From contig NC_045143.1 of assembly GCF_008831285.2 (NCBI RefSeq), positions 8,505,503-8,569,502 on the forward strand: 64,000 nucleotides of DNA, in the 5' to 3' direction. Of the stretch, positions 1-64,000 are shown piece after piece; the stretch's first letter is position 1; every line of letters begins with the position of its first letter. The notes below the pieces were generated by a model, which saw only the letters and a program-made list of their open reading frames with translations, searched no databases and was not told the origin of the DNA. The DNA is from Nymphaea colorata. Lineage: Eukaryota > Streptophyta > Magnoliopsida > Nymphaeales > Nymphaeaceae. The translations under genes were made by a program, and so were the position numbers.

Positions 1-550
1 ACTCACTTGGAAGCAGCCCATTGCATATTGAGGCATTTGAAAGCTAGTCTAGATAAAAGGACTTTGATGAAAAGAAACAAAAGCTTTAAGGTAACTAGAC
101 AAATGGATGCAGGCTGTGCAGAAGTCCAAAACAATAGAAAATCCACTACTATTTTTGCTCATTCATGGGAGAAATTTTTTTTACATAGAAAAATAAAATA
201 CCAATATGTAGTTGTAAAATCCAGTGCAGAGGCAGTATACGAGGTAATGGTAGCATGTGAAAGTGAACTTATTTGGATCAGAGCTCTTTTTCAAGATTTG
301 GGTGTGAAGGTCAAGGGTCCTAGGAACCTCATGGGTGATAACAAGGCCGGTATCTACATTGGTTTTAACCCTATGTTTTATGAACAGAAGAAATTGAAGT
401 TGCACTTTGTTTTGACAAAACCAAGGCAAAACCATGCACTTCCCAATTTTGAAATGAGGTGAAACTTGATTGGCATATTCACAAAGGCTTTGGGAAAAGA
501 GAGGCATCAACAGAACAAATTATTGAAAAGTTGGGGCAGATTAATATATA
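1..550 (+). mobile_element. Ty1/copia retrotransposon fragment, RNase H end of pol
   Basis: This is a decayed 3' end of a copia-type pol gene, cut by the window start. The ORF from about position 7 to 462 shows the usual copia RNase H order. It has a degraded HW..A..ILR.LK start, then RKSTT, then SSAEAVYEVM, then CESELIWIRALFQDLG, then DNKAGIYIGFNP and the H.HFV region. After a stop at 460-462 the family tail continues in frame (IFTKALGKERHQQNKLL) to about 540. Several conserved residues are altered, so the piece is a fossil. No LTR or primer-binding site could be recognised downstream. Confidence 0.85.
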
Positions 551-1763
551 ACTCCTAACTTAGTGACGAGATTGTTAACTATCCTTATCTTATATTTCAG
601 GATAACTTTCCCTTGCATCACAGATACAAATGAATATCCACGCACAAGATATTGTGCATCTCTCTAGCCTTCTTTGTAGTGGTCAATTCTTGGCTCTATA
701 TAAATTGTAAGGTGCCAAAGAAAGATTTCATCCTTTGTCAATGTATGCGGATCTAGGTACAAAGCTGAACCACCTTAAATCTCGTGCTTTATGTTCTTGC
801 TTGAATTGTCTCTTTTACAAACATATGGACGGCACAGTGCATACCAGCAAGAATGGCGGGCTGATAATAACAAAGGAAGGTTAATCGGAACACAAGAAAC
901 GATTTCTAAAATCTCTTGCAACATTGGTGTGGGCAAATGCTCCTTCGAAGTTCATTTCTAGGAGGCATATTTTCCAAAATATTACTAGTAAAGTGAGTCT
1001 AGAAATATGGCCGAAACGAGTATGGTTCAAGACTAAGAGCAGAATGGTTTTTTTATTTAGCATTTGAATGTCGCATATTCACGCAGAATCTTCGGAAGAG
1101 GTTTGGTATTTCTTGGCAGACCGGTGTTCTTTGTGCATGCGTATGGACTAGGAAACGTTTCCAAGTTTAATGCTGGATAAGAGGGAGCAAGAAGGGTTGT
1201 AGATCTGGGTGCAAGCAGGTTTTAGAGAAGACAGTACCCCGAGTACAGACAGCTAGATTCTACAAACCGAGGGTGATAGCTTGCGTTCTGCGGATGCGGA
1301 AAGAAATGTTATTTTTGCTCTGGAGTTTATAGGAATTGCTCTCATAATTCAAATAAGGAACACTTTGATTTTCATTCTAGACATTAGACCTATGTCTAGG
1401 CAAATCCTTTTACAGATGAACGGAAAAGAATCTTGACTGTTGAAGACCACAGACTCCCACTTAGTGGGAAGTTGATCATCTAGGAGCCGTTAATTTGCTG
1501 ATTTCTTTGCACAACAAGTCTTGGGTATATGGGTATTATGAAAATTGGGTGCTTTTGGTATGGTGGGATGCCTTTTCCCGCGTGAGCAGCATCTGCCATT
1601 GGTGCAGGCACTCTCAGTTGAGACTTCAAAGCTTTCAACTTTTTGTTGCTTAGGAAGGATTAAGCCCTCGTTTGCATCACAATTACCTTTTTCTGGTAAA
1701 GTTGAAGCGTTCCACTTCTTTCTAGGTTTCGCCTCCCTGCAGCCAAATACAAAAGCTCATTAA
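551..1763. other. intergenic, no gene seen
   Basis: Short ORFs here (for example 1545-1763 plus) have no recognisable motif and no splice partners. The stretch lies between the copia remnant and the 3' end of the TPX2-like gene and may include decayed retrotransposon sequence and the 3' UTR of that gene. Confidence 0.5.
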
Positions 1764-4700
1764 TTATCTGGTTCCATGTGAACTCATTTGATTCTGAATG
1801 GACAGAGTATAAATAGGCAAATGAATTAATGATCTATTTTGGCGCTGAACAGTTGAACAGTTACAAAGTATGTGCAACCTGATAAGCTCCTCCTGCTTTT
1901 GATGCATCTGAGAAGTCTGATCCTTCACTTTCTCTGCCATGTTATTTTCTGCCAATAGTTTTTCTCCATCCAACTACACGCAACAGACAAGAAACATGAG
2001 ACTTGTACTCAGTATTACACACTTCTGTAATACTCTGCTTTACATTTCTGACATAAAATAGATAATCTTTAGAGGCAATCTATTTTAGCAGGTGACCCGC
2101 GAGAATTTTGTACCTTGTGTGTTTGCTGAGTAGTCATCTCCATCTTTTGCTGTCTCGTCTTTCCTGATGCAAGGTATCGTGATTTCACTACCTGCCGAAA
2201 GCTTTATTAGTTTAAGAGTTTGGAGATGTCGAGAGATGTATATGAAGTTACAACAGCAGCCATGAGCTAAGTCTATCAACTGTAACAAGTTCCATAATTT
2301 TTCAGGATTGGCTGGTCAAACCTTCATGTTTGATGCAGTTTGCGTCTTTCTAACGCTACCATTCTTGCACTGTTCAGTCTGACGGTAATATTTTCCCTGC
2401 CGCTAAATGGCACCAAAACAAGAAGATTTACAATTTGGTTGCTTACCATGAAAACAAATAGCTAGGATAAAAAGGAGAGAAAACCTCACCAACAAATCAG
2501 TTTGTTTTTTCACTGCGTCTAATGAGGCTTCAGGCTGTTGCTGCCTTTTCTCCAAATTTGCTTCCCTAAGAATTCCTCTTTCCTAAAAATATAGGGCGTT
2601 GTCAACGTCAGAGATAGTTCCATACGAATTACCGTCATGTTACTTGTGTAATCATCGTCTCAAGAAAGCGGAATCATGATAGTACTTACATTGGTTCTAA
2701 ACCTGAAAGGTTTAGGATTTGTAAGTTTTATTGTCTTATGCTCCATTCGAGTGGCAGAAGCAGATCCTTGGGGAACCTTTTCCCGTGCAATTTCTAGAAT
2801 CTGCAAAGTAAAGATGATACATGCATGAGGATTTTAAAAAACACTGGGGATGACTGTGGCTGGAAAATATGGATACCTTCTTTGGAATTTCATAAGCGAT
2901 CTTCTTGCCTAATCTTTTTTCAGACTTGTTAACCGAGATGATGTTGCTGTCGTGAACAAACAGACATTAGAATCGCTAGACAAAAGGATACAAGTCTGAT
3001 AGAAGAATAGAAGAGGGGATCAAGTACATGCCTGTTGGCTGACGTAGAAGTGTTCTCTTTGTTGGCATCGCTGTCAAAATCATCTAATGTCATATTTGAT
3101 AGTTGGGTTGTGACATCTTTTCTTTCTGAATCTTGATCTGGAATTGGGATGTCTATCAAAATGTTTGCACTTCTTTTCTTGTTCGACCTTTTCAAGCTAC
3201 CATTCATTCCTTGTCTTTTCTCATTTTGATGTTTAGAGAGTGTCTTTTCCTTAGGATTGTCTGCCACAGACGTAATGCCAGTGGTCTCCTCAAGTTTCTC
3301 TGCTGCATTTTCCGCCATTGAACCTTCCTTAGTTGTCGGTTTTTGTGGGGTGAGAGTTACTTGAGGTTCTTGATTGTGGGGCTTATCATGCTCACATTTG
3401 GCCATGCATTCCGCTACTTCCGATGTAAGATCATGTGAACAGTTTGTATCTCTAGTTTCACTGCACTTTGTCACATTGACGGCATTGATTTGCGCCTGTG
3501 TCTCTGCTAGAGAGCTTTCATTCCCATCCCCACTTGCACTTGGTCCCGAATCATGTTTAACTAAATTAATGCTAGTTTTTTTGTGTGGACTTTCTGCAAC
3601 TCCGTTATCTTGAATGTCTGATTCTCCAACGGCAAGTTCGGCAGGAAGCTTCTCTCCACGTTCTTTTCTTTCACTTCTTACTGAGCATTTCATCTCACTG
3701 CAAACTTCCAGAGATCCATGCCTTGAATTCCCATCAATCTCCATGTCAACAGAACCAGAACTACGCTCGTCGCTGGATCCCTGCGGCCCGGATTTCTTCT
3801 CGTTTTCTACGCTGTTTTGATCGATGATTCTTTCCTCATCAAACGGGTGCTCTTGTTGATGCATGTGCTGATTGCGTACATCCGGCGGTACTTCTGGATT
3901 AATTGGATTGAGACAAATTGCTTTCCCCTGTTGCTCTGTTTTAAGCTTGCGAGCACAAAGCCGAGTTTTTAGTGGAACAGAAACTGGCGTATTATAGTTG
4001 GGATCATTTGCAGCACATCTGGATGACTTGCACAGATGACCAACAGCAAGGCTCCCATTGCCTTCACTTCCAACCTCGAGCTTCTTCGTTTCGGCATGTA
4101 CCCGTGATGGTGTGGCGCTTTTCTGTTTTGCAGGCTTACTAATTTTCCTTGGAGAATGAAACACCAATGCCTTTGCAGCAGACTTAGTATGCCTTTTCAC
4201 TGAGATCACAACTTTAGAACTACGAACACTCCTGAAAGCTCCAGAAGTGTTCTGACACTTCTTGTGGCTGGGGGTCGTGACGGCCTTAGCACTTGTTACA
4301 TGCTGCGGACTTGCGGCTGCCTCAGCAGCAGCAGGGATGAGTTGACGGACAACCCTTTCCGGCGCTTTTTTCCGGTTAATGTCATTCCATCTTGGAATTC
4401 TAGATTTTGCGGCTTTGGCAGGTGCCGAAAGAGGGCACTTGGCTATTGCTCTGTTAAAATGCATATCGTTTCTCATGAATAGCATACTTCACAACGAAAG
4501 GAAACAAAGTAAGGAAACAAATGCGTAAAACCAGACTAGTGAAGGGAATGGGGTACTTGGGGGTTAATAATCTTGAATCCTTTCCGAGCCGCACGATGGG
4601 GCTTCTTGCCTCCATAACCTGTCATTGTAAACTTTAGAACCACGCAACAGTAGAGATCCTTATTATGGGAAGAAGAACAAGAAGAAGAAGGGGGCAGCGA

Positions 4701-5434
4701 GAGAGAGAGAGAAAAAGAGAGGGAGAGAGAGAGAGAGAGAGATTGTTGCTGACTCGACGTAGGAAGTTTGCACTCAGAGTGGCGGGATCCAACGCTTCAT
4801 CGTGATTTTGCTTGCATCCTGAAAAGGAGAGAATATCCCCGAGGAATTCAGCTAAAACTTATACAATGATTCGCTACTGAGTACAGAACAACGGAGATGA
4901 AAAATATGTAAAGCTTTTTAGAGGCAAATCCGCAAAGTTGACATCCAACTCATGAACAGATACCCACTAGTAATTCGGTTCAAATGTTGCATTATGAGCT
5001 AGTCGGACATGGAAATTGAGCACATAACCAAAAATAATTAACTGAAATCTTAGCGTTGGTTTTTAAAGTGAACATTTTACAAGAAAACTTTCTTCATGGT
5101 TTCTGCTAAATACGTAAAATCCGCCGCCAAGTGGGCATATCTGGCTAAGCAATCACATTAAATAGAAACGTGAAACGGCAGAGGAACAGCCTAAAATACG
5201 GACTAAAATCAGGACGCGAAAAAGGCAACTGCAACAGCAAAACATAAATTTTGAATCTGCAAGAACTTAGGCTGAGAAGTGAGAACCTGCACGCAGACAG
5301 AACCACTCATAGTCGTCGGCGGGCTGACACTTTGATGGGGTTGTGAAATCAACCCATTTTGGTGCCTCAATCTTCTCATACAGCTCTTCTTCTTCATCAA
5401 AGCCATGAACGGATTCTTTTCTAGCCGCTACCAT
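1764..5434 (-). CDS. TPX2-like microtubule-associated protein, nine exons
   Basis: The proposed coding exons on the minus strand are 5434-5287, 4818-4754, 4631-4557, 4437-3032, 2946-2877, 2800-2690, 2582-2490, 2191-2114 and 1973-1764. All junctions are in phase and give about 751 residues. The start has a strong context (CCACCATGG); an upstream in-frame ATG at 5539 is possible. Residues 19-30 (YEKIEAPKWVDF) resemble the Aurora-binding N-terminus of TPX2 proteins. Exons 1 and 2 join as WFCLRAGCKQNHDEALDP. The long exon 4 is a low-complexity basic/acidic, Ser-rich region starting CPLSAPAKAAKSRIPRW. Residues about 618-628 (KPFRFRTNERG) match the basic TPX2-type motif, followed by a coiled-coil-like Q/K/E-rich tail. 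TPX2 proteins nucleate spindle microtubules and activate Aurora kinase; this role is inferred from family likeness only. Uncertain points are the exon 2/3 junction, where alternative sites exist, and the last exon, which may splice at 1893 instead of running to the stop at 1764. The intron after exon 4 fits GC-AG. Confidence 0.72.
2947..3031 (-). other. putative GC-AG intron of the TPX2-like gene
   Basis: Exon 4 ends in AACAG followed by GCATGT, and the acceptor reads CACGACAG. With the GC donor the codon is AG+C, giving SANS then NIISVNKS with an open frame. The nearest GT donor, three bases further (CAT|GTACTT), puts the next exon into a frame that stops within six codons. Known GC-AG introns have a strong AG before GC, as seen here. 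Confidence 0.6.
4684..4742. repeat. (GA)n microsatellite inside a coding-gene intron
   Basis: Interrupted GA tract lying in the 122-nt intron (4753-4632) of the TPX2-like gene. Read on the gene strand it is a CT tract, which would act as the polypyrimidine stretch of that intron. Retaining the intron would introduce an in-frame TAA, so splicing is required. Confidence 0.85.
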
Positions 5435-6120
5435 GGTGGACTCCTGGTTCTGCTTCCTTTTCTTCCGCGTCTCCCGGCCTGCTTCCTTTTCTTCAGCTTC
5501 TCCCGGCGATCTTGGGACTTGGTCGTCGAGGATCCGCAAAACAGATGAAAGGGGGAACTGATGGGGCTAATGGTTTCAAAGAGAGGAGAGTTGGTCGATG
5601 GAAGAGTAACGTCTCTGCTACTCGGAAAGATGGAGTTCCGGCACTGTGACCCAACTAGCCGTTAGAGCGCCTTCATTTACATTACAAAGGCCCGTTCAAG
5701 AGGGGTCGCAATTTGAGTTTTTGAATTCGAGTGGTCCTTTCTGATTCGTTGGCTTGTTTTTCAAGTTCAAACGGTTATCCCTTTTAATTTTTCAGATTAT
5801 TGTTTCCAAAAATCAAGTCTAGCGGCTCTCTGACGCCACGTGTGATGCATGGATACAGTTCCCTGGGTCGAACAAATCTCAACGATCTGGATTCGCATCT
5901 AATATCCAACCCACTTAAGGAAAGGTCCAATTTGTGGTCTGGTCCGGATATGGCAATATTGATTTGCATCTGAATCCGCTCCCAGATTTGGCCGGGGCAG
6001 AAAATTCTAGTTAAGAAGCATCAATTATAAGATATTAAATTTTTACAATGTATTAATATGCAGCAGAACGAGAAATTTATGGCTAAGGGGTACTAATATA
6101 AGAAATCATGAATTTGAGAG
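5435..6120. other. promoter side of the TPX2-like gene and intergenic DNA
   Basis: The stretch upstream of the TPX2-like start has CT/GA-rich leader-like sequence from 5435 to about 5650. No clear TATA box was seen. From about 5700 it grades into AT-rich sequence with the 'gattcgaat/ctgaatcc' words common to the hAT-like MITE remnants elsewhere in the window. Confidence 0.4.
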
Positions 6121-6129
6121 ACAATATAT

Positions 6130-6147
6130 AATAAATTAGATTATCAC

Positions 6148-6226
<79 letters not shown>

Positions 6227-6640
6227 AACTGATAGAAACCAAACGCTTAGGTCAATAAAAACCAAACCATTTAATTTTTTATATTTAAAATATTTTTCTT
6301 CTTTTGACAATCTAACCTTATATCATATGATCTTAAGAATATGTTGATGCAAATCATATATTAAGTTGATCATTTGTTAGACCTTAATAGTGTTCTTATG
6401 ACAAGAAAAAGTGAACGGCCCACACAACATCAACATTTTGATAGTAAAAAAAAATCACATTTTTTTTATAGAAATAACTTAAATCAAAAGATGTTTTATA
6501 TGAAAATAGTCTTTATAAATATATTAACATGTTTATATTTTATTTAAAATAATTTTTGAACCAAAAGTTAAAGGGTTTGGTTTTTGCCCTTGACCTGAAA
6601 TCTCTCTCTCTCTCTTATATATATATATATAAAAGCTTCT
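6130..6640. mobile_element. MITE with microsatellite ends (copy A)
   Basis: The left end is (TA)n then (GA)n at 6151-6226; the right end is (CT)n then (TA)n at 6599-6632, as an inverted arrangement. Inside each end are inverted GGTTTGGTTTTT-type arms (left near 6240-6272, right near 6575-6600). The core is AT-rich and shares words with 8908-9254 and 61570-62160. Rice Micron elements are MITEs bounded by (TA)n, and this layout is similar. No coding capacity. Confidence 0.55.
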
Positions 6641-6754
6641 ATTATAGGGAGCAGAGCATCCATATTAGGCATATATTGGCAATCCTAACGACAAAAATAC
6701 AGTTGAAATCTGAGAATGAGTACAAAACTTGGTCCCTAGCGTTAGCTTGGATCC

Positions 6755-6850
6755 GGGGCTCGATAATTAGCTTGGTCAGGTGAGAAGAGCCCACTTGGTA
6801 GGTGAGTCATAATTCTGGGTTCGAGCTGGCTTTCACACGGACCAGTTTGG
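6755..6850 (+). mobile_element. tRNA-derived SINE-like head
   Basis: An A-box-like ATTAGCTTGGTCAGG at 6766-6780 is followed by a B-box-like GGGTTCGAGCTGG at 6817-6829. The spacing suits a tRNA-derived pol III promoter. The flanks do not fold into a convincing tRNA, so a SINE remnant is preferred over a tRNA gene. Confidence 0.4.
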
Positions 6851-7574
6851 ATGGTCATGTGATTAATGATTACAAAATACAAGCTTGTAGCTTTCCACCT
6901 CAATTATTGGCCTCATAAACAAAGTGATCTTATGAATCGCTTCCTGTAAAGTCTCTGTCCATCGAGCAAGCAAATCGTACCCACTGAAATGTTGTTGTTT
7001 GCTTCCTCACATCAATGATCGTCACGATAATGACATTGAATCTGATCACAGCTGTGATTCCTCTCTTCTTATTGTCGGCCGGAAGCCGTCGAAATCAACT
7101 AGCAGTAGGTGTTTAATTTCTTCGAGTCTACGACATATAAACCAACAAGCATTTTGGTTGGCCTCTGCTTGGTAAAATCTTTGAATTCCCCAGTTGCTAA
7201 ATTTGGGAGTGCAACAGGATTTGATCTCCATAATAAAAGTGAGGATTTGTAAGGTTGGAATTCATGATGCCCCCTCAGCTTCGTACGCACAATCATTCTG
7301 ATAGCGCTGTCTTGATGTGGTTACTGTCACAGAGTTAGTCGATGCTTATTCCTCGGATACCGTTGTTTCTCTTCTTCTATGAGAAAAAAAAAAAAAGGTT
7401 CACTACCCATAGGCCCTTTACCTCTACCCAGCGTTACTCCAACATGCTTTTGTTTATTGCGGAAAACTTGGAAATTTTTTTTAAAGGGGCACTGCTTCAG
7501 AGGTTTTTATACCTGAAGGATCATTCACATGTATAACAAAGTAAATATTAAACGATCTTAATGTAAAAATGAAC
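6851..7574. other. intergenic, no gene seen
   Basis: No ORF with recognisable motifs. From about 7484 the 'aaaggggcactgc' string looks like the inner end of the CAGTGGCGGAGCC-type MITE found at 32419-32606. Confidence 0.4.
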
Positions 7575-7669
7575 GAAAATTGAGAAGCTGGTGTGGGCAA
7601 CTGCCCACTCCAGCCTATATGTGGCTCCGCCACTGTTGCTAATTGTTACATCTCGTGAGAGATTGGGCA

Positions 7670-7703
<34 letters not shown>

Positions 7704-7850
7704 GAACCAAACTTGGTATGAAAGAAAATTGAGAAGCTGGTGTGGGCAACTGCCCGCACCAGCCTATATGTGGCTCTGCCACTGTTGCCAACTGCTACAT
7801 CCCGTAAGAGTTTGGGCAGTGTCTCAGTTGTCTATGAAGCTGGGAACACC
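7575..7850. repeat. 149-bp tandem duplication joining MITE end to 16S-like DNA
   Basis: Two copies begin with GAAAATTGAGAAGCTGGTGT at 7575 and 7724. Each has a MITE-type end (GGGCAACTGCCC ... CAGCCTATATGTGGCTC.GCCACTG) followed directly by the 16S rDNA-like piece described separately. Divergence between copies is about one base in ten over the shared part. The duplication therefore happened after MITE and rDNA pieces were already adjacent. Confidence 0.75.
7634..7709 (-). pseudogene. organelle-type 16S rRNA gene scrap (NUPT/NUMT-like)
   Basis: On the minus strand this reads as the bacterial/plastid 16S stretch around GAGAGGATGATCAGCCACAC, followed by TGGGACTGAGACA and a degraded CTCCTACGGGAGGCAGC region. 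About 40 bases at 7670-7709 are nearly identical to the conserved 16S sequence as I know it. A partial second copy lies at 7788-7829 and keeps CCCGTAAGAGTTTGGGCAGT. The variable bases look closer to plastid than to plant mitochondrial 18S, but the piece is short. It is far too small to be functional. Confidence 0.65.
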
Positions 7851-7859
7851 CATATAAGA

Positions 7860-8800
7860 TAATGACCACTTTGTTAGATTATGTTTACTTCTAAATATAG
7901 TGAAAACCAGAGGACTCTTACTCTTTGGAGGAAAACAGAGAAGGAATTCATCAGGTTACTAACAGTACTGACAAGGTTAACAACTCCACAAAGCTACCTG
8001 ATTTTAATATTAATTACATCTAGCTGCCTGTTTTTTTTTGCATGTTTGCTACAAAATTATGGATGTGCTATAATATTCTATTGCTTGGCAACTTATCAGG
8101 TACTAGTCTGCCCTCCATCCCGGTCACCTCTTTTTACACCACAAAGAGTTAACGTCCAAATAATTTAAAACATAAACTGACTACCGACCTTACCATTGTG
8201 TCACACCCCTCTAAAACTCATATTCTCCCTTTTCTATTTGGAGAAAAATGGGACTTGTAATGACCCAAGTTTTTTAACCACGGTAAATCTTAAGGCACCT
8301 TTGACTACTTCTCCAGCAGTAACTAAGCCTAGGCATCAGCCCGGGTACCCGACTCGATCGAGACCGGACCTAGGCTCGAGAAAACTGTCCTTATTTATTT
8401 TATATTATTTTTATTTAATGATGATGTATATTTTATTACTAAAAATATATTTTATATTCAAAAAAATTATTTTATATTAAAAATTATTTTATATTAAAAA
8501 ATATTTTAATTGGGCCGAACTAGCCGGGGCCATAGCTCTGGTTTCAAGGATTAGGCCGGGCCTAGCAATAACTCCATCTCTGCCTCGAGGAAAGAAAAAC
8601 ATTTTCGGATAAAATTTCACCCCAATTTTTTTACCTGCCCTAACCAAATATCATTAATTTTTTTCACTTCAAAACTTTACCTTCTCTGTCCCCTCTTTTC
8701 TCTTCATTACTCGGAAAAACGAGAGAAGAAAAATGAAAAATTATATGTTCCATTAGGTCAAATGGTTCTTATTAGACTCTACAAAACCAGAGCTACAATT
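7860..8800. other. intergenic, TE-derived words only
   Basis: No gene recognised. 8336-8385 and 8508-8570 hold CCCGGGTACCCGACTCGA and GGGCCGAACTAGCCGGGGCC type strings, typical of decayed nonautonomous plant elements. The rest is AT-rich. Confidence 0.4.
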
Positions 8801-8813
8801 CAATTTTCTACAC

Positions 8814-9271
8814 ACACACACAGATATATATATATATATATATATATATAGATATATATATATATATATATAAAAAAGAGAGAAAGGGAGAGGAGGAGAG
8901 AGAGAGAAGTTGGTAAATATAACACTTGGGTAAGAGTAAAAAGCTAGACCACTTGTATTGGAAATTATTTGAATCAAAAGGTCAACATCCTATTATGTGT
9001 AAACACCAATTTAATATAAATCATGTATTAGTTCAAGTTACTTTTTGTACAAAATTTAATTTTTCTACTATCATAATTTTGATGCTAATTGAGCCATTCA
9101 TTTTTTCTTACTAAATTAAAAATAATAATCAACTTAGTCCACATTCCTTATCAAATCACGCTGAAGATCATATCTATAAGGTTAGATAAAAAACACCATT
9201 ATTTTTAAGAGGCCTAGCCTTTTTCCTTTAATAAAGTGAGCCAGTATTTACCAATTTCACTATCACTGCCT

Positions 9272-9309
<38 letters not shown>

Positions 9310-9310
9310 A
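8814..9310. mobile_element. MITE with microsatellite ends (copy B)
   Basis: The left end is (CA)n/(TA)n/(GA)n at 8811-8907 and the right end (CA)n(TA)n at 9272-9310. Just inside lie perfect inverted 10-mers TTGGTAAATA (8910-8919) and TATTTACCAA (9245-9254). The core carries AATATAAATCATGT.TTAG.TCAAGTTA, also present at 44713-44745. It belongs with copies A and D. Confidence 0.6.
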
Positions 9311-9920
9311 CTTAAATTGCTGCCATTAATGAGAAAGGAAATCAATGGGCTTGTGACAGTCCCTTTATTGCTAGGAGGAGGACTGCTCACCAAATGCATT
9401 GCAGTAGACATCCAAAGCAGCACCATATGTTTCAAGTGGAGGGGACTCTGTGTGAATAAAGAAGGCACCTAAAAGGCTGTTGGTGTTGTTGGGAGCCATC
9501 AATCCTTCTTGGAGGAGGGCCACTCAAGGTGAGTGTGCTTCCAAACAAGAACATGATTGGAAGGGAGCAATTATTACTCACTTTGGTAGACCCTCATAAA
9601 AACATTCACCAACTTTGGTTTCTTATTTATCTCATTTATCATTTTTTTTCCTTTTTTTTTTTTGGCTTACACATAAATAGTATAAATATTTTTGTTCCTA
9701 GCTGAATCACCAAATAAAGTTGAGATGAAGGATTTGGTGCTACAAAGTATTGTGGAGCGCATGTTTGGGAAGTTGAAATGACAAAATTAACCTCAAATAA
9801 ATGTATTAAAATCCCCTCTATGAGGGTAAAATAGAAGAACAAAAAGCAAATTTCTTTTATTCCGGCGACATGCTGTGTAAGCAATGTGGTGTGTTCGACA
9901 GCCGACCACTAATTCTTATT
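9311..9920. other. intergenic, no gene confirmed
   Basis: A minus-strand stretch at about 9385-9480 reads as an open segment without splice support or a known family. It is left unannotated. The remainder is AT-rich. Confidence 0.35.
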
Positions 9921-10336
9921 TAGGGATGTCAATGGATCGCATTTGAATCAGATAAATGTTTAACTGAATCTGCTTTTTTGGATATTCGTATATCTGGATT
10001 CGAATGCCAATGCAAATCATGATATGAATGTGATCTGAATTCATTTTTTATATTAATATCCAAATCCAAGTCTGAATTTTGAACCAAATCTTACTGGTTT
10101 CCAAAAGAGTGTTAGATATAGAATATTTTTTTAAAACTAAATCCAATATAAATTCGAATCCGATTTGACTGGATATCTATGTATATTCAAATCTGAATCT
10201 GATCAAATGTCATTTTTTTAAGTTTGAATCTGATCTGATTTCCTAATCAGATGTTAAACTTTTTTTCATTTCTGATTTTTTTTTTCAAATGATACAGTCA
10301 GATATTCAATTCAAATCGGACATATCAACATCCCTA
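9921..10336. mobile_element. hAT-like MITE, 416 bp
   Basis: The ends are inverted: TAGGGATGTCAATGGATCGC on the left, and on the right the reverse complement of TAGGGATGTTGATATGTCCG. The inside is made of repeated 'gaatctgatc / ggatatct' words. The flanking 8-mers (ttcttatt, cccaatat) do not match, so the target duplication is lost or the borders have decayed. A related left end is at 21057. Confidence 0.55.
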
Positions 10337-11153
10337 CCCAATATATTGCGGACAAGTTTTCGCTACAATTGGGTCGTACTCCTAACAACATTTTTAGTTT
10401 GAAATTGAAGTGACTCTTTTTGTTGTAAAATATTTTGCCTTCCTTTTTTTTTCTCTTCTGGTTTTGAGGGTTATATGGCCCTACCGAATTCATCGCCGAC
10501 CTCATAAAATTGACAAGTCCGGCGACCAACTCGCCGGCACATGGGAGAGCACAACTTGTAAAGTAGCAGTACTGCACGGCTTTGTTAAAAACAGATCAAA
10601 TTGGCTGATTTGGATCGGATCGGTTCCAAGGCCTATTCAACAGTGCCCGTTGTGAACTACTAATTATGTTTTCAAATATTTTTTATTTTTATTTATTTTA
10701 AATTTGTTAATTTATTTTGTAAAAGAATTAGTACTTTTGGCCGGATTAGGTGAATCAATGGATTGCCCAATTCACCAAATTATGGTTCATAACTGAGAAC
10801 CCCGCTTTTTGGGTGAGGCCAGGAGCCACCTCTCAGCCCTTCCTTAAGTATATTGTTAACAAATTTTTGATTGATCTAGGGGCAACAACCTGAATCTCGT
10901 AGGGCTGCTCTATATAACTGAACCAAATCCATTGTAGTATAACATTCAAAGTTTTAAATTGAGCTCTATGGGGCATTGTACCCATTGACCTCAAATCTGA
11001 GGTCACTTGAATCCAAGGATTTTAGATTAGACTCCTTCTCATTCCAAACTGACCTCAAATATGAGGTTTTGTGTATATCACGAGGAGCTCAAATCCTCTT
11101 TTCTCATAGCAATGAATCCTGTGTTAGTGTACTCTTTAGGTCTCACATGGGAG
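10337..11153. other. intergenic, no gene seen
   Basis: A mixed-composition stretch with no supported gene. Two palindromic GACCTCA-N4-TGAGGTC type sites lie at 10988-11005 and 11050-11066. They share sequence and suggest a short local duplication. Confidence 0.35.
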
Positions 11154-11345
11154 TAGGGGCGGAGCCAAAGAGAGCCCACGTGGGCCCTTGCCCCACCTCA
11201 AAAAAAAAAAATTAATTACATGTAAATTTTAAAAAATTTCAATTGTCTTATATAATTTTTTTTTTAAAATGATATTTCGGCTCCTGTCAAAATTTAGAAA
11301 CTTTAATTCGGTCCCCCTCATGAAAAAATTTTGGCTCTGCCCCTG
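11154..11345. mobile_element. hAT-type MITE, 192 bp, with near-perfect 8-bp TSD
   Basis: Ends are TAGGGGCGGAGCCAA and, inverted, TTGGCTCTGCCCCTG. The flanks are catgggag (11146-11153) and catgagag (11346-11353), 7 of 8 identical, as expected for hAT insertion. A second copy of almost the same length is at 44273-44465. Confidence 0.7.
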
Positions 11346-11353
11346 CATGAGAG

Positions 11354-12483
11354 GGATTTCAGATCAGTCTTCATTGTTATGGGTGGAGTCTTGATTTTTT
11401 GCTTCTACCCGGAGAAAATATCTCACTCAAATAGGATATATTGACATCTTTACCTAAGTTGAGAATGATATACCTATCAAATATAGTATCATCATGCATC
11501 TATCCTTTACAGCAGCACAGATGTTTAACAACCACATAAATGAACCTGATAACCAGACTTTCACCAACTCAGCAGCTCATTCAGCTAATCTACAGCACTC
11601 AGAGCTAAGGGGAAAAGAGCGAGCATATTGTATAAATTTTTTATGTTTTCAGCAGGTTTCCTAATTTTAAGCAAGAAAACTGCAGATGCAAACTTGATCA
11701 ACCAATGTGCAGATTGAATTTGAGAATCATACAAATTAAACTTATGCAATTGTATGAATCATATAGTCCAACGGAAATGAGCTAGCTCCTAGCCTCCTAC
11801 CAAACAAGGTGTACTGCACGAACAGGTCAAGAACATTTTACTTTGTGTTGTTAAAAACAGTCACAAAAAATGTATTTGTGGCAGCCAATTGTTTGGTGAT
11901 GGTTTTTAACAATGAAATATATTGTGACGGTTTTTAGCAACACAAAATTAAAAATAAGCAGAATATGTGTGTGTGCGTAAAAAAAAATTAACTTAGCTCC
12001 CCAAAAAGTATCAAAAAAATACATTTTGCACCTCTTTTAGAAAATTTTGCTGCCCCCTAAATGTAAAGTGTCGTGTGTGGAGGGAAGATGCCAAACAGAT
12101 GAGACCAGCCGCACTAACGCCGGCAGCGGCAGTGGTGGCCACCGAACCCACCATCTCCTCCTCCTTGAACGAAAAGCCAAAAACTCGGTTAGGAAAAGAC
12201 TGTTGTCACTAGATTTGACCCAGACGGATGATTATCCCAAACCTTCCAAACTGGTCAACCCATTTCTACTGTTTCTCACTTTCAAAAATTTCTGCTTGAC
12301 CCAATTATCTATTTGCCTATCCTCACAAAGGTTGGCGCAATTGGTTCGAACAGAGGTTGATAGGCGATCAGTTTTCGTTTCAAATTTTTTGCAACGCAAA
12401 AACTCTCTTGTTGGTCTGGCTTCTGACTTTGCATAACGTCCAAAAACAATGGTGGCAAACGCATACTTTTTATGTTGACATAA

Positions 12484-12519
<36 letters not shown>

Positions 12520-12879
12520 TAGGGCCAAACAAGATTGCCAAAAATGTTAGCTACGAAAATTTTGACTCCAGCCTAGGTTTTTCATCTTCAATACCTATAT
12601 GTAGGGGCATTAAAAAAAAATGAAAAAATTTGCTTAAAAATATTAATATAAAAATATAAAGTTTTTTTTTTTAGCTTCTTTTGAGCAAATTGTCCACACC
12701 TTCCTTGGCCCCTGCTTATGTGTAAAGTAGAGAAATAGTTGTAGTAGCACTGTGTGATGCTGCTTTAATACCTAATTCAAGTATTATTCAACTACCAGTA
12801 ACTTATCCAAAAGGATGTTTTTTTGACCCACATCACACCCACTCTCTCTCTCTCTCTCTCTTCTTTTCAATATTGGTGT
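11354..12879. other. intergenic, no gene seen
   Basis: Short ORFs at 12047-12528 overlap on both strands and match nothing I know. Low-complexity AT stretches and a (CT)n tract at 12842-12862 are present. Confidence 0.35.
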
Positions 12880-13190
12880 TTAGGATGTACAACGCGACTT
12901 GAACTTGCTCATGTAGGCGTGGCTCAAGCTCGACTTGTTTAATACACAAGTCGAGCTGAATGTAGAGTTAAAACTCGAGTTATAAGCGAGCCAAATTTTG
13001 AGTTACACGAGCTGAACTCGTTTAAAAAATCTAGCCATCTTGTGTCACAAGTTTAAATGAGTCAAGCTCAATCTCAGACTCCGTTTACCGAGTCAAGCTC
13101 AAGCTAACCTCACAAAGCTAGACTCAAGCTCGAGCCAAACTTGAGGCAAGCAATATGTGACTCGAGCTGAGTTCAAGCTGACTGAGCTTC
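12880..13190. mobile_element. hAT-like nonautonomous element rich in TCGAG words
   Basis: Degenerate repeats of 'caagctcgagct / gagtcaagctc' fill the stretch. It is flanked by a perfect 9-bp direct repeat, tattggtgt, at 12871-12879 and 13191-13199. The left end (TTAGGATGTACAA) is close to the TAGGG.TG.ACA ends of the 22586-23178 element; the right terminus is degraded. Confidence 0.55.
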
Positions 13191-13199
13191 TATTGGTGT

Positions 13200-14060
13200 C
13201 TGGTATAGCAATTTCGTTTCAAGAAGACCACATCTTGGGCCGCTGCCCATAAGAGAACCCATTAAGAATCACTGTAAGTAGAAAAGACTCCAATGGATAT
13301 TGGCCTAAAAGATTAACGTCCGATTTTTTTTTTTCAAAAAAGAAAAGAACATATATAACGACATCTACCTAACTCTCAACATCAAATTGCCTTTTACGTA
13401 TCAGCAGATAGCAATATATTTTGGAAATATTATCATTTTGTCATGATTGATGCTAAAAAGTGCATACATCTTTTTAAAACTATCATGGTTATCTTATTCA
13501 GGCATTTCTAGTTCTTAACTTTTCTAATTTTTTTTTATATTTTAAATGAATTCATATTTTTTAATTTTTTTCTAGAAAACATGTAACACCCCATAAATTT
13601 TTTAATTCTTAGCCTTTTGAAGTTAAAACCGAAACTACTAGGGGCGGGTTGAGATCCTCTAACCGAGGAGCTCAAGCCCAAAAGTTGGTCGAGTTGTTAT
13701 ATGAAACAAATGTTTCATATTATTCATATCCATAAGCTTGGATATGAATCAAAGTTCAAAATGCGGAGCAAGTCCAAGAGATTTTCAAAGCTGACTCACA
13801 ATTCTGAGTTTGCTGAAACGGATCGGATTGTGTCTGATTTAGGATCCAACTAAGGAGGTGTGGATAGAACTAACCAGACTAATTGTACTGGACCGATACG
13901 ATTTGTTTTATCTATGTGTCCACATTGGGCCTTAAAGCTTCGGACGTTGCTTCATTCTCATCCTGGATCAGACGGAGCGGCTCTGACAGGTATATCCGTT
14001 CCGGGCCATACGGCAGAATCTCCAGTCCAGTTTGGATCCGTCTGACATTTTTTTTAGCTT
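13200..14060. other. intergenic, no gene seen
   Basis: AT-rich to 13600, then TE-like words (CCAAGAG, GGATCCAACTAAGG). No motif-bearing ORF. Confidence 0.35.
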
Positions 14061-15700
14061 AGACCTCATACGCACATGCGCCTACGAACGTATGCAATGC
14101 TCCAAACTGGGGGGCTGGGGTTTCGGACCGGATGCAAAACGCAAATGGTCCAGACCCGAGGAAGACCAAATGTAAATCGTTGTGCGTCGTCTCGTGATAG
14201 GTTCTTATTTGGATCTTGATTCAAGAACCAAACCTGGATCTCGACCCGACAGGGGCAGAGGTTACGGAGCCAAACGAGTTTCGGATGAAATGTTGACCCG
14301 ATCCGTTTTCGAACGCCCAGCTGGATCGCACACGCGTGACGCGCCACGTGGAAGCGATGACCGCACGTCAAGGCTTTTGACACGAGCAACGCTCTCTCAC
14401 ATGCATCGCTGACACTCCTCCCTGTATTGTCACGTGCCGCGTGGGCCCCATCCCTTCCCAACCCCAAATTAAATAGCTAAAAAGGAAAAAGGGAGGAATT
14501 TTCCTTCCTCTGCCTTTTGAAGAGGGATAAAAAAAAAAAAAAGGGGTGAAAACTCTGATAAATTAAAACCTCTGCGTCAAGCAAGGGTGATTCCTCGAGC
14601 CTTCTTTTTTACGCTTTATTCCCAGTTAAAAAAAAAAATTAAAAAATAGGTAAAAGAGCAGCCGCCAGTTATACCCACTCTTTTTTAAGAAAATGACATC
14701 TATGTCCCTTTAGCAGGCAGCCGCTGCCTCTGGGTTTTTAAAATGACAGTCATGTCCCGAGAAGAAGGTTATAATGGTAATTTGGTTGGGGGACCGGCAT
14801 TTTTTTTCTTTCCTCCCACGTCTTTTTTAAAATAAATCTCGACAGGCAGACACGTTGGGCCAGTTCAGGCCCTGGACGTAATGACGATTTTGCCCTAAGA
14901 ACAAAATCGTCTTTCGTCATCCCTCTGTCATGGGAGCCACAACTGCGACCGCGACGGGGACGGGAAAGCAGTAAAACCAAGCGGGACCCGAGGGACAAGT
15001 TCGTCATTTCCCGGAGATGACGGCGAGGGACACGTTCGCCTTTACCGGAAAGGACCGGTCGAAGTCCACTCGACATGTGGGCCCGCGACGGACCGGTCCA
15101 ACCCGCCATGTCAGCATTGCGGGTCCCGCGGCGACACTCGCGTTTACTCTGCCGAGCTGGCAACCGACGCCGTCGCCGTCGGTGCCACGTGGTCGTCGGC
15201 AACTTGGTGACGTGGACAATAAAAAGTCTCCACTGTGGGCCCCGGACCCCTCGGGGTAAAAGGGCGGTCGGATTAGTCTGACGACACGACACGTGGCGAA
15301 ATCCGAGCCGTGCGAGGCCGACCGGGCCGAGCTGTAACCGTCGTGCTTAAACGTGGGTTGCGGCATTTAAAAATGGGTCAAATTCCCGTACCACCACCAA
15401 ACCTCCCATTTTTCAAATACGCCCCAACTTTCCCCTCCGTGCCGAGCAAAGCAAACCCACTCGCCGCTCGTTGAGTTGAACTTCATTTTTCTAAGCCCCA
15501 CTCCGACTCCACAATGAAACAAATACGAAGCAAGGAGCGGTAGAGAAATGAGGCAATTAGCTTAAATGACGGAAGCTTGTGGAAAATGGCAGGTTCGGGA
15601 TGCGGCTTACTAGTTAATAACGGGGCTTTCGGGGAGGGGTTTGAAATTTTTACGCCTCTAAACAAAGGAGACCGAGGACTTGAGAACGAATAAAAATCTG
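14061..15700. promoter_or_regulatory. GC-rich block with G-box cluster upstream of the GATA gene
   Basis: CACGTG cores occur in GCGCCACGTGGAAG (about 14340), TCACGTGCCG (about 14430), TGCCACGTGGTC (about 15182) and GACACGTGGCG (about 15289). These are G-box/ABRE-like sites, bound by bZIP and bHLH factors. The block is GC-rich and gives long overlapping ORFs in several frames without motifs, which is a composition effect. It lies 1.3-2.3 kb before the GATA start, so a regulatory link is only inference. Confidence 0.4.
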
Positions 15701-16322
15701 GGCGCGTAACTCGAGGGCCGGGTGGAAAAGGGCAAAAAAGTGTAAAAAAATAAAAATTAAAGGAAAAAAAAAATAATAAAATGAGATAAAATTAGAAAAT
15801 AAAGCAGGGGAATCGGGCAGCGAAGCTTGGCCGCTAATGCATGATTACTAGCGACAAACCAGCGGGAGATCGATTCGTTAGGGGTTGAAAAATCGAAACA
15901 CCTTCTTCGTTCACCAGGTGTTTTCACGGCTCTTTTTTGTCTTTTTTCCTTTTTTTTAACTTTTATCCTGCACCGAATTTATCGATTTACCCCTCGGGGC
16001 AAGTCGCGTTTCCAAACCGCCCTCACTTGCGGATCGGATCCGAGCAGCTAATATATCACTTTCTCATGCACACCGACTCTTGTAAGCTTTCGCTGTCAAC
16101 ATTCTGTCGGTGCTTGGACAAGACGAGAGCCATCAATGGGCCGAACCCGTGTGGGTCCACTTCAGTCGAACCTACCATGCCCCTTGTATCAAACCAAAAT
16201 CGTGCTTTGATTTTGGGTCGGTTCAAATTCATGAGGGGTGTTCGGTTTGACCCGTTACGGCAGGGGCAGTCCGGTAGTTATGGGGGGAAGTCGGAGGGCG
16301 AAGCGTCAAAGGCGGCCGAAAT

Positions 16323-16329
16323 TATAAAG
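16323..16329 (+). promoter_or_regulatory. candidate TATA box of the GATA gene
   Basis: TATAAAG lies in ATTATAAAGACG about 300 bases before the start codon. A pyrimidine-rich leader follows from about 16390 to 16545. The distance implies a 5' UTR near 270 nt. Confidence 0.45.
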
Positions 16330-16631
16330 ACGTCGCGTATTTTTGCCTTTTCCATTTTTTTTCGATTTTCTGGGCGAGGGGTTTCACCTCACCTGCCATC
16401 TCCTTCCCCTTTTTTTTAATCTTTTAGAGACTTTTCACCTCTGTGATAAGATGCCATCTCTCTCCCCTCTGGGAAGAAGCCCAACTCTCTAGCTGTCTCC
16501 CCCCACAACCACAGTCTTCCTTTCACCCTCTCCCTCTCTCAAATAAACCCTTGCAGAACCCTTCCTTCTTCCATTCTTGCTGCTCAACTTGTTCTTGTAT
16601 CGCCGTTTGATCGTGAATTCGTACACTGGGT

Positions 16632-17734
16632 ATGGAGTCCCCGGAGTTTTTCCTGGCCGGAAGCTTCCGAGCGGGGCCGCCGCAAATGTCGCAGGAGATG
16701 AAGTTCTGCGACATTAAGGGTGCCGATTTCTTCCCCATTGAGGACCTGCTCGACTTCTCCAACGAGGACGCCTCGGGGCTGCCCGACGCCGCGGCGGGGA
16801 ACTCCACCGATTCCTCGACCATCACCGTTGCCGAGACGGGCGGGAGCTGCAATTCGTCCTTCTCAGGCGACTGCCGCAACCTCACGGACTCGCATTTCCC
16901 GGGGGAGCTTTGCGTACCCGTAAGCGCCCTGACCCTGGAAGGAAATTATTTTGGAGTTTGGTTGTTGGCATTTTTTTGACTTTTTCAGTGTGTTTCCGTT
17001 ACGGGCAGTATGACGATCTCCCGGAGTTGGAGTGGCTTTCGAATTTCGTGGAGGACTCCTTCTCGAGCGACGATTTCCAGAAGCTTCAGATCGTCACGAG
17101 CGTCAACACGAAGGACGACGCCACCGGGGTGCTGGAGTACAAGTGCTCTGCCGACAACCCGTCGGCCTCGCTCCCGCCGGCACGGCAGAACCCGAGCTTC
17201 AACCCGGACGCTCCCGTGCCCGCCCGGGCTCGGAGCAAGCGCTCCCGGACGGCCGCTTGCAACTGGTCCTCGCGCCTCATGGTCCTCTCGCCCACCACGT
17301 CCTCGTCGGGCTCGAGTGACGCGATCGCCGACGCCGCCCGGAGGGTGCCGAAAGAAGCCGGCAAAGTCATCCGGAGAAGGGAGGTCTCCGAGCACCCGGA
17401 GGGCCGCAAATGCCTGCATTGTGCCACGGACAAGACCCCGCAGTGGCGAACGGGCCCGCTCGGGCCGAAGACACTCTGCAACGCCTGTGGCGTCCGTTAC
17501 AAGTCCGGCCGGCTCGTGCCGGAGTATCGCCCCGCCGCAAGCCCGACGTTCGTGCTTACGAAACACTCGAATTCACACAGGAAGGTGCTCGAGCTCAGGA
17601 GGCAGAAGGAGTTGCAGAGATCGCAGCATCAATTCCTCCAGCAGGCCGCGGGGGTATTCGACGTATCGGCCGGAAGCGACGCCGGAGATGAGTTCTTGAT
17701 CCAAACCGGCCCGGATTTCCGGCACCTCATCTGA
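16632..17734 (+). CDS. GATA-type zinc finger transcription factor, two exons
   Basis: Exons are 16632-16919 and 17009-17734, joined in phase 0 across an 89-nt GT-AG intron (CCC|GTAAGC ... GGGCAG|TATGAC) to give 337 residues. The finger C-X2-C-X18-C-X2-C is at residues 231-256 (CLHC ... CNAC), followed by the plant subfamily I signature [15 protein letters not shown] and [16 protein letters not shown]. The N-terminal third has acidic segments ([24 protein letters not shown]) that fit an activation region, and RARSKRSR before the finger may be a nuclear signal. Such factors bind WGATAR sites and control light, growth and development genes. Exon 2 is strongly GC-biased. The ATG at 16632 matches the usual N-terminus (MESPEFF). 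Exact orthology to a numbered GATA gene cannot be settled here. Confidence 0.95.
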
Positions 17735-18330
17735 AACTGGAGTCCGTCCTTTCTTTCTTCCCATCGTGATCTTTTCTTCCTTTCGTTTTAGACCTTTTTT
17801 TTCTATTTTGTTGTCAAACGAATTTTAGGTCTAGTGTAGGGGAAATTATTGAAAATTGGCTCTCTCTTATCAGGTAGTCCCGTCTTGGAGGTTCAGAATC
17901 GGAGAATTCATGAAATTTTTTTCTCCTCTGTAAAAAGACGAGCTCTCTCTCTCTCTCTGTCTCTCTCTCTCTCCTTCTCTCTCGCGTTCGTGCTTATTTT
18001 CCGGTGTTCCCTGCTGGGGATACCGGAAGCAGAGGAAGAATGGCAAATTTTCCGGCAATTATGAACGCAATTTCGCGATCACTCTAACGGTGTCATCCTT
18101 CAGACCTCCATTCTCAATGAACTTCTGCAACAAAATCTATACCTAAAATGGAAAAAATAGAGCAACAAAAAATAACTGTCTCTCTCTACCGCGCGCGGGA
18201 GAAAACGTGAGGCCTCGACCATTCCCGTTCCCGCTTGCTTCTCGTTCAATTTTAAAATTCCACGCAACCACTCCGGTGAAAATTTCCCTCCCTCTATCTT
18301 CTTCTCACTCACAGATTCCATCCCCAATGC
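17735..18330 (+). other. GATA gene 3' flank with (CT)n tract
   Basis: Probable 3' UTR and beyond. A CT microsatellite occupies 17942-17985. No further coding signal. Confidence 0.45.
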
Positions 18331-19700
18331 CCCTCCTTTACGTCCTTCGCAACATTAACTTTTCTCTGATGTGAAAGCAGCAGGCCAGCGTTCTCCCTCC
18401 ACAGATCGCCGCCGGAGATAACCGCGAAGCCGAACCGGCCACCGACAATTCCGGCAATTCACAATCGAACCACGACACGAGGAGGCTCTCCGGCTCCGGG
18501 AGTCGTTTCCGGACCACTCCCGTCCCGCAATTCTCACGGCACTGGAATTCCTCGCCGAACGGGTGATCCCAGGCACCCGATCCGCTACGCTCGCCCAAAG
18601 GGAAAAATCCGAGTCTTCATCCCACGGCCGCTCCAGAGCGAGCACGGCCCACGGAGAGGAAAAAAAAAAAAGTAAAAGAGCGGGCGAAAGGACACACAGA
18701 ATTTGAACTGTCAGATCATTCCAATCGATGGTCCTCGATGTGCGCTCACCCATGGTACGTGAGTATGGGCCTCACGCCTTCGCCACTCTATCCAAAACAA
18801 CTCTCATGAAGACGACGATCTCTCACGGTGGTGGAAGCCACGACGGAGTGAACCCAAACCCCCTGGGAGTGAAGGGCGGTCGCGTCATTCGGCAAAAGAC
18901 GTGGGGTCTCCGCGTAAAAGTGCGGGCCGCGTCGTCGGCACGGACATGCACCCCATACGCTCCGCACCAAGAGGGGGGAGAGGCGCGCACGCACGCACGC
19001 ACATGGCTGACGCCGGCCGCAGGACAAGCATTGCCCCCCAGATTCGCGAAAATGCCATGTGTGTCCCCTGCCACCTACACTTAAAATAAATATATATAAA
19101 TAAACAAAAGGGAAAACCGCAGCTTGTCCCGTGGGCCAGGGCACGGCCATGTGCTCGGGATTGAGGACGCTCCTCCAGGGGCATGAATGTCAGAAGCGGG
19201 GCCCACGAACCGGGTCGCTTCCGGTTTCGGAATCGGAATAAAAGCGCGTTTCGGTGGGAGTGGGATTCTGACAGCGACAGTGAGGAGTGTTTGATTGGTG
19301 AGGGACAGTGAAGGGGGGAGCGCTGTTCGTCCGAGCTGGCGTGAGGCGTCCTTTCGGGGCCCATAAATCGGGACGCATCGGGATCGTTGGGGTTTTGGAG
19401 ATCGAGGGCGCTCGGGTGGGTGTCGGTTCTATGGGGTACGCCGGGGCGTTGGAGTGGGAATTTTACTTTGAGTGAGGGCGACGGACGAACGTCCCCCCAG
19501 AGCTTCTTTTTTTTTCGCCTCTGGCGTGGGACCCGACGTCTCAGCCAATCCCACGTGGGCCCACCCTGATGATCTCCAACTTCCAGCCCATCCGACGCCC
19601 TCCAATTGCCGTTGCCCCATTGCTCTTCCCTCGGTCGTCCATCTTCAGTACCTCCCTCTCACGCAAAGCAGAGATTTGGGTCGGGACGCTTGGTTCAGGT
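18331..19700. other. GC-rich stretch without a recognisable gene
   Basis: Overlapping ORFs on both strands (18338-18753 minus, 18728-19380 both strands) are compositional and carry no motif. CCCACGTGGGCCC at 19550 holds a G-box. A TATA-like AATAAAAGC near 19237 has no convincing ORF downstream. It could be a promoter or an untranslated leader of a gene whose exons I cannot identify. Confidence 0.35.
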
Positions 19701-22577
19701 GTCCCAGACTCACTTGGTCCCGACCCCCAGCATTATCTTGGTCAAAATATAACTTTTCAAAATCTTTTATATTAAGTTCAGCTAAAATTTTTAAATTTTA
19801 CACATAAAATTTTGGAATTTTGCCTCCTGCCTCCCCTATGGGCTATGAATCTTCGTATTTTACATTTTTTTAGTGGTACCAATGTGTAGATAAATAAATG
19901 GTTATATATATAAACAAGTAATTTCAATGGATCTGCTTGGTCAATTGCCTACACGAGCCCCCAAGTGCCTCCGGTATAGGTGGCAGACCATAAAAGCGGA
20001 GCAAGTCAAGAGTATAATATTTGAAATGTGTGAACCTCTCCAACCATTATTTGTAGTCAAAAGAAAAAAATTCAGATCAAGTCATATAAACAAGTTGGAT
20101 CTAGCAGTACCAGTAGATTGGATTACTTTACTTGGTGTAGATGCTGTCCTGCATAGGTTATATTTCTAGATACATGCTTTTCTTTTCTTTTTGTGGGGAA
20201 GAAACATAAGCTAAGAGTACTAGTTTATGTTTAGATCCATACTATAAATATCAAATTGTTGACCTCTTTCAATGCCAAAATCTTCAGTCCAACCTGATAT
20301 CGAATCGACAAAATCATGCTACTTTTATGCGAAGTTTTCTCATAAATCATGAGGCTTCAGTTGCAGTCCCCATTGTAACTTGTTCAAGATCAAACACAGG
20401 ACAAGCAGAGAGCAGACAACCTAAAGTCGCTCAACTTTTGGAAAAGTTTCTTCCCTGGAAAGAAGAGAGCAACGAGTGGTAGATCCAATTTCACTTTTGC
20501 ATCATTTTAAAAGAAGGTTAAAGAAGTCACCAAATTGACAGTTTATATTATAATGGTATCTAACTAGTTTAAGAAACAAAGGTCCCTTTTTTTTCTGATC
20601 TACCAACAGCTGGCGTTTCTCATGGGGGTCCATTTATGACCTTTGCTTGGTGCAATGGAAAAGTGCTGGCAACTATCAACCTTCAATTATAAGTTCCAAG
20701 TCTCAGGAACAACCACTTCATATAAAGAAGCTCAAAAAGTTAGGAAATACACAAGTTTATTATACATAAGATACATAATTTTTTGTTTGCTTAGTCCCCA
20801 AATTTCTTCAAGATAGATAAGATTCACTGGATGCATAAAGAAGGATATTGTATTGTACAACACTCAGGGTGGGCAGAATTAGGGTTCTTTGATGGATGGG
20901 AAATATATAAGAGCATTGATAAGCAGGTGTGCACCCTGGCCCAGTGGCTTACCTAGCAATGTCCCACCTTGCCTGCCAAGAAAGAGAAAGAGAAAGACAG
21001 AGGTCCAAAAATCATTTCACCATGTAGTCTCCTGAAATTTACATTTTACTTAAAACTAGGGATGTCAAGAAATCCAATCTCGATCCGGATTAAGAAGATA
21101 TGGAACAAATTTTGACATCGGATTAAGAATTCAAATATAAAAAACGACATCTGATCGGATTCAGATTTAAGTAAATCCTGACCAGGTTCATATTCAGATT
21201 CGGATCAGATATAGTTTTAAATACTCAACATCTATAATATAGTTTGGATTCGGATTCAAATGTAGAAGGTTTATGGAGGGTTCTGAATAATATCCTGATA
21301 TGTAAATCATCAGAAGACTTTCTTGCATTCAGGCAGCTCTCATTTTCTCTCATTCACTAACCTAACCTCAAGGATGCTGTGAAGTTGCCATCCTAGGCTA
21401 GAATTTAACCTACCCTATGGGAAGTTGTTGGGTTGCAATCCAGACTCACTTGGCCCAAGTGGGCAGACCCCACTTATCACTAGGCGCGCAGCAACTTGAG
21501 ATGTGTGTGGCTCAAGCAAGAGAACAAACAAGGCAAGTAGAACCCAATCAAGTCCAACCACTGCAACCTACTTGCAACCCCCCAATTCCAAACTCCTCCC
21601 AAATCACCCCTCAACAATGCCACAGGTCATAATCTCAAACTCCATAATCTGGTGATCTATGCCGACCGATCAACGCGACGTGAACATGTCGAAGGCAAAT
21701 TAGAGAAACATTTCCTCCATAAACTTTTGTGTATCTAAACCAAAAAGATGGTAAATTCAGACCTAGAGGCAGTGCCAGTTCAGCCATGAGTCCGAGCCCA
21801 GCCAGAACTTAGAAAGTCTTTATAGGCTAATGCGAAGCAAGCCGTGTCGACCGAGACACCGACCTCCCCTCGCCCCGACTCGGCCGGCCGGGCCCATATC
21901 CCAGTGTGGAGGCTTTTAGTAAGAGTACTAGACCAAGTAAGCGGTGGTTGAGGATTAGGTCTCTATTTTACTTACTGGTGGCCCCCTTGGATCAATAATT
22001 GTACGGGGGAATTAAAATATTTGCAATGTAATTAAGAGTGAGGAATGAGCTCAAAGAAAGATTATTGGGTCTCTTTTAAGAGCAAGCAAGTGCACATGCA
22101 CATGCACATGCACGTGCAGGGGGCATTAGATAACAACCCACTCTGGTTGCTTTGGGGAGGTGTTGAAATAATGACCGAGTCTTTGCCCAGCTCACTTTTT
22201 AATTAAGCTGGTCCGTCAGCCGGTGTACAGCTCCGCTTGTGGGTGCCAGAGGAGGCATCTTCTTCTTTATTCTAAAAGGGCGTGGAATCGCCTGTTTGGC
22301 ATCCGCCAGGCGCAAACAGTTGGCCCCTTCCCTGATTGCCGATTCCAGCGGCCGGAGTTGGCCGGAGCTATGTCATGCAAGTGGGTCGCCGTAGCCAGTA
22401 AGCTTATATGGCTGTCAAATGAGCAGTCAAGGTTCAGTTTGTATGAGTGTTATTTCTCTAACAAGCTGACACCAAGGATACCCATTTGAGCCCCAAGGAT
22501 GGGTGGAGCATAAAAAGCCAGTTTTCCTCTACACTACTTTTCTGAGCTGCAAATGAGGGACTTGATCGCTTAGTTGA
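19701..22577. other. intergenic with MITE and SINE remnants
   Basis: 19720-19870 carries 'taaaatttttaaattttacacataaaat'-type sequence shared with 27820-27870 and 58800-58860. A truncated hAT-MITE left end (TAGGGATGTCAAG) is at 21057. Near 21450 and 21840-21900 GC-rich decayed element words appear. Short ORFs at 19927 and 22223 have no recognised motif. Confidence 0.4.
20636..20730 (+). mobile_element. SINE-like tRNA-derived sequence
   Basis: CTTGGTGCAATGGAAAAGTG resembles a SINE A-box region, and AAGTTCCAAGTCTCAGGAAC about 45 bases later resembles the B box with its paired stem. Both are typical of plant SINEs. The ends are not defined. Confidence 0.45.
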
Positions 22578-22585
22578 CAGGTGTT

Positions 22586-23178
22586 TAGGGGTGAACAACA
22601 AGTCGAGCTACTCGAGTTTGACTCGTTAAAGCTCGGCTCGTGAACGAGTTAGGGCTGAGTCATTTGCTTAAAGAGTCGAGCTCGACGACTCGTTCAAATA
22701 ATCGAGTTGAGTTCGAGGTCAACATGAAACTGCCGAGTCGAGCTCGAACCTTGATCGAGTTTGTCAAGCCTTAATCAAGTCGATATATTCAAACGAGTTT
22801 ACGAGTTTGTCGAACCTTAATCGAGTCGAGTTCGAGCTTAACACGTAACGATGAATATCAATTCTATTCAAACGAGTTTGTTGAGCCATAATTGAGTTGA
22901 ACTCGAGCTCAACACGTAACAATGAATATCAATTCTATTCAAACGAGTTTGTTGAGCCTTAATTAAGTTGAACTTGAGTTCAACACGTAATAATGAATAT
23001 CAATTCTATTCAAACGAGTTTGTCGAGCTTTAATCGAGTCAAGCTCGAGCTCAACATGTAACTGTCGAGTCGAGCTCGAGCTACTTCCGTTGAGCTATTC
23101 TCGAGCTTGAGGTTTCATTAGTTGAGCCGAGCTCGAGCTGACTGAACTCGGTCTTGACTTGGCTCGTGTTCATCCCTA
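22586..23178. mobile_element. hAT-type MITE, 593 bp, with perfect 8-bp TSD and internal tandem repeats
   Basis: The ends are TAGGGGTGAACA and, inverted, TAGGGATGAACA. The target duplication CAGGTGTT is perfect (22578-22585 and 23179-23186). The inside is a run of GAGTCGAGCTCGAGC-type words with a 71-bp tandem unit starting ATTCAAACGAGTTTGT at 22866, 22937 and 23008, and a longer first unit at 22787. No ORF. This is the best preserved member of the family also seen at 12880-13190. Confidence 0.85.
22787..23078. repeat. 71-bp tandem repeats inside the hAT MITE
   Basis: Unit starts are at 22787, 22866, 22937 and 23008 (spacings 79, 71, 71). Each holds ATTCAAACGAGTTTGT, then a TCGAGCTCAACACGTAA-like stretch and ATGAATATCAATTCT. 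The later units are the most alike. Confidence 0.8.
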
Positions 23179-23186
23179 CAGGTGTT

Positions 23187-24780
23187 CCACTCTTTATTCA
23201 AGCTCCAAAGCAGTTCTGGACTCCGAGAATAAAGGCAGGGGCTTCAGGAGGGGAACTATAGAGGTAGTTTGATGGGAAGAAGCCCAGAGAACCAACAGCA
23301 CCCAAAATGGTGTTCTTATGTATGCCATATTTGAAGGAGTGTAGAGCTTGCTTCTATTGGAGAGGGGTATAATTGTAGTTTGGTAATTATGGCAACACTC
23401 TAGACTCTTGTATTTAAAGGAGCACTCCTATGTGGCCAATGGAAGTAAGGAGACATTTTGCATCTCCATACCACATGAAATTCCATGTCCTCTTGTGTGT
23501 TTGTCTCCTTTTCTCTTGCTGTTTTCTTCTCCATCTCTCTAGTCATGAGAGGGACATGTTCCTAAGATGTGCCAGCACAAGTCATCAAGAGTTCTATTTT
23601 TTCCATCCTCAAAATGCAAGTCAAACAAGCTCAAGGGAAAGGAAAGGAGAAAAAATGAAGATTTATTTAGGTGTACCAAATCTAAATCTACCCAATAGTT
23701 ATTGTTGATTTCACATTAAGTGGATTGTTTAGAACTATAAAATCTAAACTTGCAAACACCTTAACATGTGTACTTTAGCTTGACATTTTTGTTGCTAAAT
23801 TTAACCCTTTTTTTTAACTTTGCTAGTCAGGTGATGAGTTGGAGAGAAATATTTAGTTTAAATATGGAGGTTGTAAAGCTCATTTTGATGGCCTCAAGGG
23901 CCCATAATGTAACTGGTTAGGTTAGCGGCCTGTAACAAGACAGGTCTCTAATTCGATTTTCATAGATTCTATCTCTATGCCTTAAATGGTGGGGTACAAT
24001 ACCTAAGTTGAAGGGTTCACTGCTGTCATTGTTGATGCCGAACCAGCTTAAGAGAGCTTCTTGTTCTTAACTAGAATAATCAAGCTTAGAGAAGAATATT
24101 TGAAGTAGAAATCTCATTTTAAAGACGCAACGATTGCACCCGATACATCAATGGTGCTACTTGTGACAACAATGTAAAAACCTTGTAACAGCATGCTTTT
24201 ATGTATCTTATTCAAGTCTACTGGAGGCAACCTTGCCTTGCCCTGGCTCAGCTCGTCAAAGCTAGTCAAAGAAGAGGAATTCAAATTTTGGCTTTACTCG
24301 ACTCTAAAAGAAGACAGTTTTAAGCTTCAACTAGAACTGGTCTTGTACCTTGTCAGACTTTTTAACTGCCTTCACCTTGAAGTCTAATGGCAGACAATAA
24401 ATCCTTGAGGGCACACCAAACAGGTGGGGACTGATAGGCAGTTAGTTTCTATTTTGAATTCTCGATGTGTCAACTTTCTGTGCTGCAAAAAGCAGGGCAC
24501 CAATATACAAATTGAAGCATAACAGAGTCTCACCATGAGTCACCGAAAGCAGACATGGTACCTTATGGATATTAGGGAAATCGTGAGGGCTTTGGCCCGT
24601 GTGTTGAACAGTAGGATGAAATATTTTTACTGCTCATTCAACAATAACACTTTTTACCACAGCTTCTAACTTTCATCGTCCCATCTTGTTCTCTCCAAAG
24701 TCCAAGACCAACCAAAGAGTGGACCTTGTTCTCTCTAGAGTTCAAGCCCAACCAATGCATTCTATTTATTAAAGAGAATA
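23187..24780. other. intergenic; possible solo copia LTR and a SINE
   Basis: 23305-23560 has a layout like a copia LTR, with CTTGTATTTAAAGGAGC as a TATA-like site and a CT-rich stretch after it, but no matched ends were found. A 40-bp local direct repeat (CTTGTTCTCTC...CCAACCAA) lies at 24684 and 24724. Confidence 0.3.
23880..24010 (+). mobile_element. SINE-like tRNA-derived sequence
   Basis: AATGTAACTGGTTAGGTTAG (A-box-like) is followed by TCTCTAATTCGATTTTC (B-box-like). This order and spacing are typical of plant tRNA-derived SINEs with a degenerate B box. Target duplications were not found. Confidence 0.45.
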
Positions 24781-27700
24781 TATGATCAAGACCATGAGTT
24801 TACAACCTAGTTCATCAGATCCAGGAAGTGGACATGGTTCCAACCTCCAGAGAACGAGTCCTAAATCCGTTGCACTTGATTTGGAAGACGAGAAAGAGAG
24901 ACTTAGCGGAACTGCCATGGATTGCCAAGATAGAAGAAGCTATCATGCAGAACATACAGATTGCTTCGCAGAGAAATTAGATCTGGTGATCTGCCAAATC
25001 ACACTCTTAAATGAACTTGACACAAGATGGGATCGTCCAACCGTTGCCTGCGGAAATGACAGGCGAACCACAAAAGTGCGACCATGACACTAATGATGGT
25101 GACTATTCGTTGGGCCAAATGAACCATCGATGCTCACAATGAAAAACCTGTTTATCAAACAAATCAAAGGTGAAGATTGTAGTTCATCTAAGATTTGACT
25201 GATTATATCCACCCGTTTAAGGGATTAACCAAGAGAGTGGTTGAATATTCGTCCGTTTCCCACCCGCTCCAGCTTATCATGTTTCACCTCAAAGTTGCAA
25301 TTATAACCTCAGGTTATAGGCTTGGCCTTACCACACCGTTCACGAGCCGAGCTGGGCCAGCTCGAACTCGGCTCGAGTGCCTCAGGGCTCAAAACAAGCT
25401 CGGCCTCAGGCTCAGCTTCTAACAGCAAGGAAGACTAACACAGCTTTTACTTGTAAAAGTTTACTTGAAAAATGCAACCTACACGGTTTATATAACAAAT
25501 CTTAATCTTCCAAGTACATGTTATGGACTTATGGTGTCAAAACATACGCCCATAATAAATAAGGACGGGACCAAGAAATTATTAATTTATTTCCAAAGTA
25601 CGTTATCCAGAGGATGATTTGTAACTAGACCACTATACGATTAGATTGTCTTAATCAGTGAGAAAATCACGACTTTATTTCAAAAAACATGCTCTCTCTC
25701 TCTCTATCTCTCATACGTCTTGATAACTGACCGTATATTGCTTTCCCAAGATTTTTTTACACCCCCTGTTCCCCACCCTAAAATAACTTAAATCAGTGAT
25801 CAAACTACCCACAAGAGTTTGACGAATGAAATTTGTATAGTTTATTTAACAAATAAGAACCTCTGAAAGAAGAAAGATCAAAGGCCTCAAAATCAGCCAA
25901 ATCCACATATTTGTGTGTGCGTGAGTGATTGTGTGTATATATATATATACAAACCAGCTTATCCATAGCTCATTCAGCTGTTCAACCAAGTCGGGAGGAG
26001 CTCAGGACAAGCCTAACTGATTGGACATATGTGATTCTCATTTGAGTTCCGGCTTATTCTTGCACGTGTAAGACCGATGCATGCGCACGAACCAACCCAG
26101 GAATTCAAAAATGAGTTTGTCAGCCAAACGTAACAAATAGGAAAATTAAATCATTTTAGTTTCGAAATAACTAAACTGACTGGTCCTTTATCCAGTTAAA
26201 CAGATATGGAAACCAATTTCCAAATTGATGTTGGCTACATTTGTCAATGAGATGTTGTAACTTTGATTTGACTACTAAAAAGCTTCTCTCTAAGAAAAAT
26301 AGGAAGGAACGAATAACAATAGAAGAGTGATTTCCCATGTATCAACCAAAAATATAAGCTCCAAAAAAGTCTAACCATTATTAGCTTCCACAGAGAGCAG
26401 GCGGCATCAGCACTCATATACACCATCCCAAAATCTGTGCATCTAGATTACAAAGTTTGTAAATTATGCTTCATTTCAAACCGGAAAAGAAAGGGTAAAC
26501 ATAATGGATATATGTCCCATCAGATAAGAATAAAACAGTGGCTAGTAAAGGTCAGCGTTGCAAATATCCAGGAATGAACCAATGCCAATTACCCACTTGT
26601 ACTCCTTCATCGCGGAACAGACAGGCCCAGTTCTGCCAAATCATTCAAGATACTCAGTTTCCAAGTCTAGCATGCAGAATTGAAAAACGATGCAGGAAAA
26701 AGAACAAGAAAAGAAAAATATACAGATCGCATAAGATGAATTTTGTTTCACCCTCCACATATCATAACACCCATATGATTCAAATTTCCATTTAGTCCAT
26801 GATATTTGCCAACATTCTTAACAAATCAATTTTGTGTTCCCAAAGGAGCTGACATTCATACTACGTCTAAAGACTCCATGAGACATTGGCACCCGAGACA
26901 GTTGTTTGGATGTGAAACAAGCATAACCAATTTAAGGTCACTTGGGGGTCTGGAGTCCTGTCTGGACCTTTCTAGTGTTTGATTACAGCAAGATGAAGAA
27001 CATTCAGTTGCATCAAATGGGAGACAAAAGAGTACCCTTTTGATGAATTTGACCATGATGACACTATGGAGTTACACAATAAAAATAGGTGCCATTAAAT
27101 GCAGATTTCTCCACCCCAAATTTTACATAATTGGCATCAAAATATGACCAGATTGCTTGATATTGTGGCTCCATTGTTGGTTACAAAATATAAATCCAAA
27201 ATATAAATCAAGGATAGGAAGTGTCTATGTGAGTAGAGAAATCTTACAGCATTGTAAAGGACAAAGACATACACGTGCATAATGAACAGCTAAAACTCTG
27301 ATAATCTTAAGGATAGCCAAAGGCCAAAGTGCAGTTAAAATCACCAAAAGCGGTGAAGGTACCTAAATCATGTATCTAGAAAAGGATAAACAGACTGCCG
27401 TCAAGAAAATAGTTTCATTTATCAACCACATCAGACATTTACTAGACTGTGAATCAATACTTCCAACAGGATTTGAGAAAGAAACCATGCATAGCAGAAA
27501 AGGAAGTACATTAGAGAAAAAGGAATGGTGGTCAGACATGTCAGATTCTGCATTTGAATAATCCTAGCAGACAGAAATAAAGCAGACTTAAAGGTAATCA
27601 ACAAGCAAAGAAGCGCAGCATTGGGTGGTCTTGAAGGTGGCAAAAACTAGCCTATTACCTAAAGCTGCTGATGGTGAAAATTTTGAAAAAAAAAATATAG

Positions 27701-29721
27701 AATCATTAGCAAACAAGCAAACGATGCAATAGAGTAATATACATGAATCAACGTAAGTATTAGAAAATTGCGAGTCAAAGGATCAAGGATATTTTGTTGA
27801 CGGACAGGAGCTCCTCTTGGATCTTAAAATATTAAATTTTACATGTAAAATTTTTAAATAATGCCCTCTGAACACCACCCCCTCCCCCCCACCCCTGCCA
27901 ACTCCAAAAACCTGACTCGGCTTAGCTGATAGGTGATCATGTCCATAAATTATAAACTGAGGTTCACTCATGAGCACGGTTTCAGTTTAAATCATTATAG
28001 AACAAATTTACCTAATGTCAGACATGTATCTCACAAGTTGGTTTGCTTCCACACAAGATGTGATTGAAATCTTAAGAGACCCATATAGAGCAATCAAGCA
28101 GGTCCTAGTGAAATCTATCCAAATCTCAAAAGTGAAAGAGCAAAGACATCCTTAGTAAAACACACATGAAGTAGGTGATGTATCATTTCCATGATGCAAG
28201 TGATTCATCTTTCTTGCATAGTTTTATTGTTAATACAAAATCAAAAATTTGCATTTCATGATTTTCCGGGGAGAACAATTAGGTAGGCAAGCACATTTGG
28301 GAGGTGTTCTATAGTTTCATTAACATCGTAAAGAAAAACTATTCACTGGAAACATAAAAAGTCACCCTTTCTTCATTAAAAATGAGAACAAGTAAACTGA
28401 TCATAGAATTGTTTATAGCTATAACTAGATTTTAATCAACTTCAAAGAGCCATTATTGAAAATATCTTATGGGAATCCTACCGTAATTCTACATGAGTCA
28501 GAGTCACACTGGAGAGCAGAAAGTTTGAAATATCCATGTTCAATTTGATGAAAAAACAAGTGCAACAAATAGGTTAACACTAAAGTCTGAAACATCCAAA
28601 ATTTATGTATCTAACCGAACTATTATCGCTGTAAATTTAAATTCATAGTATAAAATATGTAGTAAGCTAAATGAGAACCTAACGCAGGGACTTATATTAC
28701 AATACTTTTGTTACATTTAGGACTTCTCTAGTCTTTAGGGGACAACATTCCGAACCACACAAAAGCAGGTCAACTGAAAGACAAAATGACCTGTACATTT
28801 AAAAACTCAGTGATGAATATAGTGGTAGATACATGTTGCAAAAGCTCCCCAATTTCCTTTTTTTTAATGTTATTGATAAATAATCTTAGATAAAATAGAA
28901 TAAGGGACATCGTACTGACAAAATCATCAGGCAATGGAGCCCTCACGAGATAAATATAACTTAGTTATCCGAGGATGTAAGGCAATCCACATAGCAATTA
29001 TTTGGGAGGTCATTAAAATTGTTAAACTAGTGAAATAGTTAGCAGATCATTTTTATATTGAAAAAATAGTAGTCTAACTCATTTGCCATCAAAGCATTTG
29101 CTTACCTTCTGCAATTGACTCTGGTTCTCAAATGGTGCCAATTTTTTAACATGCATAGGGAAAGAAAGCATCGAAGAAATAATTCCCGGACCAACAAATA
29201 CTAATGCATCCAAATGTAGATCAAATATTAAAGATTTAAACAACCATATGTGCACCCATCAACAAGAATACGCCCCATCCTAACAAAGCACAAATGCATT
29301 CAAATGAAAACCAAATAATAGAGCACATATTATATTGAGCAATAAGGGCCCATTCTATATACAAGTTACTCAACCTAATACCCGTTAACTTCCATCATTC
29401 TAAGCAATGTTTCCACGATTTTTGTCTACAACCAAGTCGCATTAAATCCCTTCTTCTACGACATATGCAAAACATTTACCGCCGGGCAGATGACATGTTT
29501 AAACAGAGAGTATGAAACAGCAGTACCATAAATGGGCAAAACCATGAAGACAGATATCATCCAACACCCACATAGTGTAACTATGAAGGCACAATATATA
29601 CACCAAGAAAATCATGTTGCCGTGCACTACGAATTAGTTTGCTATGAAGAAAAACGTCAAATATGAACCAATTACAGCACAGAGAAAAAGGTTGCTTACT
29701 TAGCAACAAACTAAAAAGAGC
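24781..29721. other. intergenic or 3' region of the NFD6-like gene
   Basis: No motif-bearing exon found in nearly 5 kb of AT-rich sequence. A 101-codon ORF at 24782-25087 is open but unlike any family I know. 25310-25425 holds GC-rich CTCGAACTCGGCTCGAG words. Downstream exons of an alternative NFD6-like transcript could lie here, since that family is known for alternative 3' ends, but I could not identify any. Confidence 0.35.
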
Positions 29722-30120
29722 TCAAATCCCTTTGGAGGTACAAAAGATGATAGTACCCTTAGACATTGATCTGCAGCCATTGGCGTCCACACCAAGGCAC
29801 GATCTTAGCCTTGAAGTAGCGACTGCAGTATGAAACGGAAGAAGGGATTGAAGGCAACCCAATTCACCAGGAAACCTGAAGAACAAGAATAGGTTGAACA
29901 TACGAAATATGGGCTCCCTGTAATGAAGGGAAAATGAAAAGCACCATGTTGGTTTCTCTGTAATGATGACATGAAGCCAGCAGGCTTACCTCGAAGAGAA
30001 CTGAGTTGGACGAGCTAGAAGAGAAGGCGAACCAATGGGGGATGAGGAGGAAGGGCGTCTAAATGCGGTTTTGAGAGAGAACAGCGTGGGCCTCGCTAGG
30101 GAGCGGCAGCGAGACGCCAT
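29722..30120 (-). CDS. NFD6-like: NUCLEAR FUSION DEFECTIVE 6-like mitochondrial/plastid small protein
   Basis: Two exons, 30120-29990 and 29875-29722, split inside an Arg codon by a 114-nt intron (CGAG|GTAAGC ... TTCAG|GTTTCC), give 94 residues. The N-terminus MASRCRSLARPTLFSLK is Ser/Arg-rich and lacks acidic residues, as in a mitochondrial or plastid presequence. The second exon has the family core LGCLQSLLPFHTAVATSRL and RSCLGVDANGCRSMSKG, then a short tail ending FCTSKGI. Family members are needed for polar nuclear fusion and organelle function, but their biochemistry is not known to me. An in-frame ATG at 30198 would add 26 residues; the inner start fits the family. A possible donor (AAGG|GTACTA) near the stop would allow alternative C-termini. 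Confidence 0.85.
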
Positions 30121-32410
30121 AGGAAAGCAGTAGAGGGAGTGGGAGGAAGAGGGGTTTAGGGATGGGACGGTCTCCAGACTACTAGAGTCTACCGTCAAGC
30201 CCTTCTCACTGGTGGATTGTGGATCCGTGTCTGGATCCGGTCTACATCAGCCTTCACCCAATGTTAAGGACAGTAAAACAAGTTTACGTTCAACGATAAG
30301 TCAGAAGCAGTTCAGTCTAAGCCAGAAATTTCACAACCCTAAATCTTTATGATAATTGTTTAGATCTCTAATATTGTATAACTCTATGCTCTTCTGTTCT
30401 AAGAAATATGATGTGATTACGCATATTGATCAAGGATTGGACAGTCAGATGCTGGATATAATCACATTATGTTTCTCGAAACACAATGAGATGCTGGATA
30501 TGACATTATGTTTCTTAAAACAAGAACATGGTTTGTTTGCAGCATCAGTTCTAAACACATTTATTTTAAGAACCCAAGTTCTAAGAAAACTACGTATTTT
30601 TTCTAAGAATCATGACGTAGTTATCAATGTTATTCTTAAATTCAACAACTAATTATTGAATACAATTACACATATTTCATAGAACAAAAACATTTTATTA
30701 AAACATGCGTTATAAGAACATGTGTTTTGAAAAATATAATGTTCCTTCTGCAGAACATCCTGTAAGAGAGTGAGTCCAACTCAATTAGATCAGAAGCAAT
30801 TAAAACTGAACCTGAATTGTGTCCAAATAGTATAGGTAACATTTCAAGATGTTGGAATGGCTAATTTTAGACTTATGTTAAATGACAATGGTTTATAAAC
30901 TCTAATATCCTACTAACAATTTCTTACTATTTTGGTTCCTGCAGCTTTAAAGGTGTGAATGGAAGTGGGTTGGGATTTACCTAATTAAACCTCTAACTAG
31001 TTTTGAACCAAGTTGTTGCAACAAGTATTAAAAGTTTAACACTTGACTTGAAGCCTTATCTCCACCTGGGTGGAGCAGTCTGGCTAAGAGCACTAGTAAT
31101 AAATTTTAAATTTTAAAGGAGTATCAACATGTAAATTTTAAAAATTGTCCAATGAGTGAATATAAAAATAAAAATAAGTATTTTTTGTGGCTCCGTGTGG
31201 ACAATTGCCCACACCTGCTTCCACGCCCTATAAATAGTTGTGTGCTAGATAGACTGAAGTGAAGCAATGCCTTAGGCCTATCACAAGCGAGAGGTATAAG
31301 ACTTGGCATTGAAGTGTAAACACATGGGATGTTCAAGGAGATGGTAGCTGAGCTTATTCAGTAACGTCCCTCCGTGAGGAAGGTAGAGGGACAAGCGGGC
31401 TCCGAGGCTCCTCATTCTGAGAAAGGGGGAAAAAACTCAAGAATAAATTATTAAAATATATAGATTAATAAAAACAGTAAATGAATGAAAAAACAGTTAC
31501 AATAGCAATTATATAGGTAAGCAATATGAAAACAACATTTAACTACCTTAATAGACATCTAATAACTAGACAATATTGCGAAAGAAATCATATTTAACAA
31601 AATATGAAACACAAAAACTATGGTTTAATTGAATTGGAAAATAACTATAAATAAAACTGAAAGCAAAATAACACTCTGCCAAGCAAACAACACAAACAGC
31701 CGTGGATTATGGGAACATAAGGTTGGATAACACTTGTTGAGTCTTTTAAACTGCAGACCCGGATGGGCTACAAATGAAGTAAAATTTGGCTGCACTACAG
31801 ACTTGGGTAAGTTCCTGAACATGAGGAACTGGCTTCAGTTTATGTCCCCACAACTTGCTTATCAAAAAAAAAAAATGTTTGGCAAAAGTGGACTTTAATT
31901 TCAATCCAATTTATAGTTCACTCATGCATTTAGTTGCCAATTCCAGTTCAGGTAAAATTACTAAGAAAAATGAAATGAATATCAAGGGGTGACACAGACA
32001 ACCAGGAATGAGAATACAGCAAATCAAGGGCAGGAGAGCAGAATTTAAGGTCGTGTCTGAATAGCTTTTGTACATGCAGACTTCTCATCTTCATAGACGA
32101 GTTATTTAGGTAATCAGAGATGCCTTCACGGAGGGCTTTTTAAGTTCTATTGACAAGATATGTCTCTTTCATGGACTATGGCAGGATAGGTGTTTAGAAA
32201 GAAAGGATTAGTTATAATAATGTCACATAATGCAGCAAACAAACAAACACTCTTACATTAGGTAAGTTGGCAGTAAGACAAAATCAAATGTCCAAAGTTG
32301 GATTTGGTCTCCTTTATGAAGTTAGCTAATTCAACAAGCCATTTCTCAAAAAAGTTAATACATCCCTACAGTTTCCAATCTCAGCCTGGTAGATAGCTAT
32401 TCATATTAGT
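30121..32410. other. intergenic, no gene seen
   Basis: 30447-30530 has a 42-bp tandem repeat starting AGATGCTGGATAT. 31170-31235 carries a partial copy of the GTGGGCAA.TGCCCACACC MITE end. Nothing codes convincingly. Confidence 0.4.
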
Positions 32411-32418
32411 CTCAGGGT

Positions 32419-32606
32419 CAGTGGCGGTGTCAGAAATTATTGGCTATGGGGCACTGTTATAGAAATTCTCATTTCTAAAGGGGCACAACATATATAAATA
32501 ACTAAATAATTGTAAGAAATCTATGTAAAAATATGTAAAATAAATAAAAAATTTGTTGCTAGCTTGGGCAACTGCCCACGCCAGCCTATATGCAGCTACG
32601 CTACTG
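32419..32606. mobile_element. hAT-type MITE, 188 bp, perfect 8-bp TSD
   Basis: The ends are CAGTGGCGGTGTCAG and, inverted, CAGTAGCGTAGCTGC. The target duplication CTCAGGGT is perfect (32411-32418 and 32607-32614). The right part (GGGCAACTGCCCACGCCAGC) matches the two MITE ends at 7590-7635 and 7740-7785. Confidence 0.8.
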
Positions 32607-32614
32607 CTCAGGGT

Positions 32615-33727
32615 TTATGTTTGGACAGCAACTTACTAATTCTATTCCAACCGGGCCTCTAAATATCTGACACATTTGCCAGTCACATTATTATAAGTTT
32701 AATAACTTTGTTGGGTTACTTGCTTTGGGATTTGGGTGGTAACAGGCAACTGCAGTACTGAATAGTAGTGACTGGTGACCATAGGAATCAAAGCAATGAC
32801 GCCGTTTACATGTCAGCCGCTTCGACCAGCTATGCCACACCCCTTGTGGCTTGAAACTAGTCATTTGGCCCATGCACCGTGTCACCGGATTGGCACACCA
32901 TAAAATATTTAATGTTTTGGCAACATGAGAACTGTGAAGAGAGGACATGCTAAATGATGCACCATGGCATGATTGATAATGAAAGATTTCTTTTATATAT
33001 ATATATATATATAGATCTTGTGTATGAATGCCTGTTGTTTAATAAACTTGTTTTTAATTATTGGGTTTTCATGCAACACGATATTTATGCCAACAAAAGG
33101 GAAGGGAGTTTGCTGGGAATCGAAGATGATGCGAAGGCTATTTTTCAGTCTTTGTAAAATATGGTTTTCTATGGTCTTAGGTATTCTGGTAGTGCTTAAT
33201 GTTCTAAATACTGGCCACTAAATGAAGTGCTTTTGGAGAGTTTGTATCACATAAAAAGACTCCATTTGCCCAAAAAGGAAGAATCTGGAAAGCCTCGTTG
33301 GAGAGCAAACCAAAACAAAAAGTTCCAGGCGTCCTCCCCTTTCTGTACTGCACTGCGCAAGCATGAAACTGATCCTTCGTTCTCTACCAGAATAGGCCTT
33401 ACAGTACTAAAAACAAGGGGACAATTACAGGGGTGGAGGACTGAGGACATGTAACTCTCTCTCTCTCTCTCGATAGAAAAGGAAAACATGGTCCCTCATA
33501 AAGAGCACCAGAGTTCAAAATCTGGTGTCAAATGATTTCTGTTGCTTGCTTTTTAACCTTTTCTGATTCCCAGTAAGGATGGTGACGCTGGTAATCAAAT
33601 CAAACAGTGTGCCCAAGTGGGTTTTTCCTAGGAAAAGACTACACTATCTTGATTCTTAGAGGAAGGTGAGGGAGGCGTTCAACTCTCAACCACGTATCTT
33701 AATCTCCCCCCTTCACTCCTCCTCCTC
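32615..33727. other. intergenic, upstream of the small three-exon gene
   Basis: No gene recognised. (TA)n at 32995-33013 and (CT)n at 33454-33470. Confidence 0.4.
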
Positions 33728-33734
33728 TATTTAA
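33728..33734 (+). promoter_or_regulatory. candidate TATA box
   Basis: TATTTAA in CCTCTATTTAAGTC lies 127 bases before the ATG at 33861, a good distance for a TATA box with a leader of about 100 nt. Confidence 0.55.
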
Positions 33735-33860
33735 GTCTTATCAAACACAGTGCCGGTTCCATCAATCCCTCTACAAGGATAGAAGGAGAAGGGAAAGAGA
33801 AAACGCACTCCCCTTCGCTCTGCTTTATACTAAAGAGCACCAGAGTTCATTAGCTTCACC

Positions 33861-33936
33861 ATGGATTCCCTTGCATTCTCCCTCGAAACGGAACCCATGA
33901 CCTTGTTGTCGGAGCAACTTGATATGGCCAGGGTGA

Positions 33937-33974
<38 letters not shown>

Positions 33975-35134
33975 CCCCCCCCCCCCCGCCCCTTCCCTCT
34001 CTTACTTTCACCAGTCTTTCCTTGGAACTGATTTTTCCTTCTTCTTCTCCTCCTCTTATTCTTATTTTTGCTTTCCACAACTATCATCTCCTTCTACACC
34101 CTAGGATTAGTGAATCGCAGAAAAAGAAAAGAGACTTAAAAAATCATTTCCCATTCTTATTTCAGTGTTTTGTGAAATAGATCAAGGCATCGAGCATGAA
34201 GTGGAAGCATCGTACAGTTTGTAAACAAATCAATGATTTTTACCAGTGTAATGTTGAAATCCTAAACCGTAAAGGGAACGGAAGCTCGCTTTTTTTAGGT
34301 AGACCTGCTTAAGATGCACAACTGGGACGGTGGGAGCCACGTTATCATGCTTCCCGTCATATGGCAAACTTCCTTTTTTTTTTTTAAGAAAAAGCCAACC
34401 ATCAAAAATATCACGCAAATGATCTTGGCAGAGACGTGTCCGCGTAGATCGGGCCAGACCCAGGCCGTAAAACAGAAGGCCTCAGGCCGGGCCGACAACT
34501 TTTGGGCATGCCCGGGTCAGGCCGGGGCCAACTTCTAATTGAGCCGAGCCGGCCCAATGCCCAGCCCTGGACTGGCGTGCGTGCATGATGAATCTTCTAA
34601 CGTCTTTATTTATGTCTTTGGTAATATGATCTTGAAGATTTGTGGGCATGCTTGGTGAAGGTAAACAATGTCTTTTGTGTTGGATCAAGGGCATGATCAT
34701 CCAAAAGAGATTTAAAGAATATGGACTGCGGATACAATCCTAAATGAGGTAATGCATGCAGGAACAAGCACTGACCATCATGAAGAAGGTCCCGCCTGAA
34801 GAAGCAGCAAGAATTTTCACCAAGGTACCGAAACTTTCCTTTCTTTGGTTGTGCAATTGAATCTATCCTGTGCTATCCTGTGCCAGACACTGGCCTGGCT
34901 ACACTGGCAACTGCTTGGTCTATTTATGAAAATGACAAGCTCTTCTCATGGTGTGGTGTTGTGCAGGGATTGAAACCTGTGGAGGACTTGGGCATGAAAG
35001 AAACGCACATGAGGACTAGAGGGAAGAAAGAACATAAAGCCAAGAATTCATGTAAATTCTGCACTTGCACTGACGTCGCAGAAGAAAACCCTGATAACAG
35101 TGAGATTGTGGAGCCCCTTACAGCACCATTTTGA
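33861..35134 (+). CDS. unrecognised 100-residue protein, three exons
   Basis: Exons 33861-33932, 34762-34824 and 34967-35134 all join in phase 0 with GT-AG borders (CCAGG|GTGATC; GCATGCAG|GAACAA; ACCAAG|GTACCG; TTGTGCAG|GGATTG). The ATG context is CACCATGG. The first two exons encode an amphipathic helix-rich stretch (LSEQLDMAR, then EQALTIMKKVPPEEAARIF), and exon 3 a Lys/Arg-rich segment followed by CKFCTCTD, a possible metal-binding Cys cluster, and an acidic tail. I do not recognise the family. The agreement of phases, start context, TATA box and leader argues for a real gene. A long CT/C tract begins six bases after the first donor, and intron 1 (829 nt) holds a GC-rich GGGCCGGGCC-type element remnant. 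Confidence 0.6.
33939..33989. repeat. (CT)n followed by poly-C
   Basis: CT tract running into about 17 C residues, a few bases downstream of the exon 1 splice donor of the small gene. Confidence 0.9.
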
Positions 35135-36038
35135 TTTCTCCTTACGTCAAATTCATTCGATTTACATGTCAGAGATGGAAGGTGCAAATAAATTTACCAT
35201 GTTACAGAGGTTTTTACATTGATCGCCAAAAATGAAGCGGGAGAGAGAGAGTATCAGTGTTACTAACGACTTCCAACAAAAAGTTGGAACCCAAAAACCA
35301 CAGTACAGCTCATGATAGAGTAGTACATCTTAGCAGAAATTACAGTTCAGAGAGAGAGAGTTTTCAGATGGTGCATGCAAGTGCCTTAGTGCTGTTGGCA
35401 GGAAACAATCAAAAAGTTAACGATGGCTTCAAACCCGGAGGCTGGCTGCGATCCAAGAGTAGCCAATCAATCACTTTCAAGCTACACAAGAACGAATAAA
35501 CATGATAACCCAACTTCCAACCATAGAACCGTCTGATTGGTTAATGTTCACGTAAGAAAGATAAACCTATGGACAAACTAAACTGTTATATTAGGATCAA
35601 TAGCAGCAGCTATTCAGAAAGAAGTAGCACGCCCTTCTAATTGGCTCTTGAAAATGGACAAAGCTTTGTCGGTTTCGGGTAAACTTAAATACTTGAAGTA
35701 CAAGAGACATAATTTCTGAATGCGGGAATTTGCAACTTCACGTCATAAAGCAGCAGACTCTTCAGCAGCTACGCACCTATTTCACCATTAGCATTAATTG
35801 GGTAAGCATTCATCTGTCGTCTCCCACCTTGTCTGAGAGCACATGAACTCGTCAAATTTGCCAACTAATTCACATCCCATCCTAAAGGACGAATTTGATC
35901 ATTAACAGCTTATCAAGCATGGGGAAAGATAAGAACAAGAAGGCAGTTCAGAACTGCCAGATGGTATTGAATCATTATAAACAGATGTCAGTCATAACAA
36001 AGCAACTAATTGTGGTGCAGAAGAAACCTGCTGTTTTG
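35135..36038. other. intergenic between two convergent genes
   Basis: The small plus-strand gene and the minus-strand PTH2 gene converge here. No ORF of note; it should contain both 3' UTRs. Confidence 0.45.
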
Positions 36039-39000
36039 TCATAAAAGATGCAGTTTTCTGGTGATAGAATCCACAGTCGATTTTGATCCTGACAGAAATA
36101 ATTCAAGAGTGATTACCAATATGCTAATCTTTTGTGATCTACTTTCAGTAAAGAAGGAAACACTTGAATGGCCAAATACATGATACAGTTCATTCTTACA
36201 TGTTAAAATGTAGTGCACGAGATCTACCAATTTAAAGATAAAGCAGAACTGCCAAGTGAAGATATTTTTTTCTCACGACTCATAAACCACAGTAACTTGA
36301 AGAAACCCAGTTGGTTTTTGCTCATGCAAGACACAGTTATCATGTTAATAGAGTTCATCTTAAGTCTTAACCAAGTTGTACACCTGAGACACTTTTCGAC
36401 CAGACCCGATGAATAGGATTCCCAATTCAGGAAATTAACAAGTTGTACCCAGAATTGAAACGAAGAGTTTGTCCATGGAACAACAACAAACCCGAATGAA
36501 CTGACTGCCTTTTAATTGCAGGAAAGAACTAGTCTACGGAGCTAGAAGTCCAAGATGGACTTTGTCATGAGCATGCAATGCAAGGCAAAATTCATTGCAT
36601 GCGAACTTGTGTCCTATGGAAAGGCATCACCCGTAAATGATGCACAGAATCCTCGTATCCAAAAGATGCATTAATAGGAGTATAAATATAATGGATAGCA
36701 ATATTTTAACCCAAGATCTATTTTTTCAGGACTTTTTCTTCTCTAAGTTTTCTTTTTGCCACATTTGCTGTCTCATTAACTGCCAGTTTTTCCCATGGCC
36801 AACAATCACAGTAATACAGCTACAGAATCCACCACATCTAAATGGCACGAAAAGATAAATAGATGAACAATGGTGGAAAGCTTTGAATATGAATTACATG
36901 ATTCAATTTCAAGCAGGTCATAAAGCAGAAAATCTCATCACATGCAATAAAGAAAGGTCCAAGTCTGAAACTATGGAAAAGCATGGAATTAAGCATATAC
37001 CTGGTCCAATGGCAAGAACAGTTCGTGAGCCAGCAGATATCTGCCAAATTGAAAATATCTCATTCAAAACCCAATTATTGTAAAACATGATGTCGAGATT
37101 AGCCAACTAATACTCGTAGCAGAAAAGAAAATAAAATTGGCTACAGTACTAATCATATTCATAACCAACACACTTCTACTTACGATGTCTAATGAGCAAC
37201 AGGCATGAATATCAGAGAGAACACACGTAGAGCTTGCCCATACAAGTATCAGCTATCACACTATGAGAAGATGAGATTCAATGAAGCAAGCAGGAACAGG
37301 TGTGGATGTTACAACATCATCAAACACAATTGTGTCTGTTAATCACTTAAGTTGATCAGCATTAGCTTATTGTTTGCACAGGCTTGAGATGATAAGGTCA
37401 AGGCCAAATTCAGTCAAACATATTAGCACTGAATTGATTAAGAATAGTAATGCAGTATGCATCTCAACGTGCATTCATGTGGTACATTATATAATGTAAT
37501 TATGAGGAAAAACAATATGATCCACCCATTGCAGCTAAGCTTAGGGAAGTAGCTATACACTACCATACACCCCTTGTATCGTATGGTACAATACGATACA
37601 GAGTGTAACTTACGTTACACGACAAAAAAATACAAATGTGTCAAAAGAATTTCTTCTGGGATTTAAAGTTGCATAAATTTCATAAGATGGATTGTTATAT
37701 TTGACATGAAAGGCATTCATACACATTTAAAATTTAAAACAAAAAAAAAAATCTGATTTCATGCAACAAAAAGAGCTTTCATGGTTTTTTCTTTTGTAAG
37801 ACCCTATGTTTATTATCAAAAAAAAAATTTAAAAAAATAAATGTGACCATGAGTTGTGATAGCCTCAAGGAATCAAGGTGTCTTAGATGAGCAGAGTATT
37901 AACAGCAAAAAAAACCCAAGTAACTCACACACACCGATAAGGGAAAATCCTCCAGCCTGCAGCGATAGTTCTTATTCATGATGTCCTAACCATAATTACA
38001 TGATGTATTTAAGGGATGGATAAAGAGTCGGGTCTGAACCCAGACTTCAGACTTCCTGCTTCAAAACCTCTTCCCTGTTCATGCATATTGACACCCTTTT
38101 TTCAATGGTTTCATGACAGAGCTGTAAAGATTGCGACTAAGGACTAAAAAGGTAAAAATGTTTGTAACAGCTAGTCCCAATGGCCTTAACGGATCAAGTT
38201 ACATAAAGACTCCAAGCAGTAAGTCACTGATAATGGAAACTTATGCACTTTGATACCCATCTAAGTACTAGGAGTAATTAGTGGTCAATTTTGATTATTT
38301 CTAATGAAAACATGCATGTTGTAGGCAACATATATTTTTGTTATTATTTATGTCTATGCAATTCACTTTTTTCATAAAAAGCATTATTTTTTATTTTTCA
38401 AATTTTTTTGTGAATTTCTGATATTAAAAAATTAGATACGCAAATTTTTTCATTAAGTTACTAACCTGAGAGTTTAGACCCACCCAGTACAGTTTACATT
38501 CAATATTTTACTGCGTTGATGTGCACAATAAACAATTCTCTCTAGTGTGACACTACTGCAAAGCTACAACCCCTGATAGAAGATTCACAAGCAAAAACAA
38601 GTTTTCAAAAAAACCACCACAGCGACCACCCATGAATGTTATTCAGAATGAAGAACAAAAATCTGTTTAGCTTAATCCACACAGAGGCACAAGTAAAGAA
38701 GAGGAGTAAATAAACAAAGATGTCCCTAACCTAAGGTATAAGTCAGAAAAATTGAGACTTCCATCAAGAGAAATCCAATCAAGAGGCTCATATCATATGA
38801 GAAATTTGTGGGGAACCTCAATTCTGATGGTCAGGTCCCACGTAATTTTTGATACACATACATGATTACTTGGAAAACTTTATGGCAAGGTTGTAAATAG
38901 CTATTTTACAAGAAAGCCTTATTTATTCAAGACAAATAGATTATTTATGAAGGCTGCCCAGGAAGATCTCTGGCAAAGTGGTAGAAATATGTCACGAAAA

Positions 39001-42000
39001 AAACGCCGGTTTGGCATCCATAAAAAATAAGGTAATCATGTATACAATTCAAGCAGAAAAGCTGGACCATAAGATTTGGGTCCAAATTATCAGGTGTTGC
39101 CATTAGACTTATGTTCTCATGATTGCATTATACCCATATCACCAACAAAGTTTTTGGCAATTCCTCAGCATCGCTTCTTTTGGGAGTATTCTCAGGGAAA
39201 ATAGAAATCTTACAAGCCTTAACACCTAAATATATAAGGAACAGAATTTATCGTATACGTAGATTTCTTAATGTGTTTCTTACAAAAATATAAGCAAGAA
39301 AACTTTCTGAAAACACATAAGAAACAAGATGCTGAAAAAATATGAAAACTGAGACTTCTATGAAGGACTTGGAAATCTACCAAAAATATCTCAAGATAAT
39401 AACATGTCATAATATTTTGAAAACATGCGGACATTTTGCCAATATATTGGACAACCTGAAAAATGGCGATAATATCTGGTTTTTCAAAAAATTGGAGACA
39501 TGTGCAACTACGGTTATGCGTGGCTAAAGTTTGTCATTATAACAATGTGTTGTATCTCATGGTTTAATCAAAACAAAAGAAACGATGGGCCTTTTTTCAT
39601 TTTTCCCTTCAACAAAAAATAAGAATAATGTAGATGAGGAAGCTGAGTATCTCCATTTGCATATGCATATTTATGCTTGACATGCTGTGAGTCTGTAAAG
39701 ACCTGTGTGCGTCCAGCGTCAGCCACAATAAAGGTTGGGAGTCCAACATCCTCTGCTTCATCCTTTAATCTATCCCTGAATCAGTGCATAGTAATGGTTA
39801 CTTCATGCCAAAAATTCGAGAATCTTGCTGCAGAAATACAGCCTTTCAATCAATACCGAAAAATATGACACAACAATGAAGAAGCAGTCCTGGTAAGTTT
39901 TGTCTTCTTACATCTCACGCTGATTTTTACATTTAACAACTATCTTTGGCTGGCCACATTGCCACCATTGCATCAAAAGGGATCTTTGACTGCAGGAAAA
40001 TTAAGGGAATTCAGCTTCCTAACACAAAAAACATGCCTTGATAGTTTTCATTTAATAAGATATACTGAAAGTAAGAAGGCCACGTAGCTAAAACAGCACA
40101 GCTGCACCAGGAACAAAATTAACAAGAATAATATGACTAACATAAGAAAAGAAGAAATTTCGACAGTTTATATGCAAGATGTAATGATTTAAGAAAATGA
40201 CCAGTAAAGGTACAGTTCACACATCGAGCCACTAACAGTACCGGAACTGGCTCCATTGACATTTTCCCTATAATTCACCATTAATATTTTCCCTTTTCTA
40301 AAACGTATTATCCGAAGTTTTCTATTTTCAACACTTTCATGCTAAGATCCTTTTTGTCCTAAAGCAAAGTATATTTTCTGAAGAAGTTCCATAAGGCGCC
40401 TGTCTGCATCATTAAGGTATTAGATTTGCCAAGTATGATTCTATATGGTACACTGATCAGATAATTCAAACAGGTTTCACTTCAGTACTCTATTTTGAAA
40501 TGCATGTCCATGTCAGGTACAAAGCTGGCTTTAATGAATGGGTTCCAGAACCATGCACTATAATACTAAAAGACAATGTTCCTAGTCTGCAGCAATAAAG
40601 AAAACAAGAAAAAAAAATCGAAAAAGGGTGGCAAAATAACCTCTCCACACCCCCTACATTCGCCAACAAAAAATTTTCACACTCAGAATAACTCTAAAGA
40701 CATTATGAATGGCGCATCTTGAAACTTCAACAGTCCATTTTATAAAGTTTGTTGGCAATTCTAAGATCTGTAAGCTATAAAATGATTTAACTGGGGATAG
40801 TTACATAAGTGTTGATTTGGAAAAGGTTTGCATGTATGTATATATAGACATACACACTTCAAATGATAAAACATATGAAGTACCCTTAAAAATAAGAAAA
40901 TTTTAAAATTACATCCTTTCAACTCCTGTTCTCGTATGGTTAGTCTAATTCCATGAAAACAAAAAACCTCTACTCTTTTCACGAAGTAATAAATCAATTT
41001 CCTAAATCAGAAAAATGATAAACTTTTGATCCAAAAAAGAAAACTACGTGTTCAGAAAAAAACTACTACTTTTAAATGTGTTTTTTCGCTATTCTCGCCA
41101 ATTGACATGGCTGATGTTAAGGCAAAAGGCTAAAAGTTAGATAAAACTATTAGCAAGAAATTAAGAATACAAACAACTTACAGTTGGATTAGAAAGGCAA
41201 TAGACAACAAGGAGAAAACATGTGTTCACCAATACCATTTAGAATCCAGACAATAACCATAACATAAGAACTCCTATCATTAACTTGAGAAGTCTGTGAC
41301 AACTCACAAGATAAACTAAGAAAGCAAATCAACAGCAAAATTGTGCAATATGTAGAGCCCTGGGAGTTGGTTTTGCCATACTAATTTAGTTTCACAGTTT
41401 AGTGCAAGGAATGAAAATCCTTTTATGATTGATGTCATCCTGATAATCGTTGAAACTACAAACATGACCTTCATACACATCTAGGAAAACAACATTTCCA
41501 CACTGCCCCCATGCTCAGCTCAGGATGAGGAGGTACCTTTGTAGCAGTTCATCGTACATTCCAACAGCTGCATCTGTCATTCACAGAAGCAAACGTATTA
41601 TTCAACCAAAACAAAGAGTAGTGCATGAAATATAGCAGAACCAACTTAACCAACAAATAATTAAAGACAATGGGCCATCTTACGAGCACATTGGGAAGCA
41701 ATTTTTCCAGTTCCCATCTTCAGATCTTGTCGAACAACCAAAACCTGCCACAGACAACCAATCTTAGAAAATAAGGGCCTAACAGAATAAAACCTGAGTG
41801 GATCCTTAAAAAGAAAAACTAAAAGTCCATCATTTGACGCTGACAGAAAATTTGACCTTTTGCTCGGATATTATGAGACCAGAGCTTGAATAAATCAATT
41901 CAAGCACATAGACCCTGAAACTCGGATTTACTTAATTTAAGCTCGTACAGTTACAGAGACTCTAGGATATGGTAGCAGTTATATGTGTATGCTAGAAACA

Positions 42001-43122
42001 ACTCTGTAACAAGGTTTACTCTACTCTCCGCAATAAAGATATTCCGTGTAAAACTTTAATAAGATATCACGACTCATACTAGGAAGAATATCCAGGAAAT
42101 ATCCAAGAACCCAACTTGAGCAAGTTACTTTGCCAGCAAAAGATAGGCAAATAAATGGATGTGCTCTGGGTGAGCCGAAGCTCTCACCCAACCCATCGTC
42201 CCCTAAGGGAACGGTGCCTCAGGGTGCCGGCCCCACCGTGTTTCAATTTGCACGTCGGTGGCCCCTGTTTGCAGCACAAGAAATTAACATCCCGGGGCTT
42301 TGAAACTGGAATCAGCCGTCTCGAGGTAAGGTTCCTCTGATATACGAATTGCAGATGAGGAAATACAAGTTGGTCCGGCAGAATATTCTAAAATATCAAA
42401 GAAGTACAGCATAGGGGAACGGCCTTCAACAATCGTTTCAGTGGTTGATAATTTACTAAGGATTACAACATCATACAATTCACTTCCTATTGTTCCAAAT
42501 ATTAGCAAAAACCACGAACAGACATTTTTTTACAGAACAAAGGTCGGGTCATAGGCAAAGGCGTAAAAATGGTCCATGTTAGACACCAAGCGAAGAAAAC
42601 GCAGAAATATTTGAAATATGTTGGTGCATCAAATCGACCTAAATAGTCATTCCATTCAACAACCTCTGTCCAATTTGTTCCACACTTAGCACTACTTTCA
42701 CAAATAAAAATAGGCGCTTGAAGGACACCAACTTGTTATCAGCAAATCAACGAATAGATACTAAACACTAACTTCATGACATCTCAGTCGCTACCAACAA
42801 AAACGCATACCATCTTCAGTTCGTCGTCATCACTGGGTGATGCCGACGAATTTCCCGACTGCGATGACGGTGCAGAGCCGCGACCAATGCTACCCTTAGA
42901 ATTCATGAACAAATCAGAGATGTACCCCAAAATGAAACCCAAAATGATTCCAGTAATCAAATTCTCCGGCTTCACGTTCACTCCCCATGAGCGCAGTCTC
43001 TGTTCCTGAGTGTTATCACCAAGAGAGAAGATGGAAGTCAAAACAAAATAATAACAATACACACTCATAATCAACAGTAAGAGAAATCTCCATTACTTTC
43101 TTGACGGAACGTGAACCCCACA
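36039..43122 (-). CDS. PTH2: peptidyl-tRNA hydrolase 2 (PTH2), eight exons
   Basis: Exons on the minus strand are 43122-43096, 43005-42811, 41744-41684, 41573-41537, 39989-39912, 39775-39703, 37040-37001 and 36088-36039. Every junction is GT-AG and in phase, giving 186 residues. The enzyme cleaves the ester bond of peptidyl-tRNA released from stalled ribosomes, recycling tRNA. The catalytic domain begins at VLVVRQDLKMGTGKIASQCA, continues HAAVGMYDELL, WWQCGQPKIVVKCKNQRE, GLPTFIVADAGRTQ and ISAGSRTVLAIGPG, and ends DSITRKLHLL, all canonical for PTH2. Residues about 25-42 (LITGIILGFILGYISDLF) form the N-terminal membrane segment seen in eukaryotic PTH2, which suggests anchoring to an organelle membrane. 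The first exon encodes only MWGSRSVKK; its ATG is the only one in frame after an upstream stop. Introns 4 (1547 nt) and 6 (2662 nt) are long. Confidence 0.95.
37575..37620. repeat. pair of palindromes in a PTH2 intron
   Basis: 37575-37600 is a 26-bp palindrome with arms TGTATCGTAT and ATACGATACA. 37603-37620 is GTGTAAC-N4-GTTACAC with perfect 7-bp arms. Both lie in intron 6 of PTH2 and may be the centre of a decayed element. Confidence 0.6.
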
Positions 43123-44272
43123 TCCTGCATGGAGATGGAAACTGCGGAATATGCAAGGATCAGAGTCGGCAGACAGAAGATACACGAGAGCGTCTCGGCG
43201 TGTCTGCTTAGGAGCTCCACCGTCTGCTTTATGCACTTCCCTCGAGTCGGATTACCGCCGATGTTCTCTCGGATTCGTTTTCCTGGAAACGCGCCCCGAT
43301 TCCGTAGGCCGAATCGGGCATCGCCAACATTGCTACATCTTACCTGGTTCTTATCCGGGATATATATATATACAACACAAATTAGGCGTGCTAATGTGTT
43401 GATTACTATCCAAAAAAAAATTGTTCCTTACAAATTTTTAGTGTTATACTTGATACAAGTCATTGATTTTTATTGTTTTTTATTGGCTTGTAATATTTTT
43501 TATACTAAATTATTTTTAGGGGTTGTTTTGTAATAGTAAGGATTACCATTTCATGCTTCTAACTTAAAAAAAATGGGACAAATGCAAATAAAATGATGAC
43601 AAGTGTTTCTAGAATTTACCTTGTTTTTTTATAATAGATTCATGAAACGCCCACAATGAATTGCTTTTAATGAATTGCTTTTGAGTGGTTAATAGTTCCC
43701 ATAAACGCCTATTCATTTAGACTATATATAAATATAGAGGGGAAAAATGTCAATAGTTTTTAGCATAGATAATATCCAACCTCTATTTTAAATTTATTTA
43801 TTGATACGAAGGTTTTGAATTTGCATGTATCTATTGAAGGATTGAATCAAGATGACAAAGAAGAGATGACTGATTTTTTTTTTCTCACGTACAAGACTGA
43901 AACCTTTTGGCTCACCATTCCTCACCCTTGTCTCTTTCCCTCTGTCTATCTTTTTTCTCTTGTGAAAGTTTCATAAAGTATTCGAATAAAATTTACTTTC
44001 ATTTGTCGTTTTAATCACATTCTAGTCCTACAATATTGTTAAAAGAATCAGCTAATATTTCTGGATAGTAGCATCTCTCGATCCATAACATTGGCGCCGC
44101 CGCCAATGAATTGTAGATTTATTTCTTAATAGGTCTTGAACATGTATAAATATGTGTCAAAATAGTAAGAGAAAATGAGAAAGAAATCGGGCAATTTTTT
44201 ATTTTTTCGATGAAATGCATGCATATATAGAAACCACAGATTTGGCCATAGAAATCCTATGCCTAGTGTACT
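43123..44272. other. PTH2 upstream region and intergenic
   Basis: 43123-43360 is GC-richer and probably the PTH2 promoter/leader. An ATG at 43130-43132, out of frame with PTH2, precedes the start and could form a short upstream ORF. The rest is AT-rich with no gene. Confidence 0.45.
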
Positions 44273-44465
44273 TAGGGGCGGAGGGAGGGGGGGCGCTTAG
44301 GCCATGGCCCCACCCTAACGAACTTAAAAAAAATTACATTAGAAAAATAAAAAATTGTTAGTTGTACAATGTATTTTTTTTTTATTTGGGTTCAGTTTGA
44401 CCCTACCCAAATCTAAGGTTGAACTATTTGACCCGCCTCGAAACAAAATCCTGGCTCCGCCCCTA
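44273..44465. mobile_element. hAT-type MITE, 193 bp (second copy)
   Basis: Ends are TAGGGGCGGAGGGAG and, inverted, TAGGGGCGGAGCCAG. It has the same layout and length as the element at 11154-11345. The flanks agtgtac and actgtac are nearly identical. The right half (TTTGGGTTCAGTTTGACCCT...) is echoed at 60490-60590. Confidence 0.65.
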
Positions 44466-46069
44466 CTGTACCCAAGGCCCGTCAAGGGGTAGCCTTGGAT
44501 TGATATACATATGTAAAATGTGGATTTTTGCAACCCCATGCAAGGTGTATACATATGACTAGCCGGATGATCGGATGACCAAGGATTTTCACCTAAGATA
44601 TCAAACCACTTACCACTTAGGTAACAGGCAAAAATCAAAACCTCTTAAATTTGTAATAAAAAATAATCTAAACAAAATGTGAACGCATTAACATTTTTAT
44701 GAATGCTGACTTAATATAAATCATGTTTTAGCTCAAGTTATATTTGTAACTGAATTTTTTACAAAGAAAAGTTTGATGTTATATGAGTCTTCTCTTTTTT
44801 ATTATTAAAGCAAAAAAAACGATGAACTTAAATGTTTTTCATGAAATCACTGATAAGATCACATAAGGTTAGACTGTAAAAAAAATGAAAAAAAAAATTC
44901 AATATTTAATTGTGACGGGTCGAGTTTATTTTCTTGCTTAAGGTATTTTACTATATATATATATATATACATCAGATGTCGTCGGTTGGTCAAAATTAAA
45001 GTTCATTACAAAAACAGCAAGTAAGTTGGTATTAGTGACATTTATAGTGTGGCAAGAGTTTAGAATGGCTTTAGTAGTAATTTCTTGTTTCTTTTTTATT
45101 TTAGCCATCCAACAATTATCCAACATCATCTAACAGGGGAGCCACAAATTTTTTTCAATATTACTAAATATATAACTAACAAATTTTCACAAATTTTTTT
45201 AATAATATTAAATATATAATTAACAAATTTTTAATTGACCTTGTAACGTGTAACTGTGACATGGTTTCGTGGAACTACCTTATATAACTGAACTCAATAA
45301 CGCTGTTTTGGCGAGTTAATTATTGAGTTATATATATATATATACACATATAATATATATATGGCAAAACCATGTTTTATAAAAAAATGATTTTTAAATT
45401 ATATTTTAATAATTGGTTTTGGTATTTCGGTGACATGTGAAATGCTTATTTTTAGAGTAACGTCTCAAAAAGGTGGAAAATGAAGTTTTTAAAAAACCCA
45501 GTTTTGATGTTATCCCAAACCAATGTTTTTAGGCATGCATGCATCAAGCCCATCATCTTTATGAGCTCATAGCATCACATGCATGCGCATCACCTTTGTC
45601 ATGCACACTTATCACAGTTCATGCCTGATGCATCGATTCCGCATCATCAGGTACAAACGTTTTTTTTACATGTCTTAATGTTTTTGTTTAATGCTTTAAT
45701 GTTTTTTAATATTTTAATAGTTCATCTTTCTAATATTGCTGCTAAATCAAACATCGTGCCATATCTCTTGTACAAGTTTGTAGTTGTTTACTTTTTAGAT
45801 TTTTTAAATTACAAAAGTAACTTAAATAGTATAAATTGATTATGAAAATACAAGTAATAAACTATCACTAGGGCGTCGTATTGACAAAGGACCAACAAAA
45901 TGTTAAGTAAACATAAAAAAATTGTTTAAAAAGGTTAAAGTGGAAAGAGAAGGAAAAAATAGGTTTAATTAAACATAAAAAAAAGTTTAAAAAAGTGTTT
46001 AAAAGAGTAGGGCGATGTTGCCCTTAACATAAGCATAAGCATGGTCGAGCTGAGCCGTTACATGCATGA
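44466..46069. other. AT-rich intergenic, MITE remnants
   Basis: 44640-44960 shares AATATAAATCATGT and 'gatcacataaggttaga' words with the microsatellite-bounded MITE copies A, B and D, and also ends in (TA)n at 44952-44969. Tandem-like 'atataattaacaaatttt' sequence at 45160-45230. No gene. Confidence 0.45.
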
Positions 46070-49000
46070 ACTTTGGTGAAAATTTATTGAGGGATAGGCC
46101 CTCTTCATTTTTATTAGTAAAAAAAATAAGATATTTACTATAACAAAAAAAAAAAAAGAAATCCTTGTCAAGATTATTAAGTTACCTAAAAAATAGTTTA
46201 CTAGAATCCCAACTAACTTGGCCCATAACACATTATTTATATCCCTTATCACTAGAACATAAAAACAGCATACTGCAAACTTCAACCAATGGTTGTTGGC
46301 ATGGTAGTTGTAATCTATTAAGATGACTCTGAAAAGACAATCATTTCTGTTGTATCTTTGATGGTTTTGTCCAGTACATCTTTTCAAGCCTCATTGTTAG
46401 ATTGTACGAACAATTGTCTGTTGATCAGTATTGATCTTACCTAGACATTTGTTTAAAACCCAACTCTCATAGAATATCCTCCCTTCTTTCGACCAACAGC
46501 AAACTCCCCGAAAATGTATCCTCCATTGTAGCTTCTAATCAATCATGCAATACAACACAAGCCTTCTTCATGCCAAGATCTAATGTGAGTGTTGTATCCA
46601 ACTCTTTCTTGAAAACTCCAATTTGTTGACATGATGTCCTAGTGTAGTTAGATTTCCACTCTTTGATTATCCATTCTATTCTGGTTTACTTTCATATATA
46701 GTTCTTTGCAAGATTCTCACAATCTAGAGCATTAGGTACCAACAGCTTGTTCATCATTATGTTTCGCCTTGTTCCTTAACTGGCACAAGAACCAGATAGC
46801 CATGTGAAAGGTTATTTTTCATACGTTCTCTCATAGTTTCCTTATGAATTTCCTTTTAAACTACCAAATAATACATTGTTTAATGGTATGATCTCTCAGA
46901 ATCTTCTGCCAGAATTTAGCAGCAATGAATTGCCATAATAATTTCAAAAAAACAAGTGGCTTTCATCATCCTCGTGTTTGCGGCACAAGGCACACCTTGA
47001 TGCTAACTGCAATCCTAATTTTTTTGAGTTTGATTTCAGTCTTGGTTCTACCTTGACATCCAATGTAAACTTTCAACATCACCATAGGAAATCCATTTTT
47101 GATCCAAATGTATTGACGCCACTTTTTAGTTTCCTTGTGCAGCCTTATAGCCTTACAAATCTGTTTTCGAGAGACAGAGAGAGTGTGTTGATTAGCCCAG
47201 ATGAATGCATCTTCTTGGTTGATTACCTCAAGAAGTGGGTCATTTACATCAATTAGCTCTGTTAGAGGCCTACTTGCCTAGTTGTCAATCCAAAATTTAG
47301 CCTTATTGTCATTTTTAATTTGCCAACAGACTTGATCTTTAATTTGCTTTCATGATTTAACTATATCTCTCTAAAGAAGAGACTTTAGTGAAAGAATTAG
47401 AATGTCATAAGCCATGACCTTTAAAACATTTATTTTTGACATAAACTGTCCAAATGTTATTGGCACTTATTGTTCTACAAGCTAGGTAAGCAAGATTGGC
47501 TTTGTTAGTGTTCTTGATCTTTCTTATGCCGACTCCTCTTTGGCGCTTATGTAGGCAAAGCTGATCTCATTTAATCAAGTGAGTTTTACTTATGTTAACA
47601 TTTCTACTCCAAAGAAAGTTGACACACAGGTTTTTTATTTTTTTGCATAAATTTAAGGGCAATTGATATACCATGCTTGTATAAGACGGGATAGTAGTCA
47701 ATACATACTTGATTAAACAAAGTCTACTTGCATACGACAACAATTTTTGCTTCCAGCTCCCTAATTTCTGTTCAATTTTAAATAACATCTCAAAGCATTA
47801 ATTTTCCTCCAACCATTTGTTTTGAAGATGTACTCCAAGATATTTGAAGGGGAGTTGCCCTCCTTGCCACTCCATAATTCGAGCAGCCTTGCTAAGCTCA
47901 TTCGGAGTAGTGTAGATCCCAATAATGGTGCTCTTCTCTTTGTTTACTTTGAGGCCTAAGCAATTTTCCAATTCTTGAAGGATTCCTTTGATTTTCTTTA
48001 AGGATTTCATATGGTAGGGTGAGAACATGATCAACTCATCAATATAAAACAAGGAGTCGATGCCAGATTTGTCTTCACCTATTGTGGGAAGTTTGACTTG
48101 GTTATTCTAAATGACATGCTTCAAGCTCCTAGTGACATCTCAGCAACAATAAAGAATATGAAGACAGAGGGCCACCATGTCTTAATCTACTTTAAGGAAG
48201 AAACCAATTTCTCTCCTTGTCGTTTAGCACAAATGTCATACTTATAGTTCTTACCAAAGTCATCACTTTTTGTATTCAGTTAGGATCAAATCCCAAATTT
48301 GCATGGTATTCTCCAAGAACTCCCATGACGCTCTGTCATAGGCTTAGCTGAAGTCAATTTTCAGACAAAAAGACATGCTCTTTCTTGCTTCCATTGAGTG
48401 GATTAGTTCCTGACCTAACAATATGCTATCTTGGATGCATCTTCATGCTAAGAAAGTATTTCGGTAGGATCAATAATACGGCAGAACATAAGTCTCATTC
48501 CTCTTACCATGATGCGACTAAAGAATTTGGTAGTGCTCTTACCCAATAAGATTAGCCTAAAATTCTCAACATTATGATTACTTAGAGTTTTAAGAATGAC
48601 AACAAATGTGTGTTGGCCTTGCGAACCAACTTACCTTGGACAAAAAAAATCTAATATAAGATTGAATGTCATCTTTAACAATGTCTCAATTATCAATGTA
48701 AAACTTGTTTGAGAATCCATCGGCCAGGGGCAGAGTCAGGGTTTGCACCCTTTATCGCCCAAATGATTTCCTCTTCAAAGGTGAGGGCTAAAAAGTTGAC
48801 ATTCTCTGCTTTAGTAACTATTGTCCCTTCACGCGTCTTATATGACAATTACCTTGTTTCATTGCATCTATTCGAAATGTTACTTAAGTGCTCATGAAAG
48901 GCCTTGCATATGTCTTCCTCATCTTCTTGTTTTTGACCATGTACTATGATTGCAATAATTTTTATTTTTGCCCCTTCTGCTTTTGACTGACTCATGTGAG

Positions 49001-50256
49001 AAGTTAGTATTGGCATCTCCATCCTTCAGCCATTTAATTTTTCTCTTTTGTCTCCAAGAGAGTTCTTCCATTAAAAGAAGACGGTTCAAATGCTCTGTAT
49101 TCAGTTTCCTTTTGAATAACATTTATATCTTCATTCTCTGCTTCAATTTGCACCTACAACATAGCATTTTTGTACTCATTGATCTCAGTTTCAAAGCCAT
49201 GGACAATCTCCTGTCAATTATCTTTAATGATGGTTTGCATTATGCTTCTTCCATCCAAAAAGTATAAAATCTAAGGCATGGCCTACCACAATCCCCAATT
49301 CTGCATTTATAAGCATTGAGAATAATGAGATTGTGATTAGAGCAAGTGCGATCGAGAATCATGAGTTCATTGCAGTAAACATGATATCCACCCAAGAAGG
49401 AGTAACAACACAATGATTTATCTTACTCATTTCATTTCTAGAGCCCGTACGATTCTTAGTCCAAGTATACTCGATGTATGAATTAGAATTTTTTGTTAAA
49501 TTACAGGTATTGACAAAATTCACGAAGGCCATACATGTCAATTGAACAGGAGGGTTACCAAATTTCTCGATAGCATCACTTACAACATTGAGCCTCTGAG
49601 GCAAACCAGAGGATTCTTTGAGGAAATGATATTTTGCTACAAGTTTAGTAATTGCCACTTTCTACGTCTGAAGTCAGTATCAAGATAAACACCAATCACA
49701 AAAAAATGTAGCTCGTTGTTCTTGTCTTTGAAATTGCATGATATTCATGTTGATGACACTGAAACATGAATCAGATCAATGACATCTTGATTTCAAATAA
49801 CTAAGATCTGAGCTCATCCATCGACATGAGATAAATTAAAAACAATACTATATTTAAGAAGCATAAGATGCAACTTTCTAACACCTTCAAGAGATAGTTT
49901 AAGATCAATAATGAAGAAAACTTTGGGGTCATACCTGGCGAGGATGGTTCAAAGTTCCCGATTTGAATCCCTACTTGCTAGTCCCCTTATGTTTCCGCTA
50001 CATACTTTCATGAACATTAGATTCAACTGCCCCAACATGCAAAATTTCCTTGCCCTCCCCTTCACGAGGTTGAATTCCATCGTAGTTTGTTCGAACATCT
50101 CACATGGGAGCTCCTCCTCCAAGGTCTATCGCTATGGCTTGGTCCGTGCCGATATCGACAAGTTTAGGCATCACCTCTTGTAGGGTGACATTGATAGCCT
50201 TAGGCATCTGCTCATCTATTGCCATGTTACCCTCATCTGCTTGAGTTCTTCTTTTA
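46070..50256 (-). mobile_element. decayed L1-type LINE, main part
   Basis: Reading down from 50256 on the minus strand: an ORF1-tail-like stretch (50256-50103), then the endonuclease start with the SGNIRGL motif near 50000 and its C-terminal part at 49658-49359 (YTWTKNRTGSRNEMSKI). Next come the reverse transcriptase A-motif region near 48300-48370 (AYDRASWEFLENTMQIW), the later RT block with DELIMFSP and GLKVNKEKS at 48052-47798, and the thumb-like WKQKLLSYASRLCLIKYVL at 47788-47567. A zinc-binding RCALCRKHEDDESHLFF is near 46990. The tail near 46390-46060 is like plant LINE 3' ends. Many stops and shifts show it is dead. Its 5' part lies on the far side of the Harbinger insertion. Confidence 0.85.
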
Positions 50257-50404
50257 GGGCCCGTTTGATGCAAAGGAAAAATCTTGTGCATCAGTTGAAA
50301 AACGTATGGGAGGGTGAAATTTCACATGTTCACCCTTCTTCACAACAAACACACATAAATTTCACCCGAAATTTACTTTGCCATCGGGTAAAATTTCGCC
50401 CGTG

Positions 50405-50435
50405 AAAAAGTCGGTCCTCACAGGACCGACTTTTT
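50405..50435. other. perfect 14-bp hairpin in the Harbinger element
   Basis: AAAAAGTCGGTCCT, a three-base loop CAC, then AGGACCGACTTTTT. The arms pair fully. It lies 150 bp inside the left end and ahead of the repeated leader. Confidence 0.85.
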
Positions 50436-50499
50436 GGCGGAGACAAAATTGAGAGCTGTTAGGGCTCTCAATGTCTCCCCTCTTCTCTCTCGCTACATC

Positions 50500-50660
50500 C
50501 TTGCAGTCGACAGAAGGGCTCCTCTCTCACTGCACTCCACAGGTTTGCGTCTCCTTCTCCCTCGCACTCGACGGAAGGGCTCCTAACTCGCTGCACTCCA
50601 CAGGTCTGCTTCTCCTTCTCCCTCGCACTCGACGGTCTTCTCCTCCTCTCTCGTTGCACA
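50500..50660. repeat. 61-bp tandem repeats in the Harbinger leader
   Basis: Units begin at the CGAC of CGACAGAAGGGCTCC (50508), CGACGGAAGGGCTCC (50569) and CGACGGTCTTCTCC (50630), each with CTGCACTCCACAGGT and CTTCTCCCTCGCACT. The third unit is partial. They lie in a CT-rich stretch with one long plus-strand frame (50471-50911) of repetitive Ser/Leu-rich sequence, which I take as leader, not as a protein. Confidence 0.8.
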
Positions 50661-52199
50661 GGTCTGCATCTCCATCTGTTGTCATCGTGTCTCCTTCTTT
50701 GTCGCGGTCTTCTTCCTCACCTTTACTACTGCACAGGTCTCCGAACTGTCGCTGCTTCTCCCCTCTATCGTTGTGTCTCCTCTTCTCTTGTTGTGTTTCC
50801 TCCTCGGTCGCTGCATCTTTCCTCTTTGGTATTTTTCATACGCATGTGAGTTTGGAGTTTTTAGCCTTTGTTTGCTTGCTTATGTCGCTTCATTGTGGCG
50901 GTATATTTTAATGTTTCAGTTTATAAATATTCAATCTTGTTGTCTGTTCGTCTTTTACATCTTCTCCTTCGTAATCTGGTGTCCCTTTTTTATTGGGTCA
51001 TTCTCATGTTCATTTTTTGTGCAGTTTGGATGCCATTGTGTTGAAGTTACACATTTACTGCCTAGTTTGATCTCATTTTCTTATACGTAAGAATCTACGA
51101 TCCATTTCTCGTTAATCTGGGATTGCATGGCAACCATTTATTTGATTTCCTTTTCAATTTTGTGGAAACATGTTGTGGTGGTAAAATTGGGCATAGGCTA
51201 TTATTTTCATAGAGTACTGCTATTGATTGTGATTGTATCTGATGAAGTTGACATTAGATTCAAAATGTTCACCAGATAGCATGGAGGAAAAAATGGCGTT
51301 AAAAGGGAATATTGTATTCAAAGGGCTCAAGGTCCTTGTTGTTTAATTTTACATTTACACCGAAATCGATGTCTAGACATTTCTGGTTGTCAGGGAAATC
51401 CATGTCCAACCTTTCTTGGTAATCAACTATTGACGGCAATTTATATGTTTCATATTGAAGATTGTGTTACTGTGGGCATGTTCAATTTGTAACATTGACA
51501 TTAAACTCAAATCTGCTTTTCATCAAGTTTACTTTTCCACCTCTTTCTCTCTCTCTCTCTCTCTCTCTAAGCTTAATGGCTCTTGATGCACTTAATAGTT
51601 ACTCATATGCATGTGTTTTGATATGCTTTGTTTCATTTATCTTCTTGCAGCAGGCAATCTTACAAATCAAATGTTAAGATTTTGTTGATGTGGTCCTAAC
51701 ATTTAAAGTTTTTTTTGTAATTTTCATTGAAAATTTTGATGATAAAATTATTATGTCCATCTGTTATAGAGAATTTGACTAAGGAAGAGATCCTGAAATT
51801 TATGTAATGTAGTTCATACTTTGAACTGTTAAAAGGAAATTTATGTTCTGAAGTTTGTTCATGTTAGATGTGGAAAGCTAAGAAAAGTCCAAACAGATGT
51901 GCTTAAAAGGAAATGTTTTGCAGGTGGCACCCTTGAAAGTTCAAGCCATATCAGCAACTCTTCATCTTCCTTTTGATCATCGACTGCTTGTGTAGAATTT
52001 AACATTGCAGGTACACTGAATTGGATAATGAACTTTTCTTGTAGAATTTTAAATTTGAAATGGACTTGAAAGAACTTACTGTTGGCAGTTTGTTACATAA
52101 ATCAAACACAATATGGCATGCTATTGTCTTCCTAATCAAGGTCTTGATTATCTGCATCATAGGATATACAAGTTTAGATAAAACAAGTTATGAAGAACA

Positions 52200-53138
52200 T
52201 ATGATATGTTTTGATGGGTGCTCGTTTGGCAGAACAATGATGAGATGTCAACACATATTCAGCAATCTAAACGATTCTTTTCATATTTTCAGGTAATTTC
52301 ATAATCATAACTCAACATTGCATATACAACATGACTAACTTGTATATATGCATATAGAATTGTTTAGGAGCAATCAATGCATCCATGTACCTGCATGGGT
52401 CCCAGCTTCAAATCAAGTAAGGTATCGCAATAGAAAAGGATCCATTTCTCAGAACGTCATGACTGTAGTTGGATTCGACACTCGATTTCACTATGTTTTG
52501 GCTGGATGAGAAGAAAGTGCAACATACTCAAGAGTATTGTACAATGCACTTGATCATCAAACCGGCCCATTTGTTGTCCCAAAATGTACGTAGTTCCACC
52601 ATCCATTGCACTCTTTTAACACGTATGTAACAGTGTATAAATAAATTGTGTTTAATTGTAGGCAAATATTATCTTGCTGATGGGGGGACATCCAAACATT
52701 GTCGGTTTGCTCACACCTTATCGAGGGCATCGTTATCATATGTCTGAGTTTAACACTCAGGGAGCACGTTCACCTAGAACTAAAGAAGAATTATTCAACC
52801 ATAGGCATTCATCACTTCGAAATACAGTAGAAAGAACTTTCGGCATGTTGAAAGGTCGTTTTCCAATATTGAAAATGCAAGTGCAGTATCCATTCAAAAA
52901 ACAAGTTCTAATTGTTTTTGCTACATGTATATTGCACAACTTCATAATTGAACGAAATCTAAATGCCGAGCAATTTGTTGATGAAGATGCACATTCGAAT
53001 GATAACTTTGTCTTAAACGAACCGGAATTTGCAAGCCAAACACATCAGCGAGGAAGCAACAATTCTCTGAGAACAGCTATAACATCTCAAATGTTTACAA
53101 ATTATCAATTGAATAGTAAATTTATTTATGAATTTTGA
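52200..53138 (+). pseudogene. PIF/Harbinger transposase, disabled
   Basis: The middle shows CIHVPAWVPASNQVRYRNRK and GSISQNVMTVVGFDTRFHYV, then LAG, a stop and EESATYSRVL, where family members have LAGWEGSAHDSRVL. A plausible 76-nt intron (52586-52661) joins VPK to KYYLADGG. The second half, HPNIVGLLTPYRGHRYH, RTKEELFNHRHSSLRNTVER and TFGMLKGRFPILK, is the classic DDE-domain C-terminal part. Defects seen: TGG to TGA at about 52508-52510, one extra G in the six-G run at about 52682-52687 that shifts frame at the second-Asp motif, and a degraded first-Asp motif. The N-terminal part upstream (52060-52296) is unclear. Confidence 0.85.
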
Positions 53139-53193
53139 CTATTGTTTCATTTAATTGTTTGACATTTGTTTTGTTTTGAATAGGACAACGAAG

Positions 53194-53520
53194 ATGATGT
53201 CTCGCCAAAAGTACTATGTCATTTTCGAAGGTCGGTCACGAGACATATATGACAGTTGGGAGCGATACCAACCTTTAGTATATCGGTACAAGGGCACCCT
53301 CTTCAGATCGTTTGATTCATTCGAAGTAGGTGAGTATCACATGAATGAGAATGTCCACAACAAGTATGGTGTGCAAGTACGTAGGCCTCCAGTCATTGAA
53401 AATGTCATCGCAAAGCAAGTTATAGAAGACCCGAAGTTTGTTGAACGGAAGTGCAGCCACAAATGTTGGATTACTTGTTTTGTAATTACATGTTTTCTTT
53501 GTTGGATATGTACTCATTAA
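53194..53520 (+). CDS. second ORF of the Harbinger element, RNase H1 N-terminal/viroplasmin-like domain
   Basis: The ORF of about 108 residues begins ATGATGTCTCGCC and reads MMSRQKYYVIFEGRSRDIYD, then SWERYQPLVYRYKG and FRSFDSFEVGEYH. This is the pattern of the RNase H1 N-terminal hybrid-binding fold (also called viroplasmin-like): K-YYVVF-GR-PGIY-SW-EC-QV-G-KG-YKSF--EEA. That fold binds RNA/DNA hybrids or dsRNA in RNase H1. The C-terminus is a short Cys-rich hydrophobic tail (WITCFVITCFLCW), possibly membrane-inserting. It lies between the transposase and the right end. Its GR, SW, KG and SF positions are conserved, and the frame is intact although the transposase is broken. It could be a separate protein or be spliced to upstream sequence (an AG acceptor is at 53183). 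Confidence 0.6.
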   Translation: MMSRQKYYVIFEGRSRDIYDSWERYQPLVYRYKGTLFRSFDSFEVGEYHMNENVHNKYGVQVRRPPVIENVIAKQVIEDPKFVERKCSHKCWITCFVITCFLCWICTH

Positions 53521-54088
53521 ACTTTTTTTTTTGTGGATGGTAGGGAATACACCCTTTTGTGGATATGTACTCATTAAACTTTTGTAGACATGTACTAATT
53601 ACACATTTAAACATGTATGAGTTAGGTAACTTTGTTATGATTATAACTTTTATTTGGTCAACTATATTACACTGTTGGATGTCATGGTTTTAATTGTGTT
53701 ATTTTTTTTTTTACATAAAATTGTTGTTGGTAATGCGTGCTTAATGCATAGGTGTAGACATTAGCATTTTGTTGTTTTGGAAGATCATCTTCCAATTTCT
53801 TCCCACGCCAAATTTTAGAGGAGAATGACAAAAAAAAAACAACCACTACTAACAGTTCTGAAAAAAATCTCAATTTTTTTACCATGTGCATCAAACAATG
53901 TTAATTTTACCCTGCAAAAAACTATCATGTGCATCAAACAAGGTTAAATTTATCACGTTAAATTCTTTCTATGCATCAAACAGGATCTCAGATTGGAAGA
54001 TGGAGAAATTTCATCTTGTAATTTTTTCAGAAAAATTTACCATGATAAATTTACCACGTTAAATTCTTCTCTGCCATCATACTGACCC

Positions 54089-54160
54089 TTAAAAATAATG
54101 TTATCCGCATTGTTTACAATTCTCTTATGAGTACCTCCATACATTAGGTGAAGGAAACAT
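54089..54160 (-). mobile_element. LINE ORF1 portion beyond the Harbinger insertion
   Basis: On the minus strand LMYGGTHKRIVNNADNIIF ends at the TTA duplication. After the 3832-bp element the frame continues KRRTQADEGNMAIDEQ on the LINE side (50256 downwards). The continuous frame shows this is the displaced 5' piece of the same LINE. How far it extends beyond 54160 is not clear. Confidence 0.65.
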
Positions 54161-55290
54161 TAAGTAATGGTTGTTTTACTTTTTTGAAGTTAATTTGTAA
54201 ATAATAATAAATCGAGCGACTGCGCTATATGCCAGTATTTATCTAGAAAAGCATATACATCATGTGAAAAGTCTATCTTTTTCATTGGGTGAATAGAATG
54301 AGCATACCACTTGAGCATGAAAGAAAACTCACATGACCGTTGTTTTGCTTATTTAAGTTTATCTCAAATCGGCCTATTTTCGGCATGAAATACATGTTAT
54401 CACATTTTACATAGTCAGCAGCTCCATATCAAGGTCATAATCACTATCATGGATATCAATGTCGTCATGAACATGAATAATATCTAGGAACTTGATGGGC
54501 TGGCAGAACAGATGCAATGCCTATATCTGAAAATGGGTTGCAGGAATGTATTTAGGTTCCGTTTGGTAAACAAAAATCTGTTCAAAAGCTGCTCCAAAAT
54601 TTCATGAATATCCTCTTTAATTTAGGAAGAACCTTCAATCCTTAACACATGCCACCTGACATATTGACTCCACCACATTAGGATATGAGGGTGCCAACTG
54701 TATTATATAATAATATTTTTTGTTTTTTATGTTGTTTTTATTTTTGACATTATTTTTATAAATATTATATACTTGATATTTTTATTTTGATGCTTATACA
54801 TCACTATACCAAGCATCACTTCTCATCAACATACTTAACAACATTGCTCAAAACAAACAAAACTGGGTTGTAGAGTGCTGTCAACACAGCTTAGTTTTCC
54901 TATATGTGTGAGTTGTATGGACGGTGGAGCGAAGGAAACCCATAGTCCATAGATGTTCATTCGGATCAAGACCGAGTATCCGATGAACCCGATCCATTGC
55001 AGCCGTAGCCGTGAAAAATGAAAGGGCGGGAAAGCTTTGCCGCTTCAACAGGACAAACGAAAACCCTAATTTGGAGGGAAATCCTCCCTGTAAGAAACCC
55101 TGAGAGAAGGGTTACCCTTTCCTCTCTTCCATTCATCGTCTTCTTCTTCGTCCTCCCTCGCCCTCATTCTTCCCTTTCCCTGTCACTCCACGCCACCACT
55201 GCTCCCTCCCTCAAGAAATCCCTCTCCCTCTCCCTCATTTGCAGACGTTAAAAGCGCCGACATTGCCTCCTGCAAGAATATACCGGAATA
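54161..55290. other. intergenic and leader of the SWIM/RING gene
   Basis: The first part is AT-rich with no gene. From about 55000 the sequence is CT-rich and leader-like, with a 77-codon upstream ORF at 55018-55251 ending before the SWIM/RING start. No clear TATA box. Confidence 0.4.
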
Positions 55291-56019
55291 ATGGAGGACG
55301 AAGAGTCCTCTACCACCGCCACCGCAGGGCTCCCATTGCCCCGAGCGGCCGCCAGAAAGCGGATAGCGGACAGGATCGGCCGCGCGCTCCAGCACCGCCT
55401 CCTCCTCCTCCACCGTTCCGCCGCCAGCCCCTACTCTGCCTCGTTCTTCGTCCTAGGCGCCACCGGCAACGTCTACACCGTCACCATCTCCCCCGCGCCT
55501 TCGTGCACCTGCCCCGACCCCACCGTCCCCTGCAAGCACATCCTGTTCGTTCTCCTTCGCGTGCTTCGCCTCTCTCCCTCCGACCGCCGCCTCCGGCACA
55601 GGTCGCTCCGCCAGGCCGATGTCCGCGCACTCCTGGCCACCGACTCCAACACCGCCGTTCTCGCGGGGCCGAAGCTCCGATCTAGGTTCCAGCAGATCTT
55701 CCGCGCCGGCGGTGCCGTTCCTCGCGATTCCTCCGCCGAGGGCCGGGCCGAGGACCGGACGGAAGAGTCCGAAGAGGAGGTGTGTCCGGTGTGCCTGGAG
55801 AAGATGGAGAGGAGGGGGGAGCCCGTGGCGGTCTGCGTCGCCTGCAGGAATGCCGTCCATGTAGCTTGCTTTGATCGGTGGAAGAAGAGCAGGGGAAGGC
55901 GGGGAGCAAACTGCGTGATGTGTAGGGCGAGGTGGAAACAGAAGAAGCCGGAGGATGAGAAATATGTGAACTTGGAGGCCTTTGTTAAGGAAGAATGCAA
56001 TGTGGAGGGGCCTCCGTGA
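55291..56019 (+). CDS. SWIM and RING finger protein (putative E3 ubiquitin ligase), intronless
   Basis: 242 residues in one exon. The SWIM zinc motif is at residues 72-83 (CTCPDPTVPCKH), within a region reading FFVLGATGNVYTV before it and ILFVLLRVL after it. The RING finger has ligands C165, C168, C182, C185, H190, C193, C208 and C211 (CPVCLEKM ... CVACRNAVHVACF ... CVMCRARW). This SWIM-then-RING order occurs in plant proteins related to ZSWIM2-type ubiquitin ligases. An acidic linker (EESEEE) separates the two. The exon is very GC-rich (the shadow ORFs in other frames follow from that). The start at 55291 fits the SWIM distance; no earlier in-frame ATG is evident. E3 activity is inferred from the RING. 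Confidence 0.9.
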   Translation: MEDEESSTTATAGLPLPRAAARKRIADRIGRALQHRLLLLHRSAASPYSASFFVLGATGNVYTVTISPAPSCTCPDPTVPCKHILFVLLRVLRLSPSDRRLRHRSLRQADVRALLATDSNTAVLAGPKLRSRFQQIFRAGGAVPRDSSAEGRAEDRTEESEEEVCPVCLEKMERRGEPVAVCVACRNAVHVACFDRWKKSRGRRGANCVMCRARWKQKKPEDEKYVNLEAFVKEECNVEGPP

Positions 56020-57150
56020 TATAACTTTACCTTCTTTGTATATAAGTTTATTTAGTGAAGCAGAGTCAGTGGTTGTGCAGCTTCCGCTTTTAGAAATGTT
56101 CCGTAACGTACCAAAAAGTGCCTAAGTATCGACTATTTGCAGAAAGCCTGCTCTCTTTAGTTGATTTCACACGGTTTTCATTACTTTGAAGGCATTTAAT
56201 AGGAATAACCAGTGTTTGATTATTGATCTATACACTGGCATGGTAATTTCTGGTAATTTAATAGAAATAATTTTTTTTTATATAATTTCGACACACTGAC
56301 ATGTTTGTCACGTTACTTTACCCTTTACAAGTTACAACCCAACGGGAGACGACACCTTTTTCTCTTAGATGTATTTTTTAAAGTTAAATTCCCTTGGTAC
56401 TGCTTGTCAATGTTGGAGGCGCATGTTCCGGGCACTTGGAAAAGGGCCGTGATGATATGAGAAGAGAGAAAATCAGCCGACCTGGTTTTAATAAAAATTC
56501 TAAATTTAATATATATATTATATTTATAATATATATATATATATATATATTGTTGGGCTTCAATTAAACCTAGGTTTTTTTTTATAACTTAAGCCCAACC
56601 CAAACCTAACCAGGTAGCTGAAAGCCCATAGATTATCCGGATTGACGCCCACTTACTTTGTCCTTGTGCTAAAGCCTTGGGAAAGTCAGGAGTTGCAGCC
56701 GCTGGCGTCGCGATTCACCGCTGGGCGATTGGAGCGGCCGCTCATGTGAACGAAAAACCAACCCCGTTCACGGGGACGGCCGTTCCCAACACAATCCAAC
56801 GGTCCCGATCGGTCCGCAGTCTCTGCGAGGACAGATCTCAACCGTCCATGTTGCCTGGGCGGCATTTGTCCCGCCACAAACACGCATCGATGTCAGAAAA
56901 AGGCTTCACCTCAGGACTCGAGCCCCCTCCCTCTCGTGGGGTCCGTTGCCACTTCCCAATGGCCCTTTCGCTCCATCAAATACTAATATACTAACAAGAC
57001 GAGGGTGAATATGTTTTTTCTCCTCAATATAAATATATTTTCTAGTTTCCATTCGTATCTGAGTGGTGGCAAATAATTACGGATGTGGGCGAAAATTGGC
57101 CTCGGCAGCGTCATGTTAGTCAGTATATAAATAAATGTCACCCCAATCAA
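56020..57150. other. intergenic, no gene seen
   Basis: SWIM/RING 3' flank, then (TA)n near 56505-56550. 56680-56980 is GC-rich with promoter-like words (CAACCGTCC, CGGTCCCGATCGG); overlapping ORFs there carry no motif. Confidence 0.4.
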
Positions 57151-57154
57151 ATGA

Positions 57155-57432
57155 AAATATATATATATATATATAATGTAAAAATTAAATTTTTTTTTGT
57201 TTTCATGTATTTTTTTATTAGTGTGAGTTAAATTTGGTTATATCCAAATTCAACCCACACAACTCAGCCTTCATTCATTTGGCATATCCTTGAAAAAAAT
57301 CTAAAATATATATATATAGTGTAAAAATTAAATTTTTTTTTCATGTATTTTTTTGGTGTGAGTTAAATTTGGTCATATCCAAATTCAACCCACAAAACTT
57401 AGCCTTCATTTGGCCTGTCCTTCAAGAAAATC
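57155..57432. repeat. tandem duplication of about 145 bp
   Basis: Copy 1 (57155-57301) and copy 2 (57303-57432) each run: (TA)n, TGTAAAAATTAAATTTTTTT, TTCATGTATTTTTT, GTGTGAGTTAAATTTGG and TCAACCCACA.AACT.AGCC. They differ by small indels and a few substitutions. Non-coding. Confidence 0.8.
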
Positions 57433-60400
57433 CTGGTTGCGTTTCTGTATTCACGCCAATATGCACCGAAGCGATTTGCCTTCCAAAAACACCGTAGAAA
57501 TCCTGCCTCCGATTTTAAATCGGAAGGGACTCGACATCTTGCTAGTCACCCTAGATATTAGTATCCAAAATTTATGAAATTTGACAAGGATCCGGAGTCG
57601 CTTGATTAATACGTTTAAGCCAAATGATTAAACTAAGTCTATCGAGTCTAATAGCTGATAGGTACCTGGTACTTGATTCGATCCGAACTCAAAATAAAAA
57701 AAGCATTGGAAAGGTCTGATAGGGTCGTTCAGGTGGGCTCGACTAAGCCCGTTTCGGTTCGATAAGATTTTTTAATATTAAGTTTATTGATTTATATATA
57801 TAATTATAATTACGATTAATTATTTTTATTCGACCAAGACCTAATCTCGGGTTTTAAGTGTTCGGCCGGACTCAGACTGAATCGACTCAAGCTGGAATCC
57901 TATCGGACCGAGCGAGGTTCATGCCAACGCCTAATTAAAACTGAATAACATTTCCAAGTTATATATTTCCATGAGATTGAAAATGCCCGGATCTTTTCTT
58001 TCCCTGAGGCTTCGAGTATGAGAACCTTTCACTTGCTTGTCGGTTTCTACTTTTCAAAATTCCTCCTCCACTTTTCCCACCCAATGATTAAAGTAAAAGG
58101 TCACAAACATCCTCATCCTGACCCAAGAAAGAGGGTGAGTGATTATTTAACTCTTTACACACCCGGTTTTTTTGATGTAGTGAAGACAAATCTTTACCAT
58201 ATTCGAATTCAACTCCAAATTCGTAAATCTCAATCTGATTCGAATATGAGTTTTAGGTTAACATGCAATTCCGACTTTTAAACTGGATCCAGACCCCATT
58301 ATAAACCAACATTGGCTATATGATATTTAATCGCAGTCAAAGTTTGATAGATATTTACTTAAATCCGAATCCAAATTCAAATCTGACTTAATGTAGTTTT
58401 TTATAATATAATTGGATAACATTTTTTTTATATATGTTGTTTTTTTTTTTTTTTGAGCAGCTCAATCAATGTCAATCTAGATTGGATCTATTGACATATC
58501 AAAGGGGGAGGAGATTATATGTTTTGAGTGTTAAACATGTTTGAACTTCTAAAACATAAAATTGTCAAGTCTCTCACTTATCACCTAGGTCTCGAAGCAG
58601 TTTTGGATCCTGGGAAAAAAGGGGGAGGGTTCGGCCTCTTCGAGGTCCTTTAATATTTTTAGAAAAAGCCATAGTCTCATTTGGATGAAAAAAGGACTTT
58701 TAAAAATGAAGTAACCTTCGCATGAGATTAGGGGCAGTGCTAGAAATTTTTTTGTCAAAAATATCAAATTATAGTTTCAAAAAATTGACAGGAACTAAAA
58801 TATCATTTTTCAAAATTTTATATGTGAAATTTTGTAAACTTCACTAAATTTTTATTTTTTAAAATGGGGGTCAAAGTCCAATTTTTTAAAAAACTTATCA
58901 CCTACGTGGCACCTTAACAATAATGGACTCAAATCACTATTGCTAAGCGGGTGGTGAAGGCCCAAATCACTATTACTTCACAAATGACTGCTAGAGGCCG
59001 AACTGGGGTGGCTGGCAAGGGCAATGAACCCCCTTGATATTCAAAAAATATATTCATTGAAACATTTAAATTTAGCATGTTTAAAAGTTTTGAAAAACTT
59101 ATATGTAGCACAATATTTGGTGAGAGAAGTATTTCATCCTCCTGCTTAATAACAAGGTCAAAGTTCATAGTCTTCCTTCTATCCCTTATGGTATATTATA
59201 CATATTTTTGGTATCTAAATGTAACATCTTACTATACTTCAATTTGCATATCAGTGTCTTTCTTCTTTTTCTCATAACCTCATTTTCTAGCATAATAAGT
59301 CGACACTTCAAAAATTTATCAACTCCTGCCGAATCCATTATGCCGAGCTTCTCAATGAAATCTATACCCCTCTTGGCGTGTCGTGGTTTTAAAATGAAAA
59401 TGGAAGAAGAGATAGCTAGGGTAATTATGTCTTTCAATTGAGTTATCGATTTTTTCATGTAAAAACGACAGAAAAAAAAAAAAAACAATTTGCCCTATGA
59501 TAAGCTCGTGCGCGCTCCATTAATCAAACGCATTTTAAATGGAAAATAAATTTAAAGTTCCAATAATTTGCACAAAGGAAACAATTAAATACAACGCACT
59601 TCAAGAGCGACGAAAGTTTTATTTTGGTGAAATTTTACCAAACGACAAACTATCATCAACACTCTTTTCTATATCGAACATTAAATGAAGGATGGCATGG
59701 AGACTCTCCTAAAGCACTTCATCTCTTCTAACATTTTTGCACCAACTACATGGAGACTTTTTAAGAGAAAGTCGCAAATTTAGAAGCTAATTAGTTTGGA
59801 CTTAACTAAATAAGCGCAGTGGCGGAGCTAGGATTTTTTATGATTTCGCCCCACAATATAAAGTATAAAAATATTTTTCTTATATCTTAACATATTTTAG
59901 TAAAAGTATATATTTATATATTCTAAATATTTTTTATTATAAGCGAGTTACACTGGGCTGAGTCAAATAAACTTCATATTTATTTAAATGTATATTCTGG
60001 AGCAAAGTGCAACAATAAGAGGTTTTGTGCCGAGAGATAACTACAATATTACATAGAAAACATGTAGCTCTAAATACCAAAGGTGAGGAGTTTTGGCAAT
60101 ACAAATACTGACATGGTGTTTCATAAATCAGTCATTCAATTTAAGATTGAGGATGATTCACGAAACATGTAAGTGTTAGTGTTCGTATTGCCAAATGCTA
60201 TGAAAGATTCCCAAACAAAATATAACATCTTAGTAATCTAAATTGCAATTCAAAGACCATTAAAGCTCTTAATTTTGATTTAATAGAGTGCGCTTTGGCA
60301 TACAAAATCAATTCAGAAATGAGATTCTTTTATTCATATTTATGCATAATAGTAACATGTAGGAAAACAGTGAGTAGGGTAAGTCGAAAATGAATGCATG

Positions 60401-61326
60401 TTTATCAATTTGCAGTCTTTTTGCCTTGAGGGGTGTACCGACACCTGTGCTTGCAATTGAAAAATTTTTGTTGGGTAATGCATTTTTTATATTCAGATTT
60501 AGTTTGGCCCTACCCGGATTTAGTTTGATCATACTTGAATAAGTTTGATAGACTGTTTGGCCTGCTTCTGAAAAAAAATCATAATTCCGTTCTTCCTTGC
60601 AATCGACATGAAATGGTGTCATTCTGAGGAATCATTGTTTGATTTTGATGGCCAATTCAGAGGTGTCATATGTAGGTTTTCATGTTTTTTTTTATTTTAA
60701 TTGATTTTTAATTTCTATTTATTTGTATTAAAAATGATTTTGATAATAATTTTAGCTAATTCAAAATTTATCCAATGGTCACTCGGCCGATTCACTCAAA
60801 ACGGGCAACCCTCTCAATTCACGATTTGTCGTCTAAGATGTGTACTTTTTCCGACACTTGAAATTGTTTTGCAAGTTAATTTCATTATTTTTGTTTTCAA
60901 TTCTATAGTTTTAGAAGTTTATACTTTGTAGTTGTTTCCTTCACTCAATGAACAGTGTTTCTTCAACAATAAAATTCTTTTGAAGGAAAAGATGTAGGCT
61001 ACCAGACCTTCGTATATTAAAATTTAACGGAAACCATTTAGGCCATTGACTATAAAAAAGATCATATAATGAAAATTAAGTTACAATTATAAAAGAAAAT
61101 ATATTTTTTCAAAGGGTCAAAAATGCCATTCAAATGAGGAAAAAAATTGAAAGCGAAAAAAATGGAAATAAACAAATGATTTTCTTTAAAATAAAATCGA
61201 TTACTTCTTTTAAGTGGTATTTTAAAATTTTAAAGGAACAACTTAGTTTGTATGTTTGCAACTTAATTTCTGATGTCCTAAAAATAAACAGCCCGAACCA
61301 TTCTTATCCAATCTAGTACACGAAGG

Positions 61327-61328
<2 letters not shown>
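57433..61328. other. AT-rich intergenic, TE remnants
   Basis: 57600-57930 and 58190-58400 carry the 'gattcgaat / ccgaatccaaat' and CGGTTCGATAAG words of decayed hAT-like MITEs. 58740-58870 and 59818-59960 resemble GGGGC(A/G)GAGCTA-type MITE ends. A 100-codon minus ORF at 59186-59488 has no motif I recognise. 60490-60590 repeats the right half of the 44273-44465 MITE. Confidence 0.4.

Positions 61329-61379
<51 letters not shown>
61329..61379. repeat. (TA)25 microsatellite
   Basis: Uninterrupted TA tract, the longest in the window, directly before a segment repeated at 62203-62300. Confidence 0.95.
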
Positions 61380-61381
<2 letters not shown>

Positions 61382-62163
61382 AAGCATTAAAAAAATTGAA
61401 TTAAATGGCGACAATAAATTCACCACCCACCCAAAATTTTAAATTTGAAGTTTGGGGCTGATGTGTTGCAACTTATATCTCTATAATGTCTACGGTCTTA
61501 CCTTTTAGAAATAAACAGCCCGGATCCAATATGGTACATGAAGGTTTTTGATATATATATATATATATAAGTTGGTAAAAACCAAAGGATAACAGACAAA
61601 AAACCAGACTCATTAAGCTTAATTATTAAAGTTTTTTTCATAATTTAATCTTATAGATATGATCTCAAGAGTGATTTAATGAGAAACATATGTTAAATTA
61701 GTTATTTTTTAACCTAAATAATGTTTTTTAATAGTTAAAGAGTAAACTGCTATTAGTAGCATCAAAATGTTGATAATATAAATATCAATTATTTTTATAA
61801 AAATGTCTTGAACTAAAACATGACATATATTAAATTAGAACGATACCTACTGATTTTTTAGTCAACAACTATTTTAAATACAATATAAACATCATAATAT
61901 ATTTTTGAAGAATGTTTTGATATAAAATATGATTTGATCAAGTTGTTTTAATGTAAAATGTTGATTTTTTTATTATCAGGAGACTATACATTTTTTCTTA
62001 TTATAAAAAACACCATCAAAGTTTAACAAATGTTAAAAGTTAGCATATGTTTTGTATCGACTTATAATGAAAAAAATATGTAAATTAATATTAAATGATA
62101 AAAATGTTTAAATGTCTATCATTTTTTTTTCTTAACTTCATATTGCATATAAAATACAAATTA

Positions 62164-62204
<41 letters not shown>

Positions 62205-62300
62205 TTGAATGTACAGAAAGAATCTGAATTAAATGCGGGCAATAAATTGGCCACCTACCATAAATTTCGAATTCGAAGTTTAGGGTTCAAGTGTTCAACT
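61380..62300. repeat. direct repeat flanking copy D
   Basis: 61397-61465 and 62226-62300 are diverged copies: GAATTAAATG.CG.CAATAAATT..CCAC followed by AATTT..AATT.GAAGTTT.GGG. Each sits just after a (TA)n tract. A second pair, AATAAACAGCCCG, occurs at 61286 and 61510. Confidence 0.65.
61551..62202. mobile_element. MITE with (TA)n ends (copy D)
   Basis: Bounded by (TA)n at 61551-61570 and 62169-62202. The left inner end AGTTGGTAAAAACC resembles AGTTGGTAAATA of copy B. The AT-rich core shares 'atgatctcaagag', 'tagcatcaaaatgttgat' and 'ttatttttataaaaatgt' with copy A at 6290-6480. Non-coding. Confidence 0.55.
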
Positions 62301-62529
62301 TAATGCAACCGTTTACACGCAAGTCAATTAAGCATCGAATTTGGGGCAAACCTGTCCACGCTGATAAAATGACCGCTCTGTCCCTAACTAGCTGAAAATG
62401 TTTATTCCCACGTGGCAGGCGCCGGGATTATAATCGTTGACAACGACAGGTCACGGGACCGACTCCAATCGGGGCCCACAAACAGGGTACGGACAAAGCC
62501 CACCCCCGGTACTTCCTTCGGAAGAGCTC

Positions 62530-62535
62530 TATAAA
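62530..62535 (+). promoter_or_regulatory. TATA box of the CASP-like gene
   Basis: TATAAA in GCTCTATAAAGCCCG lies 98 bases before the ATG. A G-box core (CCCACGTGGC) lies further up near 62408. Confidence 0.7.
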
Positions 62536-62627
62536 GCCCGAGCCCAGCAGACCACTAAGGGAACCCACCCTCGCTTCTTGATCATCACCGCCGGTGAGAA
62601 AGACAGAGAAAGAGTTATTTTCCGACG

Positions 62628-63151
62628 ATGAACGGCGGCCGGAAGCCACTGGACGTACAGATTCCGGTGGCGGAGTCGAAGGTCACGGCGGACTCTGGCA
62701 CCATGAGCGGACCGCTAGTGGCGCAAGGGGCGCGAGCGGCCGCTCTGGCGCAGCGGAGGGCCGACGTCGTACATGCGGCTCTCCGGTTTCTTTGCCTCAC
62801 GACCTCCGTCGTCTCCCTCTCGGCGATGGCCGTGGCTGAGCAGTCCTCGTCCATCGTCATCTACGGCTTCAGCCTCCCTGTCTACGCCAAATGGAGCTTC
62901 TCCGACTCCTTCGAGTACTGTTCGCTCCATCCCCCCCGCAGGCTTCGACTCCTCTCCTTCTTTTTCTTTTTTGTTTAGGTTCGGGCGACGAGCTTTTTTG
63001 TGCGTTTTGCTGCAGGTACCTAGTCGGAATGTGCGCGGCCGTCGCGGCGCACTCGCTGCTTCAGCTGCTTCTGAGCGCGTCGAGGATGGCGAAGAGATCG
63101 CCGGTGATCCCCTCCCGCAGCCACGCGTGGTTGATGTTCGCTGGTGATCAG
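62628..63151 (+). CDS. CASPL3-like: CASP-like membrane protein (CASPL3 type), 5' two exons, cut by window end
   Basis: Exon 1 is 62628-62914 and exon 2 is 63016-63151, split within the Glu codon (TTCGA|GTACTG ... GCTGCAG|GTACCT), giving 141 residues so far. Membrane segment 1 is about residues 47-70 (VVHAALRFLCLTTSVVSLSA). KWSFSDSFEYLVG and the second segment (CAAVAAHSLLQLLLSASR) follow, then RSPVIPSRSHAWLMFAGDQ, the conserved loop of this subfamily. CASP-like proteins are four-pass MARVEL-related membrane proteins; founding CASPs scaffold the Casparian strip, while most CASPLs have unknown roles. A GT donor (CAG|GTGAGC) ends exon 2. The third exon with the last two membrane segments is not visible up to 64000 and should lie beyond. 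Confidence 0.9.
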
Positions 63152-64000
63152 GTGAGCTTTTCCGGCAACGGCACGGGACTCACCGTTTCTTCCTGCACTT
63201 CCTTTACGTCTGCTTCTCTGGTTTTCATTTTTGAAAATGTAGTTCCTCCTCCGGTCTGAAAATAGCGGCAGTTTCGTTATTTTTAGTATATTGAAAATAA
63301 CGTGAAAATGCGTGCAAAAAACATTTGCTTAAATCAGAAAAATTTCCATAGGAAGCAACGCTCTACACCGAATAATCGAAAATGTTTTCTTATCTTTTGT
63401 TTCTTGAGTATATTTTGTCTGCCCTGTTTAGTTTAACAGAAAGCAGTCCATGATATCGTCTTTAAAAATATCCAAAATAACGGAGCCCAGCCTAAATGGA
63501 AGTTATCGGCAGTGATCCTCCATTTGGCGTGCATTGCGCTCCATCTCTTCATTTATGACGTTCAGGTTGCTTATAGCCGTTGGTAAATTTCTCTCGATGT
63601 TTACGCCTTGAGAGTTGAGATTTGTTATTTCCTGCAGCAACAAAGAACGGGATTTAGTTGGCAGTTTTTTGGGACCCTAATAGGAGCGTCGTTGAATAAT
63701 TTTTTCCCTTTTCCCCCAACTTGTCCTGTGATATATTGCCCACCGATATCTTCCGACTAACTCGTTTATAACGTGTCCGTATTTTAAAAAACCGGAGGTT
63801 TTCTCAAACTGCTTCACGTGATAAACTGACACAAGATCAAGGTTTCAAAGGATCAGCTGTGCCGGAGAAGGTTCTCTTTTGTTCTTTCGCTGGGAAGACG
63901 GTCTCGTAAAATCTTTAAGATCATGTGAAGAGACCCCCGTTGATGGATTTTTGTTGCGTTATATAATAAAGTTTTCGGTACAGTTTTAAGATGGCATTTG
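63152..64000 (+). other. intron 2 of the CASP-like gene
   Basis: Starts with a consensus donor. No sequence matching the expected third exon was found, so this is taken as an intron of at least 849 nt running off the window. Confidence 0.65.

Follow-up and report, generated by a model that had tools for sequence, protein, structure and literature searches.

The window, the whole stretch of 64,000 nucleotides that was analysed, contains a PIF/Harbinger element at positions 50257-54088, as the original prediction had it, with a TTA duplication, matching ends and a DDE_Tnp_4 transposase. Its terminal repeats, GGGCCCGTTTGATG at 50257 and GGGTCAGTATGATG at 54088, are equal at 11 of 14 positions, and GCATCAAAC motifs are repeated in the right subterminal region (53767-54088). 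The features, including the 108-aa frame which we refer to as ORF3, are as follows.

50254..50256, no strand: left target-site duplication TTA, read from the sequence
50257..50270, no strand: left terminal inverted repeat GGGCCCGTTTGATG; the same motif ends relatives
52233..52292, plus strand: what is left of transposase exon 1, about 20 residues from its end (E 0.003)
52384..52584, plus strand: transposase exon 2 remnant (80.6% identity to a relative), with an in-frame stop
52662..53115, plus strand: transposase exon 3, DDE_Tnp_4 (PF13359, E 7.6e-12), with a frame change near its start; the end at 53115 is placed by the conserved donor
53116..53183, plus strand: predicted 68-bp intron, GTAAAT...GAATAG, whose splicing is likewise a prediction; the relatives' donor is GTAAG
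53194..53520, plus strand: ORF3, 108 aa; its ATG overlaps the TGA at 53195-53197, where the transposase frame would end after the predicted splicing
53209..53325, plus strand: RNase H1 N-terminal domain PF01693 in ORF3, residues 19-57 of a 121-aa stop-to-stop frame
53464..53514, plus strand: hydrophobic C-terminal tail of ORF3, a putative tail anchor (17-residue mean hydropathy 2.10)
53767..54088, no strand: right subterminal region and right terminal repeat, aligning with relatives
54089..54091, no strand: right target-site duplication TTA, read from the sequence

The transposase of this copy is broken, in agreement with the original prediction. Exon 1 is nearly gone, nothing of it being detected beyond the ~20 terminal residues; exon 2 contains a frame change, with its first residues in another frame at 52358-52384, as well as the stop, and its first catalytic D is replaced by N; and the C-terminal exon, which as the frame 52662-53135 matches both PF13359 and PF04827 (E 5.7e-9), has a frame change of its own. 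No Myb/SANT sequence was found in the window copy by Pfam search of the three plus-strand frames or by tblastn against the whole window. Because long relatives carry Myb/SANT upstream, we regard the window copy as a deletion derivative: it is an internally deleted, non-autonomous member of its family in which ORF3 is still open.

Thus the earlier observation that a SANT-like ORF is missing holds for the window copy but not for the family, as 18 of the 20 long relatives carry Myb/SANT coding sequence upstream (in L015, for example, with PF12776 at E 1.1e-6). Genome-wide, PF12776 is matched no more than 7 kb upstream, on the same strand, at 42 of 90 PF01693 loci. The proposal that the second ORF replaces the Myb/SANT protein is ruled out, since long relatives carry both; ORF3 is therefore a third ORF. 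As read from their sequences, elements of this clade encode a Myb/SANT protein, then the DDE transposase and lastly ORF3, three proteins in all.

The profile search of 53194-53520 confirmed the predicted domain, PF01693 being matched with E 3.3e-9 and 37.3 bits against a cut-off of 21. As a single query, the window ORF3 matched the N-terminus of yeast RNase H1 (1qhk_A, E 0.0021), and a profile of eight ORF3 sequences matched both the yeast domain (E 1.3e-11) and its human counterpart (3bsu_A, E 3.5e-6). PF01693 is the sole Pfam match in the 121-aa frame, where neither a catalytic RNase H domain nor any other nuclease domain was found. The RNase H1-type domain is followed by a variable linker and then by a hydrophobic C-terminal tail, which in the window is Cys-rich, as had been noted. 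A tail 17-mer with a hydropathy of 1.60-2.58 lies near the C-terminus in the 28 full-length ORF3 frames, and from this hydropathy ORF3 is probably tail-anchored; its domain makes RNA-binding capacity probable. A single-sequence AlphaFold2 model was poor (pLDDT 48), with a helix at 88-106 predicted at low confidence. Of the 50 copies read, which are 49 loci and the window copy, 28 (27 of the loci and the window copy) have the 108-aa frame intact and 22 lack it; the recurrence of the frame disfavours chance survival, which the original prediction had allowed for.

In the genome from which the window was taken (407.8 Mb), we found 90 PF01693 matches, 73 of which have a Harbinger transposase closely upstream on the same strand. 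With PF13359 alone, a transposase was found for 57 of the 90, at a gap of 219-378 bp that falls within 266-271 bp in 49 of the 57, and no other arrangement of transposase and PF01693 occurred within 3 kb among 150 scored transposase matches. The ORF was confirmed to lie inside the element in the window and in 12 of the 20 long loci, where paired ends are flanked by matching TTA/TAA, and two further long loci have 3-bp duplications of other sequence (CAA in L014, TTG in L026). The longer paired copies span 4.6-6.3 kb, and the open transposase frames of relatives show the D, D and E positions when read by eye. L012 and L014 share 99.6-99.8% identity over pieces of 1.4-1.7 kb, and these near-identical stretches suggest recent movement. 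A PF01693 ORF, often broken, adjoins transposases down to 55% identity.

ORF3 is not universal among these elements. One subfamily, whose copies on two contigs are 99.9% identical (L058 and L062; a third member, L063, is 91% identical), has lost ORF3, and ORF3 is therefore not required in cis. Transposases 60-73% identical to group A have a downstream PF01693 match in just 8 of 44 cases, and 14 close transposases have no ORF3 match, six of these having been read. Conversely, 17 of the 90 PF01693 matches have no detected transposase, and four of these 17 were read. Among the four, L009 has Myb/SANT upstream, and L053, L056 and L057 are partial ORF3 matches, of 39 residues, lacking the first 18 residues and of 21 residues, respectively; beyond its missing residues L056 is 83% identical to group A. 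The original prediction had taken a missing profile hit, or related elements lacking an ORF that occurs elsewhere as an independent insertion, as grounds for its rejection. The outcome is mixed: some close relatives have lost the ORF and some matches have no detected transposase, but the profile was matched and the main set does not consist of independent insertions.

Comparison among copies indicates that ORF3 is under purifying selection. Overall dN/dS is 0.29 between subfamilies A and B (P = 1.7e-6; 0.12 in the domain region) and 0.32 between A and the window (P = 6e-4, both by Fisher's test on mean counts). Within A it is 0.34, which is not significant by the same test (P = 0.058), and comparisons with group C have saturated dS. 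For the tail, A-A comparisons give 1.08 and B-B comparisons 2.42, on about one and about four changes per pair, and the linker gives 1.23 for B against the window. ORF3 distances correlate with transposase distances (r = 0.885, with none of 2000 permutations as high). As ORF3 thus travels and diverges with the transposase, the suggestion that its survival reflects a separate use is unsupported.

The junction with the transposase is conserved in form. Of 42 copies that could be read, 38 have the stop of the transposase frame, as predicted after splicing, lying exactly over the ORF3 start codon (ATGA), and this overlap is kept in L010 and L050 despite introns of 166 and 169 bp in place of the usual 66-70. 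None of the 21 sequences searched has a TURBS-like TGGGA motif in the 260 genomic nucleotides that precede the overlap.

Elements of the PIF/Harbinger group (PIF, Ping/Pong; PHIS superfamily) share with ours the DDE_Tnp_4 transposase, the Myb/SANT-like ORF, the TTA/TAA duplication and paired GTTTGATG-type ends. The literature gives two ORFs for most candidate autonomous elements (PMC4482050; PMC2836001), whereas here a third is conserved; mobilisation is described as needing ORF1 and the transposase (PMC2836001), and what the non-transposase ORFs do is said to be unclear (PMC4482050). In ISL2EU, a Harbinger relative within PHIS, the additional ORF is described as YqaJ rather than Myb/SANT (PMC4482050), so that another protein takes the Myb/SANT position; the elements here keep Myb/SANT and add ORF3, in which no nuclease domain was found. 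With RNase H1, ORF3 has in common the ~40-residue hybrid-binding domain (1qhk, 3bsu; PF01693) but has a hydrophobic tail instead of a detected catalytic domain. The caulimovirus transactivator/viroplasmin (TAV or P6), which comprises 520 aa (PMC3836500), also matches PF01693 (PMC7102451). Its RNase H-like motif, described in CaMV as binding RNA-DNA hybrids and dsRNA, sits in a TOR-binding region tied to reinitiation after long ORFs (PMC5902531). ORF3 differs in its length of 108 aa and in lying inside a Harbinger element rather than a viral genome, and the likeness seen is that of PF01693. A viral source of ORF3 was considered and rejected, as a pattern-based search of IMG/VR gave no relative in viral sequence. 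PF01693 has been described in another DNA transposon, a Pleurotus Helitron that captured a caulimovirus viroplasmin domain (capE; PMC4289320); there, a fungal rolling-circle element has taken up one gene, whereas ORF3 is a conserved third ORF in a cut-and-paste family. Among the matches listed from the open-licence PMC literature (titles and abstract starts), there was no report of PF01693 in a Harbinger element.

We think it rather likely, from the sequence evidence, that ORF3 is an RNA-binding accessory protein which the element encodes and which is probably anchored by its tail, a role which we infer together with the following mechanism. Translation of ORF3 would use the transposase mRNA, with ribosomes reinitiating past the transposase stop codon, or else an alternative transcript; the ORF3 tail would insert it into an ER-type membrane with the domain facing the cytosol, where it would bind element RNA (dsRNA or structured mRNA). 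It would thereby aid the element, most likely by protecting element RNA or promoting its translation rather than in strand transfer, and would be useful yet dispensable in cis, perhaps being provided in trans.

ORF3 might instead act in the nucleus as a transposition cofactor, binding DNA-RNA hybrids or R-loops at the element ends or donor site and so helping the transposase, with the tail as a protein-protein interface or nuclear-envelope anchor; this is consistent with the hybrid binding reported for the RNase H-like motif (PMC5902531). Its co-divergence with the transposase and the close spacing of three ORFs on one strand would also fit. A hydrophobic C-terminal tail is, however, unusual in a soluble nuclear factor. 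Family mobilisation is described with ORF1 and the transposase (PMC2836001), and we consider this role unlikely. Alternatively, ORF3 could be a functionless hitch-hiker that goes back to a single capture, in an ancestral element, of an RNase H1 N-terminal gene fragment; this would explain why the ORF3-less subfamily still multiplied, why many copies lack the frame and why ORF3 is no more similar at the DNA level than the predicted intron (72% against 76% between A and B, where the transposase exon has 83%; 96% against 97% within A). This reading is disfavoured by the dN/dS values, and we hold it to be quite improbable: frame and length are kept between A and B (72% alignment identity, 0.6% gaps) while the 320 bp 3' of the ORF3 stop have diverged far more (43%, 33% gaps), and ORF3 persists, often broken, beside transposases of as little as 55% identity.

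Two further possibilities concern what ORF3 belongs to. The short predicted intron that alone separates it from the transposase, and a frame open upstream of the ORF3 ATG, could mean that ORF3 is the C-terminal part of the transposase, joined through alternative splicing; but with the conserved donor and acceptor the transposase frame is predicted to end at the overlapping TGA in 38 of 42 copies, and no acceptor giving one shared frame was seen by eye, on which grounds we reject such a fusion as very improbable. If ORF3 were a host gene, or a mobile element of its own, that had inserted next to Harbinger transposases, the transposase-less matches would be accommodated, yet this is scarcely credible: near-constant spacing and shared strand rule it out for the main set, ORF3 lies within TIR/TSD pairs, and the four transposase-less loci read have Myb/SANT upstream or are partial.

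For a DNA transposon, a third ORF that selection maintains and that joins a probable RNA-binding domain to a membrane-type tail is unexpected. ORF3 points to a step at the RNA or membrane level, such as translation or the evasion of silencing, through which a class II element would pass. A more specific version, which we regard as quite improbable, would have a bicistronic transposase mRNA, with a UGA stop and restart on the overlapping AUG, and ORF3 as a membrane-bound factor that promotes reinitiation on element mRNAs or counters their silencing; if true, it would place a viral-style translation strategy within a class II transposon. The reinitiation-factor idea draws on the RNase H-like motif that ORF3 and the caulimovirus translation transactivator share. 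The yeast mPing-type assay is an existing system suited to ORF3. Stand-alone RNase H1 N-terminal proteins are annotated in plant genomes, and our results suggest that some of these may be transposon proteins.

The original prediction placed an ORF with the RNase H1 N-terminal fold inside a Harbinger element, and the profile search bore this out with a PF01693 match downstream of the transposase (score 37.3 bits, cut-off 21). This 108-residue ORF, here ORF3, comprises the domain, a variable linker and a hydrophobic tail. The window holds the following features.

50257-54088: broken PIF/Harbinger element, 3832 bp, flanked by TTA at 50254-50256 and TTA at 54089-54091
53194-53520, plus strand: ORF3
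55252-56016: long ORF encoding SWIM and RING zinc fingers, some 1.2 kb past the element
16742-17731: GATA zinc-finger ORF (E = 4e-15)
62598-62975: Casparian strip membrane protein (CASP) domain (E = 2.5e-6)

By eye, positions 1-459 also resemble the end of a Ty1/copia polyprotein; no Pfam match there is significant. The element has imperfect 14-bp ends (11 of 14 positions equal), and its C-terminal transposase exon matches DDE_Tnp_4 and Plant_tran. From transposase exon 1 of this copy, exon-level tblastn recovered roughly 20 residues, and it detected no Myb/SANT sequence. The noted lack of a Myb/SANT ORF thus holds for the window but not for its relatives, as the same method detects Myb/SANT coding sequence at 18 of the 20 genomic loci read at greater length (long loci), the exceptions being L011 and L013; its absence from the window is a deletion in that copy.

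A PF01693 profile search of the 407.8-Mb genome gave 90 places including the window, and 49 of the 89 other loci (ranked hits 1-40 and 82-90) were read. By tblastn, a transposase lies upstream on the same strand at 19 of 20 loci in the first set read and 26 of 29 in the second. On coordinates alone, at least 57 of the 90 hits are preceded on the same strand by a PF13359 match at a distance of 219-378 bp, the gap being 266-271 bp in at least 49 of these pairs; at least 42 of the 90 have PF12776 within 7 kb upstream on the same strand. The genome-wide transposase and Myb/SANT counts are lower bounds, because only 150 candidates were scored for each and more were found. No other arrangement of PF01693 and transposase within 3 kb occurs among the 150 scored transposase hits. 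When all methods are pooled, including the protein query, at least 73 of the 90 hits have a transposase. Four of the other 17 were read: L009 has no detected transposase yet carries Myb/SANT upstream (PF12776 and tblastn), while L053, L056 and L057 are partial ORF3 matches with no transposase detected.

The family order is Myb/SANT, transposase, ORF3 (PF12776 in L015, E = 1.1e-6). That ORF3 sits within the element was confirmed beyond the window, as TTA/TAA duplications and paired GTTTGATG-type ends enclose it in 12 of the 20 long loci; in L014 and L026 the 3-bp duplication is CAA and TTG, respectively. Ten of these 12 paired copies measure 4.6-6.3 kb, and L011 and L013 measure 1.7-1.8 kb. L013 (6088-7815, reverse complement of the fetched locus) is a deletion derivative of 1728 bp, flanked by TTA at each end, with an open ORF3, no detected Myb/SANT and transposase only in pieces.

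Of 50 copies, 28 keep the full 108-residue frame (the window and 27 of the 49 loci), and in these 28 the C-terminal 17-mer hydropathy is 1.60-2.58. We assigned copies to subgroups A (L012-L023), B (L011, L024-L028) and C (L009, L010, each with one in-frame stop in ORF3). Eight aligned sequences share a hydrophobic end with WIC and have invariant KYYV, FEGR, WE, RY and SF positions across all three subgroups. Profile matches include yeast RNase H1 (1.3e-11), human RNase H1 (3.5e-6) and 6vrd (1.5e-4). We are highly confident of this anatomy.

For ORF3, dN/dS among copies was computed by NG86 (stop codons skipped, L027 left out because its end is frameshifted). Overall values are below 1 for all unsaturated groupings: 0.34 within A (66 pairs), 0.44 within B (10), 0.46 within C (1), 0.29 for A-B (60; residues 4-58 0.12, linker 0.72, tail 0.37), 0.32 for A-window (12) and 0.35 for B-window (5). 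Regional values not below 1 are the tail within A (1.08), the tail within B (2.42) and the B-window linker (1.23); A-C and B-C are saturated. Pairs are non-independent; Fisher tests on mean counts gave P = 1.7e-6 for A-B, P = 6e-4 for A-window and P = 0.058 for A-A. A-B nucleotide identity is 83% in the transposase exon, 76% in the intron, 72% in ORF3 and 43% in the 3' flank, with 33% gaps; ORF3 is no better conserved than the intron in DNA, so selection is argued from dN/dS and from the frame having been kept. Distances between ORF3 sequences correlate with those between transposases (r = 0.885, 43 copies; none of 2000 permutations reached this value).

Among the 150 scored transposase hits, with a few loci counted twice, PF01693 lies downstream in 28/32 at ≥90% identity, 27/34 at 80-89%, 7/10 at 74-79%, 8/44 at 60-73% and 3/30 below 60%; a large sister lineage seems to lack ORF3. 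Six (L058-L063) of the 14 close transposases (≥74%) without a PF01693 hit were read. ORF3 is still there with a small deletion in L060, is cut after 16 residues in L059 and retains its start and tail without the domain in L061; the domain is undetectable in L058, L062 and L063. On different contigs, L058 (C8:10670560-10671560) and L062 (C3:11297440-11298440) are 99.9% identical over 999 bp, and L063 (C2:28057530-28058530) is 91% identical over 589 bp; the three belong to a subfamily that multiplied once ORF3 was lost. Elements can therefore multiply without ORF3 in cis, and ORF3 is perhaps supplied to such copies in trans.

The ORF3 start forms an ATGA in 43 of 50 copies, all except L040, L049 and L053-L057. 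In all 42 copies with a readable transposase end, donor and acceptor, the predicted intron is in phase 1, and in 38 the transposase is predicted to stop at the TGA within ATGA. The stop falls 6 nt earlier in L022 and L042, 9 nt earlier in L051 and one base off in L049, where the cause is an ORF3 match that starts in a shifted frame. L010 and L050 keep the overlap despite predicted introns of 166 and 169 bp (66-70 bp elsewhere); splicing itself is a prediction from these sites.

Since ORF3 combines a domain of the type found in TAV, the caulimovirus transactivator/viroplasmin, with an AUGA-type overlap, one bold reading is a bicistronic transposase mRNA from which ORF3 would be made by reinitiation and would itself be a membrane-bound reinitiation or anti-silencing factor; we consider this improbable. 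Some RNA viruses are described as using AUGA overlaps for termination-reinitiation, whereas restarting after a long ORF is described as rare and dependent on special signals or factors (PMC3542737). The TGGGA motif is absent from the 260 genomic nt before the overlap in all 21 sequences examined. TAV matches PF01693 (PMC7102451), and its RNase H-like motif is reported to bind RNA-DNA hybrids and dsRNA (PMC5902531); one review states that this domain turned out not to be needed for silencing suppression by TAV (PMC5902531; PMC7102451). Our preferred reading, with low confidence in the role itself, is that ORF3 would be an RNA-binding, probably membrane-anchored helper working on element RNA in the cytoplasm.

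One paper describes candidate autonomous Harbinger elements as mostly transposase plus Myb/SANT, notes YqaJ in ISL2EU elements and calls the role of additional ORFs unclear (PMC4482050); mobilisation is described as needing two element proteins (PMC2836001). PF01693 is also reported inside a fungal Helitron (PMC4289320), and no report of it in Harbinger appeared, by title or abstract start, among the matches listed in an open literature search. Finally, L012 carries direct repeats of about 720-750 bp (437-1154 and 7846-8598, reverse complement of the fetched locus; 95% identical) that adjoin both ends of its ORF3 Harbinger copy within a few bases, with mismatched 3-bp flanks, and the element looks as if its target had been duplicated, with one copy on either side of it.
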